From contig JAGCPB010000003.1 of NCBI GenBank assembly GCA_017642425.1, forward strand, positions 1-55,831: a stretch of DNA of 55,831 nucleotides. The letters run 5' to 3'. The position numbers were made by a program, and so were the translations under genes. Under the pieces are notes generated by a model that saw only the letters and a list, made by a program, of their open reading frames with translations, had not been told where the DNA came from and ran no database searches. The stretch comes from Bacteroidaceae bacterium (GTDB lineage Bacteria > Bacteroidota > Bacteroidia > Bacteroidales > Bacteroidaceae). Below are positions 1-55,831 of the stretch, piece after piece; the stretch's first letter is position 1; each line of letters starts with the position of its first letter.

Positions 1-1185
1 ATGTTCATCCAGCCCACAGCCGATGAGCTTGAGAAGTTCCAGCCCAACTTTGTTATCTTCAACGCCAGCAAGGCTAAGGTTGAGAACTACAAGGAGCTGG
101 GTCTGAACTCAGATACCTGTGTTGCTTTCAACACAAAGTCACGTCAGCAGGTTATCATCAACACCTGGTACGGTGGTGAGATGAAGAAGGGTATGTTCTC
201 AATGCAGAACTACTATCTGCCTCTGCAGGGTATCGCTTCAATGCACTGCTCAGCCAATACTGATATGCAGGGTAAGAACACCGCAATATTCTTTGGTCTG
301 TCCGGTACTGGTAAGACCACCCTTTCAACTGATCCCAAGCGTCTGCTCATCGGTGATGACGAGCACGGATGGGACGATGAGGGCGTGTTCAACCTTGAGG
401 GCGGCTGCTACGCCAAGGTTATCAACCTTGACAAGGAGTCAGAGCCTGATATCTACAACGCAATCCGTCGTAACGCACTCCTTGAGAACGTTACCGTTGA
501 CAAGGACGGCAAGATTGATTTTGCCGATAAGAGCGTAACTGAGAACACCCGTGTATCATATCCTATCAATCACATCGAGAAGATTGCCCAAAAGGTAAAC
601 GGCAAGAGCGCAGGTCCCGACGCCAAGAACGTCATCTTCCTGTCAGCCGATGCATTCGGCGTTCTGCCTCCCGTATCAATCCTGACCCCTGAGCAGACCA
701 AGTACTACTTCCTGTCAGGTTTCACAGCTAAGCTGGCCGGTACCGAGCGCGGTATCACTGAGCCTACTCCTACATTCTCAGCTTGCTTTGGCCAGGCATT
801 CCTTGAGCTGCATCCTACCAAGTATGCCGAGGAGCTGGTTAAGAAGATGGAGAAGAGCGGTGCCAAGGCTTATCTGGTCAACACCGGTTGGAACGGCACA
901 GGCAAGCGTATCTCTATCCGCGACACACGTGGTATCATCGACGCTATCCTGGGCGGTGCTATCCTGAACGCTCCTACCAAGAAGATCCCGTACTTTGACC
1001 TGGAGGTTCCGACACAGCTTGACGGTGTGGCATGGGGCATCCTTGATCCTCGTGACACCTATCAGAACCGCGCCGAGTGGGAAGAGAAGGCCAAGGATCT
1101 GGCAGGCCGTTTCATCAAGAACTTCAAGAAGTATGAAGGCAACGAGGCCGGTAAGGCTCTGGTCGCTGCCGGACCAAAGTTGTAA
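1..1185 (+). CDS. pckA: Phosphoenolpyruvate carboxykinase (ATP), 5' end missing
   Basis: Converts oxaloacetate and ATP to phosphoenolpyruvate, CO2 and ADP; in anaerobic Bacteroidales it usually runs in the carboxylating direction toward succinate. The 394 visible residues are about the last three quarters of a family of roughly 535, so the Met at base 1 is an internal codon and the true start lies before the window. The kinase P-loop GLSGTGKTT is at visible residues 99-107 and the metal-binding GDDEHGW at 118-124. The C-terminus [10 protein letters not shown] is intact. No downstream gene is co-transcribed: two hairpins follow, the second a clear terminator. Near-identity to remembered Bacteroides PckA makes the call secure. 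Confidence 0.97.
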
Positions 1186-1243
1186 AACTTTAATCCGACA
1201 GCAACGAGCATTCCTGTTCGTTGCTGCCGGACTCAAGCTCTAA
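1162..1243 (+). repeat. Imperfect copy of the last codons of pckA
   Basis: Bases 1162-1185 (the last codons and stop of pckA) reappear at 1220-1243 with 19 of 24 positions identical by eye, including the stop codon; read in its own frame the copy ends VAAGLKL-stop. Bases 1195-1207 pair with 1218-1230 as a hairpin (9 perfect pairs, then one mismatch and three more pairs). It may be a small tandem duplication that created or decorates a stem-loop. No poly-T tract follows, so it is a weak terminator by itself; it could protect the pckA mRNA 3' end. Confidence 0.5.
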
Positions 1244-1272
1244 TGACCTATAAATTAGACAGATAATATTAG

Positions 1273-1316
1273 AGATTCTCTTTCCGGCACGCCCGCTGGA
1301 AAGAGAATCTTTATTT
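1273..1316 (+). terminator. Rho-independent terminator of pckA
   Basis: A perfect 13-bp stem (1273-1285 with 1298-1310) has a 12-base GC-rich loop that can pair further, and is followed by TTATTTAACTTT. It lies 88 bases after the pckA stop and before the next gene. Confidence 0.85.
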
Positions 1317-1375
1317 AACTTTATTCCAACTGCACGATATTAATTACGACCAAATTTTTAAAAGGAGACAAGACA

Positions 1376-1921
1376 ATGAAGAAAATCATCTTTACAATCG
1401 CAGCCTGCTTTGTTGCAGTCATAGCATCAGCACAACCTATGGGTGGCCGTCCACCAATGGGAGGCCGTCCTCCGATGGGTGGCCCTATGGGTATGGAGAA
1501 ACCTTTCTATGAACAGGAATCAGATTCCATAGCCAATGCACGCATACAGGATGTTGCCGGCCGTCTGGACCTTACAGAAAAGCAATATGATAAGGTAGTA
1601 AAGCTCTATGCACAGGAGTTTGAGGAGATCTGCCGCAACCTCCAGATGTCTGTCAGAGAGTTCCAGATGATGCAGAACGGTGGTTTCCGCGGACGTGGAG
1701 GCATGATGGGCGCAGAGACAACCACCACCAACGTACAGTTTGACACCGCTGCTGCAAAAAAGACATATGACCAGATTATAGCCAAGTTTGAAAAGCGTTA
1801 CAAGAAAGCCCTCAATGCAGAACAGTATGAGGTTTGGAAAACGCTTTCCGCTACAACCCTTGACAACAAGTTCAACAGCATTCTGCAGCACGTTCAGCAG
1901 AATACTGAGAGCATGTTCTGA
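1376..1921 (+). CDS. Small exported protein, Spy/DUF4890-like
   Basis: 181 residues with a clear signal peptide (about residues 1-19) and predicted cleavage ASA|Q, leaving an N-terminal Gln. Next comes a Met/Gly/Pro/Arg-rich stretch made of three 18-base repeats, then a mostly helical charged region (LDLTEKQYDKVVKLYAQEFE) resembling periplasmic Spy/CpxP-type or DUF4890 proteins common in Bacteroidales. Function is not known; a periplasmic or envelope chaperone-like role is only suggested by resemblance. One of the few genes here with a good Shine-Dalgarno (GGAGA at 1364-1368). The gene ends three bases before dapB, so the two may be co-transcribed. Confidence 0.75.
   Translation: MKKIIFTIAACFVAVIASAQPMGGRPPMGGRPPMGGPMGMEKPFYEQESDSIANARIQDVAGRLDLTEKQYDKVVKLYAQEFEEICRNLQMSVREFQMMQNGGFRGRGGMMGAETTTTNVQFDTAAAKKTYDQIIAKFEKRYKKALNAEQYEVWKTLSATTLDNKFNSILQHVQQNTESMF
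1439..1492 (+). repeat. Three 18-base tandem repeats inside the Spy-like gene
   Basis: Copies at 1439-1456, 1457-1474 and 1475-1492 encode MGGRPP, MGGRPP and the diverged MGGPMG, directly after the signal peptide. The third copy is degenerate at its 3' half. In-frame repeats of this kind can expand or contract without breaking the gene. Confidence 0.8.
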
Positions 1922-1924
1922 TCT

Positions 1925-2686
1925 ATGAAAGTAGCTTTGATAGGTTACGGCAAAATGGGCCACGAGATAGAGAAGATTGCCCTATCCCGTGGTCATGATG
2001 TCGTTTGCAGGATAGATATTGACAACCCCCAGGACTTTGACAGCCCTGAGTTCAAGAGCGCCGATGTGGCAATAGAGTTTACCGCCCCCACCCAGGCCTA
2101 CGGAAACATAATGAAATGTTTCAAACACGGTGTCAAGGTGGTAAGCGGCAGTACCGGATGGATGGCAGACCACTGCCAGGAGATGCAGGACCTGTGCAAG
2201 GACGGCGCAAACACCCTGTTCTGGTCAAGTAATTTCAGCATCGGAGTGGCTCTGTTCTCAAAAGTCAACACATATCTTGCCAAGCTGATGAACAGCTATC
2301 CCATGTATGAGGTCACGATGTCCGAGACACATCACATCCACAAGCTTGATGCGCCAAGCGGCACCGCAATCACTCTGGCCGAGGGAATAATAGATCAACT
2401 GGACCGCAAAAGCGGCTGGAGCAAGGGTACACTGCTCAATCCTGACGGAAGCGTGTCCGGAACAACCGAATATGCGCCGTCGGATATTCGTATAGACTCC
2501 GTTCGCGAGGGCGAAGTTGCTGGAATACACGAGATTACATACAGTTCAAGTGCTGATTACATAAAAATCATCCACAGCGCGAATGACCGTAGCGGACTTG
2601 CTCTGGGAGCCGTACTGGCAGCCGAATACACCGTTAACCACAACGGACTCCTGCGAATGGATGACCTTATGAACGCACTATCCTGA
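1925..2686 (+). CDS. dapB: 4-hydroxy-tetrahydrodipicolinate reductase
   Basis: Reduces hydroxy-tetrahydrodipicolinate with NAD(P)H in the lysine/diaminopimelate pathway, feeding peptidoglycan synthesis. 253 residues, normal length. The Rossmann motif IGYGKMG is near residues 6-12. The catalytic/substrate block ETHHIHKLDAPSGT spans about 134-147, with the His pair at 136-137, Lys140 and DAPSGT at 142-147. It starts three bases after the preceding gene and ends four bases before lepB, so a dapB-lepB-wbqC transcript is likely, a linkage seen in other Bacteroidales. Confidence 0.96.
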   Translation: MKVALIGYGKMGHEIEKIALSRGHDVVCRIDIDNPQDFDSPEFKSADVAIEFTAPTQAYGNIMKCFKHGVKVVSGSTGWMADHCQEMQDLCKDGANTLFWSSNFSIGVALFSKVNTYLAKLMNSYPMYEVTMSETHHIHKLDAPSGTAITLAEGIIDQLDRKSGWSKGTLLNPDGSVSGTTEYAPSDIRIDSVREGEVAGIHEITYSSSADYIKIIHSANDRSGLALGAVLAAEYTVNHNGLLRMDDLMNALS

Positions 2687-2690
2687 TACA

Positions 2691-4142
2691 ATGAAGAAAA
2701 TAGGGGAGGTAACAAAAAAGCAATGGATAAAGGCAGGAATATATCTTGCCCTTTACATCCTGTTTCTGATATGGGTAAAAAGCTGGCTGGGTATTCTTGT
2801 AATACCGTTCATCTTTGATGCCTGCACCACACGTATTATCAAGTGGGACTGGTGGAAACAGCTCAAGAACAAGACCCTTTACCAGATAATGGGTTGGATT
2901 GACGCCATTGTATTCGCTTTGGTAGCAGTCTATTTCGTGAACATTTACCTGTTCCAGAACTATGCCATACCCTCATCATCGCTGGAAAAATCGCTGCTTA
3001 TAGGTGACCATCTATATGTAAGTAAGGTGGCTTACGGCCCACGCAAGCCCATGACACCGCTCACCATGCCGCTAACTCAGAACCAGTTCCCGGGCGGCGG
3101 CAAGAGTTACTTTGAGAAACCGCAGTGGCCTTATGAGAGGGTCAAAGGCTTTGGAAAGATAAAGCAGGACGAGATAGTGGTGTTCAACTACCCATCGGGA
3201 GATACCCTGGTAACCAACCCCGAATGGAGCAGCCGAGACTATTACGGCATGATAGTCTATCCTTTGGGCAAGAGTAGGTGCAAAGAGATAGACATAGACA
3301 GCCTGAGCCCCTTGGAGCAACGTCATGTCTATGATTTCTACTACAACGTAGGCCGCCAGTACATACTGCAACATGAAAATGTATTCGGCCGGATAACATC
3401 CAGGCCTGTTGACCGCCGTGAGAACTATGTAAAGCGCTGCGTAGGCCTGCCTGGACAGACATTGGAGATCAAGGACGGCATTATTTACATAGACGGCGTG
3501 GCAAGCAGGCAACCCAAGGCCGCCCAAACCAACTACACAATCACCCTGCTTCATGCCATACCCGATAACCTGCGCCGCCAGATGAATCTGAGTCTGGAGG
3601 ATCTGCATGCAGAATGGAACCGTGCCGGAACCGTGATAACGATTCCGCTTACGGTCGATGCAGTAGGCATACTTGAACAACACCCCGAAATTGCCACAAT
3701 CAGCAAATATGTCTCATCAATCCAGGAGAACGAGTGGCTGTTTCCCCAGAACATGAACACCCATTGGACTCTGGATGACTATGGTCCGATATGGATTCCC
3801 GCACGAGGTGCATCGGTAGAACTCACCATTGATAATCTGCCTCTGTACGAACGCATCATCAAGGTGTATGAAGGCAATGACCTCAAGGTTCAGCGTGACG
3901 GTACAATTCTTATAAACGGAGAGAAAGCCAGCAGCTACACATTCAGAATGGATTACTACTGGATGATGGGCGACAACCGCCAGAACAGCGCCGACTCGCG
4001 TTATTGGGGCTATGTACCCGAGGACCACATCGTAGGACGCCCCGTATTTGTTTGGCTTTCACTGGACAAGGAGAAAAAATGGGGACAGAAAGGAAAGATA
4101 CGCTGGAACCGCCTGTTCCGCGCCGTCAAAAACTATAACTGA
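2691..4142 (+). CDS. lepB: Signal peptidase I (long Bacteroidota type)
   Basis: Membrane serine protease that removes signal peptides from exported proteins. 483 residues, much longer than E. coli LepB but usual for this phylum. Two N-terminal membrane segments (about 14-35 and 68-88) precede the catalytic block PSSSLEKSLLIGD, with the nucleophile most likely Ser97. The general-base Lys is Lys248 in YVKRCVGLPG. The conserved MGDNRQNSADSRYWG box is near residues 425-440. The long stretches between these boxes are phylum-specific insertions. Its stop shares its last base with the start codon of the next gene (TGATG). It supplies the cleavage step that exposes N-terminal Gln in several exported proteins of this window. 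Confidence 0.95.
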   Translation: MKKIGEVTKKQWIKAGIYLALYILFLIWVKSWLGILVIPFIFDACTTRIIKWDWWKQLKNKTLYQIMGWIDAIVFALVAVYFVNIYLFQNYAIPSSSLEKSLLIGDHLYVSKVAYGPRKPMTPLTMPLTQNQFPGGGKSYFEKPQWPYERVKGFGKIKQDEIVVFNYPSGDTLVTNPEWSSRDYYGMIVYPLGKSRCKEIDIDSLSPLEQRHVYDFYYNVGRQYILQHENVFGRITSRPVDRRENYVKRCVGLPGQTLEIKDGIIYIDGVASRQPKAAQTNYTITLLHAIPDNLRRQMNLSLEDLHAEWNRAGTVITIPLTVDAVGILEQHPEIATISKYVSSIQENEWLFPQNMNTHWTLDDYGPIWIPARGASVELTIDNLPLYERIIKVYEGNDLKVQRDGTILINGEKASSYTFRMDYYWMMGDNRQNSADSRYWGYVPEDHIVGRPVFVWLSLDKEKKWGQKGKIRWNRLFRAVKNYN

Positions 4143-4744
4143 TGGATTCCATTCTGCTCTGTTCGGCATATCTGCCACCTGTTAGTTTCTTCACCGCCAT
4201 CAACAGTGGCGGTGATGTTCTTATAGAGCAGTATGACAACTACTGCAAGCAGACCTACAGGAACCGCTGCGTAATTGCCACGGCAGGCGGCTGTCAGACT
4301 CTTACCATACCTGTAGTCAAATCAGACTCTCCAAAACAGCTGATGAAAGATGTCCGCATAAGCGATCATGGTGATTGGCGCCGTCAGCATTGGAACGCAC
4401 TGGAATCGGCCTACATGAACAGCCCGTTCTTTATGTACTATCAGGATGATTTCCGTCCGTTCTATGAGAAAAAGATTGAGTTCCTGATTGACTTCAATAT
4501 GGAACTGACCAGACTCATCCTGAAACTGGCAGGAATTGAAAAAAAAGTAAGTCTTACAGAATTCTATTCCGTACAACAGGATGGAATAACAGATTTGCGG
4601 GATATGATAGAGCCCGGTGTTAGAGAACCTGTAGAACCCCACCCCTACTGGCAGGTATTCAAACAAAAATACGGATTCCTACCCAACCTGAGCGCAGTAG
4701 ACCTTCTCTTCAATATGGGACCCGAGTTCCCCCTCTATCTCTAG
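4142..4744 (+). CDS. WbqC-family protein
   Basis: 200 residues matching the WbqC-like family: N-terminal LLCSAYLPPVSFF and central NRCVIATAGG and LTIPV segments, with the aromatic SPFFMYYQDDF and late LFNMGPEF typical of the family. WbqC-like proteins are associated with O-antigen or other surface-glycan loci; the biochemical role is not settled. It overlaps lepB by one base and is probably translationally coupled to it. It converges on the GT9 gene: the palindrome CTAG at 4741-4744 supplies the TAG stop of both genes. The nearness of a heptosyltransferase-type gene supports a surface-polysaccharide context, by inference. Confidence 0.82.
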   Translation: MDSILLCSAYLPPVSFFTAINSGGDVLIEQYDNYCKQTYRNRCVIATAGGCQTLTIPVVKSDSPKQLMKDVRISDHGDWRRQHWNALESAYMNSPFFMYYQDDFRPFYEKKIEFLIDFNMELTRLILKLAGIEKKVSLTEFYSVQQDGITDLRDMIEPGVREPVEPHPYWQVFKQKYGFLPNLSAVDLLFNMGPEFPLYL

Positions 4745-5784
4745 AGGTAATTCTTGACTTTGGTAAAGACGGTATCGGGATCGATACCGGTAAGGCAGCG
4801 GTAATCACCGTAGATGCACTCTTTCTTGCCGTAGATTGAGCAAGGACGGCACGGCAGATCCAGCTGGATGCAATCGTCAGGCTTCTGCCCCCACCCCATG
4901 AATCCGGCCACAGGATGCGTAGCACCCCAGACAGAGACCACCGGCGTACCTGTAAGCGATGCAAGATGCATATTCGATGAATCCATAGCCAGCATCACCT
5001 CCATGTGGCTCATAAGCACAAGTTCACCCTGTAAACCCAGACGGGTATCAATCATCTCTACAGAACGATACTTGTTTGCCCATTCCGATACCTGCTCCAG
5101 CTCCCTGCCGTAAGCAAAAACGAATTGACGGCATACTCCGGCCGAATCCAGCTGGGCCACCACCTCTTCCATCAGATAGAGTGGATATATCTTACCTTTG
5201 TGAGCGGCAAACGGAGCTATTCCTATCCACGGGCAATCCTTGTCACCCACAATATTCCTAATGGCCGACAGATCACCCCGGCCATCGCCGAATATTGAGC
5301 GGAAACTGACGTCAAAGCTTAATCCCAACTTTTCAAGAACCAGGCGGTAACGGTCAAATGAAGTGAGTCTGGGAGTAAGGTCCTTGTTCTTTTGGCGTGT
5401 AAGGCGTTTTCTTGAACGGCGGTCTTTATTTATCCTACGCACCCTGGTAAATGACAACCTGAAGAAAAAAGATAGTGCCGTAGTGCGCAGAACTCCGTGA
5501 AGGTCTGCCACAGCGTCAAAATGTTTCTTGCGCAACTGTCTGAACAGCTTGAACATGGCCCCGAATCCATGATAATCCTTCTTAAGGTCCACACCCATGA
5601 ATGTGACATTTTGCGGCAGATGTCCGAAAAACGGTGCTAACCTTACATTTGACAGCATGGTAAAATGCACCTCAGGATATGCAGTGGCCAGCGAATGGAT
5701 AACAGGCACTGTCATGGCCACGTCTCCAATTGCGGAGAAGCGAATCAGAAGTACATTTTTGTATTTGGGATTATCTGGAGCCAT
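4741..5784 (-). CDS. Glycosyltransferase family 9 (heptosyltransferase-like)
   Basis: 347 residues with the two-Rossmann architecture of ADP-heptose:LPS heptosyltransferases: N-terminal NVLLIRFSAIGDVAMTVPV, nucleotide-sugar-side segment GIAPFAAHKGKIYP, and C-terminal block DSSNMHLASLTGTPVVSVWG. GT9 enzymes transfer heptose or related sugars to lipid A-core acceptors on the cytoplasmic face of the inner membrane; the exact sugar and acceptor cannot be told here. It overlaps the upstream DUF4254 gene by 14 bases, indicating one operon driven from the promoter at 6414-6421. Confidence 0.88.
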   Translation of the reverse strand: MAPDNPKYKNVLLIRFSAIGDVAMTVPVIHSLATAYPEVHFTMLSNVRLAPFFGHLPQNVTFMGVDLKKDYHGFGAMFKLFRQLRKKHFDAVADLHGVLRTTALSFFFRLSFTRVRRINKDRRSRKRLTRQKNKDLTPRLTSFDRYRLVLEKLGLSFDVSFRSIFGDGRGDLSAIRNIVGDKDCPWIGIAPFAAHKGKIYPLYLMEEVVAQLDSAGVCRQFVFAYGRELEQVSEWANKYRSVEMIDTRLGLQGELVLMSHMEVMLAMDSSNMHLASLTGTPVVSVWGATHPVAGFMGWGQKPDDCIQLDLPCRPCSIYGKKECIYGDYRCLTGIDPDTVFTKVKNYL

Positions 5785-6385
5785 TCTGTCCGTACAGAAC
5801 CGGGTTCAGTGTTGGGTCATTATACATCTTCATCTGCTTGTAGACCTTCATGAACTTGCGTCCTGCGGCCATATCGTCAAGCAGCATGTCAATTGCCATG
5901 GAAAGGTCTTTCTTCTGCTCCAACAGCACGGACAGTTTCTCACGGCAGCGTTGCTGCTGGTCTGCCGACGTATCTTTACGTTCAGCCTCAATATTCATGT
6001 GGAATATCTTGAGCGCCAGGATGGAAAGTCGGTCCACAGCCCATGCTGGGCTTTCCGTGTTGATAGTAGCGTTAGGCAGAGTCTGAACTTTACCGTACTT
6101 GTCCAGGAAATAACTGTCAATAAGCTCAACCAGATCAGTACGTTCCTGATTGGAACGGTCAATGCGGCGCTTAATGGCCAATGCCTTAACCGGGTCAATC
6201 TGAGGGTCACGGATTATATCCTCCAGATGCCACTGGACGGTATCAATCCAGTTCTTGAGATACAGATAAAACTCTATGCTTTTCTCCTTATATGGGTTGG
6301 AAATGGGAGTATCTATATCATCAGTTTTGTGATAGTCCTGTATGGCCCGCTCAAAAATGCTGAAACTTTCCTGGCTGAATGTCAT
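5771..6385 (-). CDS. DUF4254 family protein
   Basis: 204 residues, no signal peptide or membrane segment, predicted largely helical. The sequence (SNPYKEKSIEFYLYLKNWID, then IDRSNQERTDLVELID) fits DUF4254, a Bacteroidota family often found next to GT9 genes. Function unknown. It is the first gene of a two-gene minus-strand operon with the GT9 gene. Position and partner suggest a role in lipopolysaccharide core assembly, but that is inference from context alone. Confidence 0.78.
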   Translation of the reverse strand: MTFSQESFSIFERAIQDYHKTDDIDTPISNPYKEKSIEFYLYLKNWIDTVQWHLEDIIRDPQIDPVKALAIKRRIDRSNQERTDLVELIDSYFLDKYGKVQTLPNATINTESPAWAVDRLSILALKIFHMNIEAERKDTSADQQQRCREKLSVLLEQKKDLSMAIDMLLDDMAAGRKFMKVYKQMKMYNDPTLNPVLYGQNGSR

Positions 6386-6413
6386 GATAGCTGTCGTTCT
6401 TTTTTAGACAATG

Positions 6414-6421
6414 CAAAAGTA
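6414..6421 (-). promoter_or_regulatory. Promoter -7 element for the DUF4254-GT9 operon
   Basis: TACTTTTG on the minus strand is a full match to the Bacteroidales -7 consensus TAnnTTTG, about 28 bases before the DUF4254 start. A TTTG-like -33 box is weak (TTGG about 18 bases upstream). Confidence 0.6.
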
Positions 6422-6586
6422 GCGTATTTTTCTGAATAGCCAACCATTAGGGTCCAAAACAGTATTACACACATTGAGGGTATTTGTGCACAACACGTCC
6501 GTTTTGCTTTTCCATTATTTGTGACGCTTGACTAAAATAGGTTTCTTTGCAGCCAAATTCATTTTTAATACTTAAAAATTACAATT

Positions 6587-6832
6587 ATGGCAGATTCACA
6601 GATTGCAGAGAGAGTTCAGGCTATCATCGTTGACAAACTTGGTGTTGAAGCATCAGAGGTTACTCCCGAGGCTAGTTTCGCAGCTGACCTGGGCGCAGAT
6701 TCACTGGACACCGTAGAGCTCATCATGGAGTTCGAGAAGGAGTTTGGCATCTCTATCCCCGATGATCAGGCTGAGAAGATCACAACCGTAGGTGAGGCTA
6801 TCGAGCTCATCAGCCAGGCAGCTACAAAGTAA
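6587..6832 (+). CDS. acpP: Acyl carrier protein
   Basis: 81 residues, acidic, four-helix ACP. The 4'-phosphopantetheine attachment Ser is Ser39 in [12 protein letters not shown]. It carries growing acyl chains in fatty acid synthesis. It is followed 24 bases later by fabF, the classic pairing. The 201-base region before it is AT-rich. A weak promoter-like pair (TTTG at 6518-6521, TAGGTTTC at 6538-6545, 16 bases apart) is the best I can see for it. Confidence 0.97.
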
Positions 6833-6856
6833 TCCAGCAATCTTCTTCCACATAAG

Positions 6857-8131
6857 ATGGATCTTAAAAGAGTTGTCGTAACCGGACTGGGGACCGTCAA
6901 CCCTCTGGGTAATTCTATCCCTGAATTCTGGGATAATGCCTTAGCGGGTGTGAGCGGTGCCGGTCTCATTACCAATTTTGACACTAACGCCATACAGACC
7001 AAGGTCAAGATAGGATGTCAGGTCAAGAACTTTGACATATCCCACTACATGGACCGCAAGGAGGCGCGCAAACTTGACAAATACAGTCATTTTGCCGTTG
7101 CTTCGGCTGTCCAGGCCATTAATGATTCCGGCCTTGACCTTGAGAAAGAGGACCTGAACCGCATAGGCGTGATCCTTGGTTTCGGTATGGGCGGTGTAGA
7201 CTCTTTCGAAGAGGGCGTAGATACCATCCATGAACAGAAGAAACTTGGTCAGGAACTTAAGGTTACCCCGTTCTTTGTACCCCGCATCCTGGGATCAATC
7301 GCATCGGGACTGATATCCATAATGTACAAGCTCAAAGGACCCAACTACGCTACATCATCGGCCTGTGCGTCAAGTACACATGCCATCATTGATGCCGTGA
7401 ACATGATCCGTTTGGGTAAGGCCAATGTGATTGTCTCAGGCGGAGCCGAGGCTGCACTTGGAGACTGCGGAATAACAGGATTCGGTGTGATGCATGCACT
7501 TTCAACCCGTAATGACTCTCCCCTGACAGCTTCGCGCCCCATGAGCGCCAGCCGTGACGGATTCGTCTTGGGTGAAGGAGGCGGAATCCTTATCCTTGAG
7601 GAGTACCAACACGCCATAGCACGCGGCGCAAAGATCTACGCCGAGGTTGCAGGATGGGGTGCCACCGCCGATGCTTACCACATGACCGCTCCGGACCCGG
7701 AAGGAAGCGGAGCCATCCGAGTCATGCAGGAGGCACTTGAGGATGCAGGTTTGAAGCCGGAAGATATTGACTACATCAATATGCACGGCACATCCACACC
7801 TCTGGGCGATATTGCAGAATGCAAGGCCATAAAGGCTGTGTTCGGCAATCACGTCTATGACATGAACCTTAGTTCAACCAAATCCATGACAGGCCATCTG
7901 CTTGGTGGTGCCGGTGTCATTGAGGCAATTGCAACCGTCCTTGCAGTCAAGAATGACATCATACCGCCCACAATCAACCATGAGGAGGGCGATGAGGACG
8001 AGCAGATTGACTACCGCATGAACTTTACATTCAACAAAGCGCAAAAGAGAGAGGTACGTGCCGGCCTGTCCAACACATTCGGATTCGGTGGACACAACTC
8101 TTGCGTGATATTTAAAAAGTTCAAGGATTGA
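6857..8131 (+). CDS. fabF: 3-oxoacyl-[acyl-carrier-protein] synthase II
   Basis: Condenses malonyl-ACP with acyl-ACP in fatty acid elongation. 424 residues, normal for KAS II. The thiolase-fold triad is visible: Cys170 (TSSACASSTHA), His310 (NMHGTSTPLGD) and His347 (KSMTGHLLGG), with the conserved Lys342. The C-terminus carries the usual GFGGHN near residue 415. It lies directly behind acpP. Its stop codon overlaps the TTG start of the following lipoprotein gene, suggesting coupled translation. Confidence 0.97.
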   Translation: MDLKRVVVTGLGTVNPLGNSIPEFWDNALAGVSGAGLITNFDTNAIQTKVKIGCQVKNFDISHYMDRKEARKLDKYSHFAVASAVQAINDSGLDLEKEDLNRIGVILGFGMGGVDSFEEGVDTIHEQKKLGQELKVTPFFVPRILGSIASGLISIMYKLKGPNYATSSACASSTHAIIDAVNMIRLGKANVIVSGGAEAALGDCGITGFGVMHALSTRNDSPLTASRPMSASRDGFVLGEGGGILILEEYQHAIARGAKIYAEVAGWGATADAYHMTAPDPEGSGAIRVMQEALEDAGLKPEDIDYINMHGTSTPLGDIAECKAIKAVFGNHVYDMNLSSTKSMTGHLLGGAGVIEAIATVLAVKNDIIPPTINHEEGDEDEQIDYRMNFTFNKAQKREVRAGLSNTFGFGGHNSCVIFKKFKD

Positions 8132-10275
8132 ATTATCGCTCAAGCGAAATAACCCGTACCGTTCACAATGCGGCATTGGCTGTTCTTGCCATTGCCGCAT
8201 TGTCGGGTTGTGCGGCCATAGGCAATCCTGACGGCGGTCCGTATGACGAGACACCACCCAGAATCACTTCCAGTCACCCTGACAACGGAGCCACGGGAGT
8301 GAACACCCGCAAGGTAACAATTGATTTCAACGAGTTCATAAAACTGGAGAACGCCAATGAGAAGGTCGTAATATCTCCACCACAGACAGAGCAGCCTGAG
8401 ATTAAGGTAACCGGCAAGAAAATACATGTAGAACTGTTTGATTCACTCAAACCCAACACCACCTACTCCATTGATTTTGCCGATGGCATTGTTGACAACA
8501 ATGAGGGTAATCCTTTGGGTGACTACTGCTTCCGTTTCAGTACCGGCGATGCCATAGACACTCTTGAGGTATCGGGCTACGTACTTGACGCCGAGAACCT
8601 GGAGCCTGTAAAGGGAATGACAGTAGGTCTTCACAGTGACCTTTCTGATTCGGCCTTCATGACCAAACCCTTTGAACGGGTATCACGCACCGATGCAAGC
8701 GGCCACTTTACCATTCGCGGCATAGCTCCGGGAACCTACCGCATCTATGCAGTGATGGATATGGACCAGACATTCAGCTACTCTCAGCGCAATGAGAAAA
8801 TAGCATGGCTGGATACTCTTGTCGTCCCTTCATCTGAACAAAGATTCAGGACTGACACCATATTCACGGATCAGGGTACAGTAGACACCACTTTGCTTGT
8901 CTCATATATACAGTACCTTCCAAATGACCTTACCCTTCTGGCTTTCACTCCTAATCCGGTCATTCAGTATCTGAGCGGATCAGACCGTTCCACTCATGAG
9001 AAGTTCACCGTCAGGTTTGCCTTACCGCTGGACTCCATGCCCATAGTCAAGGGTATCAACTTTGACGAGACAGACTCTTACATACTGCAGCACAGCGCCC
9101 GTTATGACACGCTCACATTCTGGATGAAAGACACCACTGTCTATTATATGGACACTCTGGCTGTCAGCATCACATATCTGGGATCCGATACGGCAGGCGT
9201 GCTGGTTCCTATGACCGATACCCTTAAACTGGTTCCCAAGAAAAGCCGCGAGAAAATCCTTAAGGAAGAGGCAAAAAAGGCCGAGGATGCCCAGAAAGAG
9301 CTTGAAAAGCAGTTGCGCCGTCTGGAGCGTGCCGGAGACTCCCTGGGTATAGTAAAACTCCTGGAACCCAAGACCAAGTTCCTCAACGCCCGGCTGACAT
9401 CTGGAGGAGCCATGAGTCTGTATGCCAATGTAAACCTGACATTCACAGAACCGGTAACATTCCTGTCAGATAGCGCCATACATATCTACCAGCAAGCGGA
9501 TACCGTATGGCTACCCATCCCGTTTGAGATAGAGCAAAATGAACTGGATATACTCAGATATGACATCTATGCCGAATGGAAGCCTGAACAGACATTCAAG
9601 ATAACGGTTGATTCGGCCAGCATACAGGGTCTTTACGGCCTGTATAATGACGGCATGGAATCAACACTCAAGTTCAATGCCCTTAAACAATACAGCACGC
9701 TGACTGTAAATGTGGCCAATCCCAAACCCGGCTATACCGTGCGCCTGCACAACAACGGCGGTAAGATCGTCAGGACAGGCCGGTTGGAGAACGGAAGCGT
9801 GGATTTCTTCCTTTTACAGCCCGCCACCTATTTTGTCTCAATGTTTGATGATGCAAACATGAACGGCAAGTGGGACACAGGCGAATATGAAGAGAAGCGT
9901 CAGGCAGAAAGTGTCTGGTACATAAAGAGAAGTTGGGTACTAAAACAGGACTGGACCCATGAGACAGAGCCCTGGAACGTAAATGAAATGCCGCTCACCC
10001 AGCAGAAGCCGGATGAACTCAACAAGAACAAATCCAACAAGAAAACGGTCGATGTCCATAAGAAGAACGTAGACCGTCTTGAAAAGAAAGCCAAACAAGC
10101 TGAATCCGAGAAAAACAAGAAGGAACGTAAACGCAAGGAGCGCAAGGAACGCCGTGAAAAGAACAAGGAGAAATACCGTGCCATCAGGGCCAATGCCAAA
10201 GCAAAGGCTAAAGCCAACTCAGAGCCCGCAGTTGACACTCCAGACATTCAGGAAGTTGAGACCCCAAATGAGTGA
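8128..10275 (+). CDS. Large Ig-like lipoprotein with Lys-rich C-terminus, TTG start
   Basis: 715 residues. No in-frame ATG precedes the lipobox; the only plausible start overlapping fabF is TTG at 8128. The signal ends in LSGC with Cys28 as lipidated residue. An SbsA/Big_5-type Ig-like domain spans about 42-145 (PPRITSSHPDNG, NTTYSIDF). A carboxypeptidase-regulatory-like beta domain follows at about 150-215. A charged helical stretch lies near 375-405, and an extremely Lys/Arg/Glu-rich helix near 630-695. Known relatives are outer-membrane lipoproteins of unknown function in Bacteroidota. The last 57 bases also encode the C-terminus of the opposite-strand peptidase. Confidence 0.8.
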   Translation: MNYRSSEITRTVHNAALAVLAIAALSGCAAIGNPDGGPYDETPPRITSSHPDNGATGVNTRKVTIDFNEFIKLENANEKVVISPPQTEQPEIKVTGKKIHVELFDSLKPNTTYSIDFADGIVDNNEGNPLGDYCFRFSTGDAIDTLEVSGYVLDAENLEPVKGMTVGLHSDLSDSAFMTKPFERVSRTDASGHFTIRGIAPGTYRIYAVMDMDQTFSYSQRNEKIAWLDTLVVPSSEQRFRTDTIFTDQGTVDTTLLVSYIQYLPNDLTLLAFTPNPVIQYLSGSDRSTHEKFTVRFALPLDSMPIVKGINFDETDSYILQHSARYDTLTFWMKDTTVYYMDTLAVSITYLGSDTAGVLVPMTDTLKLVPKKSREKILKEEAKKAEDAQKELEKQLRRLERAGDSLGIVKLLEPKTKFLNARLTSGGAMSLYANVNLTFTEPVTFLSDSAIHIYQQADTVWLPIPFEIEQNELDILRYDIYAEWKPEQTFKITVDSASIQGLYGLYNDGMESTLKFNALKQYSTLTVNVANPKPGYTVRLHNNGGKIVRTGRLENGSVDFFLLQPATYFVSMFDDANMNGKWDTGEYEEKRQAESVWYIKRSWVLKQDWTHETEPWNVNEMPLTQQKPDELNKNKSNKKTVDVHKKNVDRLEKKAKQAESEKNKKERKRKERKERREKNKEKYRAIRANAKAKAKANSEPAVDTPDIQEVETPNE

Positions 10276-11970
10276 CAAGTCATAATCACTCAGGCCCTGG
10301 ACCATAAGCCTTTCTGTAAGCGTCACAAACCAGGATGCATCCTCCAGACCCGGAAGTCCGCCTCCGCCGTCAAAATCAGATCCTATACCCACATGCTCTA
10401 CGCCCATGACATCTATCATATGCATGATATGGTGCACGGCGTCATCCACAGTTGCATTACCTCCTTTCTTAAGGAATCCACTGTAAAGGCATACCTGTGC
10501 TACACCTCCGGATGCAGCGAGAGCACGCATCTGCTCATCGGTCAGGTTGCGGGTATGGTCACACAGCGCACGGCTGGATGAATGTGAACATATTATGGGT
10601 TTGCTGCTGCACTCCAACGCATCCCAGAAACTTTTCTCCGATGCATGTGACAGGTCAACCATCATACCCACCCTGTTCATGCGCTCCACCACACGCCTGC
10701 CAAACTCCGACAGGCCGTTATGCTCATGATTGCCCTTGTGAGAGTCACAGATATCATTGTCCCCGTTATGGCATAGCGTCATGTATGCCACGCCACGGCT
10801 ACGGAACCTGTCCACATTATCAATATCCAGACCAACGGCATATCCGTTCTCAATACCTTTAACAACAGACTTAACCCCTTTGAACTTGTTCTGCCACAGT
10901 TCCTGCGGGGCAGTTGCAATGGCAACATGTCCGTTGCACTCACCAATACGCTCGTCAATAAGATTGAGCAGACGGTCAGCCTTGGCGGTGGCAGCCTTCA
11001 ATGATTCCGAATCACGTTCATGCTGTTTAAGATAAGCCACCATGAAACTTGCGTCCAGACGTCCGGCAGTCATCTTGTGCAGGTCCACCAACATATCAGG
11101 GTTCTTCATATAGAAATGAGCCCCCTTGTCAAAGAACATGGGGCTGTCACAATGACTGTCAAGTATAATTGTTTTGCTATGCAATCCCTTTGCGCGACTA
11201 AAAAGTCTGGCTTGATCTATAAACCAGCCGAATATGGGCATCATGTTCCGGTCATTCTCAAGAATAAAACATTCCGGATGCCACTGAACGCCTAGAATGG
11301 GGCGGAAAGCCGTAGATTCCATACCCTCTATAATCCCGTCGGGAGCCATAGCCGTAACACGGAATCCTTCCGGAACCTCCTTTACCGCCTGATGGTGGAA
11401 AGAGTTGACGGCAAGTGTCTCCTTACCGAATAACCCGTATAACATAGAATCCTTTTCCAGCCGGACCTCATGTGACGGCAGACCGCGGGCAATAGTCTGT
11501 GAGTGCTCAATGCAAGGCCTGTCATGCTGCGTCTTAATATCCTGATACAACTTGCCACCCAATGCGGCAGTCAGCACCTGGATACCACGGCAAATACCCA
11601 GCACAGGTATCTGACGGTCCACTGCCAGATGAACCAGAAGCAATTCCTGGGCGTCGCGACGAGGATTGACAGAGACGCAGTCCAGCGGTTCTTCGCGCAG
11701 GTATTCCGGGTCAATATCAGCTCCACCTGATAGAACTATCCCGTCAAGCGTATCAAGCAGTGATACAAGCGCCTGCTCATTGTCATAAGAAGGTATCACC
11801 ACCGGTGTACCTCCGGCTTCAAGCACTGACATATAGTATGCCTGGGCAAGCGTACAGTCGCCGTCCCTGAAATTTCCGCTTATGCCAATAACGGGAGCGT
11901 GCCAGTCCAGCACCTCCGTACCCGAATCCATACGCTTGCACAAGGATTCAAGCTGATCTGCCTTAGTCAT
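10219..11970 (-). CDS. Fusion of C26 glutamine amidotransferase-like peptidase and M19 dipeptidase
   Basis: 583 residues in two parts. Residues about 24-255 are a class I glutamine-amidotransferase/peptidase C26 domain of the gamma-Glu hydrolase type, with nucleophile Cys127 (LGICRGIQ) and His231/Glu233 (QWHPE). Residues about 266-583 are a membrane-dipeptidase (M19) domain: the zinc motif DSHCDSP has His273 and Asp275, and MVDLSHAS and IICSHSSSR supply later metal-site His residues. No signal peptide is visible, so it is probably cytoplasmic. Together the halves could remove gamma-glutamyl and dipeptide bonds from imported peptides; this is inference. It starts one base after the Lrp gene ends. 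Its conserved end NFLNVW lies inside the overlap with the lipoprotein gene. Confidence 0.88.
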   Translation of the reverse strand: MTKADQLESLCKRMDSGTEVLDWHAPVIGISGNFRDGDCTLAQAYYMSVLEAGGTPVVIPSYDNEQALVSLLDTLDGIVLSGGADIDPEYLREEPLDCVSVNPRRDAQELLLVHLAVDRQIPVLGICRGIQVLTAALGGKLYQDIKTQHDRPCIEHSQTIARGLPSHEVRLEKDSMLYGLFGKETLAVNSFHHQAVKEVPEGFRVTAMAPDGIIEGMESTAFRPILGVQWHPECFILENDRNMMPIFGWFIDQARLFSRAKGLHSKTIILDSHCDSPMFFDKGAHFYMKNPDMLVDLHKMTAGRLDASFMVAYLKQHERDSESLKAATAKADRLLNLIDERIGECNGHVAIATAPQELWQNKFKGVKSVVKGIENGYAVGLDIDNVDRFRSRGVAYMTLCHNGDNDICDSHKGNHEHNGLSEFGRRVVERMNRVGMMVDLSHASEKSFWDALECSSKPIICSHSSSRALCDHTRNLTDEQMRALAASGGVAQVCLYSGFLKKGGNATVDDAVHHIMHMIDVMGVEHVGIGSDFDGGGGLPGLEDASWFVTLTERLMVQGLSDYDLSLIWGLNFLNVWSVNCGL

Positions 11971-11971
11971 G

Positions 11972-12457
11972 CTATTCCTGGATTGGAATCTCCTTCTTGA
12001 TGCTCTCGTCGAGCGATATCAGGGTCTCGGTGGCAGTCACGCCTTTAATCTCCTGAATATGACCGTTTATGAGTTCCATCAGATGAGAGTTGTCACGGGC
12101 ATACAGCTTTATCATCATTGTGTATCTGCCTGTTGTGAAATGGCTCTCAACCACCTCTGGTATCTGATCCAGTTCCTCTACAACCTGATGATACATAGAA
12201 CCCTTCTCCAACGTAAGACCCACGTATGTGCATGTGTTATAGCCTATACTGCGCGGGTTAACATGATAACCGGAACCGGTAATGACGCCTTCATCAAACA
12301 TGCGCTGTACACGCTGGTGTATGGCTGCACGTGAAACACCACACTGGGCGGCTACATCACGGAACGGAATACGCGCGTTCTGTGATATGATACTTAGAAT
12401 TTTCCTGTCAAGTGAATCCATTCTGTCAGATGACGGGACCGGTTTTTTTGTATTCAT
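11972..12457 (-). CDS. Lrp/AsnC family transcriptional regulator
   Basis: 161 residues. N-terminal winged HTH: MDSLDRKILSIIS, then FRDVAAQCGVSRAAIHQRVQ as the recognition region. C-terminal RAM ligand-binding domain covers about 80-150. Lrp/AsnC proteins sense amino acids and form octamers on DNA. It sits one base upstream of the C26-M19 peptidase gene, so it may regulate that gene and itself. Relatives usually begin near the second Met (base 12421), so the first 12 residues may not be translated. A perfect -7 element lies at 12497-12504. Confidence 0.93.
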   Translation of the reverse strand: MNTKKPVPSSDRMDSLDRKILSIISQNARIPFRDVAAQCGVSRAAIHQRVQRMFDEGVITGSGYHVNPRSIGYNTCTYVGLTLEKGSMYHQVVEELDQIPEVVESHFTTGRYTMMIKLYARDNSHLMELINGHIQEIKGVTATETLISLDESIKKEIPIQE

Positions 12458-12496
12458 ATTGTATACGTAAATTGGTTATTCGGGATAATTCTGATT

Positions 12497-12504
12497 CAAA
12501 AATA
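12497..12504 (-). promoter_or_regulatory. Promoter -7 element for lrp and the C26-M19 gene
   Basis: TATTTTTG on the minus strand matches TAnnTTTG, about 40 bases before the 12457 start. No clear TTTG -33 box at the ideal distance. Confidence 0.5.
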
Positions 12505-12540
12505 GACAAAATTTCCTATATTGTTACGAAAACGCTTACA

Positions 12541-12584
12541 AATTGACAAAAAAGAAGAGGAAACCGTTCAGTTCCCTCTTCTTT
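12541..12584 (-). terminator. Terminator of the FKBP lipoprotein gene
   Basis: 10-bp perfect stem (12551-12560 with 12575-12584). On the minus strand the stem runs straight into a T-rich tract (CTTCTTTTTTGTC). It lies just after the FKBP stop and insulates it from the Lrp operon. Confidence 0.75.
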
Positions 12585-12602
12585 ACACTTTTATGTATAT
12601 CC

Positions 12603-13451
12603 TTACTTGATACTTACAAGCTCAACCTCAAATATAAGAGTTGAATAAGGCTTGATGTCACCACCGGCACCCTGCTCGCCATAACCCAGGTCATACGGGA
12701 TAAACAATCTGTACTTGTCACCAACGCTCATAAGCTGGAGACCCTCTGTCCAACCCTTGATAACGCTACCCAGATTAAGAGTAACAGGAGTGGTTGACTC
12801 GTCAAATACGGTACCGTCAATAAGCTCACCGCGGTAACGTACCTCAACGTCGCTGTCAGCTGTAGGCTTGGGACCGCCGTCACCCAGCTTGATAACCTGA
12901 TAGAGCAGACCACTTGCAGTCTTTACAACGCCATCCTCCTTGGCTTTTTTCTCCAGATATGCGGCATTCTCCTCCTTAACCTTGTCATACTGACGCTGGC
13001 TCAGATACTCGTAAAGACGGTTTGAAGTCTCATCGGCCTCATCAAAAGTCATAATCTTCCAGTTATCAAGCATACCATCACGGAAACCGCTTATGTAATT
13101 GCTCTTGTTGAATGTTTCACCCGGGCCAAAAAGATTCTCTGCCAGACCTACGTATGCCTGGGTCATCTCCTGGCAACCAACCTCAAAACCAAGAGCGTAT
13201 GCCAACTTAGCCATATCATCAGGATTCTGGGCTGCATCAAGGAAACCTTTCACAAATGACTTGATTGTAACAGAGTCAACGATATCGTACGGGAGCTGGT
13301 TCTTGTAAACGCGAACAGCGCGACCCATACCGATAGAGTAAGAGATAGTGTCCTTTACATCATTCATAACAACTTTACCTGTGCCCACGCCACCGCATGA
13401 ACCAAGTACTGCAATGGCCATACCAGCCACCAGAACATTCAGTTTTTTCAT
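12603..13451 (-). CDS. FKBP-type peptidyl-prolyl isomerase lipoprotein
   Basis: 282 residues. Lipoprotein signal with LGSC (Cys19). Residues about 30-160 are the helical dimerisation region (FKBP_N), and about 175-282 the FKBP catalytic domain (VEVRYRGELIDGTVFDES, then PYDLGYGEQGAGG). It resembles FkpA/Mip proteins, which catalyse proline isomerisation and act as chaperones for envelope proteins. As a lipoprotein it should face the periplasm or outer membrane. A single-gene unit with its own promoter match (13496-13503) and terminator. Confidence 0.93.
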   Translation of the reverse strand: MKKLNVLVAGMAIAVLGSCGGVGTGKVVMNDVKDTISYSIGMGRAVRVYKNQLPYDIVDSVTIKSFVKGFLDAAQNPDDMAKLAYALGFEVGCQEMTQAYVGLAENLFGPGETFNKSNYISGFRDGMLDNWKIMTFDEADETSNRLYEYLSQRQYDKVKEENAAYLEKKAKEDGVVKTASGLLYQVIKLGDGGPKPTADSDVEVRYRGELIDGTVFDESTTPVTLNLGSVIKGWTEGLQLMSVGDKYRLFIPYDLGYGEQGAGGDIKPYSTLIFEVELVSIK

Positions 13452-13495
13452 TTCCTTTTTTATTTGTTAAGTATCTGTATTCATGAAATTTTGCG

Positions 13496-13503
13496 CAAAA
13501 ATA
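13496..13503 (-). promoter_or_regulatory. Promoter -7 element for the FKBP gene
   Basis: TATTTTTG on the minus strand, 45 bases before the start codon at 13451. It is divergent from the regulator promoter at 13590. Confidence 0.55.
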
Positions 13504-13567
13504 GTGTATTTTTCCGTAAGTTGTGCCACATTCTGAATAACATTATCTATTAATAGTTCTCCAGATG

Positions 13568-13597
13568 TTTGGCTTTAAGATAAATACACTACTTTTG
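13568..13597 (+). promoter_or_regulatory. Promoter for the TPR-HTH regulator
   Basis: TTTG at 13568-13571, an 18-base spacer, then TACTTTTG at 13590-13597: one of the two best full matches to the Bacteroidales -33/-7 promoter in this window. The start codon at 13615 leaves a leader of only about a dozen bases. Confidence 0.7.
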
Positions 13598-13614
13598 ATG
13601 TAACCTTTAGTTTT

Positions 13615-15180
13615 ATGAGAAGAACTGCCATAACCAAATTCATTACAACACAACTAATAACCGTTATCACTGTTATGGCAGTGGTATGCTCTTGCGTTGA
13701 CTCCCGTATGACTCAGGCCGAGGCGTTTTTGGAGACAGACCCCGCAGCGGCAGATTCCATACTAACTTCCATGCCTGAACCCCAGTCCCGCCGTGACCGT
13801 GCCTGGTATGCAGTCCTTAAGACTCAGGCAGACTACAAGCTTTATAAACCTATTACCTCTGACAGCCTTATACTTACCGCAACAGATTACTACGGAACAC
13901 ATCGCAAGAACTACCGCTCCGCTATGGCATGGTACTCACAGGGGTGTGTGTATTTAGAAATGAATGATGATGTTGCAGCAACAGAATCATATCTTAGGGC
14001 CATTGATTTGTTTCCTGACACTTTAGTAAGATACTATGTCCTCACAGAAGAGCGTTTAGCAAAATGTTATTTAAACAAATACATGTATGACGAATCGCTT
14101 TCTCTTTATTACTGTTGTAGGAATAATGCTATTAGAGATGTGGATTCAACGTTGTTGTCATATGTGGATTATCAGATTGCCTTGATAAAAATATTTAATC
14201 AACAGTTCCAGGGCTTAGATACTGCTTTTTTGAAGTTATATCATGATAAAAACCTTTCTGATTTCTACAGGGGAGACTGTCTTCTTGAACTGGCAAAATG
14301 TCATATTTGGTATACTTGTCTATATGATTCTGCATTATTTTATTTGGACAAATACAGGGATTACGTTAAAAAGCCACTACAAGGTATTTATTACAATCTA
14401 ACCGGTAACGTCTATTATAGTATGGATAATATCGATAAAGCATACTCCTGTTATTTGTCATCAATTGAGAAGAATAGTGATATATATACTCTAACCAATT
14501 CTTATAAAAACTTAAGTGAAATCAGTTTGTCAAAAGGGAATTCAATAGAAGCTTTTGAATATTTGAAATTATATACGCAAGGCCTTGATTCAATAAGGAT
14601 ACTGAATAATGCAAATGAGATAGCCATGATTAAAATTGCAAATAATGCGGATAAAGAATTATATAAAAGAAAGGAATTCCGCATAAGGACAACAATAATG
14701 TGTGTTGCAGTATTTCTAATTATTCTTTTATTGCTCTATGGCTTATATCTTAATTATACAAATACCATTAAGCAAAGGTATATCAGATTCTGTGACAATG
14801 TGTGGACAACCATAAACTCTCCTCTTAAAGAAAACAGTACAGAATCAGATTTACTCTCTTACGGAAAGACAAAATATCTGAATAGCCCATCACATCATAT
14901 ACTGTTTGATAATAAACGCGATTCGTTAATCCTAAATAAGGATGCCAAAGCAGCCGTACTACATGACTTGAATATTGCGTTTTCAGATCTAATCGTAAGG
15001 ATAATAAGCAGAGATTCCTCTATTAATAACAGGGACATTCAAGTTTGTCTATTATGTTATTTAGGTGTAGATAATCGTACTGTTTGTGATATAATGAATA
15101 TTACTGGTGATAATTTCAGGAAGATAAAGAGTAGAATGAAGGATAAACTCTTAGATACTTATCATCTGTATTATAGATAA
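13615..15180 (+). CDS. Membrane-anchored TPR regulator with C-terminal HTH (DUF6377-like)
   Basis: 521 residues. A signal/lipoprotein-like N-terminus (VMAVVCSC) is followed by a helical repeat region rich in Tyr/Ala pairs, consistent with TPRs over about 35-350 (WYSQGCVYLEMNDDVAATES). One strong membrane segment is at about 359-380. A cytoplasmic tail ends in an HTH-like region near 469-521 (RDIQVCLLCYLGVDNRTVCD). Bacteroidales have many such one-protein sensors with periplasmic TPRs and a cytoplasmic HTH. It precedes and probably controls the secreted block that begins 142 bases later. Its 3' half is AT-rich with rare codons, unlike the flanking housekeeping genes, which suggests accessory DNA. 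Confidence 0.72.
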   Translation: MRRTAITKFITTQLITVITVMAVVCSCVDSRMTQAEAFLETDPAAADSILTSMPEPQSRRDRAWYAVLKTQADYKLYKPITSDSLILTATDYYGTHRKNYRSAMAWYSQGCVYLEMNDDVAATESYLRAIDLFPDTLVRYYVLTEERLAKCYLNKYMYDESLSLYYCCRNNAIRDVDSTLLSYVDYQIALIKIFNQQFQGLDTAFLKLYHDKNLSDFYRGDCLLELAKCHIWYTCLYDSALFYLDKYRDYVKKPLQGIYYNLTGNVYYSMDNIDKAYSCYLSSIEKNSDIYTLTNSYKNLSEISLSKGNSIEAFEYLKLYTQGLDSIRILNNANEIAMIKIANNADKELYKRKEFRIRTTIMCVAVFLIILLLLYGLYLNYTNTIKQRYIRFCDNVWTTINSPLKENSTESDLLSYGKTKYLNSPSHHILFDNKRDSLILNKDAKAAVLHDLNIAFSDLIVRIISRDSSINNRDIQVCLLCYLGVDNRTVCDIMNITGDNFRKIKSRMKDKLLDTYHLYYR

Positions 15181-15262
15181 GACATGATTATGTTCATTAG
15201 GAATGGTGCGATTCTTAAGCTAACTGATTGATTTATAGTCGTGAATTTTTGTCACAATTAAT

Positions 15263-15295
15263 TTTGTAATTTGTCTTTTTTTATCTATATATTTG
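15263..15295 (+). promoter_or_regulatory. Promoter of the secreted-protein block
   Basis: TTTG at 15263-15266, a 21-base spacer, then TATATTTG at 15288-15295, a full -7 match. It lies 28 bases before the ATG at 15323 and rules out a TTG start at 15293. It gives the five-gene block a promoter separate from the regulator gene. Confidence 0.65.
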
Positions 15296-15322
15296 GGTCC
15301 TCAAACAATTAATTTATATTTT

Positions 15323-15682
15323 ATGAGGACAAAATTCTATTCTTTGTTAACAATCTTGGCAACAGTATCAATACTGTCTTTTGCCAATGATGAGATTCCA
15401 TTGAGACTGGTTTCAGTACCAGAACCGGGAGAGCCTACTAATCCCCGTTCAATTGAGTGTGAGGTAACGGCATCTATTGATAGCCAAGTACTAACCGTAT
15501 CGTTCAGTGAGCTAACAGCATCACAGATTGTGATAACTGATTCAGCAAACCTGACCGTATTCAACCAGAACTATGCACCCGCAAATAGTATTCAATCTAA
15601 CCTTTCAACGTTACCTTCTGGATCGTACATACTGAACGTATATGCATTAGGCTACTGGTGGTACGGATATTTTAATTTATAA
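15323..15682 (+). CDS. Small secreted DUF3244-like protein
   Basis: 119 residues from the ATG at 15323. Signal peptide about 1-20 (LLTILATVSILSFA), mature start NDEIPLRLV. The rest fits the DUF3244 pattern: a short polar N-terminus, then an Ig-like beta sandwich (TASIDSQVLTVSF, SQIVITDSANLTVFNQNY, LPSGSYILNVYALG). DUF3244 proteins are small exported proteins found beside secreted proteases and other surface proteins in Bacteroidales; function unknown. First gene of the block, 13 bases before the next. Confidence 0.7.
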   Translation: MRTKFYSLLTILATVSILSFANDEIPLRLVSVPEPGEPTNPRSIECEVTASIDSQVLTVSFSELTASQIVITDSANLTVFNQNYAPANSIQSNLSTLPSGSYILNVYALGYWWYGYFNL

Positions 15683-15695
15683 TTCTGTTGTTATA

Positions 15696-16910
15696 ATGAA
15701 AAAAGGTATTATTACGTGTATTATGTGCGTAATGTATTCTTATACTAATGCACAATTGTATGTGGATTCAAACGGAAACACAACAATAGGTGATTATTTT
15801 AACACCAATACCTCCTTAAGTGTCAATTCGTCTGCCAATTCATTAAAATCATACTATTTGACTGAATTGAATACCAATTCCCATTTTTGTGCATTAGGTA
15901 TCAACAACTCCACTCATGTACAATTACCAACCAATGTTTCTCATGAGTTTTATGGGATTCAACTTGGCTGTGAGAACAATGCAAATAGTGCAACATACGG
16001 AATCACCACATGCGTTTCAAGTGAAGGACCTTTCAGTACAGGCAGAGCATATGGCCTTCTTGCCGAAGCAGGACGTTCCACACCCGGATGGAACTTTGGC
16101 ATCTGTACTTCTGTTACCGGTGAAAATAATGGAGCCGGATTATTCGCGTCATCTGGAAGCTATCCAGAAGGATTTAACGTAAATGGACGGTGGGCTGGTT
16201 ACTTTGACGGAAATGTTAATGTAGTAGGCAATCTATCTGCTTCTTCATATACATGTTCGTCAGACTATCGTCTAAAGGAAAATATTCGTCAGATTGACAA
16301 TGGAAGTCTAGACAAGATTCTGGGAATGAATGTAGTAAAATACAAAATTAAGAACACAGAGGTTGACATGGGAGACACAGCAAAAACTGTTCATTACAAA
16401 TATCCAGAGGACTCACCGTTGCTAAAAAAAGACCATTATGGAGTTATCGCTCAGGAATTGAGAGAAATATATCCAGAACTGGTCAATGAGGGCGAAGATG
16501 GTTACCTGTCTGTGAATTACATTGAACTGGTGCCTATTCTCATCAAGTCAATACAAGAACTCGCATTAAAAGTTGAAGCATTGAAGAATGAATCTCCAAG
16601 GGCCGTACTACGAGGGAATGGAACTACGAGCATAAATCAAGGAATAAATCAAACTGTTCTCTTCCAGAATGACCCCAACCCGTTTACAGAAAAAACAACC
16701 ATCAAGTGCATTATTCCCAATAGTGTCAAGAGCGCAGTCTTATATATTTATGACATGAACGGCCGCCAGATAGACAGTATGCCTATTCCTGAAAGGGAAA
16801 ATGTAACCATTACTATTGAAGGCAGCAGGCTCGATGCAGGAATGTACATGTATTCACTTGTAACTGACGGCAATCTTGTTGATACCAAGAGAATGATTCT
16901 CACAAAATAA
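15696..16910 (+). CDS. Secreted protein with S74 chaperone domain and T9SS C-terminal domain
   Basis: 404 residues. Signal peptide with predicted cleavage TNA|Q. Residues about 20-180 are an Asn/Ser/Gly-rich beta region typical of tail-fibre-like stalks. At 188-196 is SSDYRLKEN, the start of a peptidase S74 intramolecular chaperone domain (to about 290, with HYGVIAQELREIYPELV). Ser189 and Lys194 have the five-residue spacing of the known Ser-Lys self-cleavage dyad. Residues about 322-404 form a T9SS type A sorting domain (FQNDPNPFTEKTTI, LYIYDMNGRQID, LDAGMYMYSL, KRMILTK). It is predicted to be exported by Sec, then through the outer membrane by T9SS. Self-cleavage would separate the stalk from the sorting domain. 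Confidence 0.85.
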   Translation: MKKGIITCIMCVMYSYTNAQLYVDSNGNTTIGDYFNTNTSLSVNSSANSLKSYYLTELNTNSHFCALGINNSTHVQLPTNVSHEFYGIQLGCENNANSATYGITTCVSSEGPFSTGRAYGLLAEAGRSTPGWNFGICTSVTGENNGAGLFASSGSYPEGFNVNGRWAGYFDGNVNVVGNLSASSYTCSSDYRLKENIRQIDNGSLDKILGMNVVKYKIKNTEVDMGDTAKTVHYKYPEDSPLLKKDHYGVIAQELREIYPELVNEGEDGYLSVNYIELVPILIKSIQELALKVEALKNESPRAVLRGNGTTSINQGINQTVLFQNDPNPFTEKTTIKCIIPNSVKSAVLYIYDMNGRQIDSMPIPERENVTITIEGSRLDAGMYMYSLVTDGNLVDTKRMILTK

Positions 16911-16917
16911 AAAGGCA

Positions 16918-18984
16918 ATGAACAGAGCGGTATATAAAAGATTGCTGTCATTGATATGTCTGTCATTGTCATGCACTATCTGTTTTGCTACAGACAATGA
17001 TGAAAGCCCCACATCTGACTCATCGCTAAACACGGTTAGTGTGCAAACTGCTAACAATGGCACCATAACAATTGAAATATCAGTACAAGATTTTGACACT
17101 ATTCCTGTATTGATAGGTAATGATAAATACTATATGGTAATGATGCCTGAAGGGCATAGTACACTTCAGAGAGGGTATCCAGACCTCCCTGTAATTACCA
17201 AGAGTTTCATCATACCTGAAAACAGCAGCTATGTTATTAGGGTAGTAGATGATGACTATAGTGATTACACCATACCTGTCTCCCCGTCAAAGGGCTCCAT
17301 ACTGCGCAAGGTGAATTGGGACGATGTCTCCTATGTATTCTCTGATACATATTCACAGAACTCCTTTTATCCGTCAGAATCTGTAATCAGCGGTGATTCA
17401 TATTATATAAGGGATATACAGGGAGGCAATATCCAGATATGCCCTTTCAAGTATAACCCTATCACTAACACATTACGTGTTTATAATTATCTTAAGATTG
17501 AGATATCCTTCTCTGATTATATGGGCAGAGGATCTTTGACAAATGAACTCAAAACCGTAAACAAACATTTCTATCCTCTTGCCAAGCATAGATTCATAAA
17601 CTCAGACAACTATATACGTAATGAATCAGAGTCAGTACAGCAAGGAGAGCCGTTGCGTTCACTTGATGAAACTACCGCCAAGATGCTGGTTGTTTGTTGT
17701 GACTCTTTTGTTACAGAGATGAGGAACTTTATAATACACAAAAACAACCTTGGTATACCTACTACGTTGGTTAAAATGAGTGATGTAGGTACAACGGCAA
17801 ATCAGTTGAAAACATTTATCCAGAATGCATATAATAATGACAATGACTTGACATATGTGCTGTTGGTTGGCGATGCTCCTCAGATTCCTACTCCATTGAT
17901 AGTATACACAGAATATACGAAGATATGCATAGAAGGTACTAATGACAGTCTAATAGTACCTTATGATGCCTATGGCGGAGCAGATCCTTTATATTCACTT
18001 GTTTCGGGAAATGACAAATACCCCGATATTGTTATAGGAAGATTCTCGGCAAGTACAAAGAGCGAAGTCAGAACGATGGTTGATAAGGTAATCAATTATG
18101 AGAATCAATTGACTTCAAACTGGTTCCATATCGGAATGGGAATAGCCAGTAATCTGCAAAGTAAGACTTCTGGTACACATGGTTATTCAGAGGCTGATTG
18201 GCAACATATGAGAAATATCAGAAGTAAGTTACTTTCAGGGCATTATACAAGTGTATCGGAGTTTTATGATAATTCACATGGTTTATTGGATTCGCCAGGA
18301 AACCCAAGTAATGATATGATTGCCAATTCCGTTAACTCAGGAGTTTCACTCATAAATTATGTAGGACATGGAGATGTTGACAGATGGGTTACCAGTGATT
18401 TTAGTAATAATGATGTTCAAAATCTAATGAATCAAGATAAATTGCCGTTTATCTTTTCAGCTTCATGTTTGGTAGGTCAGTTCAATAATGATACAACACA
18501 ATGTTTTGCAGAAACATGGCAAAAAGCAAAAATGGCGAATACAGGAGATCCCACTGGATGTATTGGGTTTTATGGATCTTCAATAACACAAAGTTGGTCT
18601 GAACCTATGAGCGCCCAAGACAGTTTCAATAGGCAGTTGATAGATGAAGACTTTGTAACTATAGGCATGCTTTGCTATAGTGCAGGATGTGATATGATGA
18701 GTAATTGTTTGTCAGGTGAATATCCAGATATTGCAGAAGAGATGTTTGATGCATGGATTTTATTTGGTGATCCATCACTCCATATTATTCCTAACAATAA
18801 TGTTGGAAATACATTATTTCTTGAGGGTGATATAGTAAATGATTCCACTTATACAAAGGATTTTGTTGATGTTCGTAATGCTACGATAAAAAATAATACA
18901 GACATTATCATTGATTGTCAACAAAATACTATCTTTAATGGCGAGTTTAGAGTTGAAGAAGGTTCTACACTATCAGTATGGTAA
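16918..18984 (+). CDS. Gingipain-family (C25) cysteine peptidase
   Basis: 688 residues. Signal peptide about 1-23. Residues about 40-230 resemble the C25 propeptide (YYMVMMPEGHSTLQRGYPDL). The catalytic domain spans about 240-610. His484 in NYVGHGD and Cys517 in SASCLVGQFN fit the gingipain His-Cys dyad. C25 peptidases are secreted cysteine endopeptidases. After the catalytic domain a short beta stack ends in FNGEFRVEEGSTLSVW; no T9SS domain of the usual type is present. It starts seven bases after the S74 gene. Substrate specificity cannot be told from sequence. Confidence 0.86.
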   Translation: MNRAVYKRLLSLICLSLSCTICFATDNDESPTSDSSLNTVSVQTANNGTITIEISVQDFDTIPVLIGNDKYYMVMMPEGHSTLQRGYPDLPVITKSFIIPENSSYVIRVVDDDYSDYTIPVSPSKGSILRKVNWDDVSYVFSDTYSQNSFYPSESVISGDSYYIRDIQGGNIQICPFKYNPITNTLRVYNYLKIEISFSDYMGRGSLTNELKTVNKHFYPLAKHRFINSDNYIRNESESVQQGEPLRSLDETTAKMLVVCCDSFVTEMRNFIIHKNNLGIPTTLVKMSDVGTTANQLKTFIQNAYNNDNDLTYVLLVGDAPQIPTPLIVYTEYTKICIEGTNDSLIVPYDAYGGADPLYSLVSGNDKYPDIVIGRFSASTKSEVRTMVDKVINYENQLTSNWFHIGMGIASNLQSKTSGTHGYSEADWQHMRNIRSKLLSGHYTSVSEFYDNSHGLLDSPGNPSNDMIANSVNSGVSLINYVGHGDVDRWVTSDFSNNDVQNLMNQDKLPFIFSASCLVGQFNNDTTQCFAETWQKAKMANTGDPTGCIGFYGSSITQSWSEPMSAQDSFNRQLIDEDFVTIGMLCYSAGCDMMSNCLSGEYPDIAEEMFDAWILFGDPSLHIIPNNNVGNTLFLEGDIVNDSTYTKDFVDVRNATIKNNTDIIIDCQQNTIFNGEFRVEEGSTLSVW

Positions 18985-19000
18985 GTAAAAAAATTCAATT

Positions 19001-19858
19001 ATGAGAAAGATAATCACAACGTTTGCCCTTGCATTAATGGTTCTCCTTCAAGCCAACGCCCAGGAGCAATGGAATGCCGTAAAGGTGTTTGATCTGGATG
19101 TTGATGATGCCCGCAGCGTGTACAGTATGTACATAGATTCAGTGGGGACAACTGATGGTGAAGCTATATTCTGTTTTCAACAATTTCTCTCTACTGACAC
19201 ACTTAAACTAATCAAAACAGATCTTTCAGGCAATGTGATTGAAGTAACAGATAATCCTTATCCTGATTTTTCAGTTTTGAATGGTGATACATTGATTTGT
19301 CGTAACAATAAAGTTGTGATTAATGCGTCAAGTGGAGATACTATTTATAAGCACTTTGCATATTATTGTCTACGCATTGCTGCCTCCTTTTCTCAAGCAT
19401 ATGTGTATATTGAGAATCCTTACAGAAATGGGCGTCCGTCATATGTCATTAATTGTTTAAATGAAAAAAGGATACATGAAACCTTTATGTTCGGCGCATT
19501 ATGTTGCAGTAAATCTGAGTTGTATATAATAGAACGTGATGATGACGGTCAGGGCTTGTTGATTACTTTTGATGAAAAAACGGGTGAAACTATCAAAACA
19601 ATTCATACAGTAAAAGAACCAAACGGAATAGCTGTATACAGAGGTACGCTATATGTATATTCTCAAACAGACAAAGCAGTATATAGGCTGGAATCGGCGG
19701 GAGGTACAACAGCAGTCAAATCCAACCATGCTCAAGTTCAGCAAACGGTTTATTACAATCTGTTGGGCGAAGAAACAGATTCACCGTCAGGCCTTACAAT
19801 AGTGGTAAAGAGCTTCAGTGACGGTAGCATAAAAACAGAAAAGCAACTATTCCGGTAA
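19001..19858 (+). CDS. Secreted beta-propeller-like protein with short C-terminal tail
   Basis: 285 residues. Signal peptide with cleavage QANA|Q. The body (about 25-240) is beta-rich with recurring patterns such as GLLITFDEKTGETIKTI and PNGIAVYRGTLYVYSQ, like blades of a propeller. I do not recognise a precise family. Residues 251-285 form a tail (YYNLLGEE, SPSGLTIVV, KTEKQL) shared with the next gene product and reminiscent of the last strands of a T9SS or related sorting domain. AT-rich coding. It lies 16 bases after the C25 gene. Confidence 0.6.
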   Translation: MRKIITTFALALMVLLQANAQEQWNAVKVFDLDVDDARSVYSMYIDSVGTTDGEAIFCFQQFLSTDTLKLIKTDLSGNVIEVTDNPYPDFSVLNGDTLICRNNKVVINASSGDTIYKHFAYYCLRIAASFSQAYVYIENPYRNGRPSYVINCLNEKRIHETFMFGALCCSKSELYIIERDDDGQGLLITFDEKTGETIKTIHTVKEPNGIAVYRGTLYVYSQTDKAVYRLESAGGTTAVKSNHAQVQQTVYYNLLGEETDSPSGLTIVVKSFSDGSIKTEKQLFR

Positions 19859-19895
19859 AAATTAATTAATCGTTTTTTTATAGATCCATCCGCAT

Positions 19896-21338
19896 ATGAA
19901 ACGTTCAATCAATCAAAAAACAGCATTAGCGACAATGCTATTAGCTTTGCCACTACTGGCAATAGGACAGGAGCACGTTGTTTCTCCATCTTTTGTGGAT
20001 ATTGACAATCTATTCATTTATTCATACTCATATAGTCCAGGTTCTCTTAATGAAAGAGGACCTATCGGCAAGGTTTATCTAAGCGTTATATCTGATGAAA
20101 TATTCATAAAGAAGGAAGCGGATGTTAATCAGCAGAAAATTGAAGATGCTGTATTAAGCCTGATTCCTTCGGCCCAGATTAGTTGGGTCAAAGATGATGT
20201 CTGCACAGTCATAGGCAACAAGCAGTCTATTGAAGCCAATGTAAATGCCTTGTTAGATAATGATGACATAATAAGTGTAAGGCCGGCATATATAAGGAGA
20301 GTATATAAAGACTTTATGGAACTGTATCCGGTAGAACAAGTTAAAATATACGGCTTTACCGATGATATCTATGTAGCACAAGAGTATGAAAACGATGATG
20401 AGGTTGATGCACTCATGGCATCATTGGGCGTCCAGTTTCAATCAGAACCATATGGTATGCTAAGACAACTTCGTGTTTTCGTGCCTAAAGAATCTGATAT
20501 CATTGCAATCGCAAACAGTCTGTATGAGACCGGCTTTTTCAGTGACTCACAACCCATGTTGTATGGAACTGTAAGAAATCTTGATTCCGAGCCTTTGGAT
20601 AGATCCGGATTGGATTTTGTTTATGATTCTAACGGCGAAAAAGTCTATCTATATAAATCTCCCGGTCAGTTTATGATTACAAAAGATAAAGAGACGGATA
20701 AAGCCGATATAGAAGCCATCATAAACAAATATCTGACTGACCCATATTACGTTTGGGTGGCTAATAACCGTTGCCAAATAGAAACAGACGAATCATTGGT
20801 TGATGATGCTATAGCCAATATCAGAAAAGAAGAACTGGTTGTCAGCGCAAACCGGAGTTATCTGAAGCAATCAGATTATGAGTGGACGTTACAGAATGGA
20901 ACAGATTATCCCAGTCTCTTCAATTTTAACCAAGAAATAATGGTATCATTAAAAGATGATGTCTCTCAGTCTGTAAAAGACAGCTTGCTGAACGCCTTTG
21001 ATCTGACCGTGATAAAGGAGCGGGAGATGTATGATAAATGGGCTGCACTTAAAACAGATGATGTAATAATAGTAAGTCAAAAACTCTATGAGAGCGGCTA
21101 TTTCAAAGGGGTTGAATTGGATTGGATTACCGGTTATAAGATTCATCAAGCTTTCGGTTCAGTAACCACTGGTATCAAGAGACCAGAAATAAACGAAACC
21201 GCCAATATAGTAAGTGAAAGCTACTATGACCTACTAGGCCGCCGTATAGATACACCTTCTGGTATGACCATAGTGGTAATCCGTTACAGCAACGGCACAG
21301 TCCGCACGGAAAAGAAGCTGTTAAAGGGTGAGAATTAA
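19896..21338 (+). CDS. Secreted protein of duplicated peptidase-prodomain-like modules, no protease domain
   Basis: 480 residues. Signal peptide with predicted cleavage AIG|Q. The body is an A-B-A'-B' repeat. A (about 56-145) and A' (about 247-335) share KVYL, an IxxK strand, an IEA helix and WV...C. B (about 148-226) and B' (about 337-420) share the closing signature LYETGFF / LYESGYF preceded by a DII helix. That signature is typical of regions N-terminal to subtilisin-family (S8) peptidases in Bacteroidota, but no S8 catalytic Asp, His or Ser motif follows. The tail at 443-480 (YYDLLGRR, TPSGMTIVV, TEKKL) matches the previous protein. A stand-alone inhibitor, chaperone or binding partner is possible; this is inference. 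Confidence 0.6.
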   Translation: MKRSINQKTALATMLLALPLLAIGQEHVVSPSFVDIDNLFIYSYSYSPGSLNERGPIGKVYLSVISDEIFIKKEADVNQQKIEDAVLSLIPSAQISWVKDDVCTVIGNKQSIEANVNALLDNDDIISVRPAYIRRVYKDFMELYPVEQVKIYGFTDDIYVAQEYENDDEVDALMASLGVQFQSEPYGMLRQLRVFVPKESDIIAIANSLYETGFFSDSQPMLYGTVRNLDSEPLDRSGLDFVYDSNGEKVYLYKSPGQFMITKDKETDKADIEAIINKYLTDPYYVWVANNRCQIETDESLVDDAIANIRKEELVVSANRSYLKQSDYEWTLQNGTDYPSLFNFNQEIMVSLKDDVSQSVKDSLLNAFDLTVIKEREMYDKWAALKTDDVIIVSQKLYESGYFKGVELDWITGYKIHQAFGSVTTGIKRPEINETANIVSESYYDLLGRRIDTPSGMTIVVIRYSNGTVRTEKKLLKGEN

Positions 21339-21365
21339 CTGCATTAGTCCATACCAATTTTTTTA

Positions 21366-21411
21366 CGCCCCTTAAGGAGAAATAATACGTTCCTTAAGGG
21401 GCGCATTTTTT
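21366..21411 (+). terminator. Terminator of the secreted-protein block
   Basis: A perfect 13-bp GC-rich stem (21366-21378 with 21391-21403), 12-base loop, then CATTTTTTT. A T-rich run also precedes it, so it could act in both directions. It is the strongest terminator in the window and closes the accessory island. Confidence 0.9.
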
Positions 21412-21450
21412 TCCAACTGGAGAGTTTGTTTTTCTTTTTGCCTAAAGGAC

Positions 21451-21481
21451 TTTACTGATACCGAAAAATGCAGTAATTTTG
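21451..21481 (+). promoter_or_regulatory. Promoter for the nucleoside kinase-rpoN genes
   Basis: TTTA at 21451-21454, a 19-base spacer, then TAATTTTG at 21474-21481 (full -7 match), 21 bases before the ATG at 21503. Confidence 0.6.
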
Positions 21482-21502
21482 AAACTCTAAATAAAAATAG
21501 GT

Positions 21503-23167
21503 ATGGAAATCTACTGCATAAACAACAAGAAGACGGAGAGTTTCAATCCCGGGGTATCATTTTCTGAGATATTCACAACATTGGGCGTGACGCTTAAAAG
21601 CAGTCCCGTGTGCGTGACGGCAAATGGCAGGCTTACCGATATGGAGGCCCGTGTATATGAGGACTGCGATGTGGAGTTTCTTGATGCCACATCAAGTTTA
21701 GGTGCACGCAGCTACTCTCAGGGGCTGGTGTTTGTGCTGGCCAAGGCTGTGGCTGAACTCTTTCCGGGCGGAATGATAAGAGTATCAAACGCTGTTTCCA
21801 AGGGTTTCTACTGCCCGGTTGAGATAGGCCGTGAACTGACAGAGGATGATGTAACTGTCATAAGCGAGCGCATGGGCAGCATTATAGGCCGCTCCATTCC
21901 GTTTGTCAAGCATACCGCCCACACCGCCGATGTTGCCGATATCATGGCAAAGGCAGGACGTGAGGATACGGCCCGTCTGCTGCGCAGCATAGGTTCCATT
22001 TACACTTCATACTACACGCTTGACGACATGCCGGATTGGTTCTTTGGCATTCTGCCCCCGCATACCGGATGCCTAAAGGTATTTGGACTGGAGATGATGC
22101 CCGGCGGCGTCCTGGTGCGCGTACCTAACCGCACCAACCCTGACCAGCTGGAGCCCATGGTGCGCCAGGACAAGATGTTCAGCATGTTCAAGGAGCATCA
22201 TGACTGGATGGGAATCTTAGGATTCTCCACTCTGGGAGAACTTAATGAGGCCATTGCTAAGGGACAGACCAACATGATCATAAACGTGGCCGAGGCCCTG
22301 CAGTCACAGAAGATTGTGCATATTGCCGACCAGATTGTGGCACGCCGCAACGAGGGTAAGGGGTTGAAACTGGTTATGGTTTCAGGTCCCTCATCATCGG
22401 GCAAAACCACGTTCAGCAAGCGTCTTATGGTGCAGCTTATGGCCCACGGACTTACTCCAAAGGTTATATCACTTGATGACTATTTCCTGGACCGTGACCA
22501 CACTCCGCTGGATGAGAACGGTGAGCATGACTTTGAGTCACTCTACGCCATAGACCTGCCCTATTTCAATGAGCAGCTTAAGGATTTGCTGGCAGGCAAG
22601 ACCATCCAGCCGCCCACATTTAATTTCAAGAAGGGCGGCATACGTGAGTTCACAGACCCGGCCATCACACTTGGCGAGAATGACATACTGCTTATAGAAG
22701 GCATTCATGCGCTCAATCCGGACCTTATGCCCGATATTCCGGCCGACAGCCGTTTCCTGATATATGTTTCTGCACTTACAAGCATACGCATAGACCAGCA
22801 CAATTATATTCCCACAACCGATAACCGTCTGCTGCGCCGCATTACGCGTGACCACAAGTACCGCAGCTACTCTGCAGTGGATACTATCGGACGCTGGCCG
22901 TCAGTGCGTGCAGGTGAGGAAAAGTGGATATTCCCATATCAGGAGAATGCCGACGCCATGTTCAACTCTGCCATGATGTTTGAGATTGCGGTCATTAAGG
23001 ACATGGTGGCTCCGCTGCTTGAGGAGGTGCCGGAAAACCGTCCGGAGTATGCCAAGGCATGCCAGATGAAGGATTTCCTCAAGCTGTTCCGTACCATACC
23101 CAGCCAGAACCTGCCACCCACATCATTGGTGCGTGAATTTATAGGCGGCAGCAGTTTCCACTATTGA
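21503..23167 (+). CDS. Nucleoside (uridine-type) kinase with tRNA-synthetase-like N-terminus
   Basis: 554 residues, the usual length for this Bacteroidota enzyme. The N-terminus has a TGS-like segment (to about 65) and a threonyl-tRNA-synthetase-type second additional domain (about 70-170). The C-terminal half is a uridine kinase/phosphoribulokinase-type P-loop fold with Walker A GPSSSGKTT at 295-303. It is expected to phosphorylate nucleosides in salvage; the role of the synthetase-like part is not known. It ends 12 bases before rpoN. Confidence 0.9.
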   Translation: MEIYCINNKKTESFNPGVSFSEIFTTLGVTLKSSPVCVTANGRLTDMEARVYEDCDVEFLDATSSLGARSYSQGLVFVLAKAVAELFPGGMIRVSNAVSKGFYCPVEIGRELTEDDVTVISERMGSIIGRSIPFVKHTAHTADVADIMAKAGREDTARLLRSIGSIYTSYYTLDDMPDWFFGILPPHTGCLKVFGLEMMPGGVLVRVPNRTNPDQLEPMVRQDKMFSMFKEHHDWMGILGFSTLGELNEAIAKGQTNMIINVAEALQSQKIVHIADQIVARRNEGKGLKLVMVSGPSSSGKTTFSKRLMVQLMAHGLTPKVISLDDYFLDRDHTPLDENGEHDFESLYAIDLPYFNEQLKDLLAGKTIQPPTFNFKKGGIREFTDPAITLGENDILLIEGIHALNPDLMPDIPADSRFLIYVSALTSIRIDQHNYIPTTDNRLLRRITRDHKYRSYSAVDTIGRWPSVRAGEEKWIFPYQENADAMFNSAMMFEIAVIKDMVAPLLEEVPENRPEYAKACQMKDFLKLFRTIPSQNLPPTSLVREFIGGSSFHY

Positions 23168-23179
23168 TTATATCAATCC

Positions 23180-24643
23180 GTGGCTGATTACGGCAATATA
23201 CAGACACAGGTCCAGACTCAGACGCAAGTCCAGACCCTATCGCCCCAGCAGGTGCTTGAGGCCAGGATCCTTGCGCTCAACACCCTGGAACTTGAGGAGC
23301 ATGTGCGCTCCGAGTTGGGCGATAACCCCGCTCTTGAGGACGGCCCCGCTGATGTATCGGCCACAGACAATGATAATGAAGATGCCGGTCAGGAAGATGA
23401 CCTCCAGTATGGTGATGAGGATTATGGCAACAATGACAGCCGTGATGACTGGGATGATGACGATGACTGGTATGACCGCCAGCCGGGAGGCTCCGGCAGC
23501 GCGGTAGCTGATATCCCGCTGGCCGACACCCGCTCATTCTACGACATACTGTATGAGCAGTTGCGAGAGCAGGACCTGACTCCGCGCCAGATGAAGATTG
23601 CGCTCTATATCATTGGCTCAATAGACAATGACGGCATACTGGACAAGGACCTTCAGGCCATATCTGATGACCTGGCATTCTATCACGACACCGATGCAAC
23701 GGTCGATGAGATAGAACAGGTGCTAAAGGTGATACAGGAGTTTGACCCGGCCGGCATAGGCGCACGCAACCTGCAGGAATGCCTGCTCATTCAGATACGC
23801 CGCAAGCCTGATTCTGAATCCAAGCAGTTGCAGGAGCGCATCATCTCCACCATGTTTGACGAGTTTACCCACAAGCGCTGGGATAAGATTGCCGCACGGC
23901 TGGAGTTGACCAAAGAGCAGACCGATGCCGTGATAGCCGAGTTGGTAAAGCTGAACCCACGCCCGGGCAGCTCGCTGGGCGAGACTGTAGGGCACAGCCG
24001 CCAGCATATAGTCCCGGACTTTCTGCTTGACAACTATGACGGAGATATCCATTTCACGCTCAACAACGGTAACATACCGCAGCTGCACGTGAGCCGCGAA
24101 TACTCTGATATGCTGGAGAAGCAGATTAAGGAGGGCACCAGCAGCCAGAAGGCTGCCGCAACTTATATAAAGGGCAAGCTGGATTCGGCACGCGGATTCA
24201 TACAGGCCCTTAAGCAGCGTGAGCAGACAATGACACGCACCATGCAGGCCATAATAGACATGCAGCAGCCTTTCTTCATGGAGGGCGATGAAACCCTGCT
24301 CAAACCTATGATACTTAAGAATGTGGCCGATAAGACGGGATATGACATATCTACCATATCACGGGTAACCAGCGGCAAGTATGTGCAGACCCCATTCGGC
24401 ACATTCCCTCTCAAGGCTTTCTTTACCGATGGAGTAAAGAATGAAAGTGGTGAGGAGGTATCGGTAAAGGAGATTCACCGCATACTGCGTGAGGTTACCG
24501 AAGCCGAAGACCACAATAACCCGCTTACCGATGAGCAGCTGGCCGCCATACTGGCGGAACGGGGGTTCAGGGTAGCACGGCGCACGGTGGCAAAGTATCG
24601 GGAGCAGATTGGGATACCTGTAGCAAGGATGAGACGAAATTGA
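23180..24643 (+). CDS. rpoN: RNA polymerase sigma-54 factor
   Basis: 487 residues from a GTG start at 23180. Region I is the Gln/Leu-rich N-terminus (QVQTLSPQQVLEARIL). Region II is a strongly acidic linker (about 60-110). The core-binding and HTH regions follow, and the RpoN box ARRTVAKYRE is at 466-475 near the C-terminus. Sigma-54 directs RNA polymerase to -24/-12 promoters and needs an AAA+ activator; no activator gene is in this window. It is close behind the nucleoside kinase gene and probably co-transcribed. Confidence 0.96.
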   Translation: MADYGNIQTQVQTQTQVQTLSPQQVLEARILALNTLELEEHVRSELGDNPALEDGPADVSATDNDNEDAGQEDDLQYGDEDYGNNDSRDDWDDDDDWYDRQPGGSGSAVADIPLADTRSFYDILYEQLREQDLTPRQMKIALYIIGSIDNDGILDKDLQAISDDLAFYHDTDATVDEIEQVLKVIQEFDPAGIGARNLQECLLIQIRRKPDSESKQLQERIISTMFDEFTHKRWDKIAARLELTKEQTDAVIAELVKLNPRPGSSLGETVGHSRQHIVPDFLLDNYDGDIHFTLNNGNIPQLHVSREYSDMLEKQIKEGTSSQKAAATYIKGKLDSARGFIQALKQREQTMTRTMQAIIDMQQPFFMEGDETLLKPMILKNVADKTGYDISTISRVTSGKYVQTPFGTFPLKAFFTDGVKNESGEEVSVKEIHRILREVTEAEDHNNPLTDEQLAAILAERGFRVARRTVAKYREQIGIPVARMRRN

Positions 24644-24658
24644 AAAATATAACGCTAT

Positions 24659-25165
24659 ATGAAACCAGTAGTAAGCATTATCATGGGCAGTACATCAGAT
24701 CTGCCCGTTATGGAAAAAGCCGCTGCATTCTTAGACAGCATCCAGGTTCCGTTTGAGATGAACGCCCTGTCCGCTCACCGCACTCCTGCGGCTGTGGAGG
24801 AGTTTGCCAAAGGCGCACAGGCCCGCGGCATCAAGGTAATCATTGCAGCAGCCGGAATGGCCGCCGCCCTGCCGGGTGTGATTGCCGCCAACACAAACGT
24901 TCCTGTAATCGGTGTACCTATCAAGGGTATGCTTGACGGTCTGGACGCCATGCTCTCAATCATACAGATGCCCCCCGGAATACCCGTAGCCACCGTGGGC
25001 GTAAACGGAGCGCAGAACGCAGCCATACTGGCAGCCCAGATACTGGCTGTAGCTGACAGTGACCTGGCAGCACGCCTGGCCGCCCATAAGGAGGGGCTCA
25101 AGGAAAAGATTGAGAAGGCCAATGCCGAACTCAGTCAGATAAAGTACAACTTCAAGACCAACTGA
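24659..25165 (+). CDS. purE: N5-carboxyaminoimidazole ribonucleotide mutase
   Basis: Rearranges N5-CAIR to CAIR in purine synthesis. 168 residues, normal length. The N-terminal MGSTSDLPVMEKA and SAHRTP motifs are intact. The TGA stop shares its last base with the ispG ATG, so the two are translationally coupled, a pairing known in other Bacteroidales. Confidence 0.96.
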   Translation: MKPVVSIIMGSTSDLPVMEKAAAFLDSIQVPFEMNALSAHRTPAAVEEFAKGAQARGIKVIIAAAGMAAALPGVIAANTNVPVIGVPIKGMLDGLDAMLSIIQMPPGIPVATVGVNGAQNAAILAAQILAVADSDLAARLAAHKEGLKEKIEKANAELSQIKYNFKTN

Positions 25166-26541
25166 TGAGCGTATTTAACCGCCGTAAGACCGTAAGCGTG
25201 CGCGTGGGTAATACCGCAATAGGCGGCAGCAATCCCATACGCCTGCAGTCCATGACCACCACCGCCACTATGGATACACAGGGCTGCATAGAGCAGGCCA
25301 TCCGTATCATTGAGGCAGGCGGTGAACTGGTACGCATGACTACGCAGGGCACCCGAGAGGCGGAGAACATGCGGCTTATACGTGAAGGGTTGACCGCACG
25401 CGGTTACAACACCCCGCTGGTGGCCGATGTCCATTTCAACCCCGCCGTGGCCGATGTGGCCGCCCGCTACGTGGAGAAAGTGCGCATCAACCCAGGCAAC
25501 TATGTTGATCCAGCCCGCACTTTCAAGCATCTGGAATATACCGATGCTGAATATGCACAGGAGATACAGCGCATACGTGACCGTTTTATCCCATTCCTGA
25601 ACATATGCCGTGAACACGGCACCGCCATACGCATAGGCGTTAACCATGGATCGCTGTCAGACCGCATAATGAGCCGGTACGGCAATACCCCAGCCGGTAT
25701 GGTAGAGAGTTGCATGGAGTTTCTGCGCATATGCGTGGAGCAGGATTTCATGAACGTGGTGATATCAATCAAGGCCAGCAACACCGTGGTCATGATTGAG
25801 ACCGTACGCCTGCTGGTAAAGGAGATGGACCGTGAGGGTATGGCGTTCCCCATACATCTGGGAGTTACCGAGGCCGGCGAGGGTGAGGACGGGCGCATTA
25901 AGAGCGCCATTGGCATAGGCGCACTGCTGGCCGAAGGCATAGGTGATACCATTCGCGTATCGCTGTCAGAGGCCCCTGAGCGCGAGATTCCGGTGGCCCG
26001 TAAACTTGTGGATTATGCTGAACACAGTGCCCAGGTTCGTGCCGATGCACGTATCGTAGACGGAGTCCTGCAACTGGCATATGATGATAAGAATCTTGAG
26101 GATTTCCAGCTGCACGCCGCAATGGATGCCGGTGCTTTGCTTATAGACGGCAAGGCAAGTGACCTGAAACTTACAAATCCCAACATGACTGCCGCCCAGA
26201 TCAAATCCACAGAGGAGGCCATACTGCAGGGAGCACGCATCCGCTTCAGCAAGCCGGAGTACATATCATGTCCGGGCTGCGGACGGACACTGTATAATCT
26301 TGAAGAGACAATAGCACGCATCAAGGCCGCCACAGGTCATCTTAAAGGTATCAAAATTGCCATAATGGGCTGTATAGTGAACGGACCTGGCGAGATGGCA
26401 GACGCCGATTTCGGCTATGTGGGCGCCGGCCGCGGAAAGATAAGCCTGTATCGCGGCAAGGAGTGCATAGAGAAAAATATCCCCGAGGAGAATGCCGTAG
26501 AACGGCTCCTCAAACTAATAGAAACTACATTAAACGCATGA
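25165..26541 (+). CDS. ispG: 4-hydroxy-3-methylbut-2-en-1-yl diphosphate synthase, shortened insert
   Basis: Iron-sulfur enzyme of the MEP isoprenoid pathway. 458 residues. The TIM barrel is at about 1-285 ([24 protein letters not shown]). The C-terminal [4Fe-4S] domain has SCPGCGRT and [10 protein letters not shown], giving three cluster Cys and the Glu ligand. Bacteroides relatives, as I recall, exceed 600 residues because of a large middle domain. Here only about 75 residues (roughly 290-365) lie between the barrel and the cluster domain, with a remnant [18 protein letters not shown]. The enzyme should be active because both end domains are complete. Two bases precede the cysS ATG. Confidence 0.94.
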
Positions 26542-26542
26542 T

Positions 26543-28018
26543 ATGGAAAACAGATTGACCATCTACAACACGCTTACACGCAAGAAAGAGTTGTTTGAAG
26601 CATTGAACCCGCCACACGTAGGCATGTACGTGTGCGGTCCTACCGTATATGGTGACCCGCATCTGGGTCACGCCCGCCCGGCAATCACTTTCGATATCCT
26701 TTTCCGCTACCTTCAGCATTTAGGTTACAAGGTTCGTTACGTCCGTAACATCACTGATGTAGGCCATCTGGAACACGATGCTGATGAGGGCGAGGACAAG
26801 ATTGCCAAGAAAGCCCGCCTGGAGCAACTGGAGCCCATGGAAGTTGTGCAGTACTACACCCTGCGTTACCATAAGGCAATGGAGATGCTTAACGTATTGC
26901 CGCCAAGCATAGAGCCGCATGCATCGGGCCATATCATTGAGCAGATTGAGCTGGTAAAGCAGATTCTGGACAACGGTTACGCATATGAGAGTCAGGGTAG
27001 CATCTACTTTGACGTGAACAAGTACAACAAGGACCATCACTACGGCATACTTTCAGGTCGCAATCTGGAAGATGTGCTCAACACCACCCGTGAACTTGAC
27101 GGTCAGGAGGAGAAACATAATCCCGCCGATTTTGCACTGTGGAAAAAAGCCCAGCCCGAGCATATAATGCGCTGGCCGTCACCCTGGAGCAACGGATTCC
27201 CCGGCTGGCACTGCGAGTGCACCGCCATGGGACGCAAGTATCTGGGAGAGCGTTTTGACATTCACGGAGGCGGAATGGACCTGATATTCCCGCATCACGA
27301 GTGCGAGATTGCACAGGCCGTGGCCAGCCAGGGTCATGACATTGTCCACTACTGGATGCACAACAACATGATTACCATAAACGGCCAGAAGATGGGTAAG
27401 AGCCTGGGCAATTTCATTACGCTGAACGAGTTCTTTACCGGTCAGAATCCCAACCTTAAGCAGGCCTACAGCCCCATGACCATCAGGTTCTTCATACTGA
27501 TGGCCCACTACCGCGGTACGGTTGACTTCAGCAACGACGCCCTGATAGCTGCAGAGAAGGCTATGAGCCGCCTCATGGAGGCCTACAATGCCATAGACCG
27601 CATACAGCCTGCAGCAGAGAGTTCCGTAAACGTTGGCGAATTCAGGACCAAGTGCTATGAGGCCATGGACGATGACCTTAACACACCTATAGTGATAAGC
27701 CACCTGTTTGATGCCGCCAAGGTTATCAATCAGGCAGTTGACGGTCACGCAAAACTCAATTCAGTTGATGTGGCAGAGCTTAAGAGCCTGTTTGACACAT
27801 TCCTCTTTAATATACTGGGTATCAAAGCCGAAGAGGGAGGTGGAAGCGGCCGCGAAGAGGCATTCGGCAAAGTTGTGGATATGCTGCTTGAACAGCGCGC
27901 CATTGCCAAGGCAAACAAGGACTGGGCAACCAGTGACAAGATACGTAATGAACTTACCGCACTCGGTTTCGAGATAAAGGACACCAAGGACGGAGCAACC
28001 TGGAAACTGAACCGCTGA
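26543..28018 (+). CDS. cysS: Cysteinyl-tRNA synthetase
   Basis: Charges tRNA-Cys. 491 residues. Class I signature HLGH at 40-43 and KMGKS at 283-287 (a common variant of KMSKS). Zinc ligands include Cys31 (YVCGPTVYG), Cys in WHCECTAMG, and the His-rich [17 protein letters not shown] block. It follows ispG by one base and precedes the glutaminyl cyclase gene by one base, so purE-ispG-cysS-QC-sufE look like one transcription unit. Confidence 0.96.
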
Positions 28019-28019
28019 T

Positions 28020-29030
28020 ATGAAAAATCCGGCTATTATCATAACATTGTTGTTTGTGGCACTATCCTGCGGAGGGCGGAAAGCTGCAAATACCGGCACT
28101 GCATCCAGCAAAGCCATCCAAGAAACCCAAGCCAAGGCTGTTCCTGAATTCTGTGCCGACAGCGCATTCAGTTTCATAAAACAGCAGACTGACTTTGGTC
28201 CGCGTGTACCCAACACTCAGGCGCATGACGATTGCGGAATCTGGCTTGCCGCCAAACTGTCATTATTTGGGGCAGACATGATACACCTTCAGAACTTTGA
28301 CACCAGGACATTTGACAACAAGACCCTTAAGTGTCTCAATATCATTGGCAGTTTCAATTCTGAATGCCCCACCCGCGTAATCCTGTGCTCGCATTGGGAC
28401 AGCCGCCCGTGGGCTGACAATGACCCGGATCCTGCCAACTGGAGCAAACCGGTTGATGCAGCCAATGACGGTGCAAGCGGTGTAGCCGTAATCCTGGAGA
28501 TTGCACGCCAGATGCAGAAACAGGCACCCGAGATAGGTGTGGACTGCATTTTCCTTGATGCCGAAGATTGGGGTCCGGGTGAGAACTGGCAAGGTGAACA
28601 TCTGGAGACCTATTGGGGGCTTGGCACCCAACATTGGGCCAAGAATCCTCACAAAGCGGGCTATAAGGCACGTTATGCAATTCTGTTGGACATGGTTGGC
28701 GGCAAGGGTGCACAATTTGCACGTGAGATGTATTCTGTAATGTTTGCCAAGCACGTGGTTGATAAAGTATGGGGAGCAGCCGGGAGATTGGGTTACGGCT
28801 CATTGTTCCTGCCCGTTGACGGTGGCTATGTTACTGATGACCACTATTTCATAAACAGCATAGCCAGGATACCTTCCATAGACATCGTACCGTATCTGCC
28901 TGCTTGCAAGGAGAGTTCTTTCGGACCTACATGGCATACAACCCATGACAACATTGAGAATATTGACAAAAAAGTTCTGGAAGCCGTAGGCAAAACGCTT
29001 ATGGAGGTTATTTATAACGAGAAGCCATGA
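28020..29030 (+). CDS. Glutaminyl-peptide cyclotransferase, type II (M28 fold), lipoprotein
   Basis: 336 residues. Lipoprotein signal with LSC (Cys17). M28-like zinc fold: CSHWDSRPWADNDPDP around 123-138, zinc ligand Asp150 in NDGASG, DAEDWG at 180-185, and the late WHTTHDN. It closely resembles the mammalian-type glutaminyl cyclases of Porphyromonas and Prevotella, which turn N-terminal Gln of exported proteins into pyroglutamate. An aminopeptidase is the alternative, but the SRPWADNDPDP signature favours the cyclase. It overlaps sufE by four bases. Confidence 0.87.
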   Translation: MKNPAIIITLLFVALSCGGRKAANTGTASSKAIQETQAKAVPEFCADSAFSFIKQQTDFGPRVPNTQAHDDCGIWLAAKLSLFGADMIHLQNFDTRTFDNKTLKCLNIIGSFNSECPTRVILCSHWDSRPWADNDPDPANWSKPVDAANDGASGVAVILEIARQMQKQAPEIGVDCIFLDAEDWGPGENWQGEHLETYWGLGTQHWAKNPHKAGYKARYAILLDMVGGKGAQFAREMYSVMFAKHVVDKVWGAAGRLGYGSLFLPVDGGYVTDDHYFINSIARIPSIDIVPYLPACKESSFGPTWHTTHDNIENIDKKVLEAVGKTLMEVIYNEKP

Positions 29031-29449
29031 CTATTGACGAATTACAGGATGAGGTCATAGAGGAGTTCAGCGCATTCGATGACTGGATGGACAAATACCA
29101 GATGATTATTGACCTGGGCAACGGACAGCCCGCGCTTGACCCCGCATATAAGACAGAGGATAATCTTATTGAAGGATGCCAGAGCAGGGTATGGCTCCAT
29201 GCAGAGATGCGTGACGGTCTGGTACATTTTGAGGCCGACAGTGATGCAATCATTACCAAAGGGCTTATAGCACTGCTTATTCGTGTCCTCTCTGACCATA
29301 CACCGCGTGAGATACTGGAAAGTGACGTGCATTTCATTGATGCCATTGGGCTCACCCAGCACCTTTCGCCTACCCGCAGCAATGGACTGTTATCAATGCT
29401 CAAACAGATTAAAACGTATGCTCTTGCATACTCACAGACCAAATCTTGA
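29027..29449 (+). CDS. sufE: SufE-family sulfur acceptor
   Basis: 140 residues. Family hallmark IEGCQSRVW with reactive Cys51, which accepts sulfur from a SufS-type cysteine desulfurase for Fe-S cluster assembly. The ATG overlaps the stop of the preceding gene (ATGA). No other suf genes are in the window. Last gene of the purE-to-sufE series; the paaK promoter begins directly behind it. Confidence 0.9.
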   Translation: MTIDELQDEVIEEFSAFDDWMDKYQMIIDLGNGQPALDPAYKTEDNLIEGCQSRVWLHAEMRDGLVHFEADSDAIITKGLIALLIRVLSDHTPREILESDVHFIDAIGLTQHLSPTRSNGLLSMLKQIKTYALAYSQTKS

Positions 29450-29476
29450 TAAAGTGACCAGAATTTTATAAATTTG
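29445..29476 (+). promoter_or_regulatory. Promoter of the paaK block
   Basis: CTTG at 29445-29448, a 20-base spacer, then TAAATTTG at 29469-29476 (full -7 match), 38 bases before paaK. The upstream box overlaps the end of sufE. Confidence 0.6.
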
Positions 29477-29513
29477 CAACGCAAAAAAGAAAACAACGTA
29501 TAAATATACAAAT

Positions 29514-30815
29514 ATGAACAGCAAATACTGGAATGAGGAGATTGAGACAATGCCTCGCAAGCAACTGGAGAAATTGCAGGTGGAGCGTCTCAAGAAGACC
29601 GTGGAAATTGCAATGGGAAGTGAATTCTACGCTCCCAAATTCAAGGAACTGGGAATTACCCCCGATAGTATCAAATCCGTAGAGGACATAAAGCGATTCC
29701 CGTTCACCACAAAGAATGACCTTCGCGCCACATATCCGTTCGGTATTAAGTCTGTTCCACTGGACAAGGTGGTACGTCTGCACTCATCAAGCGGCACCAC
29801 CGGCAACCCCACAGTCATACTTCATTCACAGAAAGACCTTGACGAATGGGCCGATGCCATGGCACGCTCCATGTACTGCATAGGTCTGCGCAATACCGAT
29901 ATCATTCAGAATACTTCCGGATACGGTATGTTTACCGGCGGTCTCGGAATCCAGTATGCCGCCGAGCGTCTGGGCGCACTCACCGTCCCTGCAGGTGCAG
30001 GTAACAGCAAGCGTCATGTAAAGTTCATTACAGACTTTGGTACCACAGCCCTTCACTGCATACCCAGTTATGCCACACGTCTGGCTGCCGCATTCCAGGA
30101 GGAGGGAATTGACCCGCGCACCACTACCGTACATACTCTTATAATAGGTGCAGAGCCCCACTCCGAGGCACAGCGCAAGCGTATAGAGGAGATCTGGGGA
30201 GCCAAGGCATACAATAACTTCGGAATGAGCGAGATGTGCGGCCCCGGCGTGGCAATAGAGTGCCAGGAGCAGAACGGAATGCATATCTGGGAGGACAACT
30301 ACATAGTTGAGATACTTGACCCCGAAACTCTGGAACCCGTTCCGGAGGGTGAACTTGGAGAACTTGTGCTTACCACCCTGAACCGTGAGGCCATGCCGCT
30401 GTTCCGCTACCGTACACGTGACCTTACCCGCATCCTGCCGGGTGACTGCCCCTGCGGTCGCACACACGTACGTCTGGCTCGTTTCCAGGGCCGCAGTGAC
30501 GATATGCTCATTGTCAAGGGCGTGAACCTGTATCCCATACAGATTGAGAAGATACTCATGCAGTTCCCGCAGTTGGCCAGCGATTATCTTATCACGATAG
30601 AGACAATAGGTGATAATGATGAGATGACCATTGAGGCCGAACTGGCACAGGCAACCGATGATTTCGGCATGCTGCAGAACCTGACCAAGGAGATTACCCG
30701 CAGGCTCAAGGATGAACTGCTGTTCACTCCAAGAGTTAAACTTGTAGCAAAGGGAGTAATCCCGCAGTCAGACGGCAAGGCCAAGAGAGTGAATGATTTG
30801 CGTCATAACCATTAA
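29514..30815 (+). CDS. paaK: Phenylacetate/arylacetate-CoA ligase
   Basis: 433 residues, adenylate-forming ligase of the PaaK type. ATP-binding motif HSSSGTTGNPT near residue 85; NFGMSEMCGPG and the hinge-region RSDDMLIVKGVNLYP are conserved. It forms arylacetyl-CoA from arylacetate, CoA and ATP. Here it heads a block with an ACT regulator, indolepyruvate oxidoreductase and an aminotransferase, which points to arylacetates (phenyl-, indole- or hydroxyphenylacetate) as substrates. It ends 11 bases before the ACT gene. Confidence 0.93.
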   Translation: MNSKYWNEEIETMPRKQLEKLQVERLKKTVEIAMGSEFYAPKFKELGITPDSIKSVEDIKRFPFTTKNDLRATYPFGIKSVPLDKVVRLHSSSGTTGNPTVILHSQKDLDEWADAMARSMYCIGLRNTDIIQNTSGYGMFTGGLGIQYAAERLGALTVPAGAGNSKRHVKFITDFGTTALHCIPSYATRLAAAFQEEGIDPRTTTVHTLIIGAEPHSEAQRKRIEEIWGAKAYNNFGMSEMCGPGVAIECQEQNGMHIWEDNYIVEILDPETLEPVPEGELGELVLTTLNREAMPLFRYRTRDLTRILPGDCPCGRTHVRLARFQGRSDDMLIVKGVNLYPIQIEKILMQFPQLASDYLITIETIGDNDEMTIEAELAQATDDFGMLQNLTKEITRRLKDELLFTPRVKLVAKGVIPQSDGKAKRVNDLRHNH

Positions 30816-30826
30816 TAAAGGACATT

Positions 30827-31243
30827 ATGAAGACTATCAAGCAGATTTCAATATTCCTGGAGAACCAGCGCGGAAAACTTAGTGACATCCTTACCGCACT
30901 CAAGGACCAGAACATAGAGATTCAGGCTGCATCAGTAGCCGATACCACAGAGTACGGCATTCTGCGCCTTATCACATCAAACCAGAAAAAGGCTGCCCAG
31001 CTTCTTACAGCAAAAGGACATCTGGTAAACCTGAATGAGGTTCTTGCAATAGAGGTTGAGCCTGATACCGCCGCATTTGCAAACGCTATCGGTGCACTCA
31101 CTTCAGGTGGCTGCTCCATAAGCTATCTCTACACTTTCCATAAAGACGGCAAACTGGTGCTCATAATCCGTCCTGCAAATCTGGAGATTGCTGAACGTGT
31201 AGCTACAGAGAAAGGCCTTACTCTTATACAAGGATGGGAATGA
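30827..31243 (+). CDS. Tandem ACT-domain protein
   Basis: 138 residues consisting of two ACT domains (about 2-68 and 70-138): KQISIFLENQRGKLSDIL opens the first, and SYLYTFHKDGKLVLIIRP lies in the second. ACT domains bind amino acids. Members of this kind regularly sit beside paaK, so it may bind an aromatic amino acid and modulate the ligase or another enzyme of the block; this is inference. Its stop codon lies in the 5' arm of a hairpin. Confidence 0.87.
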   Translation: MKTIKQISIFLENQRGKLSDILTALKDQNIEIQAASVADTTEYGILRLITSNQKKAAQLLTAKGHLVNLNEVLAIEVEPDTAAFANAIGALTSGGCSISYLYTFHKDGKLVLIIRPANLEIAERVATEKGLTLIQGWE

Positions 31244-31266
31244 CGCTTTTCATTCCCATTCCTTTT
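31234..31266 (+). terminator. Hairpin with short T tract after the ACT gene
   Basis: Perfect 10-bp stem (31234-31243 with 31250-31259), six-base loop, then TCCTTTTCC. It covers the ACT stop codon and lies before the symporter gene. It may be a partial terminator that lowers expression of the downstream half of the block. Confidence 0.55.
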
Positions 31267-31301
31267 CCGGATAATCATTAACACCTGATACATAAACAAC
31301 C

Positions 31302-32885
31302 ATGTTCCTTAAGATTTTTATTCTGATATTGTTCTTCGCCGTGATGATAGGCGTGGGTATTTATTGCCGTAAAACCGCAAACAACGTACAGGGTTTTGTG
31401 CTGGGTGACCGCAAGGTTGGCTCCTGGCTTACCGCATTCGCGTTCGGTACATCATACTTTTCGGCCGTGATATTTGTGGGATATGCCGGTCAGTTTGGTT
31501 GGAAATACGGTCTGGCATCAACCTGGATAGGTTTGGGCAACGCCCTGATTGGTTCGCTTCTTGCCTGGAGAATCCTGGGTCGCCGCACACGCCTTATGAC
31601 ACAGTACCTGCACAGCGCCACCATGCCCGATTTCTTTGGACAGCGTTTCAACTCCGAGGCACTGAAAGTGGCTGCATCAGTAATAGTGTTCGTATTCCTT
31701 ATTCCCTATACCGCTTCACTCTACAACGGTCTGTCACGCCTGTTCGGTCTCTCATTCGGTATTGATTACAGCTGGTGCGTGCTGGGTATGGCCATACTTA
31801 CCGGCATCTACGTGCTGGTGGGCGGATATATGGCAACCGCAGTGAATGACTTTATCCAGGGTATGATAATGCTGGTAGGTATAGTAGCTGTCATCATTTC
31901 CGTTCTGAACGGAAACGGAGGCTTTACCGCTGCAATTGAGAAACTGTCACAGATTCCAAGTGAGGCCGCTCCCGCCCTGAACGGTGCGTTTACCTCATTC
32001 TTCGGACCTCAGCCCATCTGGCTGCTGGGTGTTGTATTGCTCACATCCCTGGGCACATGGGGTCTGCCCCAGATGGTTGGTAAGTTCTACGCCATCCGTG
32101 ACGAGGCTGCTATCCGCAAGGGCACTTTCATTTCCACCTTCTTTGCAATCATCGTGGCAGGCGGCTGCTATTTCCTGGGCGGTTTCGGCAGGCTGTACGG
32201 TAATGTGATAGACTTTGCCCCCAACGGCACTCCCGTTTATGACAGCATCGTTCCCTCAATGCTCCAGACCCTGCCGGACCTTATGATCGGCGTCGTAATC
32301 ATTCTGGTGCTCTCAGCATCAATGTCAACGCTTTCATCACTGGTTCTTACATCGGGCTCTACGCTTACTCTTGACATAATCAAACCGGCAATTGCCAAGG
32401 GCGGCAAGACAATGAGTGAGAAATCACAGCTTCTCTCAATCCGTCTGCTGGTGGTGTTCTTTATTGCAGTATCATCTGTCCTGGCTATAGTTCAGGCCAA
32501 GAGTTCCGTTACATTCATAGCTCAGCTCATGGGTATTAGCTGGGGCGCGCTGGCCGGCGCCTTCCTTGCTCCGTTCCTTTACGGACTGTATTGGAAAAAG
32601 ACCACCAAGGCTTCAGTCTGGGCAAGCTTTATTGTGGGCGTGCTCATTATGTGCGGATGCATGTACGGCACATTCACCAAGACCACATTCATAAGTCCGT
32701 TCTTCAGCTCACCCATCAACGCAGGCGTTCTGTCTATGGTGGCAGGTCTGGTCATTGTACCTATAGTAAGCCTGTTCTCAAAGGTTAAGGAGCAAGAGAG
32801 CGTGGATAAGATGTTCAGCTGCTACAATCGTGAGGTTACCGTCCGTGCATCGACTTCACTTATGGATGCCGACGAGAAAAACTGA
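31302..32885 (+). CDS. Sodium:solute symporter (SSS family)
   Basis: 527 residues, about 13 membrane segments, LeuT-fold SSS family. The N-terminal GIYCRKTANNVQGFVLGDRK, followed by GTSYFSAVIFVGYAGQFG, is characteristic. The substrate is not readable from sequence. Placement between paaK-ACT and iorAB suggests an aromatic amino acid, arylacetate or other organic acid, by inference. The C-terminal tail after about residue 490 is cytoplasmic and charged. Confidence 0.9.
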   Translation: MFLKIFILILFFAVMIGVGIYCRKTANNVQGFVLGDRKVGSWLTAFAFGTSYFSAVIFVGYAGQFGWKYGLASTWIGLGNALIGSLLAWRILGRRTRLMTQYLHSATMPDFFGQRFNSEALKVAASVIVFVFLIPYTASLYNGLSRLFGLSFGIDYSWCVLGMAILTGIYVLVGGYMATAVNDFIQGMIMLVGIVAVIISVLNGNGGFTAAIEKLSQIPSEAAPALNGAFTSFFGPQPIWLLGVVLLTSLGTWGLPQMVGKFYAIRDEAAIRKGTFISTFFAIIVAGGCYFLGGFGRLYGNVIDFAPNGTPVYDSIVPSMLQTLPDLMIGVVIILVLSASMSTLSSLVLTSGSTLTLDIIKPAIAKGGKTMSEKSQLLSIRLLVVFFIAVSSVLAIVQAKSSVTFIAQLMGISWGALAGAFLAPFLYGLYWKKTTKASVWASFIVGVLIMCGCMYGTFTKTTFISPFFSSPINAGVLSMVAGLVIVPIVSLFSKVKEQESVDKMFSCYNREVTVRASTSLMDADEKN

Positions 32886-32905
32886 TAATTAAATAACTGT
32901 TCAAT

Positions 32906-33685
32906 ATGAAACGTATTACTCAACTCAAAGATGAAGCCCTGGAGGCGCTTCATGGTAATTTTGGAAAAGCCGCTCTGGCTACCCTGGCATTCATACTCGT
33001 TTATGCAGTTTTTGAAATCCTGCTTGGTTTGGGTCAGGAACAAACTGATTTTTCGGATATATACAGCGCAATGATCAGCGGAGACTATTCCGCCTTATAC
33101 GATCTTTACGGAGGGAGCCCCTTACGTTATTTGATTGGAATACTGGCATCCATGTTCCTTTTTGTTCCATTCACTGTAGGTTTCTCCAACTCTTTCAGAT
33201 TACTCTATCAGAGTAAGGGAAGTGACAACACTTTATTCAAGAATTTCTTCCGGTTGGGTTTTGGCAAGAGCTACCTTCATATTGTATGGGTAATGTTGGT
33301 CAATACCGTCCTGGTTACCATCCTGACGACTGTTGCAGCGATTATCCCGATTATCCTCATGATTATCATTCGTAATGCCGTTGCCACAATCATAGGTGTG
33401 TTACTTATCATTTTCCTGGTATTTTCAATTTTATTGATGTACTCTATGGTAACATATATTGTTGTTGACAACCCCCAACTTGGAGCTATAGAGACAATGC
33501 GCCGCAGCCGCCAGATTATGGACGGCAACAAGTGGAGGCTGATTGTTTTGGCTCTCAGCTTTCTTGGATGGATAATACTGGGAATCTTTACCCTTGGCAT
33601 TGGTTACCTTTGGTTGATACCTTATATGACCACAACAGAATCGGCATTCTACTGCGACGTAAGAGATGCAGAGAAGGTCGCTTGA
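32906..33685 (+). CDS. DUF975-like integral membrane protein
   Basis: 259 residues with about five or six membrane segments. An N-terminal amphipathic helix (ITQLKDEALEALHGNFGKAA) and the late IVLALSFLGWIILGIFTLGI fit the DUF975 family. Function unknown. It lies 20 bases after the symporter and 13 bases before iorA, so it is probably co-transcribed, though nothing links it to arylacetate chemistry other than position. Confidence 0.75.
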   Translation: MKRITQLKDEALEALHGNFGKAALATLAFILVYAVFEILLGLGQEQTDFSDIYSAMISGDYSALYDLYGGSPLRYLIGILASMFLFVPFTVGFSNSFRLLYQSKGSDNTLFKNFFRLGFGKSYLHIVWVMLVNTVLVTILTTVAAIIPIILMIIIRNAVATIIGVLLIIFLVFSILLMYSMVTYIVVDNPQLGAIETMRRSRQIMDGNKWRLIVLALSFLGWIILGIFTLGIGYLWLIPYMTTTESAFYCDVRDAEKVA

Positions 33686-33698
33686 TAACTGAACAGAA

Positions 33699-35303
33699 AT
33701 GAAAAAACTCTTACTTGGCGATGAAGCCATAGCGCAGGGTGCAATAGACGCCGGACTTAGCGGCGTCTATGCCTATCCCGGCACACCCTCAACTGAGATT
33801 ACTGAATACATACAGGGTTACTGCAAAAAGAATCCTGCCGAGAAGATACATAACCGCTGGTGTACCAATGAGAAGACAGCCATGGAGGCTGCTCTTGGTA
33901 TGTCATTTGCCGGCAAACGCGCTCTTGTATGCATGAAACATGTGGGCATGAACGTAGCTGCCGACCCGTTCGTAAACTCATCTATTACCGGAGTTAACGG
34001 CGGTCTGATAGTACTTGTGGCCGATGACCCATCAATGCACTCGTCACAGGATGAACAGGATACCCGTTTCTACGGCAAGTTTGCCCTGATTCCGGTTCTT
34101 GAGCCGTCATCACAGCAGGAGGCTTACGATATGATGTCATACGCTTATGACCTGTCAGAGTCTCTCAAACTGCCGGTTCTGATGCGTACGGTTACCCGTC
34201 TGGCCCACTCACGTGCAGTGGTAACACTTAAAGAGAAACGTGAACAGAACGCCTTGAATCCCGTAAGCGGAGTCCGTGACTGGGTGCTGCTGCCTGCCAT
34301 TGCAAAGCGCCGCTACGCTTCACTCCTGGAGCGTCAGCCCGAGATAATGCGTCTGTCGGTGGAGTCACCCTTCAACAGCTTCAAGGCCCAGGCCAAGCGC
34401 TACAAGATGGGTGCCATTGCCTGCGGTAACGCTTACAACTACCTCTCTGAGTGCTATCCCCAAGGTATCCCCTTCCCTGTGCTCAAGATTTCACAGTATC
34501 CCATACCCGCCGAAACCGTTCGCACACTCGCTGAGCAGTGTGACTCAATAATGGTGATTGAGGACGGACAGCCTTTTGTCGAGGAGCAGGTGGCTGGTAT
34601 ACTGCCGTCTGACTGCAAGATCATAGGCCGTCTTACCGGAGAACTGCCCCGTCAGGGAGAACTCAACCCCGATATCGTAAAGGCCGCTCTGGGTCTGGCT
34701 CCGCTGCCGCATCCCGATGTTGCCAGAAATGTCGTGGCACGTCCGCCCGCCTTGTGTCAGGGTTGCGGTCACCGTAGCGTATATGAGGCAATCAACATTG
34801 TGCTCAAGGATTACAAGGATGCCAAGGTGTTCGGTGACATAGGTTGCTACACCCTGGGTGCCCTGCCCCCGTTCCAGGCGCTTGACAGCACCGTCGATAT
34901 GGGTGCCAGCATAACCATGGCCAAGGGTGCCGCCGATGCAGGCGTGTTCCCCGCAGTTGCCATAATCGGTGACAGCACATTCACCCACTCCGGTATGACC
35001 GGTCTGCTGGATGCAGTAAATGAGAATGCTCCCATCACTATCATAATCTCCGATAACCTTACCACCGGTATGACCGGCGGACAGGACAGTGCCGGCACCA
35101 ACAAGTTTGAGGCTATCTGCCGCGGTATAGGCGTTGATCCCGACCACTTGAAGGTAGTTGTCCCGCTGCCCCAGAACATGGAGGAGATTACACGCACCCT
35201 GCGTGAGGAGATTGAGTATCAAGGATTGTCGGTAATCATACCGCGTCGTGAATGCATACAGACACTTGCCCGCAAGGCCAAGGCAAAAGCAGCACAGAAA
35301 TGA
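33699..35303 (+). CDS. iorA: Indolepyruvate:ferredoxin oxidoreductase, alpha subunit
   Basis: 534 residues. The N-terminal pyrimidine-binding/alpha domain (LLGDEAIAQGAIDAG, YAYPGTPSTEI) and C-terminal TPP-binding domain (LCQGCGHRS, GDIGCYTLGALPPF, then a GDS...N box) are complete. With IorB it oxidatively decarboxylates arylpyruvates to arylacetyl-CoA, or the reverse. Archaeal homologues carry a C-terminal [4Fe-4S] ferredoxin domain. This protein stops soon after PRREC and shows no CxxCxxC cluster motif. Its stop overlaps iorB. Confidence 0.93.
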   Translation: MKKLLLGDEAIAQGAIDAGLSGVYAYPGTPSTEITEYIQGYCKKNPAEKIHNRWCTNEKTAMEAALGMSFAGKRALVCMKHVGMNVAADPFVNSSITGVNGGLIVLVADDPSMHSSQDEQDTRFYGKFALIPVLEPSSQQEAYDMMSYAYDLSESLKLPVLMRTVTRLAHSRAVVTLKEKREQNALNPVSGVRDWVLLPAIAKRRYASLLERQPEIMRLSVESPFNSFKAQAKRYKMGAIACGNAYNYLSECYPQGIPFPVLKISQYPIPAETVRTLAEQCDSIMVIEDGQPFVEEQVAGILPSDCKIIGRLTGELPRQGELNPDIVKAALGLAPLPHPDVARNVVARPPALCQGCGHRSVYEAINIVLKDYKDAKVFGDIGCYTLGALPPFQALDSTVDMGASITMAKGAADAGVFPAVAIIGDSTFTHSGMTGLLDAVNENAPITIIISDNLTTGMTGGQDSAGTNKFEAICRGIGVDPDHLKVVVPLPQNMEEITRTLREEIEYQGLSVIIPRRECIQTLARKAKAKAAQK

Positions 35304-35872
35304 AGACAGATATCATACTTGCAGGCGTAGGAGGACAAGGTATCCTCTCAATCGCCACAGTAATAGGTCAGGCCGCCCTTGAAGAGGACCTCTACATCAA
35401 GCAGGCCGAGGTTCACGGAATGAGCCAGCGCGGCGGTGACGTGCAGTCCAACCTGCGCATATCGGACCAGCCCATTGCAAGTGACCTCATATCACTTGGC
35501 CAGGCCGATATCATCATCGCCATGGAGCCCATGGAGGCCCTGCGTTACAAGCACTACCTGAGCAAGGACGGATGGGTAATCACATCATCCAACCCCTTTG
35601 TAAACATTGGCAACTATCCCGATAAGGATGCCATCATAGCCGAGCTCAAGGAACTTGGTAACGTAATCCTAATTGATACCGATGAGCTGGGCAAGGAGCA
35701 CAAGATGCCCAAGGCAGTCAACATGATCCTGCTGGGCGCCGCATCAAAGGCACTCAAGAGCATCAGTTTTGACAAGCTGTGCCAGAGCGTACGCACCATA
35801 TTCGGCGCCAAGGGTGATGCAATTGTAGATATGAACATAAAGGCCCTTGAGATAGGCCGTAACTGTGAATAA
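35300..35872 (+). CDS. iorB: Indolepyruvate:ferredoxin oxidoreductase, beta subunit
   Basis: 190 residues from the ATG at 35300, which overlaps the iorA stop (ATGA). A longer reading from 35252 would run back through iorA and is not needed. Gamma/beta-type domain of 2-oxoacid oxidoreductases: IILAGVGGQGILSIA, VHGMSQRGGDVQSNLRI and MEPMEALRYKHYL. It works as a heteromer with IorA. Confidence 0.93.
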   Translation: MKTDIILAGVGGQGILSIATVIGQAALEEDLYIKQAEVHGMSQRGGDVQSNLRISDQPIASDLISLGQADIIIAMEPMEALRYKHYLSKDGWVITSSNPFVNIGNYPDKDAIIAELKELGNVILIDTDELGKEHKMPKAVNMILLGAASKALKSISFDKLCQSVRTIFGAKGDAIVDMNIKALEIGRNCE

Positions 35873-35880
35873 AAACACCG

Positions 35881-37206
35881 ATGAATACGATTATTCCCAA
35901 AAACGTTATAGATGATTTCCTCAAGAGCATTGAGGTGACCGATATGAACAAGGCCTCCATCCGTCAGGTGCTGGCCTGCGCCATGAATGCCGAGAAGGTG
36001 ACAGGAAAGGAGTTCATACATTTTGAGATGGGTGTACCCGGAATACCGGCTGCAGCCGTAGGTATCCAGGCTCAGAAAGAGGCTCTGGACCGCGGAGTTG
36101 CCTCCAAGTACCCCAACATTGAGGGAATAACCGAACTCAAGGAGCAGGCTGCCCGTTTTGTAAAGGCTTTCATCAATACCGATATCCAGCCCTCTCACTG
36201 CACTCCCACTTGCGGAGCCATGCAGGGCACATTCGCCGCATTCCTGCTCTGCTCGCAGGTTGACCCCAAGAAGGATACCATCCTCTTTATTGACCCGGGA
36301 TTCCCTGTGCAGAAGATGCAGTGCCAGGTTATGGGTGTCAAGTTCGCCCAGTTTGACGTAGCCGGTTTCCGTGCAGAGAAACTGGGACCCAAGCTGGAGA
36401 GTTATCTGGCTAAAGGCAATATCTGCTGCATTGTCTATTCAAACCCCAACAACCCCAGCTGGATGTGCCTTACCGAGGAGGAGATCAAAACCATCGGTGG
36501 ATTGGCTACCAAATATGATACCATCATACTGGAAGACCTGGCCTACATGACCATGGATTTCCGCCGTGACGGTCTGGGCATACCTTTCAAGGCTCCTTAT
36601 CAGGTCAGTGTATCACACTACACCGACAACTACATCATGATGATAAGCGGCAGCAAGATATTCAGCTACGCCGGCGAGCGTATCGCCATGGCATGTATAT
36701 CGGACAAGCTGGCCGAGCGTCATTTTGAGACTCTACAGAAACGTTACAACATATCCCGCTTTGGAGCAGTATATGCATACGATATGCTTTACGCCATGTC
36801 ATCGGGCGTAACCCACTCGGTACAGTGCGCTATGGCCGCCATGCTCAAGGCCGCATGTGACGGCACTTACCAGTTCCGCGAGGATATCCGTGAGTATGCA
36901 CGCCGGTCGGAGAAGATCAAGGAGGCTATGCTGCGCAACGGATTCCATATCACTTATGATAAGGACCTGGAGGAGCCGGTGAGTGATGGATTCTACTTCA
37001 CGTTTGGCTATAACCTTCCTGACGGCACACCCATGGAGGGCGGACAACTTATGCATGAGTTGCTCTACTACGGAATTAGCGGAATTGTCCTGTCATCGAC
37101 CGGAAGTGACCGCCAGGGCATGCGCGGCTGCTCATCAAATTTCCGTGATGACCAGTTCCCCGCTCTGGAGGAGCGCCTGCGTCTCTTCAACGAGGCCCAC
37201 AAGTAA
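35881..37206 (+). CDS. PLP-dependent aminotransferase, class I
   Basis: 441 residues of the fold I aspartate aminotransferase superfamily. NPNNPSW is the substrate/PLP contact region and SGSKIFSYAGERI holds the Schiff-base Lys. The C-terminal small domain is complete. Directly after iorAB (eight bases), it is the likely step between an aromatic amino acid and its 2-oxo acid, completing a set with IorAB and PaaK. Specificity is inferred from context, not sequence. Confidence 0.88.
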   Translation: MNTIIPKNVIDDFLKSIEVTDMNKASIRQVLACAMNAEKVTGKEFIHFEMGVPGIPAAAVGIQAQKEALDRGVASKYPNIEGITELKEQAARFVKAFINTDIQPSHCTPTCGAMQGTFAAFLLCSQVDPKKDTILFIDPGFPVQKMQCQVMGVKFAQFDVAGFRAEKLGPKLESYLAKGNICCIVYSNPNNPSWMCLTEEEIKTIGGLATKYDTIILEDLAYMTMDFRRDGLGIPFKAPYQVSVSHYTDNYIMMISGSKIFSYAGERIAMACISDKLAERHFETLQKRYNISRFGAVYAYDMLYAMSSGVTHSVQCAMAAMLKAACDGTYQFREDIREYARRSEKIKEAMLRNGFHITYDKDLEEPVSDGFYFTFGYNLPDGTPMEGGQLMHELLYYGISGIVLSSTGSDRQGMRGCSSNFRDDQFPALEERLRLFNEAHK

Positions 37207-37235
37207 GTATGGGGGGGTAACGCCCTGATTCCAAC

Positions 37236-38453
37236 CTAATAAAGGAAACCAAACAACCAAAGCGGAATCCGGCTGCCTGAACCGACCTCGGTGTCATCTA
37301 CTGCGAGATAACTGCCCGGAACATCGGCTATTTGGTCAAAGGTCTTTCCCTTACCACCAACTTCAAACAGATACTTGTCATCGATAAGGAAATCTCCCTG
37401 TTTAGGGTATCGGACATCGTGAAGGACACGCAGCTGACTGATGAAGAATGTCTCCCTTTCGTTTCCCTTGTCCACTTTCGGACATAGGACATGCATAAGG
37501 TTGGGATTGCATAAAAAAATCTTATCCGGCTTGGTAAGAGACTTGTAATTCCTTGTTTTGGCTGTGAGCAGAGCAATGACTTGAGCCTTGTCGAGAGCGT
37601 ATAGCATCTTGAGCCCGGATTCATTGTCCGTGGAGAGCTGCCTCCAGAGTTCCGACATATTGGGCTCGAATGGAACGTGCTCGCTGATAATCATCAGGAG
37701 TTTCTTTACCTTATGTAGTGTCTCATAGGTTACATTCATGGCGGCGGGAAGGTCAGAGTCAATGACCACAGTTACTGTTTCACCCAATCGGGAAGGAAAA
37801 TCCTCCAGTGATTCTCGGTAAAAGGGATAGTACCCGTGGGAAAGGTATGCCTCAAAAAGAGGAGCAACCTTAATGCTTCCGGCAATTTCCATCGCTTTCT
37901 TTACATGGCGCATCAGGATATCATCCAACGGAATAGCATCGGTCTTTAAGATTCCTTCCAATTCAAGATATTCACGAAATGAAAGACCGCACAATGTGTA
38001 TGTAGTCTGACGACGGGACATATCCACGGTCGCATTGTCGAGGACCAGCAGTGAGCTGCCGGTATAGACGATGCTCATATCGGGATAGTCATCATATATG
38101 TTTTTCAGCACCTGGGACCATCCTTCATAACGATGCACTTCGTCCAGGTAGAGCCGCGAAATGCCATGCCGGTCCGCCCAATCAACAAGATCCATCAGAC
38201 TATGTGTGGCAAACCACAGGTTGTCCAACGATACATATAGAGTCTGGTCAATATCCTCGTAGTTTTCCAGAATATGCTGGAGGAGCAGGGTGGTCTTACC
38301 AACACCCCTGGCCCCTTTAATGCCGATGATACGCGCATTCCAGTTGATCTGGCTGTAGAGATAACGCTTGAAGCGCAGGTCAATCTTAGTGAGTTTGCGG
38401 TGATAACTATCATATAGTGGCTGCAGTTCTGCCTGTTCCATGACAAAAACCAT
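37236..38453 (-). CDS. AAA ATPase with DUF4143-type C-terminus
   Basis: 405 residues. Walker A GARGVGKTT at 47-55, Walker B LYLDEVHRYEGW near 120, and YTGSS near 150, as in the AAA_14 family. The C-terminal half is of the DUF4143 type. Many related copies occur in Bacteroidota genomes, function unclear, sometimes thought to be nuclease-like or toxin-antitoxin related. The start may be the second Met at 38441, which would give a longer leader after the promoter at 38467. It converges on the aminotransferase with a 29-base gap and no clear terminator. Confidence 0.85.
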   Translation of the reverse strand: MVFVMEQAELQPLYDSYHRKLTKIDLRFKRYLYSQINWNARIIGIKGARGVGKTTLLLQHILENYEDIDQTLYVSLDNLWFATHSLMDLVDWADRHGISRLYLDEVHRYEGWSQVLKNIYDDYPDMSIVYTGSSLLVLDNATVDMSRRQTTYTLCGLSFREYLELEGILKTDAIPLDDILMRHVKKAMEIAGSIKVAPLFEAYLSHGYYPFYRESLEDFPSRLGETVTVVIDSDLPAAMNVTYETLHKVKKLLMIISEHVPFEPNMSELWRQLSTDNESGLKMLYALDKAQVIALLTAKTRNYKSLTKPDKIFLCNPNLMHVLCPKVDKGNERETFFISQLRVLHDVRYPKQGDFLIDDKYLFEVGGKGKTFDQIADVPGSYLAVDDTEVGSGSRIPLWLFGFLY

Positions 38454-38466
38454 TACGTTTACTGAG

Positions 38467-38474
38467 CAAAGATA
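38467..38474 (-). promoter_or_regulatory. Promoter -7 element for the ATPase gene
   Basis: TATCTTTG on the minus strand, 14 bases before the 38453 start and 26 before the alternative 38441 start. Confidence 0.6.
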
Positions 38475-38515
38475 GTATATTTATATTTCAGACCATAAAA
38501 ATTCTTAGAAATTTA

Positions 38516-38527
38516 CGGTTGCAACCG
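38516..38527. promoter_or_regulatory. 12-base perfect palindrome between divergent genes
   Basis: CGGTTGCAACCG reads the same on both strands. It lies in the 184-base intergenic region between the ATPase gene and the ECF sigma gene, about 42 bases upstream of the ATPase -7 element and 111 bases before the sigma start. A binding site for a dimeric regulator is possible. I see no second copy nearby. Confidence 0.35.
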
Positions 38528-38637
38528 AAAAATATTGCTATAACTCGGAAAAATCTATTACCGTCAAGAAAATGTCGGGCAGGAAAGACGTATTTTGAGT
38601 ATCTTGGCGTTATAAAACCGGATAAGCAGAAAGTAGG

Positions 38638-39192
38638 ATGAGAACTGAGCAGGAACTGGCCCGCTTGTGTACCGCAGGCGATAGGGAGGCGCAAGGCGAA
38701 CTCTACGCTCAGTATGCGTCGCGTCTGTATGCTCTCTGCTACCGATACGTGGCAGACAGCGAGGAGGCCCAGGACCTTATGCATGACGCCATGATAAAGG
38801 CCATGGACAGTTTCCGGTCTTTCAGTTATACCGGTGACGGTTCACTCTACGCATGGCTGCGCCGTCTTACGGTCAATGTTGTGATTGACCGCCTGCGCCA
38901 GATGAGCAAGTTGCGTCTTGTACCGCTGGACCAGACGATTGAACCGGGCATTACTGATACCGATGACGATGCTGCCGATGATATTCCTGCACAGGTATTG
39001 ATGGATATGGTGGCAGCCCTGCCATCGGTCAGGCGTACGGTATTCAACATGTACTGCATAGACGGTTTCGGCCATAAGGATATAGCCGCAGCCATAGGCA
39101 TCACGGAGAAAGGTTCGGCATCCATTCTGGCCAAGGCCCGCGCTCAACTTAAAAGCCAGGTTAATGATTATCTTAAAAGGACAGGAAGATGA
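38638..39192 (+). CDS. ECF-type RNA polymerase sigma factor
   Basis: 184 residues. Sigma region 2 at about 20-90 (LYALCYRYVADSEEAQDLMH, AWLRRLTVNVVIDRLR). Region 4 at about 125-180 (PSVRRTVFNMYCIDGFGHKD, then the HTH IAAAIGITEKGSAS). An acidic linker lies between (DTDDDAADD). It overlaps the following membrane protein by four bases, the usual arrangement with an anti-sigma factor. I could not identify its own promoter. Confidence 0.93.
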   Translation: MRTEQELARLCTAGDREAQGELYAQYASRLYALCYRYVADSEEAQDLMHDAMIKAMDSFRSFSYTGDGSLYAWLRRLTVNVVIDRLRQMSKLRLVPLDQTIEPGITDTDDDAADDIPAQVLMDMVAALPSVRRTVFNMYCIDGFGHKDIAAAIGITEKGSASILAKARAQLKSQVNDYLKRTGR

Positions 39193-39485
39193 AACAGTTT
39201 GATGATATATTCAAGGAGCGTCTGGACGGTTATGAAATGAAACTGCCCACCATGGACCAACAGTCCTTCTGGAGCACTAAAGCCGTCCGTGAACGCGCTG
39301 CCAAGCGCCGCCGCTCAATTCTGGCCATTGCAGTAGGACTTCCCGCTGTGGCCGCCGTCCTTATGGCTGTGATAATGACAATGAACCTGCTGACACAAAA
39401 AGACAGCAGTCCAAATACAGATACTGTAACTACAACAGAACAGTCAGATACACTGACCAAACAAATTTTAGTCTCTCCTGAATAA
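39189..39485 (+). CDS. Small membrane protein, putative anti-sigma factor
   Basis: 98 residues. A cytoplasmic N-terminus of about 40 residues ([14 protein letters not shown]) precedes one membrane segment at about 43-66 ([20 protein letters not shown]) and a short Thr/Asp-rich periplasmic tail. Size, topology and the four-base overlap with the sigma gene fit a minimal anti-sigma factor; no conserved zinc-binding anti-sigma motif is visible. Its last 18 bases overlap the end of the convergent ugd gene. Confidence 0.65.
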
Positions 39486-40739
39486 ATCGCGGGTATAGAC
39501 CTTGTCCTGGACATCATCCAGGCAAGCGTCATAGCGGTTGGCTATGATGGAGTTGCAGCGACGCTTGAACTCTGCAAGATTGTTCACCACCTCACTGCCA
39601 AAGAATGTATCGCCGTCCTTGAGCGTGGGCTCATAGATGATTACCTTGGCTCCCTTAGCCTTGACACGCTTCATTACACCCTGAATGGAGCTCTGACGGA
39701 AATTATCAGAATTGGATTTCATGGTAAGACGATAAACTCCCACCGTAATCACCTTTTCCGATGCTTCATTCCATGCGCTGTTGGCGGTATAGTAGCCGGC
39801 TTTCTCAAGAACACGGTCTGCAATGAAATCCTTGCGGGTACGGTTGCTGTCAACGATTGCCTGGATAAGGTTCTCCGGCACATCATTGTAGTTGGCAAGA
39901 AGCTGTTTTGTATCCTTAGGCAGGCAATAGCCGCCGTAACCGAATGACGGGTTGTTGTAATGGCTTCCGATACGGGGATCCAGACCTACACCATCAATGA
40001 TGGCACGGGTATCAAGACCCTTCATCTCGGCGTATGTGTCAAGTTCGTTGAAGAAACTTACGCGCAGAGCCAGATAGGTATTGGCGAAAAGCTTGACAGC
40101 CTCAGCCTCAGTAGTTCCCATATAGAGGGTGTCTATGTTCTCCTTAATTGCTCCCTCCTGCAACAAGCGGGCAAAAGTATGGGCTGCCTCCTCAAGACGC
40201 TTTACGTTTTTATCAAATCCTACGATGATTCTGGACGGATAGAGATTGTCATAAAGGGCCTTGCTCTCACGCAGGAACTCAGGGGCGAATATGATATTGG
40301 GTACAACCACCTTCATGGTGCCGTCCTGCAGACGCTCGCGGTATGAGAACTTTTCACGCACGCTCTCTGTGTAACCTACAGGAATGGTGGATTTGATTAC
40401 CATTATAGCATCGGGGTTGACCTTGAGCACCAAGTCTATAACCTCCTCCACATGGCTTGTGTCAAAGAAATTCTTCTTGCTGTCATAGTTGGTGGGTGCG
40501 GCTATCACGACAAAATCTGCATCAGAATATGCCTTTTCACCATCCAATGTGGCGGTCAGGTCCAGCTCTTTTTCTGCCAGATACTTCTCTATATAATCAT
40601 CCTGAATGGGTGATTTGCGGTTGTTGATAAGGTCAACTTTCTCCTTGACTACATCAACTGCTGTAACGTGATTCTTCTGTGCCAGCAATGTGGCCAATGA
40701 CAGTCCTACATAACCTGTTCCTGCTACTGCAATCTTCAT
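39468..40739 (-). CDS. ugd: UDP-glucose 6-dehydrogenase family
   Basis: 423 residues from the ATG at 40739. Rossmann motif AGTGYVGLS near 6-14, Ser/Thr-rich [10 protein letters not shown], and the catalytic Cys in [17 protein letters not shown]. It makes a UDP-uronic acid for capsule or exopolysaccharide; related UDP-sugar dehydrogenases with other substrates cannot be excluded. A longer TTG reading (40772) would place the start codon inside the promoter -7 element and is rejected. Confidence 0.92.
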
Positions 40740-40769
40740 ACCGGTAATACTAAGTTTATAAAGATGATG

Positions 40770-40777
40770 CAAAGATA
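40770..40777 (-). promoter_or_regulatory. Promoter -7 element for ugd
   Basis: TATCTTTG on the minus strand, 30 bases before the ATG at 40739; it overlaps the rejected upstream TTG codon. It is divergent from the cyclophilin promoter at 40801. Confidence 0.6.
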
Positions 40778-40800
40778 CTCTATTTGTAGTAGAAAAAAGC

Positions 40801-40808
40801 TACCTTTG
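40801..40808 (+). promoter_or_regulatory. Promoter -7 element for the cyclophilin-phosphatase operon
   Basis: TACCTTTG, full -7 match, 20 bases before the ATG at 40829. A TTTG at 40783-40786 is only 14 bases upstream, shorter than usual. Confidence 0.55.
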
Positions 40809-40828
40809 TATTAAAGATACGTCCAAAA

Positions 40829-41674
40829 ATGAAATACAAACTTATAGCATTACTACTGATGGCAGCAACAATCAACTCTTGTGGAGCAGGTTCTTCACAG
40901 AATGCACAGGCACAGACTGCAGAAAAAGAGACCAAGGTTCTCATAAAGACTTCTGTAGGTGACATTACCGTTAAACTTTACAATGAGACTCCCCTGCACA
41001 GGGACAATTTCATAAAACTGGTGAATGAACACTATTATGATGGCCTGCTGTTTCACCGTGTCATCCGCGATTTCATGGTTCAGGCCGGTGATCCCGAATC
41101 AAAGAATGCCGAAAAGTTTGCCCAGTTAGGGTCCGGCGGTCCCGGTTATACCATACCAGCAGAGTTTGTGTATCCCAAGTATTTCCATAAGCGCGGAGCC
41201 TTGAGCGCTGCACGTCAGGCAGACCAGGTCAATCCGGAGCGAAACTCATCGGGTTCCCAGTTCTATATCGTAACCGGTAAGAAATACGGCAAATATGACC
41301 TGCAGGATATGGAAAAGCAGCTTGACGATCAACAGGAACAGGCTATATTTGACAGACTTTGCGCCCTGAACCGTGATACCATCATGAAACTGCAGATGGA
41401 CAATGACAATAACGGACTGATGAGACTGCAGAATGAACTTATTCTCAAAACAAGTGAGGAACTCAAGAAAGTTGGGCGGTTCAAGTTCACCAAGGAACAG
41501 GTTGATGCATATATGTCAGAAGGTGGCACTCCTTTCCTGGACAACCAGTACACCGTGTTTGGTGAGGTAATAGACGGAATGAAAGTCGTTGACAAGATAG
41601 AGTCTGCAGGAACCGATATGAATGACCGTCCCCGCAAGGACATCAAAATAATCACAATGGAAATAATAAAATGA
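40829..41674 (+). CDS. Cyclophilin-type peptidyl-prolyl isomerase lipoprotein
   Basis: 281 residues. Lipoprotein signal NSC with Cys18. Cyclophilin fold: GDITVKLYNETPLHRDNFIK, LLFHRVIRDFMVQAGDP and SSGSQFYIVTG. A charged, mostly helical insertion of about 70 residues (roughly 160-230) interrupts the fold before FGEVIDGMKVVDKIE; similar insertions occur in other Bacteroidota cyclophilins. Likely periplasm- or outer-membrane-facing folding helper. It overlaps the phosphatase gene by four bases. Confidence 0.92.
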   Translation: MKYKLIALLLMAATINSCGAGSSQNAQAQTAEKETKVLIKTSVGDITVKLYNETPLHRDNFIKLVNEHYYDGLLFHRVIRDFMVQAGDPESKNAEKFAQLGSGGPGYTIPAEFVYPKYFHKRGALSAARQADQVNPERNSSGSQFYIVTGKKYGKYDLQDMEKQLDDQQEQAIFDRLCALNRDTIMKLQMDNDNNGLMRLQNELILKTSEELKKVGRFKFTKEQVDAYMSEGGTPFLDNQYTVFGEVIDGMKVVDKIESAGTDMNDRPRKDIKIITMEIIK

Positions 41675-43071
41675 AAAGAAGAATAACAATGATTATGGCC
41701 ATGATGCTGTTGGTATTTACGGCATCGGCCAAGAAAGGACCCAAGTATGTGTTCTATTTCATAGGCGACGGTATGGGTACCAACCAGGTAATGGGTATCC
41801 AGTATTATCTTCAGGATATTGAAGGGCAATACGGCTATAAACCCCTTTGCTTTACACAGTTCCCCTACACCGGTCTTGTTGTGACTTATTCGGCCAATAG
41901 CGATGTTACCGACAGTTCCGCGGCGGGAACTGCACTGGCAGGAGGTAAAAAGACAAACAACAACTATCTGGGCGTTCTTCCTGACAAGGAAACACGTGTT
42001 GAATCCATCGCTGAAATGGCGCATAAAAAAGGAATCCGTGTCGCAATAGGTACTTCTGTTTGTATTGACCATGCCACTCCCGGTTGTTTCTATGGGCACC
42101 GCCCACACCGTAACCAATATCACGAGATAGGAACACAGTTGAGTGAATCAGGGTTTGATTTCTTTGGTGGAGCTGATTTCCATTCTCCTTACACTAAGGA
42201 TGAGAGTGATGAAGGGAACTACGTCCAGGCTGAGAAAGCCGGATATACCATTGTACATGGATATGACGAATACAAGCAGAAGGCTGCATCCACCGATAAA
42301 ATCATACTATTTGACAAAGAACCCAACAGTGACCATTACCTCTCTTATGCCATTGACCACAAAGAAGGTGAATTGAAACTTTCTGAGATTACTGAAGCGG
42401 CCATTGACTTTATGATGAAAGACCCCAAGAAAGGATTCTTCATGATGATGGAGGGTGGACGCATAGACCAAGCCTGCCATGCCAATGACCCGGGTGCATA
42501 TATTAAGGAAATGCTGGACTTTGACGAGGCAATCAAAGTGGCCTATAATTTCTATCTTAAACACAAAAAAGAGACTCTGATAGTAATTACGGCAGATCAT
42601 GAGACAGGCGGTTTAGGACTTACAGCAGGTGACTATCGCACTAACCTGAAGGTTCTTCAATATCAGAATATGAGCAAAGGAGCTTTCAGTGCACATCTGG
42701 AAGAGAAAGGACGTGAAATAGGTGATATCCTCACCTGGGATGAAGTTCAGGATGAACTGAAGGAACATTTCGGTTTCTGGGATAAAGTAGATCTTACAGA
42801 CAAACAGACAGACCGCCTGAGAAGCGTTTATGTGGAGACCTTTGGTATGGGACCCGGCGCACTTGAAGAAGGTGAATATTTCAAGGTTGACAACCTGACC
42901 GATGAAGCCGCACGCATTATGACAGAGGCTGCACAGATCAGTTGGGCTGCTGGTTGTCATTCCGGCAGTTATGTCCCCGTATTTGCCATTGGTGCAGGCG
43001 CCGAGCAGTTTACCGGCCAGATGGACAATACTGAGATACCAATGAAAATAAAGAAACTTGCAGGCTATTGA
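41671..43071 (+). CDS. Alkaline phosphatase (PhoA superfamily)
   Basis: 466 residues. Signal peptide about 1-20 (LLVFTASA). Metal site Asp33 in FIGDGMG. Phosphorylated Ser82 in VTDSSAAGTALAGG. Later metal ligands in EGGRIDQACHANDP and ITADHETGGL. A periplasmic or exported phosphomonoesterase. It is translationally coupled to the cyclophilin gene (ATGA overlap). Its TGA stop directly abuts the stop of the opposite-strand gene in the palindrome TGATCA at 43069-43074. Confidence 0.94.
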   Translation: MKRRITMIMAMMLLVFTASAKKGPKYVFYFIGDGMGTNQVMGIQYYLQDIEGQYGYKPLCFTQFPYTGLVVTYSANSDVTDSSAAGTALAGGKKTNNNYLGVLPDKETRVESIAEMAHKKGIRVAIGTSVCIDHATPGCFYGHRPHRNQYHEIGTQLSESGFDFFGGADFHSPYTKDESDEGNYVQAEKAGYTIVHGYDEYKQKAASTDKIILFDKEPNSDHYLSYAIDHKEGELKLSEITEAAIDFMMKDPKKGFFMMMEGGRIDQACHANDPGAYIKEMLDFDEAIKVAYNFYLKHKKETLIVITADHETGGLGLTAGDYRTNLKVLQYQNMSKGAFSAHLEEKGREIGDILTWDEVQDELKEHFGFWDKVDLTDKQTDRLRSVYVETFGMGPGALEEGEYFKVDNLTDEAARIMTEAAQISWAAGCHSGSYVPVFAIGAGAEQFTGQMDNTEIPMKIKKLAGY

Positions 43072-43809
43072 TCATCTGAAGTCCAGATAAGGTTTTAAAC
43101 GTTCAAGGTCCTGAGCGGTAAATTCCTCAAGCAAGGAGAGCTGTTCAGGACCTTTTATTTTACCCCGTTCCCTGCGCAATTCAACTATGGCTCTGGCCTG
43201 ATAGAAATTCATGTATGGATGACTTCTCAGTTCATTAACCGTACCTTTGTTGACTTCTATCATCTTTAGCTGTATGGTATCTGTTATAATGAACCATTCC
43301 ATCAATGAATCCGGCAGGCCGTTTATTTCCAGAAGCTGTTTCGTTGAGGCAAATCCTCCAAGTTGTTCCCTGTATCTCAATATCCTTGATGCATAAACAG
43401 GACCTATACCAGGAAGTGAAACCAGTCCCGCACTGTCAAGAGCATTGAGATCCAGGGGTGACATAGGCCTTCTCTTGGAGGTATAACGGTTTTTCACTAT
43501 GCTATCCGGAGCATTAATAATACTTCTGGTAGTATCTCTCACATATTTCCTTGTTATCGAGTCACGGCGATAAGAAGACTGTGACCGGTTTCCTGTGGCA
43601 GGACGTGAAGTATCGGAACTGCGGTTACTCCTGGCGGTTGTCTTGCTTTTGGGAGCCTGGGTTACGGTTACGGTATCAACCGGCACTTCCGGAACCGGAA
43701 CCTCATTTTTGTGTGGTATACGGAGTATATTGGTAACTACTATTACTGAAAGCAACACCAAAGCTACTATCCGGTCGTTACGGCTGAAATAGAAATGGTC
43801 TTTAGACAT
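43072..43809 (-). CDS. ComEA-like helix-hairpin-helix protein
   Basis: 245 residues. One membrane segment near the N-terminus (about 14-31), a Ser/Thr/Arg-rich linker, then tandem HhH motifs at about 115-180 (LPGIGPVYASRILRYREQ) and 185-245. ComEA-type proteins bind double-stranded DNA at the cell surface during uptake. Relatives in Bacteroidota are widespread, so competence here is not proven. Only 32 bases separate its start from the divergent VanZ gene. Confidence 0.82.
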   Translation of the reverse strand: MSKDHFYFSRNDRIVALVLLSVIVVTNILRIPHKNEVPVPEVPVDTVTVTQAPKSKTTARSNRSSDTSRPATGNRSQSSYRRDSITRKYVRDTTRSIINAPDSIVKNRYTSKRRPMSPLDLNALDSAGLVSLPGIGPVYASRILRYREQLGGFASTKQLLEINGLPDSLMEWFIITDTIQLKMIEVNKGTVNELRSHPYMNFYQARAIVELRRERGKIKGPEQLSLLEEFTAQDLERLKPYLDFR

Positions 43810-43829
43810 TGTGTTACGGTATAATTGGT

Positions 43830-43837
43830 TAATTTTG
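43830..43837 (+). promoter_or_regulatory. Promoter -7 element for the VanZ gene, near-leaderless
   Basis: TAATTTTG ends four bases before the ATG at 43842, and an ATTG box at 43808-43811 (18-base spacer) overlaps the comEA start codon. Transcription from here would begin at or next to the start codon. Confidence 0.55.
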
Positions 43838-43841
43838 CGCC

Positions 43842-44228
43842 ATGATAAAATTCATAAGGAAATATCCGTTGTCGCTGCTCATAATAGCAGCCATTATATT
43901 TCTATCTCTGTTCAATCCTCCCAAAACCAAGCTTGACACGGTTTCATACATAGACAAGATTGCCCATGTGTGTATGTACGGTGGTCTGGAACTGGTTATC
44001 TGGATTGAGTATCTGCGTCACCATTCCGGTTTAGACAGAATAAAGATGATTCTGCTTGGAATTACAGTACCCATCATTCTGGGTGGTGCAATGGAACTGG
44101 CACAGGCTTTTCTTACAGAAAATCGCAGCGGTGACTGGGTGGACCTTGTAGCCGATGCTGTCGGGGTACTGGCCGGAGCCGCAATAGGCTACCTTGCACT
44201 TACCCGCATCTTTTCCCGTAAGGGATAG
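43842..44228 (+). CDS. VanZ-like family membrane protein
   Basis: 128 residues with about four membrane segments (about 9-23, 40-57, 68-85, 97-118). The VanZ-like pattern is seen in DKIAHVCMYGGLELVIW and MELAQAFLTENRSGDWVD. Function unknown in most organisms; the glycopeptide-resistance name does not imply resistance here. It converges with the CYTH gene with zero intergenic bases. Confidence 0.82.
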   Translation: MIKFIRKYPLSLLIIAAIIFLSLFNPPKTKLDTVSYIDKIAHVCMYGGLELVIWIEYLRHHSGLDRIKMILLGITVPIILGGAMELAQAFLTENRSGDWVDLVADAVGVLAGAAIGYLALTRIFSRKG

Positions 44229-44708
44229 TCATTCCTTATTCCAGGTCTTGTAAGGATTGGTGGCAAGATAGGCGTTGTAATAACGGTGGTCACCTGTTAC
44301 CTCCTTGCCTATGAAATCAGGCTTGACGAATGACTCGCCCTCTGAGCCCAGCTCAACCTCAGCCATGACAAGTCCCTCGTTTTCACCGTGGAATTCATCC
44401 ACTTCAAACACATGAGGACCGCTGTGTACAAGATAGCGGCGTTTCTCTATGGCACCGCTCTGGTGCAGTTCAAAAAGCTCACGGGCATCCTCTACAGGGA
44501 TGAGATGGTTCCACTCGTAACGGCTCATGCCCTTGCCGTCAGACGGACCTTTAATAGTCAGAATAGCCTCTTTGTCTGTTATGCGCACACGTACAGAACG
44601 GCCGTTCTCATGGGCGATATAGCCCTGTAGAATGTCATAATAGCTGAATGCCTGTGTGCGGTAGGAGTCATTCCTGACCAGAAACTTACGTTCAATCTCT
44701 ATCGACAT
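44229..44708 (-). CDS. CYTH-domain protein (adenylate cyclase/thiamine-triphosphatase fold)
   Basis: 159 residues. ExExK signature at residues 4-8 in MSIEIERKFLV, then the tunnel-fold charged strands (RVRITDKEAILTIKGP, FEVDEFHGENEGLVMAEVEL). CYTH proteins hydrolyse triphosphate compounds, often inorganic triphosphate; the exact substrate is not known. It follows prfB after 27 bases and is probably co-transcribed with it. Confidence 0.9.
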   Translation of the reverse strand: MSIEIERKFLVRNDSYRTQAFSYYDILQGYIAHENGRSVRVRITDKEAILTIKGPSDGKGMSRYEWNHLIPVEDARELFELHQSGAIEKRRYLVHSGPHVFEVDEFHGENEGLVMAEVELGSEGESFVKPDFIGKEVTGDHRYYNAYLATNPYKTWNKE

Positions 44709-44735
44709 AGTATTAGTGTTTGTAATTATTGGAAA

Positions 44736-45857
44736 CTATTGTTGATTCTGTGATTCGGCAAATGACATCAGGTAGGATTTGATGAATCCGTCAATGTGTC
44801 CGTCCATGACACCGTTTACATCGGATGTCTGATAACCGGTGCGATGATCCTTGACTCGGCGGTCATCAAACACATACGAGCGTATCTGCGAGCCCCATTC
44901 TATCTTTTTCTTTCCGGCCTCAATCTTTTCCTGCTCGGCCATACGGTGCTGCAGTTCCTTGTCATACAGGATGGAACGCAGGTGCTGCAGGGCACGCTCC
45001 TTGTTCTTGGGCTGGTCACGGGTCTCGGTGTTCTCTATGAGAATCTCCTCCTCGACACCGGTATACGGATCCTTGAACTGATAACGCAGACGCACGCCCG
45101 ATTCCACCTTGTTCACATTCTGACCGCCTGCACCGCCGCTGCGGAATGTATCCCAACTCATAAGGGCGGGGTTGATGTCAACCTCTATTGAGTCATCAAT
45201 AAGGGGAGTTACAAATACGCTTGCAAATGATGTCATACGCTTGCCCTGGGCATTGTAAGGCGAAACACGCACCAGACGGTGAACTCCGTTCTCACCCTTA
45301 AGGTAACCGTAGGCAAACGGGCCCTCTATCTCCATTGTGACCTGCTTGATACCGGCTTCATCGCCTTCCTGAAGGTTGGCTACGGTAACTTTGTATTTGT
45401 TGTCCTCGCCCCAACGCATATACATGCGCATGAGCATCTGGGCCCAGTCCTGACTCTCGGTACCACCGGCTCCGGAATTGATCTTGAGTACGCAGTCCAT
45501 CTGGTCGGCCTCCTCACGGAGCATGTTCTTAAGCTCAAGCGACTCTACGGCCTCAAGAGCTCTGGCATAATTCTCATCAACCTCCTGCTCTGTTACCAGT
45601 TCCTCCTTATAGAAATCCATGGCCAGCTGCAACTCATCAGTCAACGCCTTGACCTGCTTGTAGCCGTCAATCCAACCCTGAAGGTCCTTTACCTTCTTCA
45701 TCTGGATCTCAGCCTTCTTGGGATCATCCCAGAATCCCGGGGCCTGTGTACGCAACTGCTCCTCCTCGACCTGTATCAGTTTAGAATCTATATTCAGATA
45801 GCGTTTCAAGGCCTCAGTACGGTCAACCACGTCTTTGAGTTGTTCTGCTGTAATCAT
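44736..45857 (-). CDS. prfB: Peptide chain release factor 2, no programmed frameshift
   Basis: 373 residues from the ATG at 45857. The GGQ peptidyl-release motif is in SGGAGGQNVNKVESG. The stop-recognition tripeptide reads SPY in LVRVSPYNAQGKR, where E. coli has SPF. The classic +1 frameshift site is absent: the codons at this point are CGC TAT CTG AAT, with no in-frame TGA, so the protein is read continuously. A TTG reading from 45890 would overlap the promoter and is rejected. Confidence 0.95.
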   Translation of the reverse strand: MITAEQLKDVVDRTEALKRYLNIDSKLIQVEEEQLRTQAPGFWDDPKKAEIQMKKVKDLQGWIDGYKQVKALTDELQLAMDFYKEELVTEQEVDENYARALEAVESLELKNMLREEADQMDCVLKINSGAGGTESQDWAQMLMRMYMRWGEDNKYKVTVANLQEGDEAGIKQVTMEIEGPFAYGYLKGENGVHRLVRVSPYNAQGKRMTSFASVFVTPLIDDSIEVDINPALMSWDTFRSGGAGGQNVNKVESGVRLRYQFKDPYTGVEEEILIENTETRDQPKNKERALQHLRSILYDKELQHRMAEQEKIEAGKKKIEWGSQIRSYVFDDRRVKDHRTGYQTSDVNGVMDGHIDGFIKSYLMSFAESQNQQ

Positions 45858-45876
45858 ACTTCTTGGTTTTGGACTG

Positions 45877-45884
45877 CAAAGATA
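45877..45884 (-). promoter_or_regulatory. Promoter -7 element for prfB
   Basis: TATCTTTG on the minus strand, 19 bases before the prfB ATG. Confidence 0.6.
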
Positions 45885-45984
45885 GTGCAAGCCGAGAGGA
45901 GAAAAAAGAAACTTGTTTGTTTTTTATTCCGAGGCGCAGCCTATCTAGGACCGAAGGTCAAAGTTACTCATTTATTTGCAAGAA
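45885..45984. other. Intergenic stretch resembling a recurring Bacteroidales element
   Basis: The bases between the M23 gene stop and the prfB promoter (GCCGAGAGGAG, then ATTCCGAGGCGCAGCC, then GGACCGAAGGTC) look like sequence I remember recurring upstream of genes in Prevotella and Bacteroides genomes. There is no second copy in this window. It holds no ORF and no strong hairpin. Confidence 0.25.
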
Positions 45985-47181
45985 TCAACGCCGCAGCCAC
46001 TCTGAAGGATTGAGACGTTTGCTCTCTTTGTGCAATTGGAAATGCAGAATGGGAGTTCCGTCCTCGGATGTCTGGACATTACCTACTATATCCGATGTCT
46101 TAACGTTGTCACCTTTCTTGAGACGGGTCTCACTCAGGTTGCAATATACCGATATGTATGAACCATGGCGTATGAGTACGCCAATCTGACCCTTACCCTG
46201 CTGGAATATTGATGAAACCGTTCCGTCAAACACCGCTCTGGCCTGTGCGCCCTCCTGTCCCTGGATATCTATACCCAGATTGTTCTGCTTGACGTCTTTC
46301 ATTCCGGCCACATTCTGTACACCGTACTCTCCTACCACAAGATATGCTCCGGTAATAGGCATAGGCAGCTTGCCTTTGTTGCTCTCAAAATTGCCGGATA
46401 GTTTGACATCCTCCTGCGGCTGGGGCTTGCCCTGATTCTTGGCCTGCTCCTCCTTGATGGCCGATTGGATCTGGCGGTCAATCTCCTTGGACAGCGCATC
46501 CATCTTTTTCTGCTGGGCTGCTATCTCCTTCTTAAGGTTGGTACGCTTGTTCTTGAGCTGGTTCACTATATTCTTCTGCTCCTTTTCCTCCTTACGGGCC
46601 TCCTCCTCATTCTTTTGCTGAACTTTCTGGAGTTCCAGTTTCTCTTTTTTAAGCAGCTCTATCTGACTCTTCCTGTCCTCAAGCGTATCCTTCTTTTGGC
46701 TGATTTCATCGGCCATTTCCTGCAATGAATTGGAATACTCGCTAACATAACGCGCCCTGCGGCTCATCTCACGGAAAGATTCGGTTGCAAGTATGAACGT
46801 AATAGGATTGAAACTGGAGTTCTGATGCTGATAGAACCGGCATGCATCAGCATAACGTTCACGGCACTGCTCATGCTCCTTTTCCAACTGCTCGATCTCT
46901 TTCTCCAGACGGCTTGACTCACGGTCAAGAGAGCGGATTTCTGTACGGGTCTTCTCCACAATCCTGGTACGCTCCTTGAGTTTGGCCGTAATGATGTTCA
47001 GATTGTTTACCTGGCTGGTAATGCTGGACTCGGTAGAGGTAAGGATCTGTTCCTGACGGGCTATCTGCTCCTCCATCTCTGCGCGTTCCCTGCGCATCTT
47101 CTCAATAACAGAATTGGTCTGCCCCTGCATTAACAGCGGAACAGACAACAGGAACAACAACAGTACGCGTCTCTTTATCAT
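45985..47181 (-). CDS. M23/LytM-domain protein, EnvC-like amidase activator
   Basis: 398 residues. Signal peptide with predicted cleavage MQG|Q. A long coiled coil spans about 22-250 (KMRRERAEMEEQIARQEQIL). A LytM domain covers about 270-398. The first metal-site His of active M23 enzymes (HxxxD) is replaced (NLGID), so it is probably non-catalytic, like EnvC, which activates cell-wall amidases at division. The late ILHFQLHKE keeps part of the HxH region. It overlaps the DUF4292 gene by four bases in the conserved dut-TPR-DUF4292-M23 operon. Confidence 0.88.
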   Translation of the reverse strand: MIKRRVLLLFLLSVPLLMQGQTNSVIEKMRRERAEMEEQIARQEQILTSTESSITSQVNNLNIITAKLKERTRIVEKTRTEIRSLDRESSRLEKEIEQLEKEHEQCRERYADACRFYQHQNSSFNPITFILATESFREMSRRARYVSEYSNSLQEMADEISQKKDTLEDRKSQIELLKKEKLELQKVQQKNEEEARKEEKEQKNIVNQLKNKRTNLKKEIAAQQKKMDALSKEIDRQIQSAIKEEQAKNQGKPQPQEDVKLSGNFESNKGKLPMPITGAYLVVGEYGVQNVAGMKDVKQNNLGIDIQGQEGAQARAVFDGTVSSIFQQGKGQIGVLIRHGSYISVYCNLSETRLKKGDNVKTSDIVGNVQTSEDGTPILHFQLHKESKRLNPSEWLRR

Positions 47182-47978
47182 ACCAGATTATCCAATAGTT
47201 CATCAAGTGTAACCTGCTTCATGCGGCGTGAGACCTGGGTCTTGTCGGGCCAGTTCTTGTTTTCGGTCGAAACAGAAGAAATCCTTACCTTCAAGTCTAT
47301 GTCAGAATCAGAAGTGTTTATTACAACCCCCAGTTCCGAAGGATATTTCCACTTGCCGGAAACAGCGGTGAAATCAGCATAATCAATGCGGAATCTGAAA
47401 CCGCCTCCTGATCTGGTCACGGCATCAAGACGCCCCTTTCCGTCAGATATGAATTCATATCCGCATTCAATATCCTTGATATAGAAATTGCCCTGTTCAT
47501 CGGTCCTGTCTATCCTCAACCGTGTGGATGCGTCCACAAGGTTTGCACTTCCCGGTGAAAATATCCGGTTCCAGAGCAAAGCCTGAACCACCTCAAAATC
47601 CAGCCCCAGCTCATTGCGATACGGGATATCGGCATAATGGCATACGGAATAGATGTTGTGCACACGGTCCGATACCACAACCATATCAGGCAGGAATTCA
47701 ATACGTGCCACCTCAACCAGCCCAAGCATGCTTGCACTTATCTGGATACTATGGTCGCGGCGCATCCTCAGTTGCCCGCTCACCTTGTTGCCGCCGATAT
47801 TGAAAGAGAGACTTGCTGTCAGTTCCTGAACCGGAGGGGGATCCAGAAGGTCATGTACGATACGTTCGCTCTTCTGTTCTTTCTGCCCTTTCTGTTTCCT
47901 TGCAGCCGATGTGGAACGGCATCCATACAGTAGAACCGTGGAGAGCAATATCAGCAATATGTATTTAACGCCTCTCAT
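47178..47978 (-). CDS. DUF4292 lipoprotein
   Basis: 266 residues. Lipoprotein signal LLYGC (Cys20). The rest is a beta-rich domain (ELTASLSFNIGGNKVSGQ, then RIDYADFTAVSGKWKYPSEL) in the DUF4292 family, whose shape resembles LolA/LolB-type lipoprotein carriers. A role in outer-membrane lipoprotein handling is possible but not shown. Four-base overlaps with both neighbours show a tightly coupled operon. Confidence 0.87.
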   Translation of the reverse strand: MRGVKYILLILLSTVLLYGCRSTSAARKQKGQKEQKSERIVHDLLDPPPVQELTASLSFNIGGNKVSGQLRMRRDHSIQISASMLGLVEVARIEFLPDMVVVSDRVHNIYSVCHYADIPYRNELGLDFEVVQALLWNRIFSPGSANLVDASTRLRIDRTDEQGNFYIKDIECGYEFISDGKGRLDAVTRSGGGFRFRIDYADFTAVSGKWKYPSELGVVINTSDSDIDLKVRISSVSTENKNWPDKTQVSRRMKQVTLDELLDNLV

Positions 47979-49324
47979 TCTAAATAACGCTCCTGACGTA
48001 TCTTCTGTTCCAGAGTCTTGGAACTGCTGTTGTACTGGACGGCCTTATGCCAGTTTTCAAGCGCCTTTTCTTTCTCACCGCACATGTACAGCACATCACC
48101 GTAATGCTCATAAATCTCAGGATTGTCGGCATCAAGGTAACGTAAAGCCTTCTCCATATATCCAAGCGCATCATTATACCTTTTCATCCTGAACAATATC
48201 CACGCGTAAGTATCCAGATATGTGGCGTTCAAAGGTTCTGCCTCCAAAGTCCTGGCGCTCATCTCCAATGCCCGTTTCAGGTCACGGTTCTCGACAGAAA
48301 GATAGTATGCGTAGTTATTGAGCACACTTATGTTGTCAGGATCAAATATCAGCGTGGAGTCATAATCAGCGTACATCTTTTCAGGGTCACCGAAAGTATG
48401 ATGGAAATCTCCCCTGAGGTTATACAATGAAGCCTTGTCTTTGTCTGTCTTTACATGTTCCAAGCCCTTTGAGAGCATATCAAGAGCCTCCTGGTTCTGT
48501 CCCATCCAGAAATACGCTATTGACTTCTGGCTGTATGGCGCCAATAGTTCGGGCTCGTGTCTTGATACCACATCGCAAAAACTCATTGACACGTCCAGAA
48601 GGGAACGGCAACGGGCCCTGTCCATCTGTGTCTCGGCTTTCTCAAGCATATCTCTTGTGGTGTTCATCAGGAGTTCTATGATCTCAGACGGATTGTCCGA
48701 TTCATAATAGGCCGAATCAAGTTCTCCCATCTGCAGATAGCAGACAAAACGCTGGAACTTTAGTTCATCCGCCACATCCTCAAGCGTACCGTAACGTTTG
48801 AGCACCCGCAATTCCTTCTCATAGTCTCCGGCATCATCATACAGACCGGCCAGTGTTATCAGTACATCGGTCCTGCCTGGGAAACGGCGGGTAATCTCCT
48901 CATATTGCTCAATGGCTTCATCCTGGCGGTTCTGCCGCAGATAATTCATTGCCAGAAGGCGGCGGTACCAATAGTTGTCCGGTTCCAGAAGCACGGCGCG
49001 CAACAGAAGGTCCTGTGCGGTACCGCTAAACTTTTCCAACAGAGACCTGTCACGCAATGACATATAGTATTGAGCCAGACTATAGCAAGTGGCGGCCGAT
49101 GCGGTATCATACTCCAGACTGCGTGCCATCAGGTCCATAGCGGCATCCATATGACCCTGATTATACATTTTGATGCCTTCCATATAGAGATGGTCACGGG
49201 CATAACCGTCCACCTCTGTCCGTGACAACGGATCAGATGATGAGGTATGCCGCAAAGAACCGCATGAAACCGTGACGGCAATTGCCACCAAAATGCCCAC
49301 AAGTCCGGAAAAGCCCCTTTTCAT
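47975..49324 (-). CDS. TPR repeat lipoprotein
   Basis: 449 residues. Lipoprotein signal TVSC (Cys21). At least seven TPR-like helical pairs, for example EQYEEITRRFPGRTDVLITL, LNNYAYYLSVENRDLKRAL and MEKALRYLDADNPEIYEHYG. TPRs mediate protein contacts; this one sits in the periplasm or outer membrane. Conserved next to dut and DUF4292 in Bacteroidota, precise role unknown. Confidence 0.88.
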   Translation of the reverse strand: MKRGFSGLVGILVAIAVTVSCGSLRHTSSSDPLSRTEVDGYARDHLYMEGIKMYNQGHMDAAMDLMARSLEYDTASAATCYSLAQYYMSLRDRSLLEKFSGTAQDLLLRAVLLEPDNYWYRRLLAMNYLRQNRQDEAIEQYEEITRRFPGRTDVLITLAGLYDDAGDYEKELRVLKRYGTLEDVADELKFQRFVCYLQMGELDSAYYESDNPSEIIELLMNTTRDMLEKAETQMDRARCRSLLDVSMSFCDVVSRHEPELLAPYSQKSIAYFWMGQNQEALDMLSKGLEHVKTDKDKASLYNLRGDFHHTFGDPEKMYADYDSTLIFDPDNISVLNNYAYYLSVENRDLKRALEMSARTLEAEPLNATYLDTYAWILFRMKRYNDALGYMEKALRYLDADNPEIYEHYGDVLYMCGEKEKALENWHKAVQYNSSSKTLEQKIRQERYLE

Positions 49325-49339
49325 CGGTAAAAAGTAAGA

Positions 49340-49771
49340 TCAGATTCCGCTATGTCCAAACCCCCCGGCTCCACGCTCAGTCTCATCAAGCGTATCAACC
49401 TGGATCCATTCGGCCTGCTCGTGGCGGGCTATTATCATCTGAGCTATGCGCTCTCCGTCATTTACCGTAAATTCATCCTGTGAAAGGTTTATGAGGATAA
49501 CTCCTATCTCACCACGGTAATCGGCATCGATAGTGCCAGGAGTATTAAGTACCGTAATACCCTTCTTTATGGCCAGACCGCTACGGGGACGGACCTGCGC
49601 CTCAAACCCTGCAGGGAGAGAAATGAAAAGTCCTGTAGGAACAAGACGGCGCTCCATAGGTTTCAACACTATGGGTTCATCCAGATTGGCTCTCAGATCA
49701 ACTCCGGCAGACTGTATCGTGGCGTACTCCGGAAGCGGATGATGGGACCGGTTTATGATTTTTACCTTCAT
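49340..49771 (-). CDS. dut: dUTP diphosphatase
   Basis: 143 residues. Trimeric dUTPase motifs in order: [44 protein letters not shown] and [10 protein letters not shown]. It hydrolyses dUTP to dUMP and keeps uracil out of DNA. It heads the minus-strand operon, 15 bases before the TPR gene, with a promoter match at 49808-49815. It is divergent from dgt, another dNTP hydrolase. Confidence 0.96.
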
Positions 49772-49807
49772 GATTCAAGAGGTTTTGTATTTACACAGCG
49801 AAAATAA

Positions 49808-49815
49808 CAAATATA
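49808..49815 (-). promoter_or_regulatory. Promoter -7 element for the dut operon
   Basis: TATATTTG on the minus strand, 37 bases before the dut start. Confidence 0.6.
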
Positions 49816-49850
49816 CCGCCAACTAAGGCCATAATCAACCGAAAAAGCAC

Positions 49851-49858
49851 TAATTTTG
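49851..49858 (+). promoter_or_regulatory. Promoter -7 element for dgt
   Basis: TAATTTTG, full match, 19 bases before the dgt ATG; no clear -33 box. Confidence 0.55.
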
Positions 49859-49877
49859 AAACAAAAGAAATCAACAG

Positions 49878-51215
49878 ATGGATTGGGAAAGACTAATATC
49901 GGCCAAGCGTTTGGGAATGGAGGGAATAGAAAGCGTCCACAAGGATGACCGTTCCGCATTCCTTAGGGATTATGACAGACTCATTTTCTCGGCACCGTTC
50001 CGCAGATTGCAGAACAAGACGCAGGTATTCCCCCTGCCCGGCAGCGTGTTTGTCCATAACCGTCTTACACACAGTCTTGAAGTATCATGCGTGGGCCGCT
50101 CTCTGGGTAACAATGTTTCACGCGGCATAATCAGCATACATCCTGAACTGGCAGGGACCAATATTACCGAGATAGGCAACATTGTATCAGCCGCATGTCT
50201 TGCGCACGATATGGGAAATCCTCCCTTCGGTCATTCGGGCGAGAAAGCAATTTCTGCCTATTTCACCGAAGGAAAGGGCCGGTATCTTGAGGAGCAGTTC
50301 ACACAGAATCCCGGGCAGTGGACCGATATAATTAACTTTGAGGGAAACGCCAATGCGTTCCGTCTGCTGGCCCACCAGTTCATAGGCCGCCGCAAGGGAG
50401 GGTTCGCCATGACCTATTCAACATTGGCATCCATAGTCAAATATCCGTACGCATCCATACTTGCCAACGGCAAGCACAAGTTCGGGTTCTTTGAGAGCGA
50501 GGCTCCCATATTTGCCCGAATCGCCGATGAATTGGGTATAATCTGTTTGTCGGAACCTGGTCAGCCTCTCAAATATGTACGCTACCCGTTGGTATGGCTG
50601 GTTGAGGCTGCCGATGATATTTGCTACCTGCTGATGGACCTTGAGGATGCCCACAAACTTAAACTCCTGTCAACCGCCGATACCATAAAACTGATGATGG
50701 ATTTCCTTGAACCGGCGGAGCAGAAGCATGCAGAAGAGATAATAGGCATGGTGACTGACGTGAACGAAAAAGTATCATATCTGCGTTCCAAGCTGGTTGG
50801 AGTATTGGTAGACGAATGCACCCAGGTGTTCCTGGAAAATGAACAGGCAATACTGGACGGCACGTTCAGCGGGTCACTGATCAAGCACATCAGCCCAACA
50901 CCAAGAGAGGCCTACAGTAAATGCGCTGAACTCTCAGTCCGTAAGATATACCGTTCACGTGACGTACTTGAGGTTGAATTGGCCGGTTTCCGCATCATAA
51001 GCACCCTGCTGGACCTTATGGTAGAAGCAGTATTGAACCCTGAACGCGAATACTCCAAACTGCTCATTGCACGCGTATCAAGCCAGTATGACATCAACGC
51101 AAAGGATATCTACAACCGCATCCTGGCTGTCCTGGATTACATCAGCGGCATGACCGATGTCTATGCCCTTGACATCTACCGCAAGATAAACGGCAACAGC
51201 CTTCCCGCCGTTTAA
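49878..51215 (+). CDS. dgt: Deoxyguanosinetriphosphate triphosphohydrolase
   Basis: 445 residues, HD-domain dNTPase. RDYDRLIFSAPFRRLQNKTQ and NRLTHSLEVSCVGRSLG supply the first His. The HD pair is in LAHDMGNPPFGHSGE, and YPLVWLVEAADDICY carries a later metal Asp. It cleaves dGTP (or other dNTPs) to nucleoside and triphosphate. It shares a 106-base divergent promoter region with dut, so two dNTP-pool enzymes may be co-regulated. Confidence 0.93.
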   Translation: MDWERLISAKRLGMEGIESVHKDDRSAFLRDYDRLIFSAPFRRLQNKTQVFPLPGSVFVHNRLTHSLEVSCVGRSLGNNVSRGIISIHPELAGTNITEIGNIVSAACLAHDMGNPPFGHSGEKAISAYFTEGKGRYLEEQFTQNPGQWTDIINFEGNANAFRLLAHQFIGRRKGGFAMTYSTLASIVKYPYASILANGKHKFGFFESEAPIFARIADELGIICLSEPGQPLKYVRYPLVWLVEAADDICYLLMDLEDAHKLKLLSTADTIKLMMDFLEPAEQKHAEEIIGMVTDVNEKVSYLRSKLVGVLVDECTQVFLENEQAILDGTFSGSLIKHISPTPREAYSKCAELSVRKIYRSRDVLEVELAGFRIISTLLDLMVEAVLNPEREYSKLLIARVSSQYDINAKDIYNRILAVLDYISGMTDVYALDIYRKINGNSLPAV

Positions 51216-51225
51216 ACTCATTGGG

Positions 51226-51269
51226 GACAAAACAGAGAGGGGTGACCGGCAAATCCGATCACCCCTCTC
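51226..51269 (-). terminator. Terminator of rpoC, possibly bidirectional
   Basis: An 11-bp perfect stem (51235-51245 with 51259-51269), extendable after one mismatch, lies between the convergent ends of dgt and rpoC. On the minus strand it is followed by CTGTTTTGTC, so it best fits rpoC. There is no T run on the plus side. Confidence 0.7.
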
Positions 51270-51284
51270 ATCTATCAAGTATAA

Positions 51285-54200
51285 TCAATTTTCCCTCGTA
51301 GGAATATTCATGTCAAGAAAATTGCTGCGGGATGCCTGAAGGCGCTCGTACTCCTCCTTGTCACCTACAATAATCTTCTCGAACTCACGCAGACCGGTAC
51401 CGGCGGGAATCAGGTGACCGCAGATAACGTTCTCCTTCATACCCAGCAGGCTGTCGCTCTTACCGTTGATGGCGGCCTCATTCAGAACCTTTGTGGTCTC
51501 CTGGAATGATGCGGCTGACATGAAGCTCTGAGTAGCCAGAGCGGCGCGTGTGATACCCTGCAGTATCTGAGTTGATGTAGCAGGACGTGCCTCCTGTGCC
51601 TGAACCAGCTTGAGGTCCTTACGCTTGAGCTGTGAATTCTCGTCACGGAGCTTGCGTGCGGTTACCATCTGGCCTGCAAAGAGGTTCTCACTGTCACCCG
51701 GATCGGTAACGACGTACTTGCCCCAAATGCGGTCATTCTCCTCCATGAACTCCAGCTTGTCAACCACCTGCTGTGCCAGGAAGCGGGTATCGCCCGGCTC
51801 GTCAATCTCAACCTTACGCATCATCTGACGAACGATGATCTCAAAGTGCTTGTCATTGATCTTAACACCCTGCAGACGATATACATCCTGAACCTCATTC
51901 ACAATGTACTCCTGAACAGCTGTGGGACCCTTGATGGCAAGGATATCGCTCGGAGTGATGGCACCGTCAGACAGCGGTGTTCCGGCGCGTACATAGTCAC
52001 CCTCCTGAACAAGGATCTGCTTGGACAGGGCAACCAGGTACTTCTTCTCATCATCAGTACGTGACACTACAGATATCTCACGGTTACCACGCTTGATCTT
52101 ACCCATGTGTACGGTACCGTCAATCTCGGATACGACTGCGGGGTTAGACGGGTTACGGGCCTCAAACAGCTCTGTAACACGGGGCAGACCACCGGTGATA
52201 TCACCAGCCTTACCCTGTACACGCGGAATCTTTACGAGGATATCACCTGCAGCCAGTTCCTGACCTTCCTTGATGACCACGTGGCCACCTACAGGCAGGT
52301 TGTAGGAACGCAGCACCTCGCCCTTGGGACCGATGATATCGGCCGATGGAATCTTGGTGCGGTCCTTGGTTTCAGTGATGATTATCTCCTCAAGACCGGT
52401 AGCCTCATCTGACTCAATCTTGTATGTTACGTTAGCGATGACATCAGTAAGCTTGACCTTACCGGCAACCTCTGTGATGATAAGTGCGTTGAACGGATCC
52501 CAAGTGGCAATCAGGTCACCCTTCTTGACAGTTGTACCATTCTTGACAAACAGTTTTGATCCGTACGGCAGGTTATGGGTTGAAAGTGCAATACCGGTGT
52601 TCTCATCTATGAACTTGGCCTCACCCAGACGTCCTACAACCACCTGAATCTTTGAAACGCCGTCATCTGCCAAAGCATCAACTGTACGGAGCTCCTCAAA
52701 CTCAATGCGGCAGTCATACTTGGCTGTCAGGCTTGAGTTGGCTGCAATGTTAGATGCAGTACCACCGGCGTGGAATGTACGCAGCGTAAGCTGTGTACCC
52801 GGCTCACCGATTGACTGGGCTGCGATAACGCCCACGGCCTCACCCTTCTCAACCAGACGGCCTGTTGCCAGGTTACGTCCGTAGCACTTGGCGCAAACAC
52901 CACGCTTGCTCTCGCAGGTGAGCACTGAACGTATCTCAACGCTCTCAATAGGTGACTCGTCAATCTTCTTGGCAATCTCCTCATTAATCATCTCACCATC
53001 GGCAACCAGAAGCTCACCGGTGGTAGGATGGATAACATCATGTACTGATACACGACCCAGGATACGCTCATAAAGTGATGCAACAACCTCCTCGTTCTCC
53101 TTAAGGGCTGTGCAGACAAGGCCACGCAGAGTACCGCAGTCCTCCTCGGTGATGATCACATCGTGTGATACGTCAACCAGACGACGTGTCAGGTAACCGG
53201 CATCGGCTGTCTTAAGAGCTGTATCGGCCAAACCCTTACGGGCACCGTGTGTTGAGATGAAGTACTCAAGCACTGACAGACCCTCCTTAAAGTTAGAAAG
53301 AATCGGGTTCTCAATGATCTGTGCGCCTTCGGCACCGGCTTTCTGAGGCTTGGCCATCAGACCACGCATACCGGAAAGCTGACGGATCTGCTCCTTAGAT
53401 CCACGGGCACCTGAGTCAAGCATCATGTAAACTGAGTTGAAGCCCTGGTCATCATTGGAGATGGTCTTCATCAGAACCTTTGACAGGTCCTCGTTAACGT
53501 GTGTCCAAACATCGATAACCTTGTTGTAACGCTCGTTATCGGTGATAAGACCCATGTTATACTCGGCCATGATACCTTCAACCTCCTCGTTACCTTTGGC
53601 AACAAGTTCCTGCTTCTCCTTAGGTATGATGATATCGTTCAGGTTGAATGACAGGCCGCCCTGGAAGGCCATCTTGTAACCCAGGTTCTTGATTCCGTCC
53701 AGGAACTCGCAGGCGCGGGCTACACCTACCTTCTTGATAACATCCGATATGAGGTCACGCAGAGTCTTCTTTGATATGATATAGTTGATGTAACCAACCT
53801 CATCAGGTACCAGCTCGTTAACGATGACACGACCTACTGATGTCTCTACCAGGTGAGTGATGGGGCTGCCCTGCTCGTCAATGTCATTTACCATGACCTT
53901 GACAACGGCGTGGATATCAACCTTACCCTCATTGTAAGCGATAAGAGCCTCCTCGGGTCCGTAGAAAGTAAGACCCTCACCCTTGACCTTCTCTATATAG
54001 TTGCCTTCGGCATCCTTGACTGAACGACGCAGTTTGGTTATGTAGTACAAACCAAGTACCATATCCTGTGCAGGCACTGTGATAGGTGCTCCGTTGGCAG
54101 GATTCAGGATATTGTGTGACTGGAGCATGAGCATCTGAGCCTCAAGGATAGCCTCATTGCTGAGCGGGAGGTGTACAGCCATCTGGTCACCGTCAAAGTC

Positions 54201-55631
54201 GGCGTTGAAAGCGGTACAAGCCAACGGGTGCAGCTGAATGGCCTTACCCTCAATCATCTTGGGCTGGAATGCCTGGATACCCAGACGGTGCAGTGTAGGA
54301 GCACGGTTCAGCAGAACGGGGTGACCCTTCATTACGTATTCCAGAATATCCCATACTATAGGATCCTTGCGGTCAACAATCTTCTTGGCAGACTTTACGG
54401 TCTTTACGATACCGCGCTCAATGAGCTTACGGATAATGAACGGCTTGTAAAGCTCGGCAGCCATCAGTTTGGGAATACCGCACTCACCCATCTTAAGCTC
54501 AGGACCTACCACGATAACTGAACGTGCTGAATAGTCAACACGCTTACCCAGCAAGTTCTGACGGAAACGACCCTGCTTACCCTTGAGTGAGTCAGAGAGT
54601 GACTTGAGCGGACGGTTGGCCTCGCTCTTTACGGCGCTGGCCTTACGGCTGTTGTCAAACAGGCTGTCAACGGCCTCCTGGAGCATACGCTTCTCATTAC
54701 GGAGAATAACCTCAGGTGCCTTTATCTCAATAAGTCTCTTAAGACGGTTGTTACGTATGATAACCCTACGGTAGAGCTCGTTCAGGTCTGATGTGGCGAA
54801 ACGGCCGCCATCCAGGGGAACAAGAGGACGCAGCTCGGGAGGAGTAACCGGAACCACCTTGAGAATCATCCACTCGGGACGGTTCAGTTCGCGTGATGAA
54901 CGGAAAGACTCCACAATCTGAAGACGCTTCAGGGCCTCAGTCTTGCGCTGCATGGTTGCCTTCTCGTCATTGGCTCTCTCACGGAGCTGATATGACAGCT
55001 TGTCAAGATCCAGCTTGCACAGCAGGTCGTAGATAGCCTCGGCACCCATCTTGGCGACAAACTTCTGGGGATCATCATCATCAAGCATCTGGTTCTCCTT
55101 GGGGAGTTTGTCAATTATATCCAGATACTCGTCCTCAGTCAAGAGAATAGGCTCATCGGCCTTGCGAGATTCCTTAAGAGGATCATCCCACGCACCCTTG
55201 TTGATGACGATATAGCGCTCGTAATAGATTATTGAATCAAGCTGCTTTGTAGGAATACCCAGCAGATAACCTATCTTGTTGGGGAGAGAACGGAAATACC
55301 AGATATGTGCTACCGGAACTACGAGCTGGATATGGCCCATACGCTCACGACGCACCTTCTTTTCTGTAACCTCCACACCGCAACGCTCGCACACGATACC
55401 CTTGTAACGGATTCTCTTGTACTTTCCGCAATGGCACTCGTAATCCTTTACAGGACCGAAAATGCGCTCGCAGAACAGACCGTCACGCTCAGGCTTATAG
55501 GTACGGTAGTTGATGGTCTCAGGCTTGAGCACCTCACCGCTTGAGTTTGTCAGAATCTCCTCAGGTGATGCCAGACTGATGGTTATCTTTGAGAAATTGT
55601 TCTTGATCTTTGTATCTTTTTTGAAAGGCAT
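51285..55631 (-). CDS. rpoC: DNA-directed RNA polymerase, beta' subunit
   Basis: 1448 residues, complete. N-terminal zinc ribbon (CHCGKYKR, then CERCG, about 66-87). The catalytic metal-binding [12 protein letters not shown] is near residues 474-485. Trigger-loop and bridge-helix regions follow, and a second zinc-site Cys group ([13 protein letters not shown]) lies near 900. It is transcribed with rpoB, whose end lies 24 bases upstream, and ends in a hairpin terminator. Confidence 0.98.
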
Positions 55632-55655
55632 AGCTTCTTACTTTTTTAATGGTGA

Positions 55656-55831
55656 TTACTCAAGATTGATGCTAAGTCCCAGACCGCGCAACTCATGCAG
55701 AAGCACGTTGAGCGATTCGGGGATGCCGGGTGTCGGCATCGGATCACCTTTAACGATTGCCTCGTATGCCTTAGAACGGCCTGTAACGTCATCAGACTTG
55801 ATGGTCAGGATCTCCTGCAACACATGTGAAG
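55656..55831 (-). CDS. rpoB: DNA-directed RNA polymerase, beta subunit, C-terminus only
   Basis: The last 58 codons and stop of rpoB, read on the minus strand, encode a tail containing [35 protein letters not shown] and SINLE before TAA at 55656-55658. The bulk of the gene is outside the window. It is the upstream gene of the rpoBC operon. Confidence 0.95.

What the first reader, a model, noticed from the sequence alone, without database searches (positions are those of the whole stretch)
13615..21338. AT-rich secreted-protein island with its own membrane regulator
A TPR-membrane-HTH regulator with a strong promoter is followed by five closely spaced genes (gaps of 7 to 37 bases), all with signal peptides, behind a second promoter and ended by the strongest terminator in the window. 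Base composition and codon use become AT-rich part-way through the regulator and return to normal at the nucleoside kinase. Products: DUF3244, an S74-T9SS protein, a C25 peptidase, a propeller-like protein and a duplicated prodomain-like protein. This looks like a regulated surface-proteolysis or adhesion locus that I cannot match to a described system.
Basis: partly seen in the sequence, partly recalled or inferred. Interest (0 to 1): 0.82.

Follow-up and report, generated by a model that had tools for sequence, protein, structure and literature searches.

The report
Protease operon with borrowed secretion tag
This looks like a regulated operon for a secreted gingipain-like protease in an uncultured gut bacterium, and in related bacteria the same kind of neighbouring protein often sits beside a secreted enzyme and, where checked for this protease family, carries the secretion tag that the enzyme lacks, a possible undescribed way to bring enzymes to the cell surface.

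Summary
The island is real and is one member of a modular family. The regulator (REG) is paralogous: matches in 31 of 37 genomes of the genus, eight here. In the genus, 14 of 16 S74 and 21 of 28 DUF3244 matches lie downstream of a REG match. The slot after S74 holds C25 here and S8 in five congeneric contigs. Among fetched pieces from across the order, 26 of 34 assessable S74 genes have a hydrolase among the next two genes: C25, S8, C1, C10, M12/M43 or GH16. None of nine S74-associated C25s has a type IX C-terminal domain; six carry another short C-terminal module. Of 27 complete C25s with no S74 in at least 1.3 kb upstream, 25 end in that domain and none has the module (6/0 against 0/25, p 1e-6). 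The domain is on the S74 partner. I infer that S74 brings the tagless enzyme out, with DUF3244 a candidate inhibitor and gene 6, a double subtilase-propeptide-like protein, another. At 30 congeneric copies of the site, 18 are empty and one (G005) holds an S8-plus-serpin version. Mechanism untested; structure prediction could not be run.

The parts
12603..13451 (-). FKBP-type isomerase, left flank of the insertion site
   Evidence: Pfam; lies 110-216 nt from the kinase in 18 of 30 loci read, the window counted, i.e. the site is empty there
13568..13597 (+). candidate promoter of the regulator (TTTG-N-TAnnTTTG)
   Evidence: not above chance on its own
13615..15180 (+). REG: TPR repeats, one membrane segment and a C-terminal helix-turn-helix part (the last two by eye and a weak family match)
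   Evidence: paralogous family with matches in 31 of 37 genomes of the genus
15239..15257 (+). candidate operator (TCGTGAATTTTTGTCACAA), 14 of 19 letters as in a palindrome with perfect 9-nt arms before the DUF3244 gene of the closest REG relative (L119)
   Evidence: read; inference only
15263..15295 (+). candidate promoter of the secreted-protein operon
   Evidence: not above chance on its own
15323..15682 (+). DUF3244 protein, 119 aa; candidate protease inhibitor or folding helper
   Evidence: Pfam E 1e-10; Bacteroides BT2221 = BtiZ is listed as DUF3244
15696..16910 (+). S74 protein (S74 domain about 16260-16484, type IX C-terminal domain about 16674-16895): proposed dedicated partner/carrier
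16918..18984 (+). C25 gingipain-like protease with its propeptide and no type IX C-terminal domain
18799..18978 (+). C-terminal beta-rich tail of the protease (residues 628-687), shared with S74-paired hydrolases of other folds
   Evidence: leave-family-out profile, E 3e-5
19001..19858 (+). gene 5, weakly propeller-like; its homologue is fused to a gene-6 homologue elsewhere in this genome and in G005
19896..21338 (+). gene 6: duplicated subtilase-propeptide-like protein without a catalytic domain; candidate inhibitor
21366..21411 (+). intrinsic terminator, 13-bp stem
21503..23167 (+). nucleoside-kinase-like gene, right flank of the insertion site

Best explanation
The island is a regulated, secreted-protease operon built from exchangeable parts. 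A membrane-anchored TPR regulator (REG) senses something in the periplasm and, through its cytoplasmic helix-turn-helix part, controls a promoter just downstream (inferred). That promoter drives first DUF3244, a small exported protein of the kind proposed as a protease inhibitor in Bacteroides; then an S74 protein; then the C25 protease and two accessory proteins. The C25 protease has a propeptide, the catalytic His and Cys, and the aspartate that in gingipain R selects arginine (shown by alignment; the roles of these residues are recalled), but no type IX secretion C-terminal domain. That domain is on the S74 partner next to it (shown). I infer that the S74 protein, whose domain forms self-cleaving trimers in phage tail fibres and in myelin regulatory factor (recalled), is the type IX substrate and surface scaffold, and that the protease binds it, probably by its C-terminal tail, and is exported or displayed with it. 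Gene 6, two copies of a subtilase propeptide without an enzyme, is best read as an inhibitor aimed at subtilases such as those in sister loci.
For: Shared neighbourhood: 14 of 16 S74 and 21 of 28 DUF3244 matches in 37 genomes of the genus lie downstream of a REG hit on the same strand; several misses are at contig ends. Order-wide pairing in the pieces fetched: 25 of 34 assessable S74 genes have a family-matched hydrolase among the next two genes, 26 with L206 (C25). Position: +1 in 13 of 34, +2 in 6 of 31, against 2 of 151 at -8 to -1. Families: C25, S8, C1, C10, M12B/M43, GH16. Secretion-domain rule for complete C25 frames with at least 1.3 kb of upstream DNA: 6 tail and 0 CTD with S74, 0 tail and 25 CTD without, Fisher p 1e-6 (0 and 35, p 2e-7, if frames with shorter upstream DNA are kept). 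Pfam shows the CTD in 10 of 10 controls tested and none in eight S74-associated C25s. A tail profile trained without the tested enzyme family reaches E 0.05 or better in 20 of 30 S74-neighbour proteins, among them C25, S8, M12/M43, C10 and GH16 enzymes. SprA and PorU are present in this genome. Gene 6 aligns with the propeptides of the S8 proteases in L215 and L224 at 27-28%. Operator hint: exact 6-mers 11 nt apart behind REG in 14 of 33 loci, against 13 of 118 control intergenics, p 1e-4.
Against: No experiment and no structural model: all 11 attempts met a full queue. The tail resembles NCBIfam GCX_COOH (above the cut-off only in L196, weak in L226 and L232, not reported for the other seven of the ten scanned), which might be a sorting signal in its own right, so S74 need not carry anything. 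8 of 34 assessable S74 genes have no family-matched hydrolase in the next two genes. The tail was absent or above E 0.05 in 10 of 30 S74-neighbour proteins (L199, L202, L208, L214, L215, L218, L219, L221, L223, L230) and absent in L225. In 9 of the 26 cases the hydrolase is the second gene and a protein of 138-471 aa stands between; three of those proteins were tested and matched the type IX domain, one below the cut-off, so S74 is not the only possible carrier. The CTD-in-trans rule was tested for C25 alone. The window lacks a clean 11-nt repeat. DUF3244 also heads cassettes without a recognised protease, such as RHS in L142. The S8-propeptide logic of gene 6 does not match the C25 enzyme beside it, and the other four sequences of that alignment are only 15-20% identical.
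Confidence: 0.5

Rival explanations
1. The C-terminal beta tail is itself an autonomous sorting or anchoring signal. The S74 protein is a separate surface product (adhesin or substrate-binding trimer) that is co-expressed but does not carry the enzyme.
For: The tail resembles GCX_COOH, the '3-coathanger stack' domain of NCBIfam, and occurs on enzymes of several folds, as a sorting module would.
Against: None of the 25 CTD-bearing C25s without S74 in 1.3 kb upstream carries the tail; in C25s tail and S74 go together. L206 and L225 have S74 and no CTD; L225 has no tail either, and the L206 end shows none by eye.
Confidence: 0.3
2. S74, or a CTD protein between S74 and enzyme, is a maturation factor: the enzyme leaves by another route and is folded, activated or protected by S74 (chaperone-like), with the CTD used only to localise S74.
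For: S74 domains are intramolecular chaperones in the families hit by the profile (tail fibres, myelin regulatory factor, function recalled). Thornton et al. mention a folding role for inhibitor-like partners of such proteases (passages).
Against: It does not explain why the CTD is missing from the C25 enzyme when S74 is present.
Confidence: 0.15
3. An ordinary horizontally acquired AT-rich secreted-protein island. The pairing reflects common descent of one operon and loss of a dispensable CTD.
For: Low GC; empty site in 18 of 30 loci read; truncated copies in this genome and in G017.
Against: Unrelated enzyme folds fill the same slot in different families, which single descent of one operon does not give.
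Confidence: 0.05

Closest known systems
Gingipain R (RgpB, Porphyromonas gingivalis), peptidase family C25
   Same: C25 domain, propeptide, catalytic His/Cys and the S1 aspartate align (4ief E 3e-51, 1cvr E 8e-51, propeptide 1e-21; residue roles recalled).
   Different: No type IX C-terminal domain on the enzyme; preceded by an S74 partner that has one.
Bacteroides C10 proteases with staphostatin-like inhibitors (Btp/Bti)
   Same: Small exported protein co-encoded with a secreted cysteine protease; BT2221 is named BtiZ (PMC3462683, passages read) and listed as DUF3244 (PMC10434189, table row read). This genome has a REG-DUF3244-C10-serpin locus (L112).
   Different: Here the enzyme is C25 and an S74 type IX protein stands between; the passages read mention no S74.
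Tannerella forsythia KLIKK protease/potempin pairs
   Same: Inhibitor gene directly before a secreted protease, in a type IX-secreting bacterium (PMC7296668, passages read).
   Different: KLIKK proteases carry their own nearly identical C-terminal domain (PMC4404884, start of abstract in the listing); here it is on a partner.
S74 / intramolecular chaperone auto-processing domains (phage tail fibres, myelin regulatory factor)
   Same: S74 domain by Pfam and profile hits to tail fibres 8jov and 6f45 and to myelin regulatory factor 7dc3.
   Different: Fused to a type IX C-terminal domain and encoded beside an enzyme rather than being a fibre or transcription factor.

Membership tests
Peptidase family C25 (gingipain type) | C25 catalytic domain and propeptide | tested here: met
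   PF01364 E 6e-58, PF08126 E 5e-26
Peptidase family C25 (gingipain type) | catalytic His and Cys; arginine-selecting Asp and Trp | tested here: met
   alignment to RgpB; residue roles and numbers recalled, activity not tested
Type IX secreted gingipain | type IX C-terminal domain on the protease | tested here: not met
   no Por_Secre_tail in the protease at E up to 1; none by the session's own profile
Type IX type A substrate (S74 protein) | C-terminal sorting domain, in a genome with SprA and PorU | tested here: met
   TIGR04183 E 3e-8; SprA and PorU
Self-cleaving S74 chaperone domain | S74 domain with SD.RLK motif | tested here: met
   PF13884; S189, D190, R192, L193, K194 invariant in 7 sequences; of these only D190 is invariant and R192 nearly so in 18; motif role recalled
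Self-cleaving S74 chaperone domain | trimerisation and self-cleavage | not testable with these tools
   needs protein
Bti/DUF3244 protease inhibitor | DUF3244 domain, exported, next to a secreted protease | tested here: inconclusive
   domain E 1e-10, but the C25 gene is two genes downstream and the Bacteroides proteins are described as candidate inhibitors in the passages read
Subtilase propeptide (gene 6) | homology to propeptides of S8 proteases | tested here: met
   27-28% to L215/L224 propeptides, 15-20% to four others; BLAST hits to L081 and L124; no credible PDB match
Three-coathanger stack (GCX_COOH) tail | NCBIfam NF045639 match | tested here: inconclusive
   above cut-off only in L196; weak in L226 and L232; none in seven others; not reported for the window protease

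The most novel reading that the evidence does not exclude
Type IX secretion in trans: an S74 protein bearing the sorting domain acts as a dedicated, exchangeable carrier and scaffold for hydrolases of unrelated folds (C25, S8, C1, C10, M12/M43, GH16) that have lost or never had a sorting domain and dock by a common short C-terminal module. Each cassette is switched by its own paralogous TPR membrane regulator and is delivered with protease inhibitors (DUF3244, serpin, orphan subtilase propeptides).
Probability: 0.35. Interest if true: 0.92.

Novelty: new variant of a known kind. Interest (0 to 1): 0.78.

Why it matters
Type IX substrates are described as being targeted by a C-terminal domain of their own (PMC10994853, passages read). 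If a partner can supply that domain, annotation that looks for the domain on each protein misses a class of secreted enzymes, and a scaffold that accepts enzymes of several folds through a 60-residue tag would be a ready-made display system. My searches of an open-access library found no paper on the S74/type IX pairing (none; 15 of 57 listed, none with S74; 12 of 864 listed) and none on the tail. Two papers hold the word DUF3244; I read passages of one and did not open the other. The pairing also offers testable functions for DUF3244, S74 type IX proteins and orphan subtilase propeptides.

Tried and rejected
One-off recent acquisition: rejected, since sister islands and a truncated syntenic copy exist. 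Assembly or phase-variation reading, prompted by REG 5' fragments at contig ends: dropped, as I judged their number about what contig number predicts (rough estimate by hand, no call). Inverted repeats in the window: only one pair of 26 nt, which I took for chance. Autoregulation of REG by the 11-nt repeat: weak, 11 of 55 upstream stretches. DUF3244 against solved structures: no sequence match; gene 5 and gene 6 profiles: no credible match. L214 366-aa protein: looks caspase-like by eye, but has no Pfam or PDB support, so it is counted as a miss. L356 first appeared S74-adjacent, but the hit is the sorting domain only. SprA as a discriminating control has little power: 370 of 393 genomes have it. 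All 78 genomes with a match to the S74 protein are in the SprA-positive list, but many of those matches are to the sorting domain alone, which a type IX genome has anyway; p is 0.01 for the 20 listed negatives.

Choices that bear on counts: one search left out 13 C25 frames that run off their piece and 4 under 480 aa. In 10 of its 37 frames without S74 the upstream DNA held was under 1.3 kb, so S74 could not be excluded there; one search leaves these out (25 CTD, 2 neither: L332, and L336 with masked letters). L221 and L206 were judged separately and are not in that table; L225 is in it as 'neither'. The tail profile was trained on the six positives among others; the leave-family-out test is the independent check. 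The hydrolase profiles were trained on some of the enzymes counted there. One search counts only pieces that I had fetched (20 regions chosen by hand from the strongest order-wide matches, 80 named loci, genus loci), ten duplicate pieces dropped; its list of hydrolases was written by hand, and L198 and L219 were confirmed afterwards. Of its misses, L201 has a GH16 match below the cut-off, and not every downstream gene of L204, L209, L069 and L143 was scanned. The REG list holds the 75 hits of 124 bits or more.
Full report
WHAT IS THERE. The window is contig C86 of a 2.62-Mb, 87% complete genome with 36 congeners held; the nearest named records are MAGs labelled Bacteroidaceae or Bacteroidales, several from herbivore gut. 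Six co-directional genes lie between an FKBP isomerase and a nucleoside-kinase-like gene: REG, DUF3244, S74, C25, gene 5 and gene 6.

THE PROTEASE. Residues 43-202 are a C25 propeptide and 256-622 the C25 domain. In the alignment with gingipain R the catalytic His (NYVGHGD) and Cys (SASCLVG), and the aspartate and tryptophan that I recall as lining the arginine pocket, are kept, so an arginine-specific enzyme is predicted. The chain ends in a short tail that looks beta-rich and has no type IX C-terminal domain. No full-length relative was found in the 36 congeners; matches there are weak ones in long frames (PorU-like, by frame length) or short fragments.

THE SITE. The kinase was matched in 32 of 37 genomes and 30 of these loci, counting the window, were read. 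FKBP lies 110-216 nt from the kinase in 18 (empty site). Four have 0.7-1.0 kb between the two genes. Five show no FKBP in the piece. Three carry the system: the window, G017 (DUF3244, a 45-residue remnant of the C25 tail, gene 5) and G005. In G005 the FKBP-kinase interval holds REG, DUF3244, S74, an S8 subtilase, two further genes and a serpin, while the kinase protein is 94% identical to ours. So the same site holds the same head genes with a different protease. A second, decayed S74-C25-gene 5 unit sits beside sprA in this genome.

THE FAMILY OF CASSETTES. REG matches occur in 31 of 37 genomes of the genus, eight in this one. S74 matches lie downstream of a REG hit in 14 of 16 cases (one miss is a sorting-domain fragment), DUF3244 in 21 of 28. 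Behind REG and DUF3244, with or without S74, I found C25 (window), S8 (L215, L216, L218, L224; in L219 behind REG and S74), C10 with its own propeptide plus a serpin (L112), a cluster whose one scanned member is weakly transglutaminase-like (E 0.005, below the cut-off) and an RHS/SpvB-like protein (L142).

THE PAIRING ACROSS THE ORDER. A search of 393 genomes of the order and a named scan gave distant S74 relatives. Of 40 distinct S74 genes scoring over 200 bits in the pieces fetched, 6 lie at the end of their contig or piece. Among the other 34, 25 have a family-matched hydrolase in the next two same-strand genes, 26 with the C25 found later in L206; in 9 of the 26 it is the second gene. The families are C25, S8, C1, C10, M12B/M43 and GH16. 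Position profile in the named loci and the window: +1 13 of 34, +2 6 of 31, +3 2 of 23, +4 1 of 19, and 2 of 151 upstream. REG with S74 also occurs outside the genus: in L206 (another family of the order) and in MAGs labelled Marinilabiliaceae (L233) and Muribaculaceae (L234); L221, L223 and L243 have it too, but their genus is not known to me. In L206 the order is REG, S74, a second S74, C25 and serpin, with small genes between.

THE SECRETION-DOMAIN RULE. I fetched 20 short-frame and 20 long-frame C25 loci from the order, pooled them with S74-adjacent ones, and classified complete frames of at least 480 aa: S74 upstream, 6 tail, 0 CTD, 1 neither; no S74, 0 tail, 35 CTD, 2 neither (p 2e-7 for tail against CTD). 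On checking, 10 of those 37 had under 1.3 kb of upstream DNA; without them the table is 6/0 against 0/25 (p 1.4e-6). Ten controls scanned with Pfam all show Por_Secre_tail (the weakest, L321, E 0.0013, is below the curated cut-off). Two further S74-associated C25s, L221 and L206, show no CTD either, giving 0 of 9. With profiles trained without the tested enzyme family, the tail reaches E 0.05 or better (for 1000 sequences) in 20 of 30 S74-neighbour proteins, among them C25, S8, M12/M43, C10 and GH16 enzymes; it is weaker or absent in the other ten. The CTD profile finds none among the 30. Two proteins of L112, where there is no S74, show no tail.

GENES 5 AND 6. Gene 6 is a tandem duplication. 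Its second half aligns with the propeptides of the S8 enzymes that fill the slot in L215 and L224. Homologues of genes 5 and 6 are fused in this genome and in G005. An orphan propeptide pair is most simply an inhibitor; its predicted target is a subtilase, not the C25 enzyme next to it.

DUF3244. Thornton et al. 2012 (PMC3462683, passages read) name BT2221 btiZ, a candidate staphostatin-like inhibitor co-transcribed with the C10 gene btpZ; a table row in PMC10434189 lists BT2221 as DUF3244. The two together give DUF3244 a proposed role; inhibition was not shown in what I read.

REGULATION. Behind REG, exact 6-mers repeated 11 nt apart occur in 14 of 33 distinct intergenic stretches, against 2.0 +/- 1.4 in shuffles and 13 of 118 control intergenics (p 1.3e-4). 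The repeated core differs between loci, as expected if each paralogue has its own operator. The window has no clean instance; it has a partly conserved version of the palindrome in its nearest REG relative. Regulation is therefore plausible but not shown.

READING. Shown: conserved neighbourhood, exchange of enzyme folds in one slot, and, for C25, absence of the sorting domain on the enzyme when S74 (which bears it) is adjacent. Inferred: S74 carries or scaffolds the enzyme by way of the tail; DUF3244 and gene 6 inhibit; REG switches the operon. The strongest rival is that the tail is itself a sorting signal. Deleting S74 and following the enzyme would decide between them.

Noticed in passing
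L021 8323-14186 (G000:C53): Decayed second S74-C25-gene 5 unit beside sprA in the same genome; the frame of the S74 N-terminal part overlaps that of a C25 C-terminal fragment.
   Followed up: partly
L113 9258-10486, L138 5900-8457, L141 7238-10917: Pairs of two small proteins (clusters 19 and 20), one to three copies, behind REG paralogues.
   Followed up: no
L142 3630-10472 (G006:C23): A 2280-aa RHS/SpvB/FG-GAP protein behind REG and DUF3244, after a small protein with a sorting-domain-like end (by eye).
   Followed up: no
L214 9975-11075 (same as L070): 366-aa protein in the protease slot with caspase-like His-Gly and Cys motifs by eye, unmatched by Pfam and PDB sequence searches.
   Followed up: partly
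L202, L203, L208, L230, L235, L237: A roughly 300-aa protein stands between S74 and the next gene; the three tested (L203, L208, L230) match the sorting domain, L230 below the cut-off. A possible third component.
   Followed up: partly
L225 173-1396: S74 gene split by a stop codon in front of a C25 gene that lacks its usual end.
   Followed up: no
window 10219-11970 (-): A 583-aa frame that by eye joins a glutamine-amidotransferase-like half to a membrane-dipeptidase-like half.
   Followed up: no
G008, G009, G025 and G036 at the FKBP-kinase site: 0.7-1.0 kb between FKBP and kinase (GC 0.30-0.42 in the 700 nt before the kinase); the site may take other inserts.
   Followed up: no
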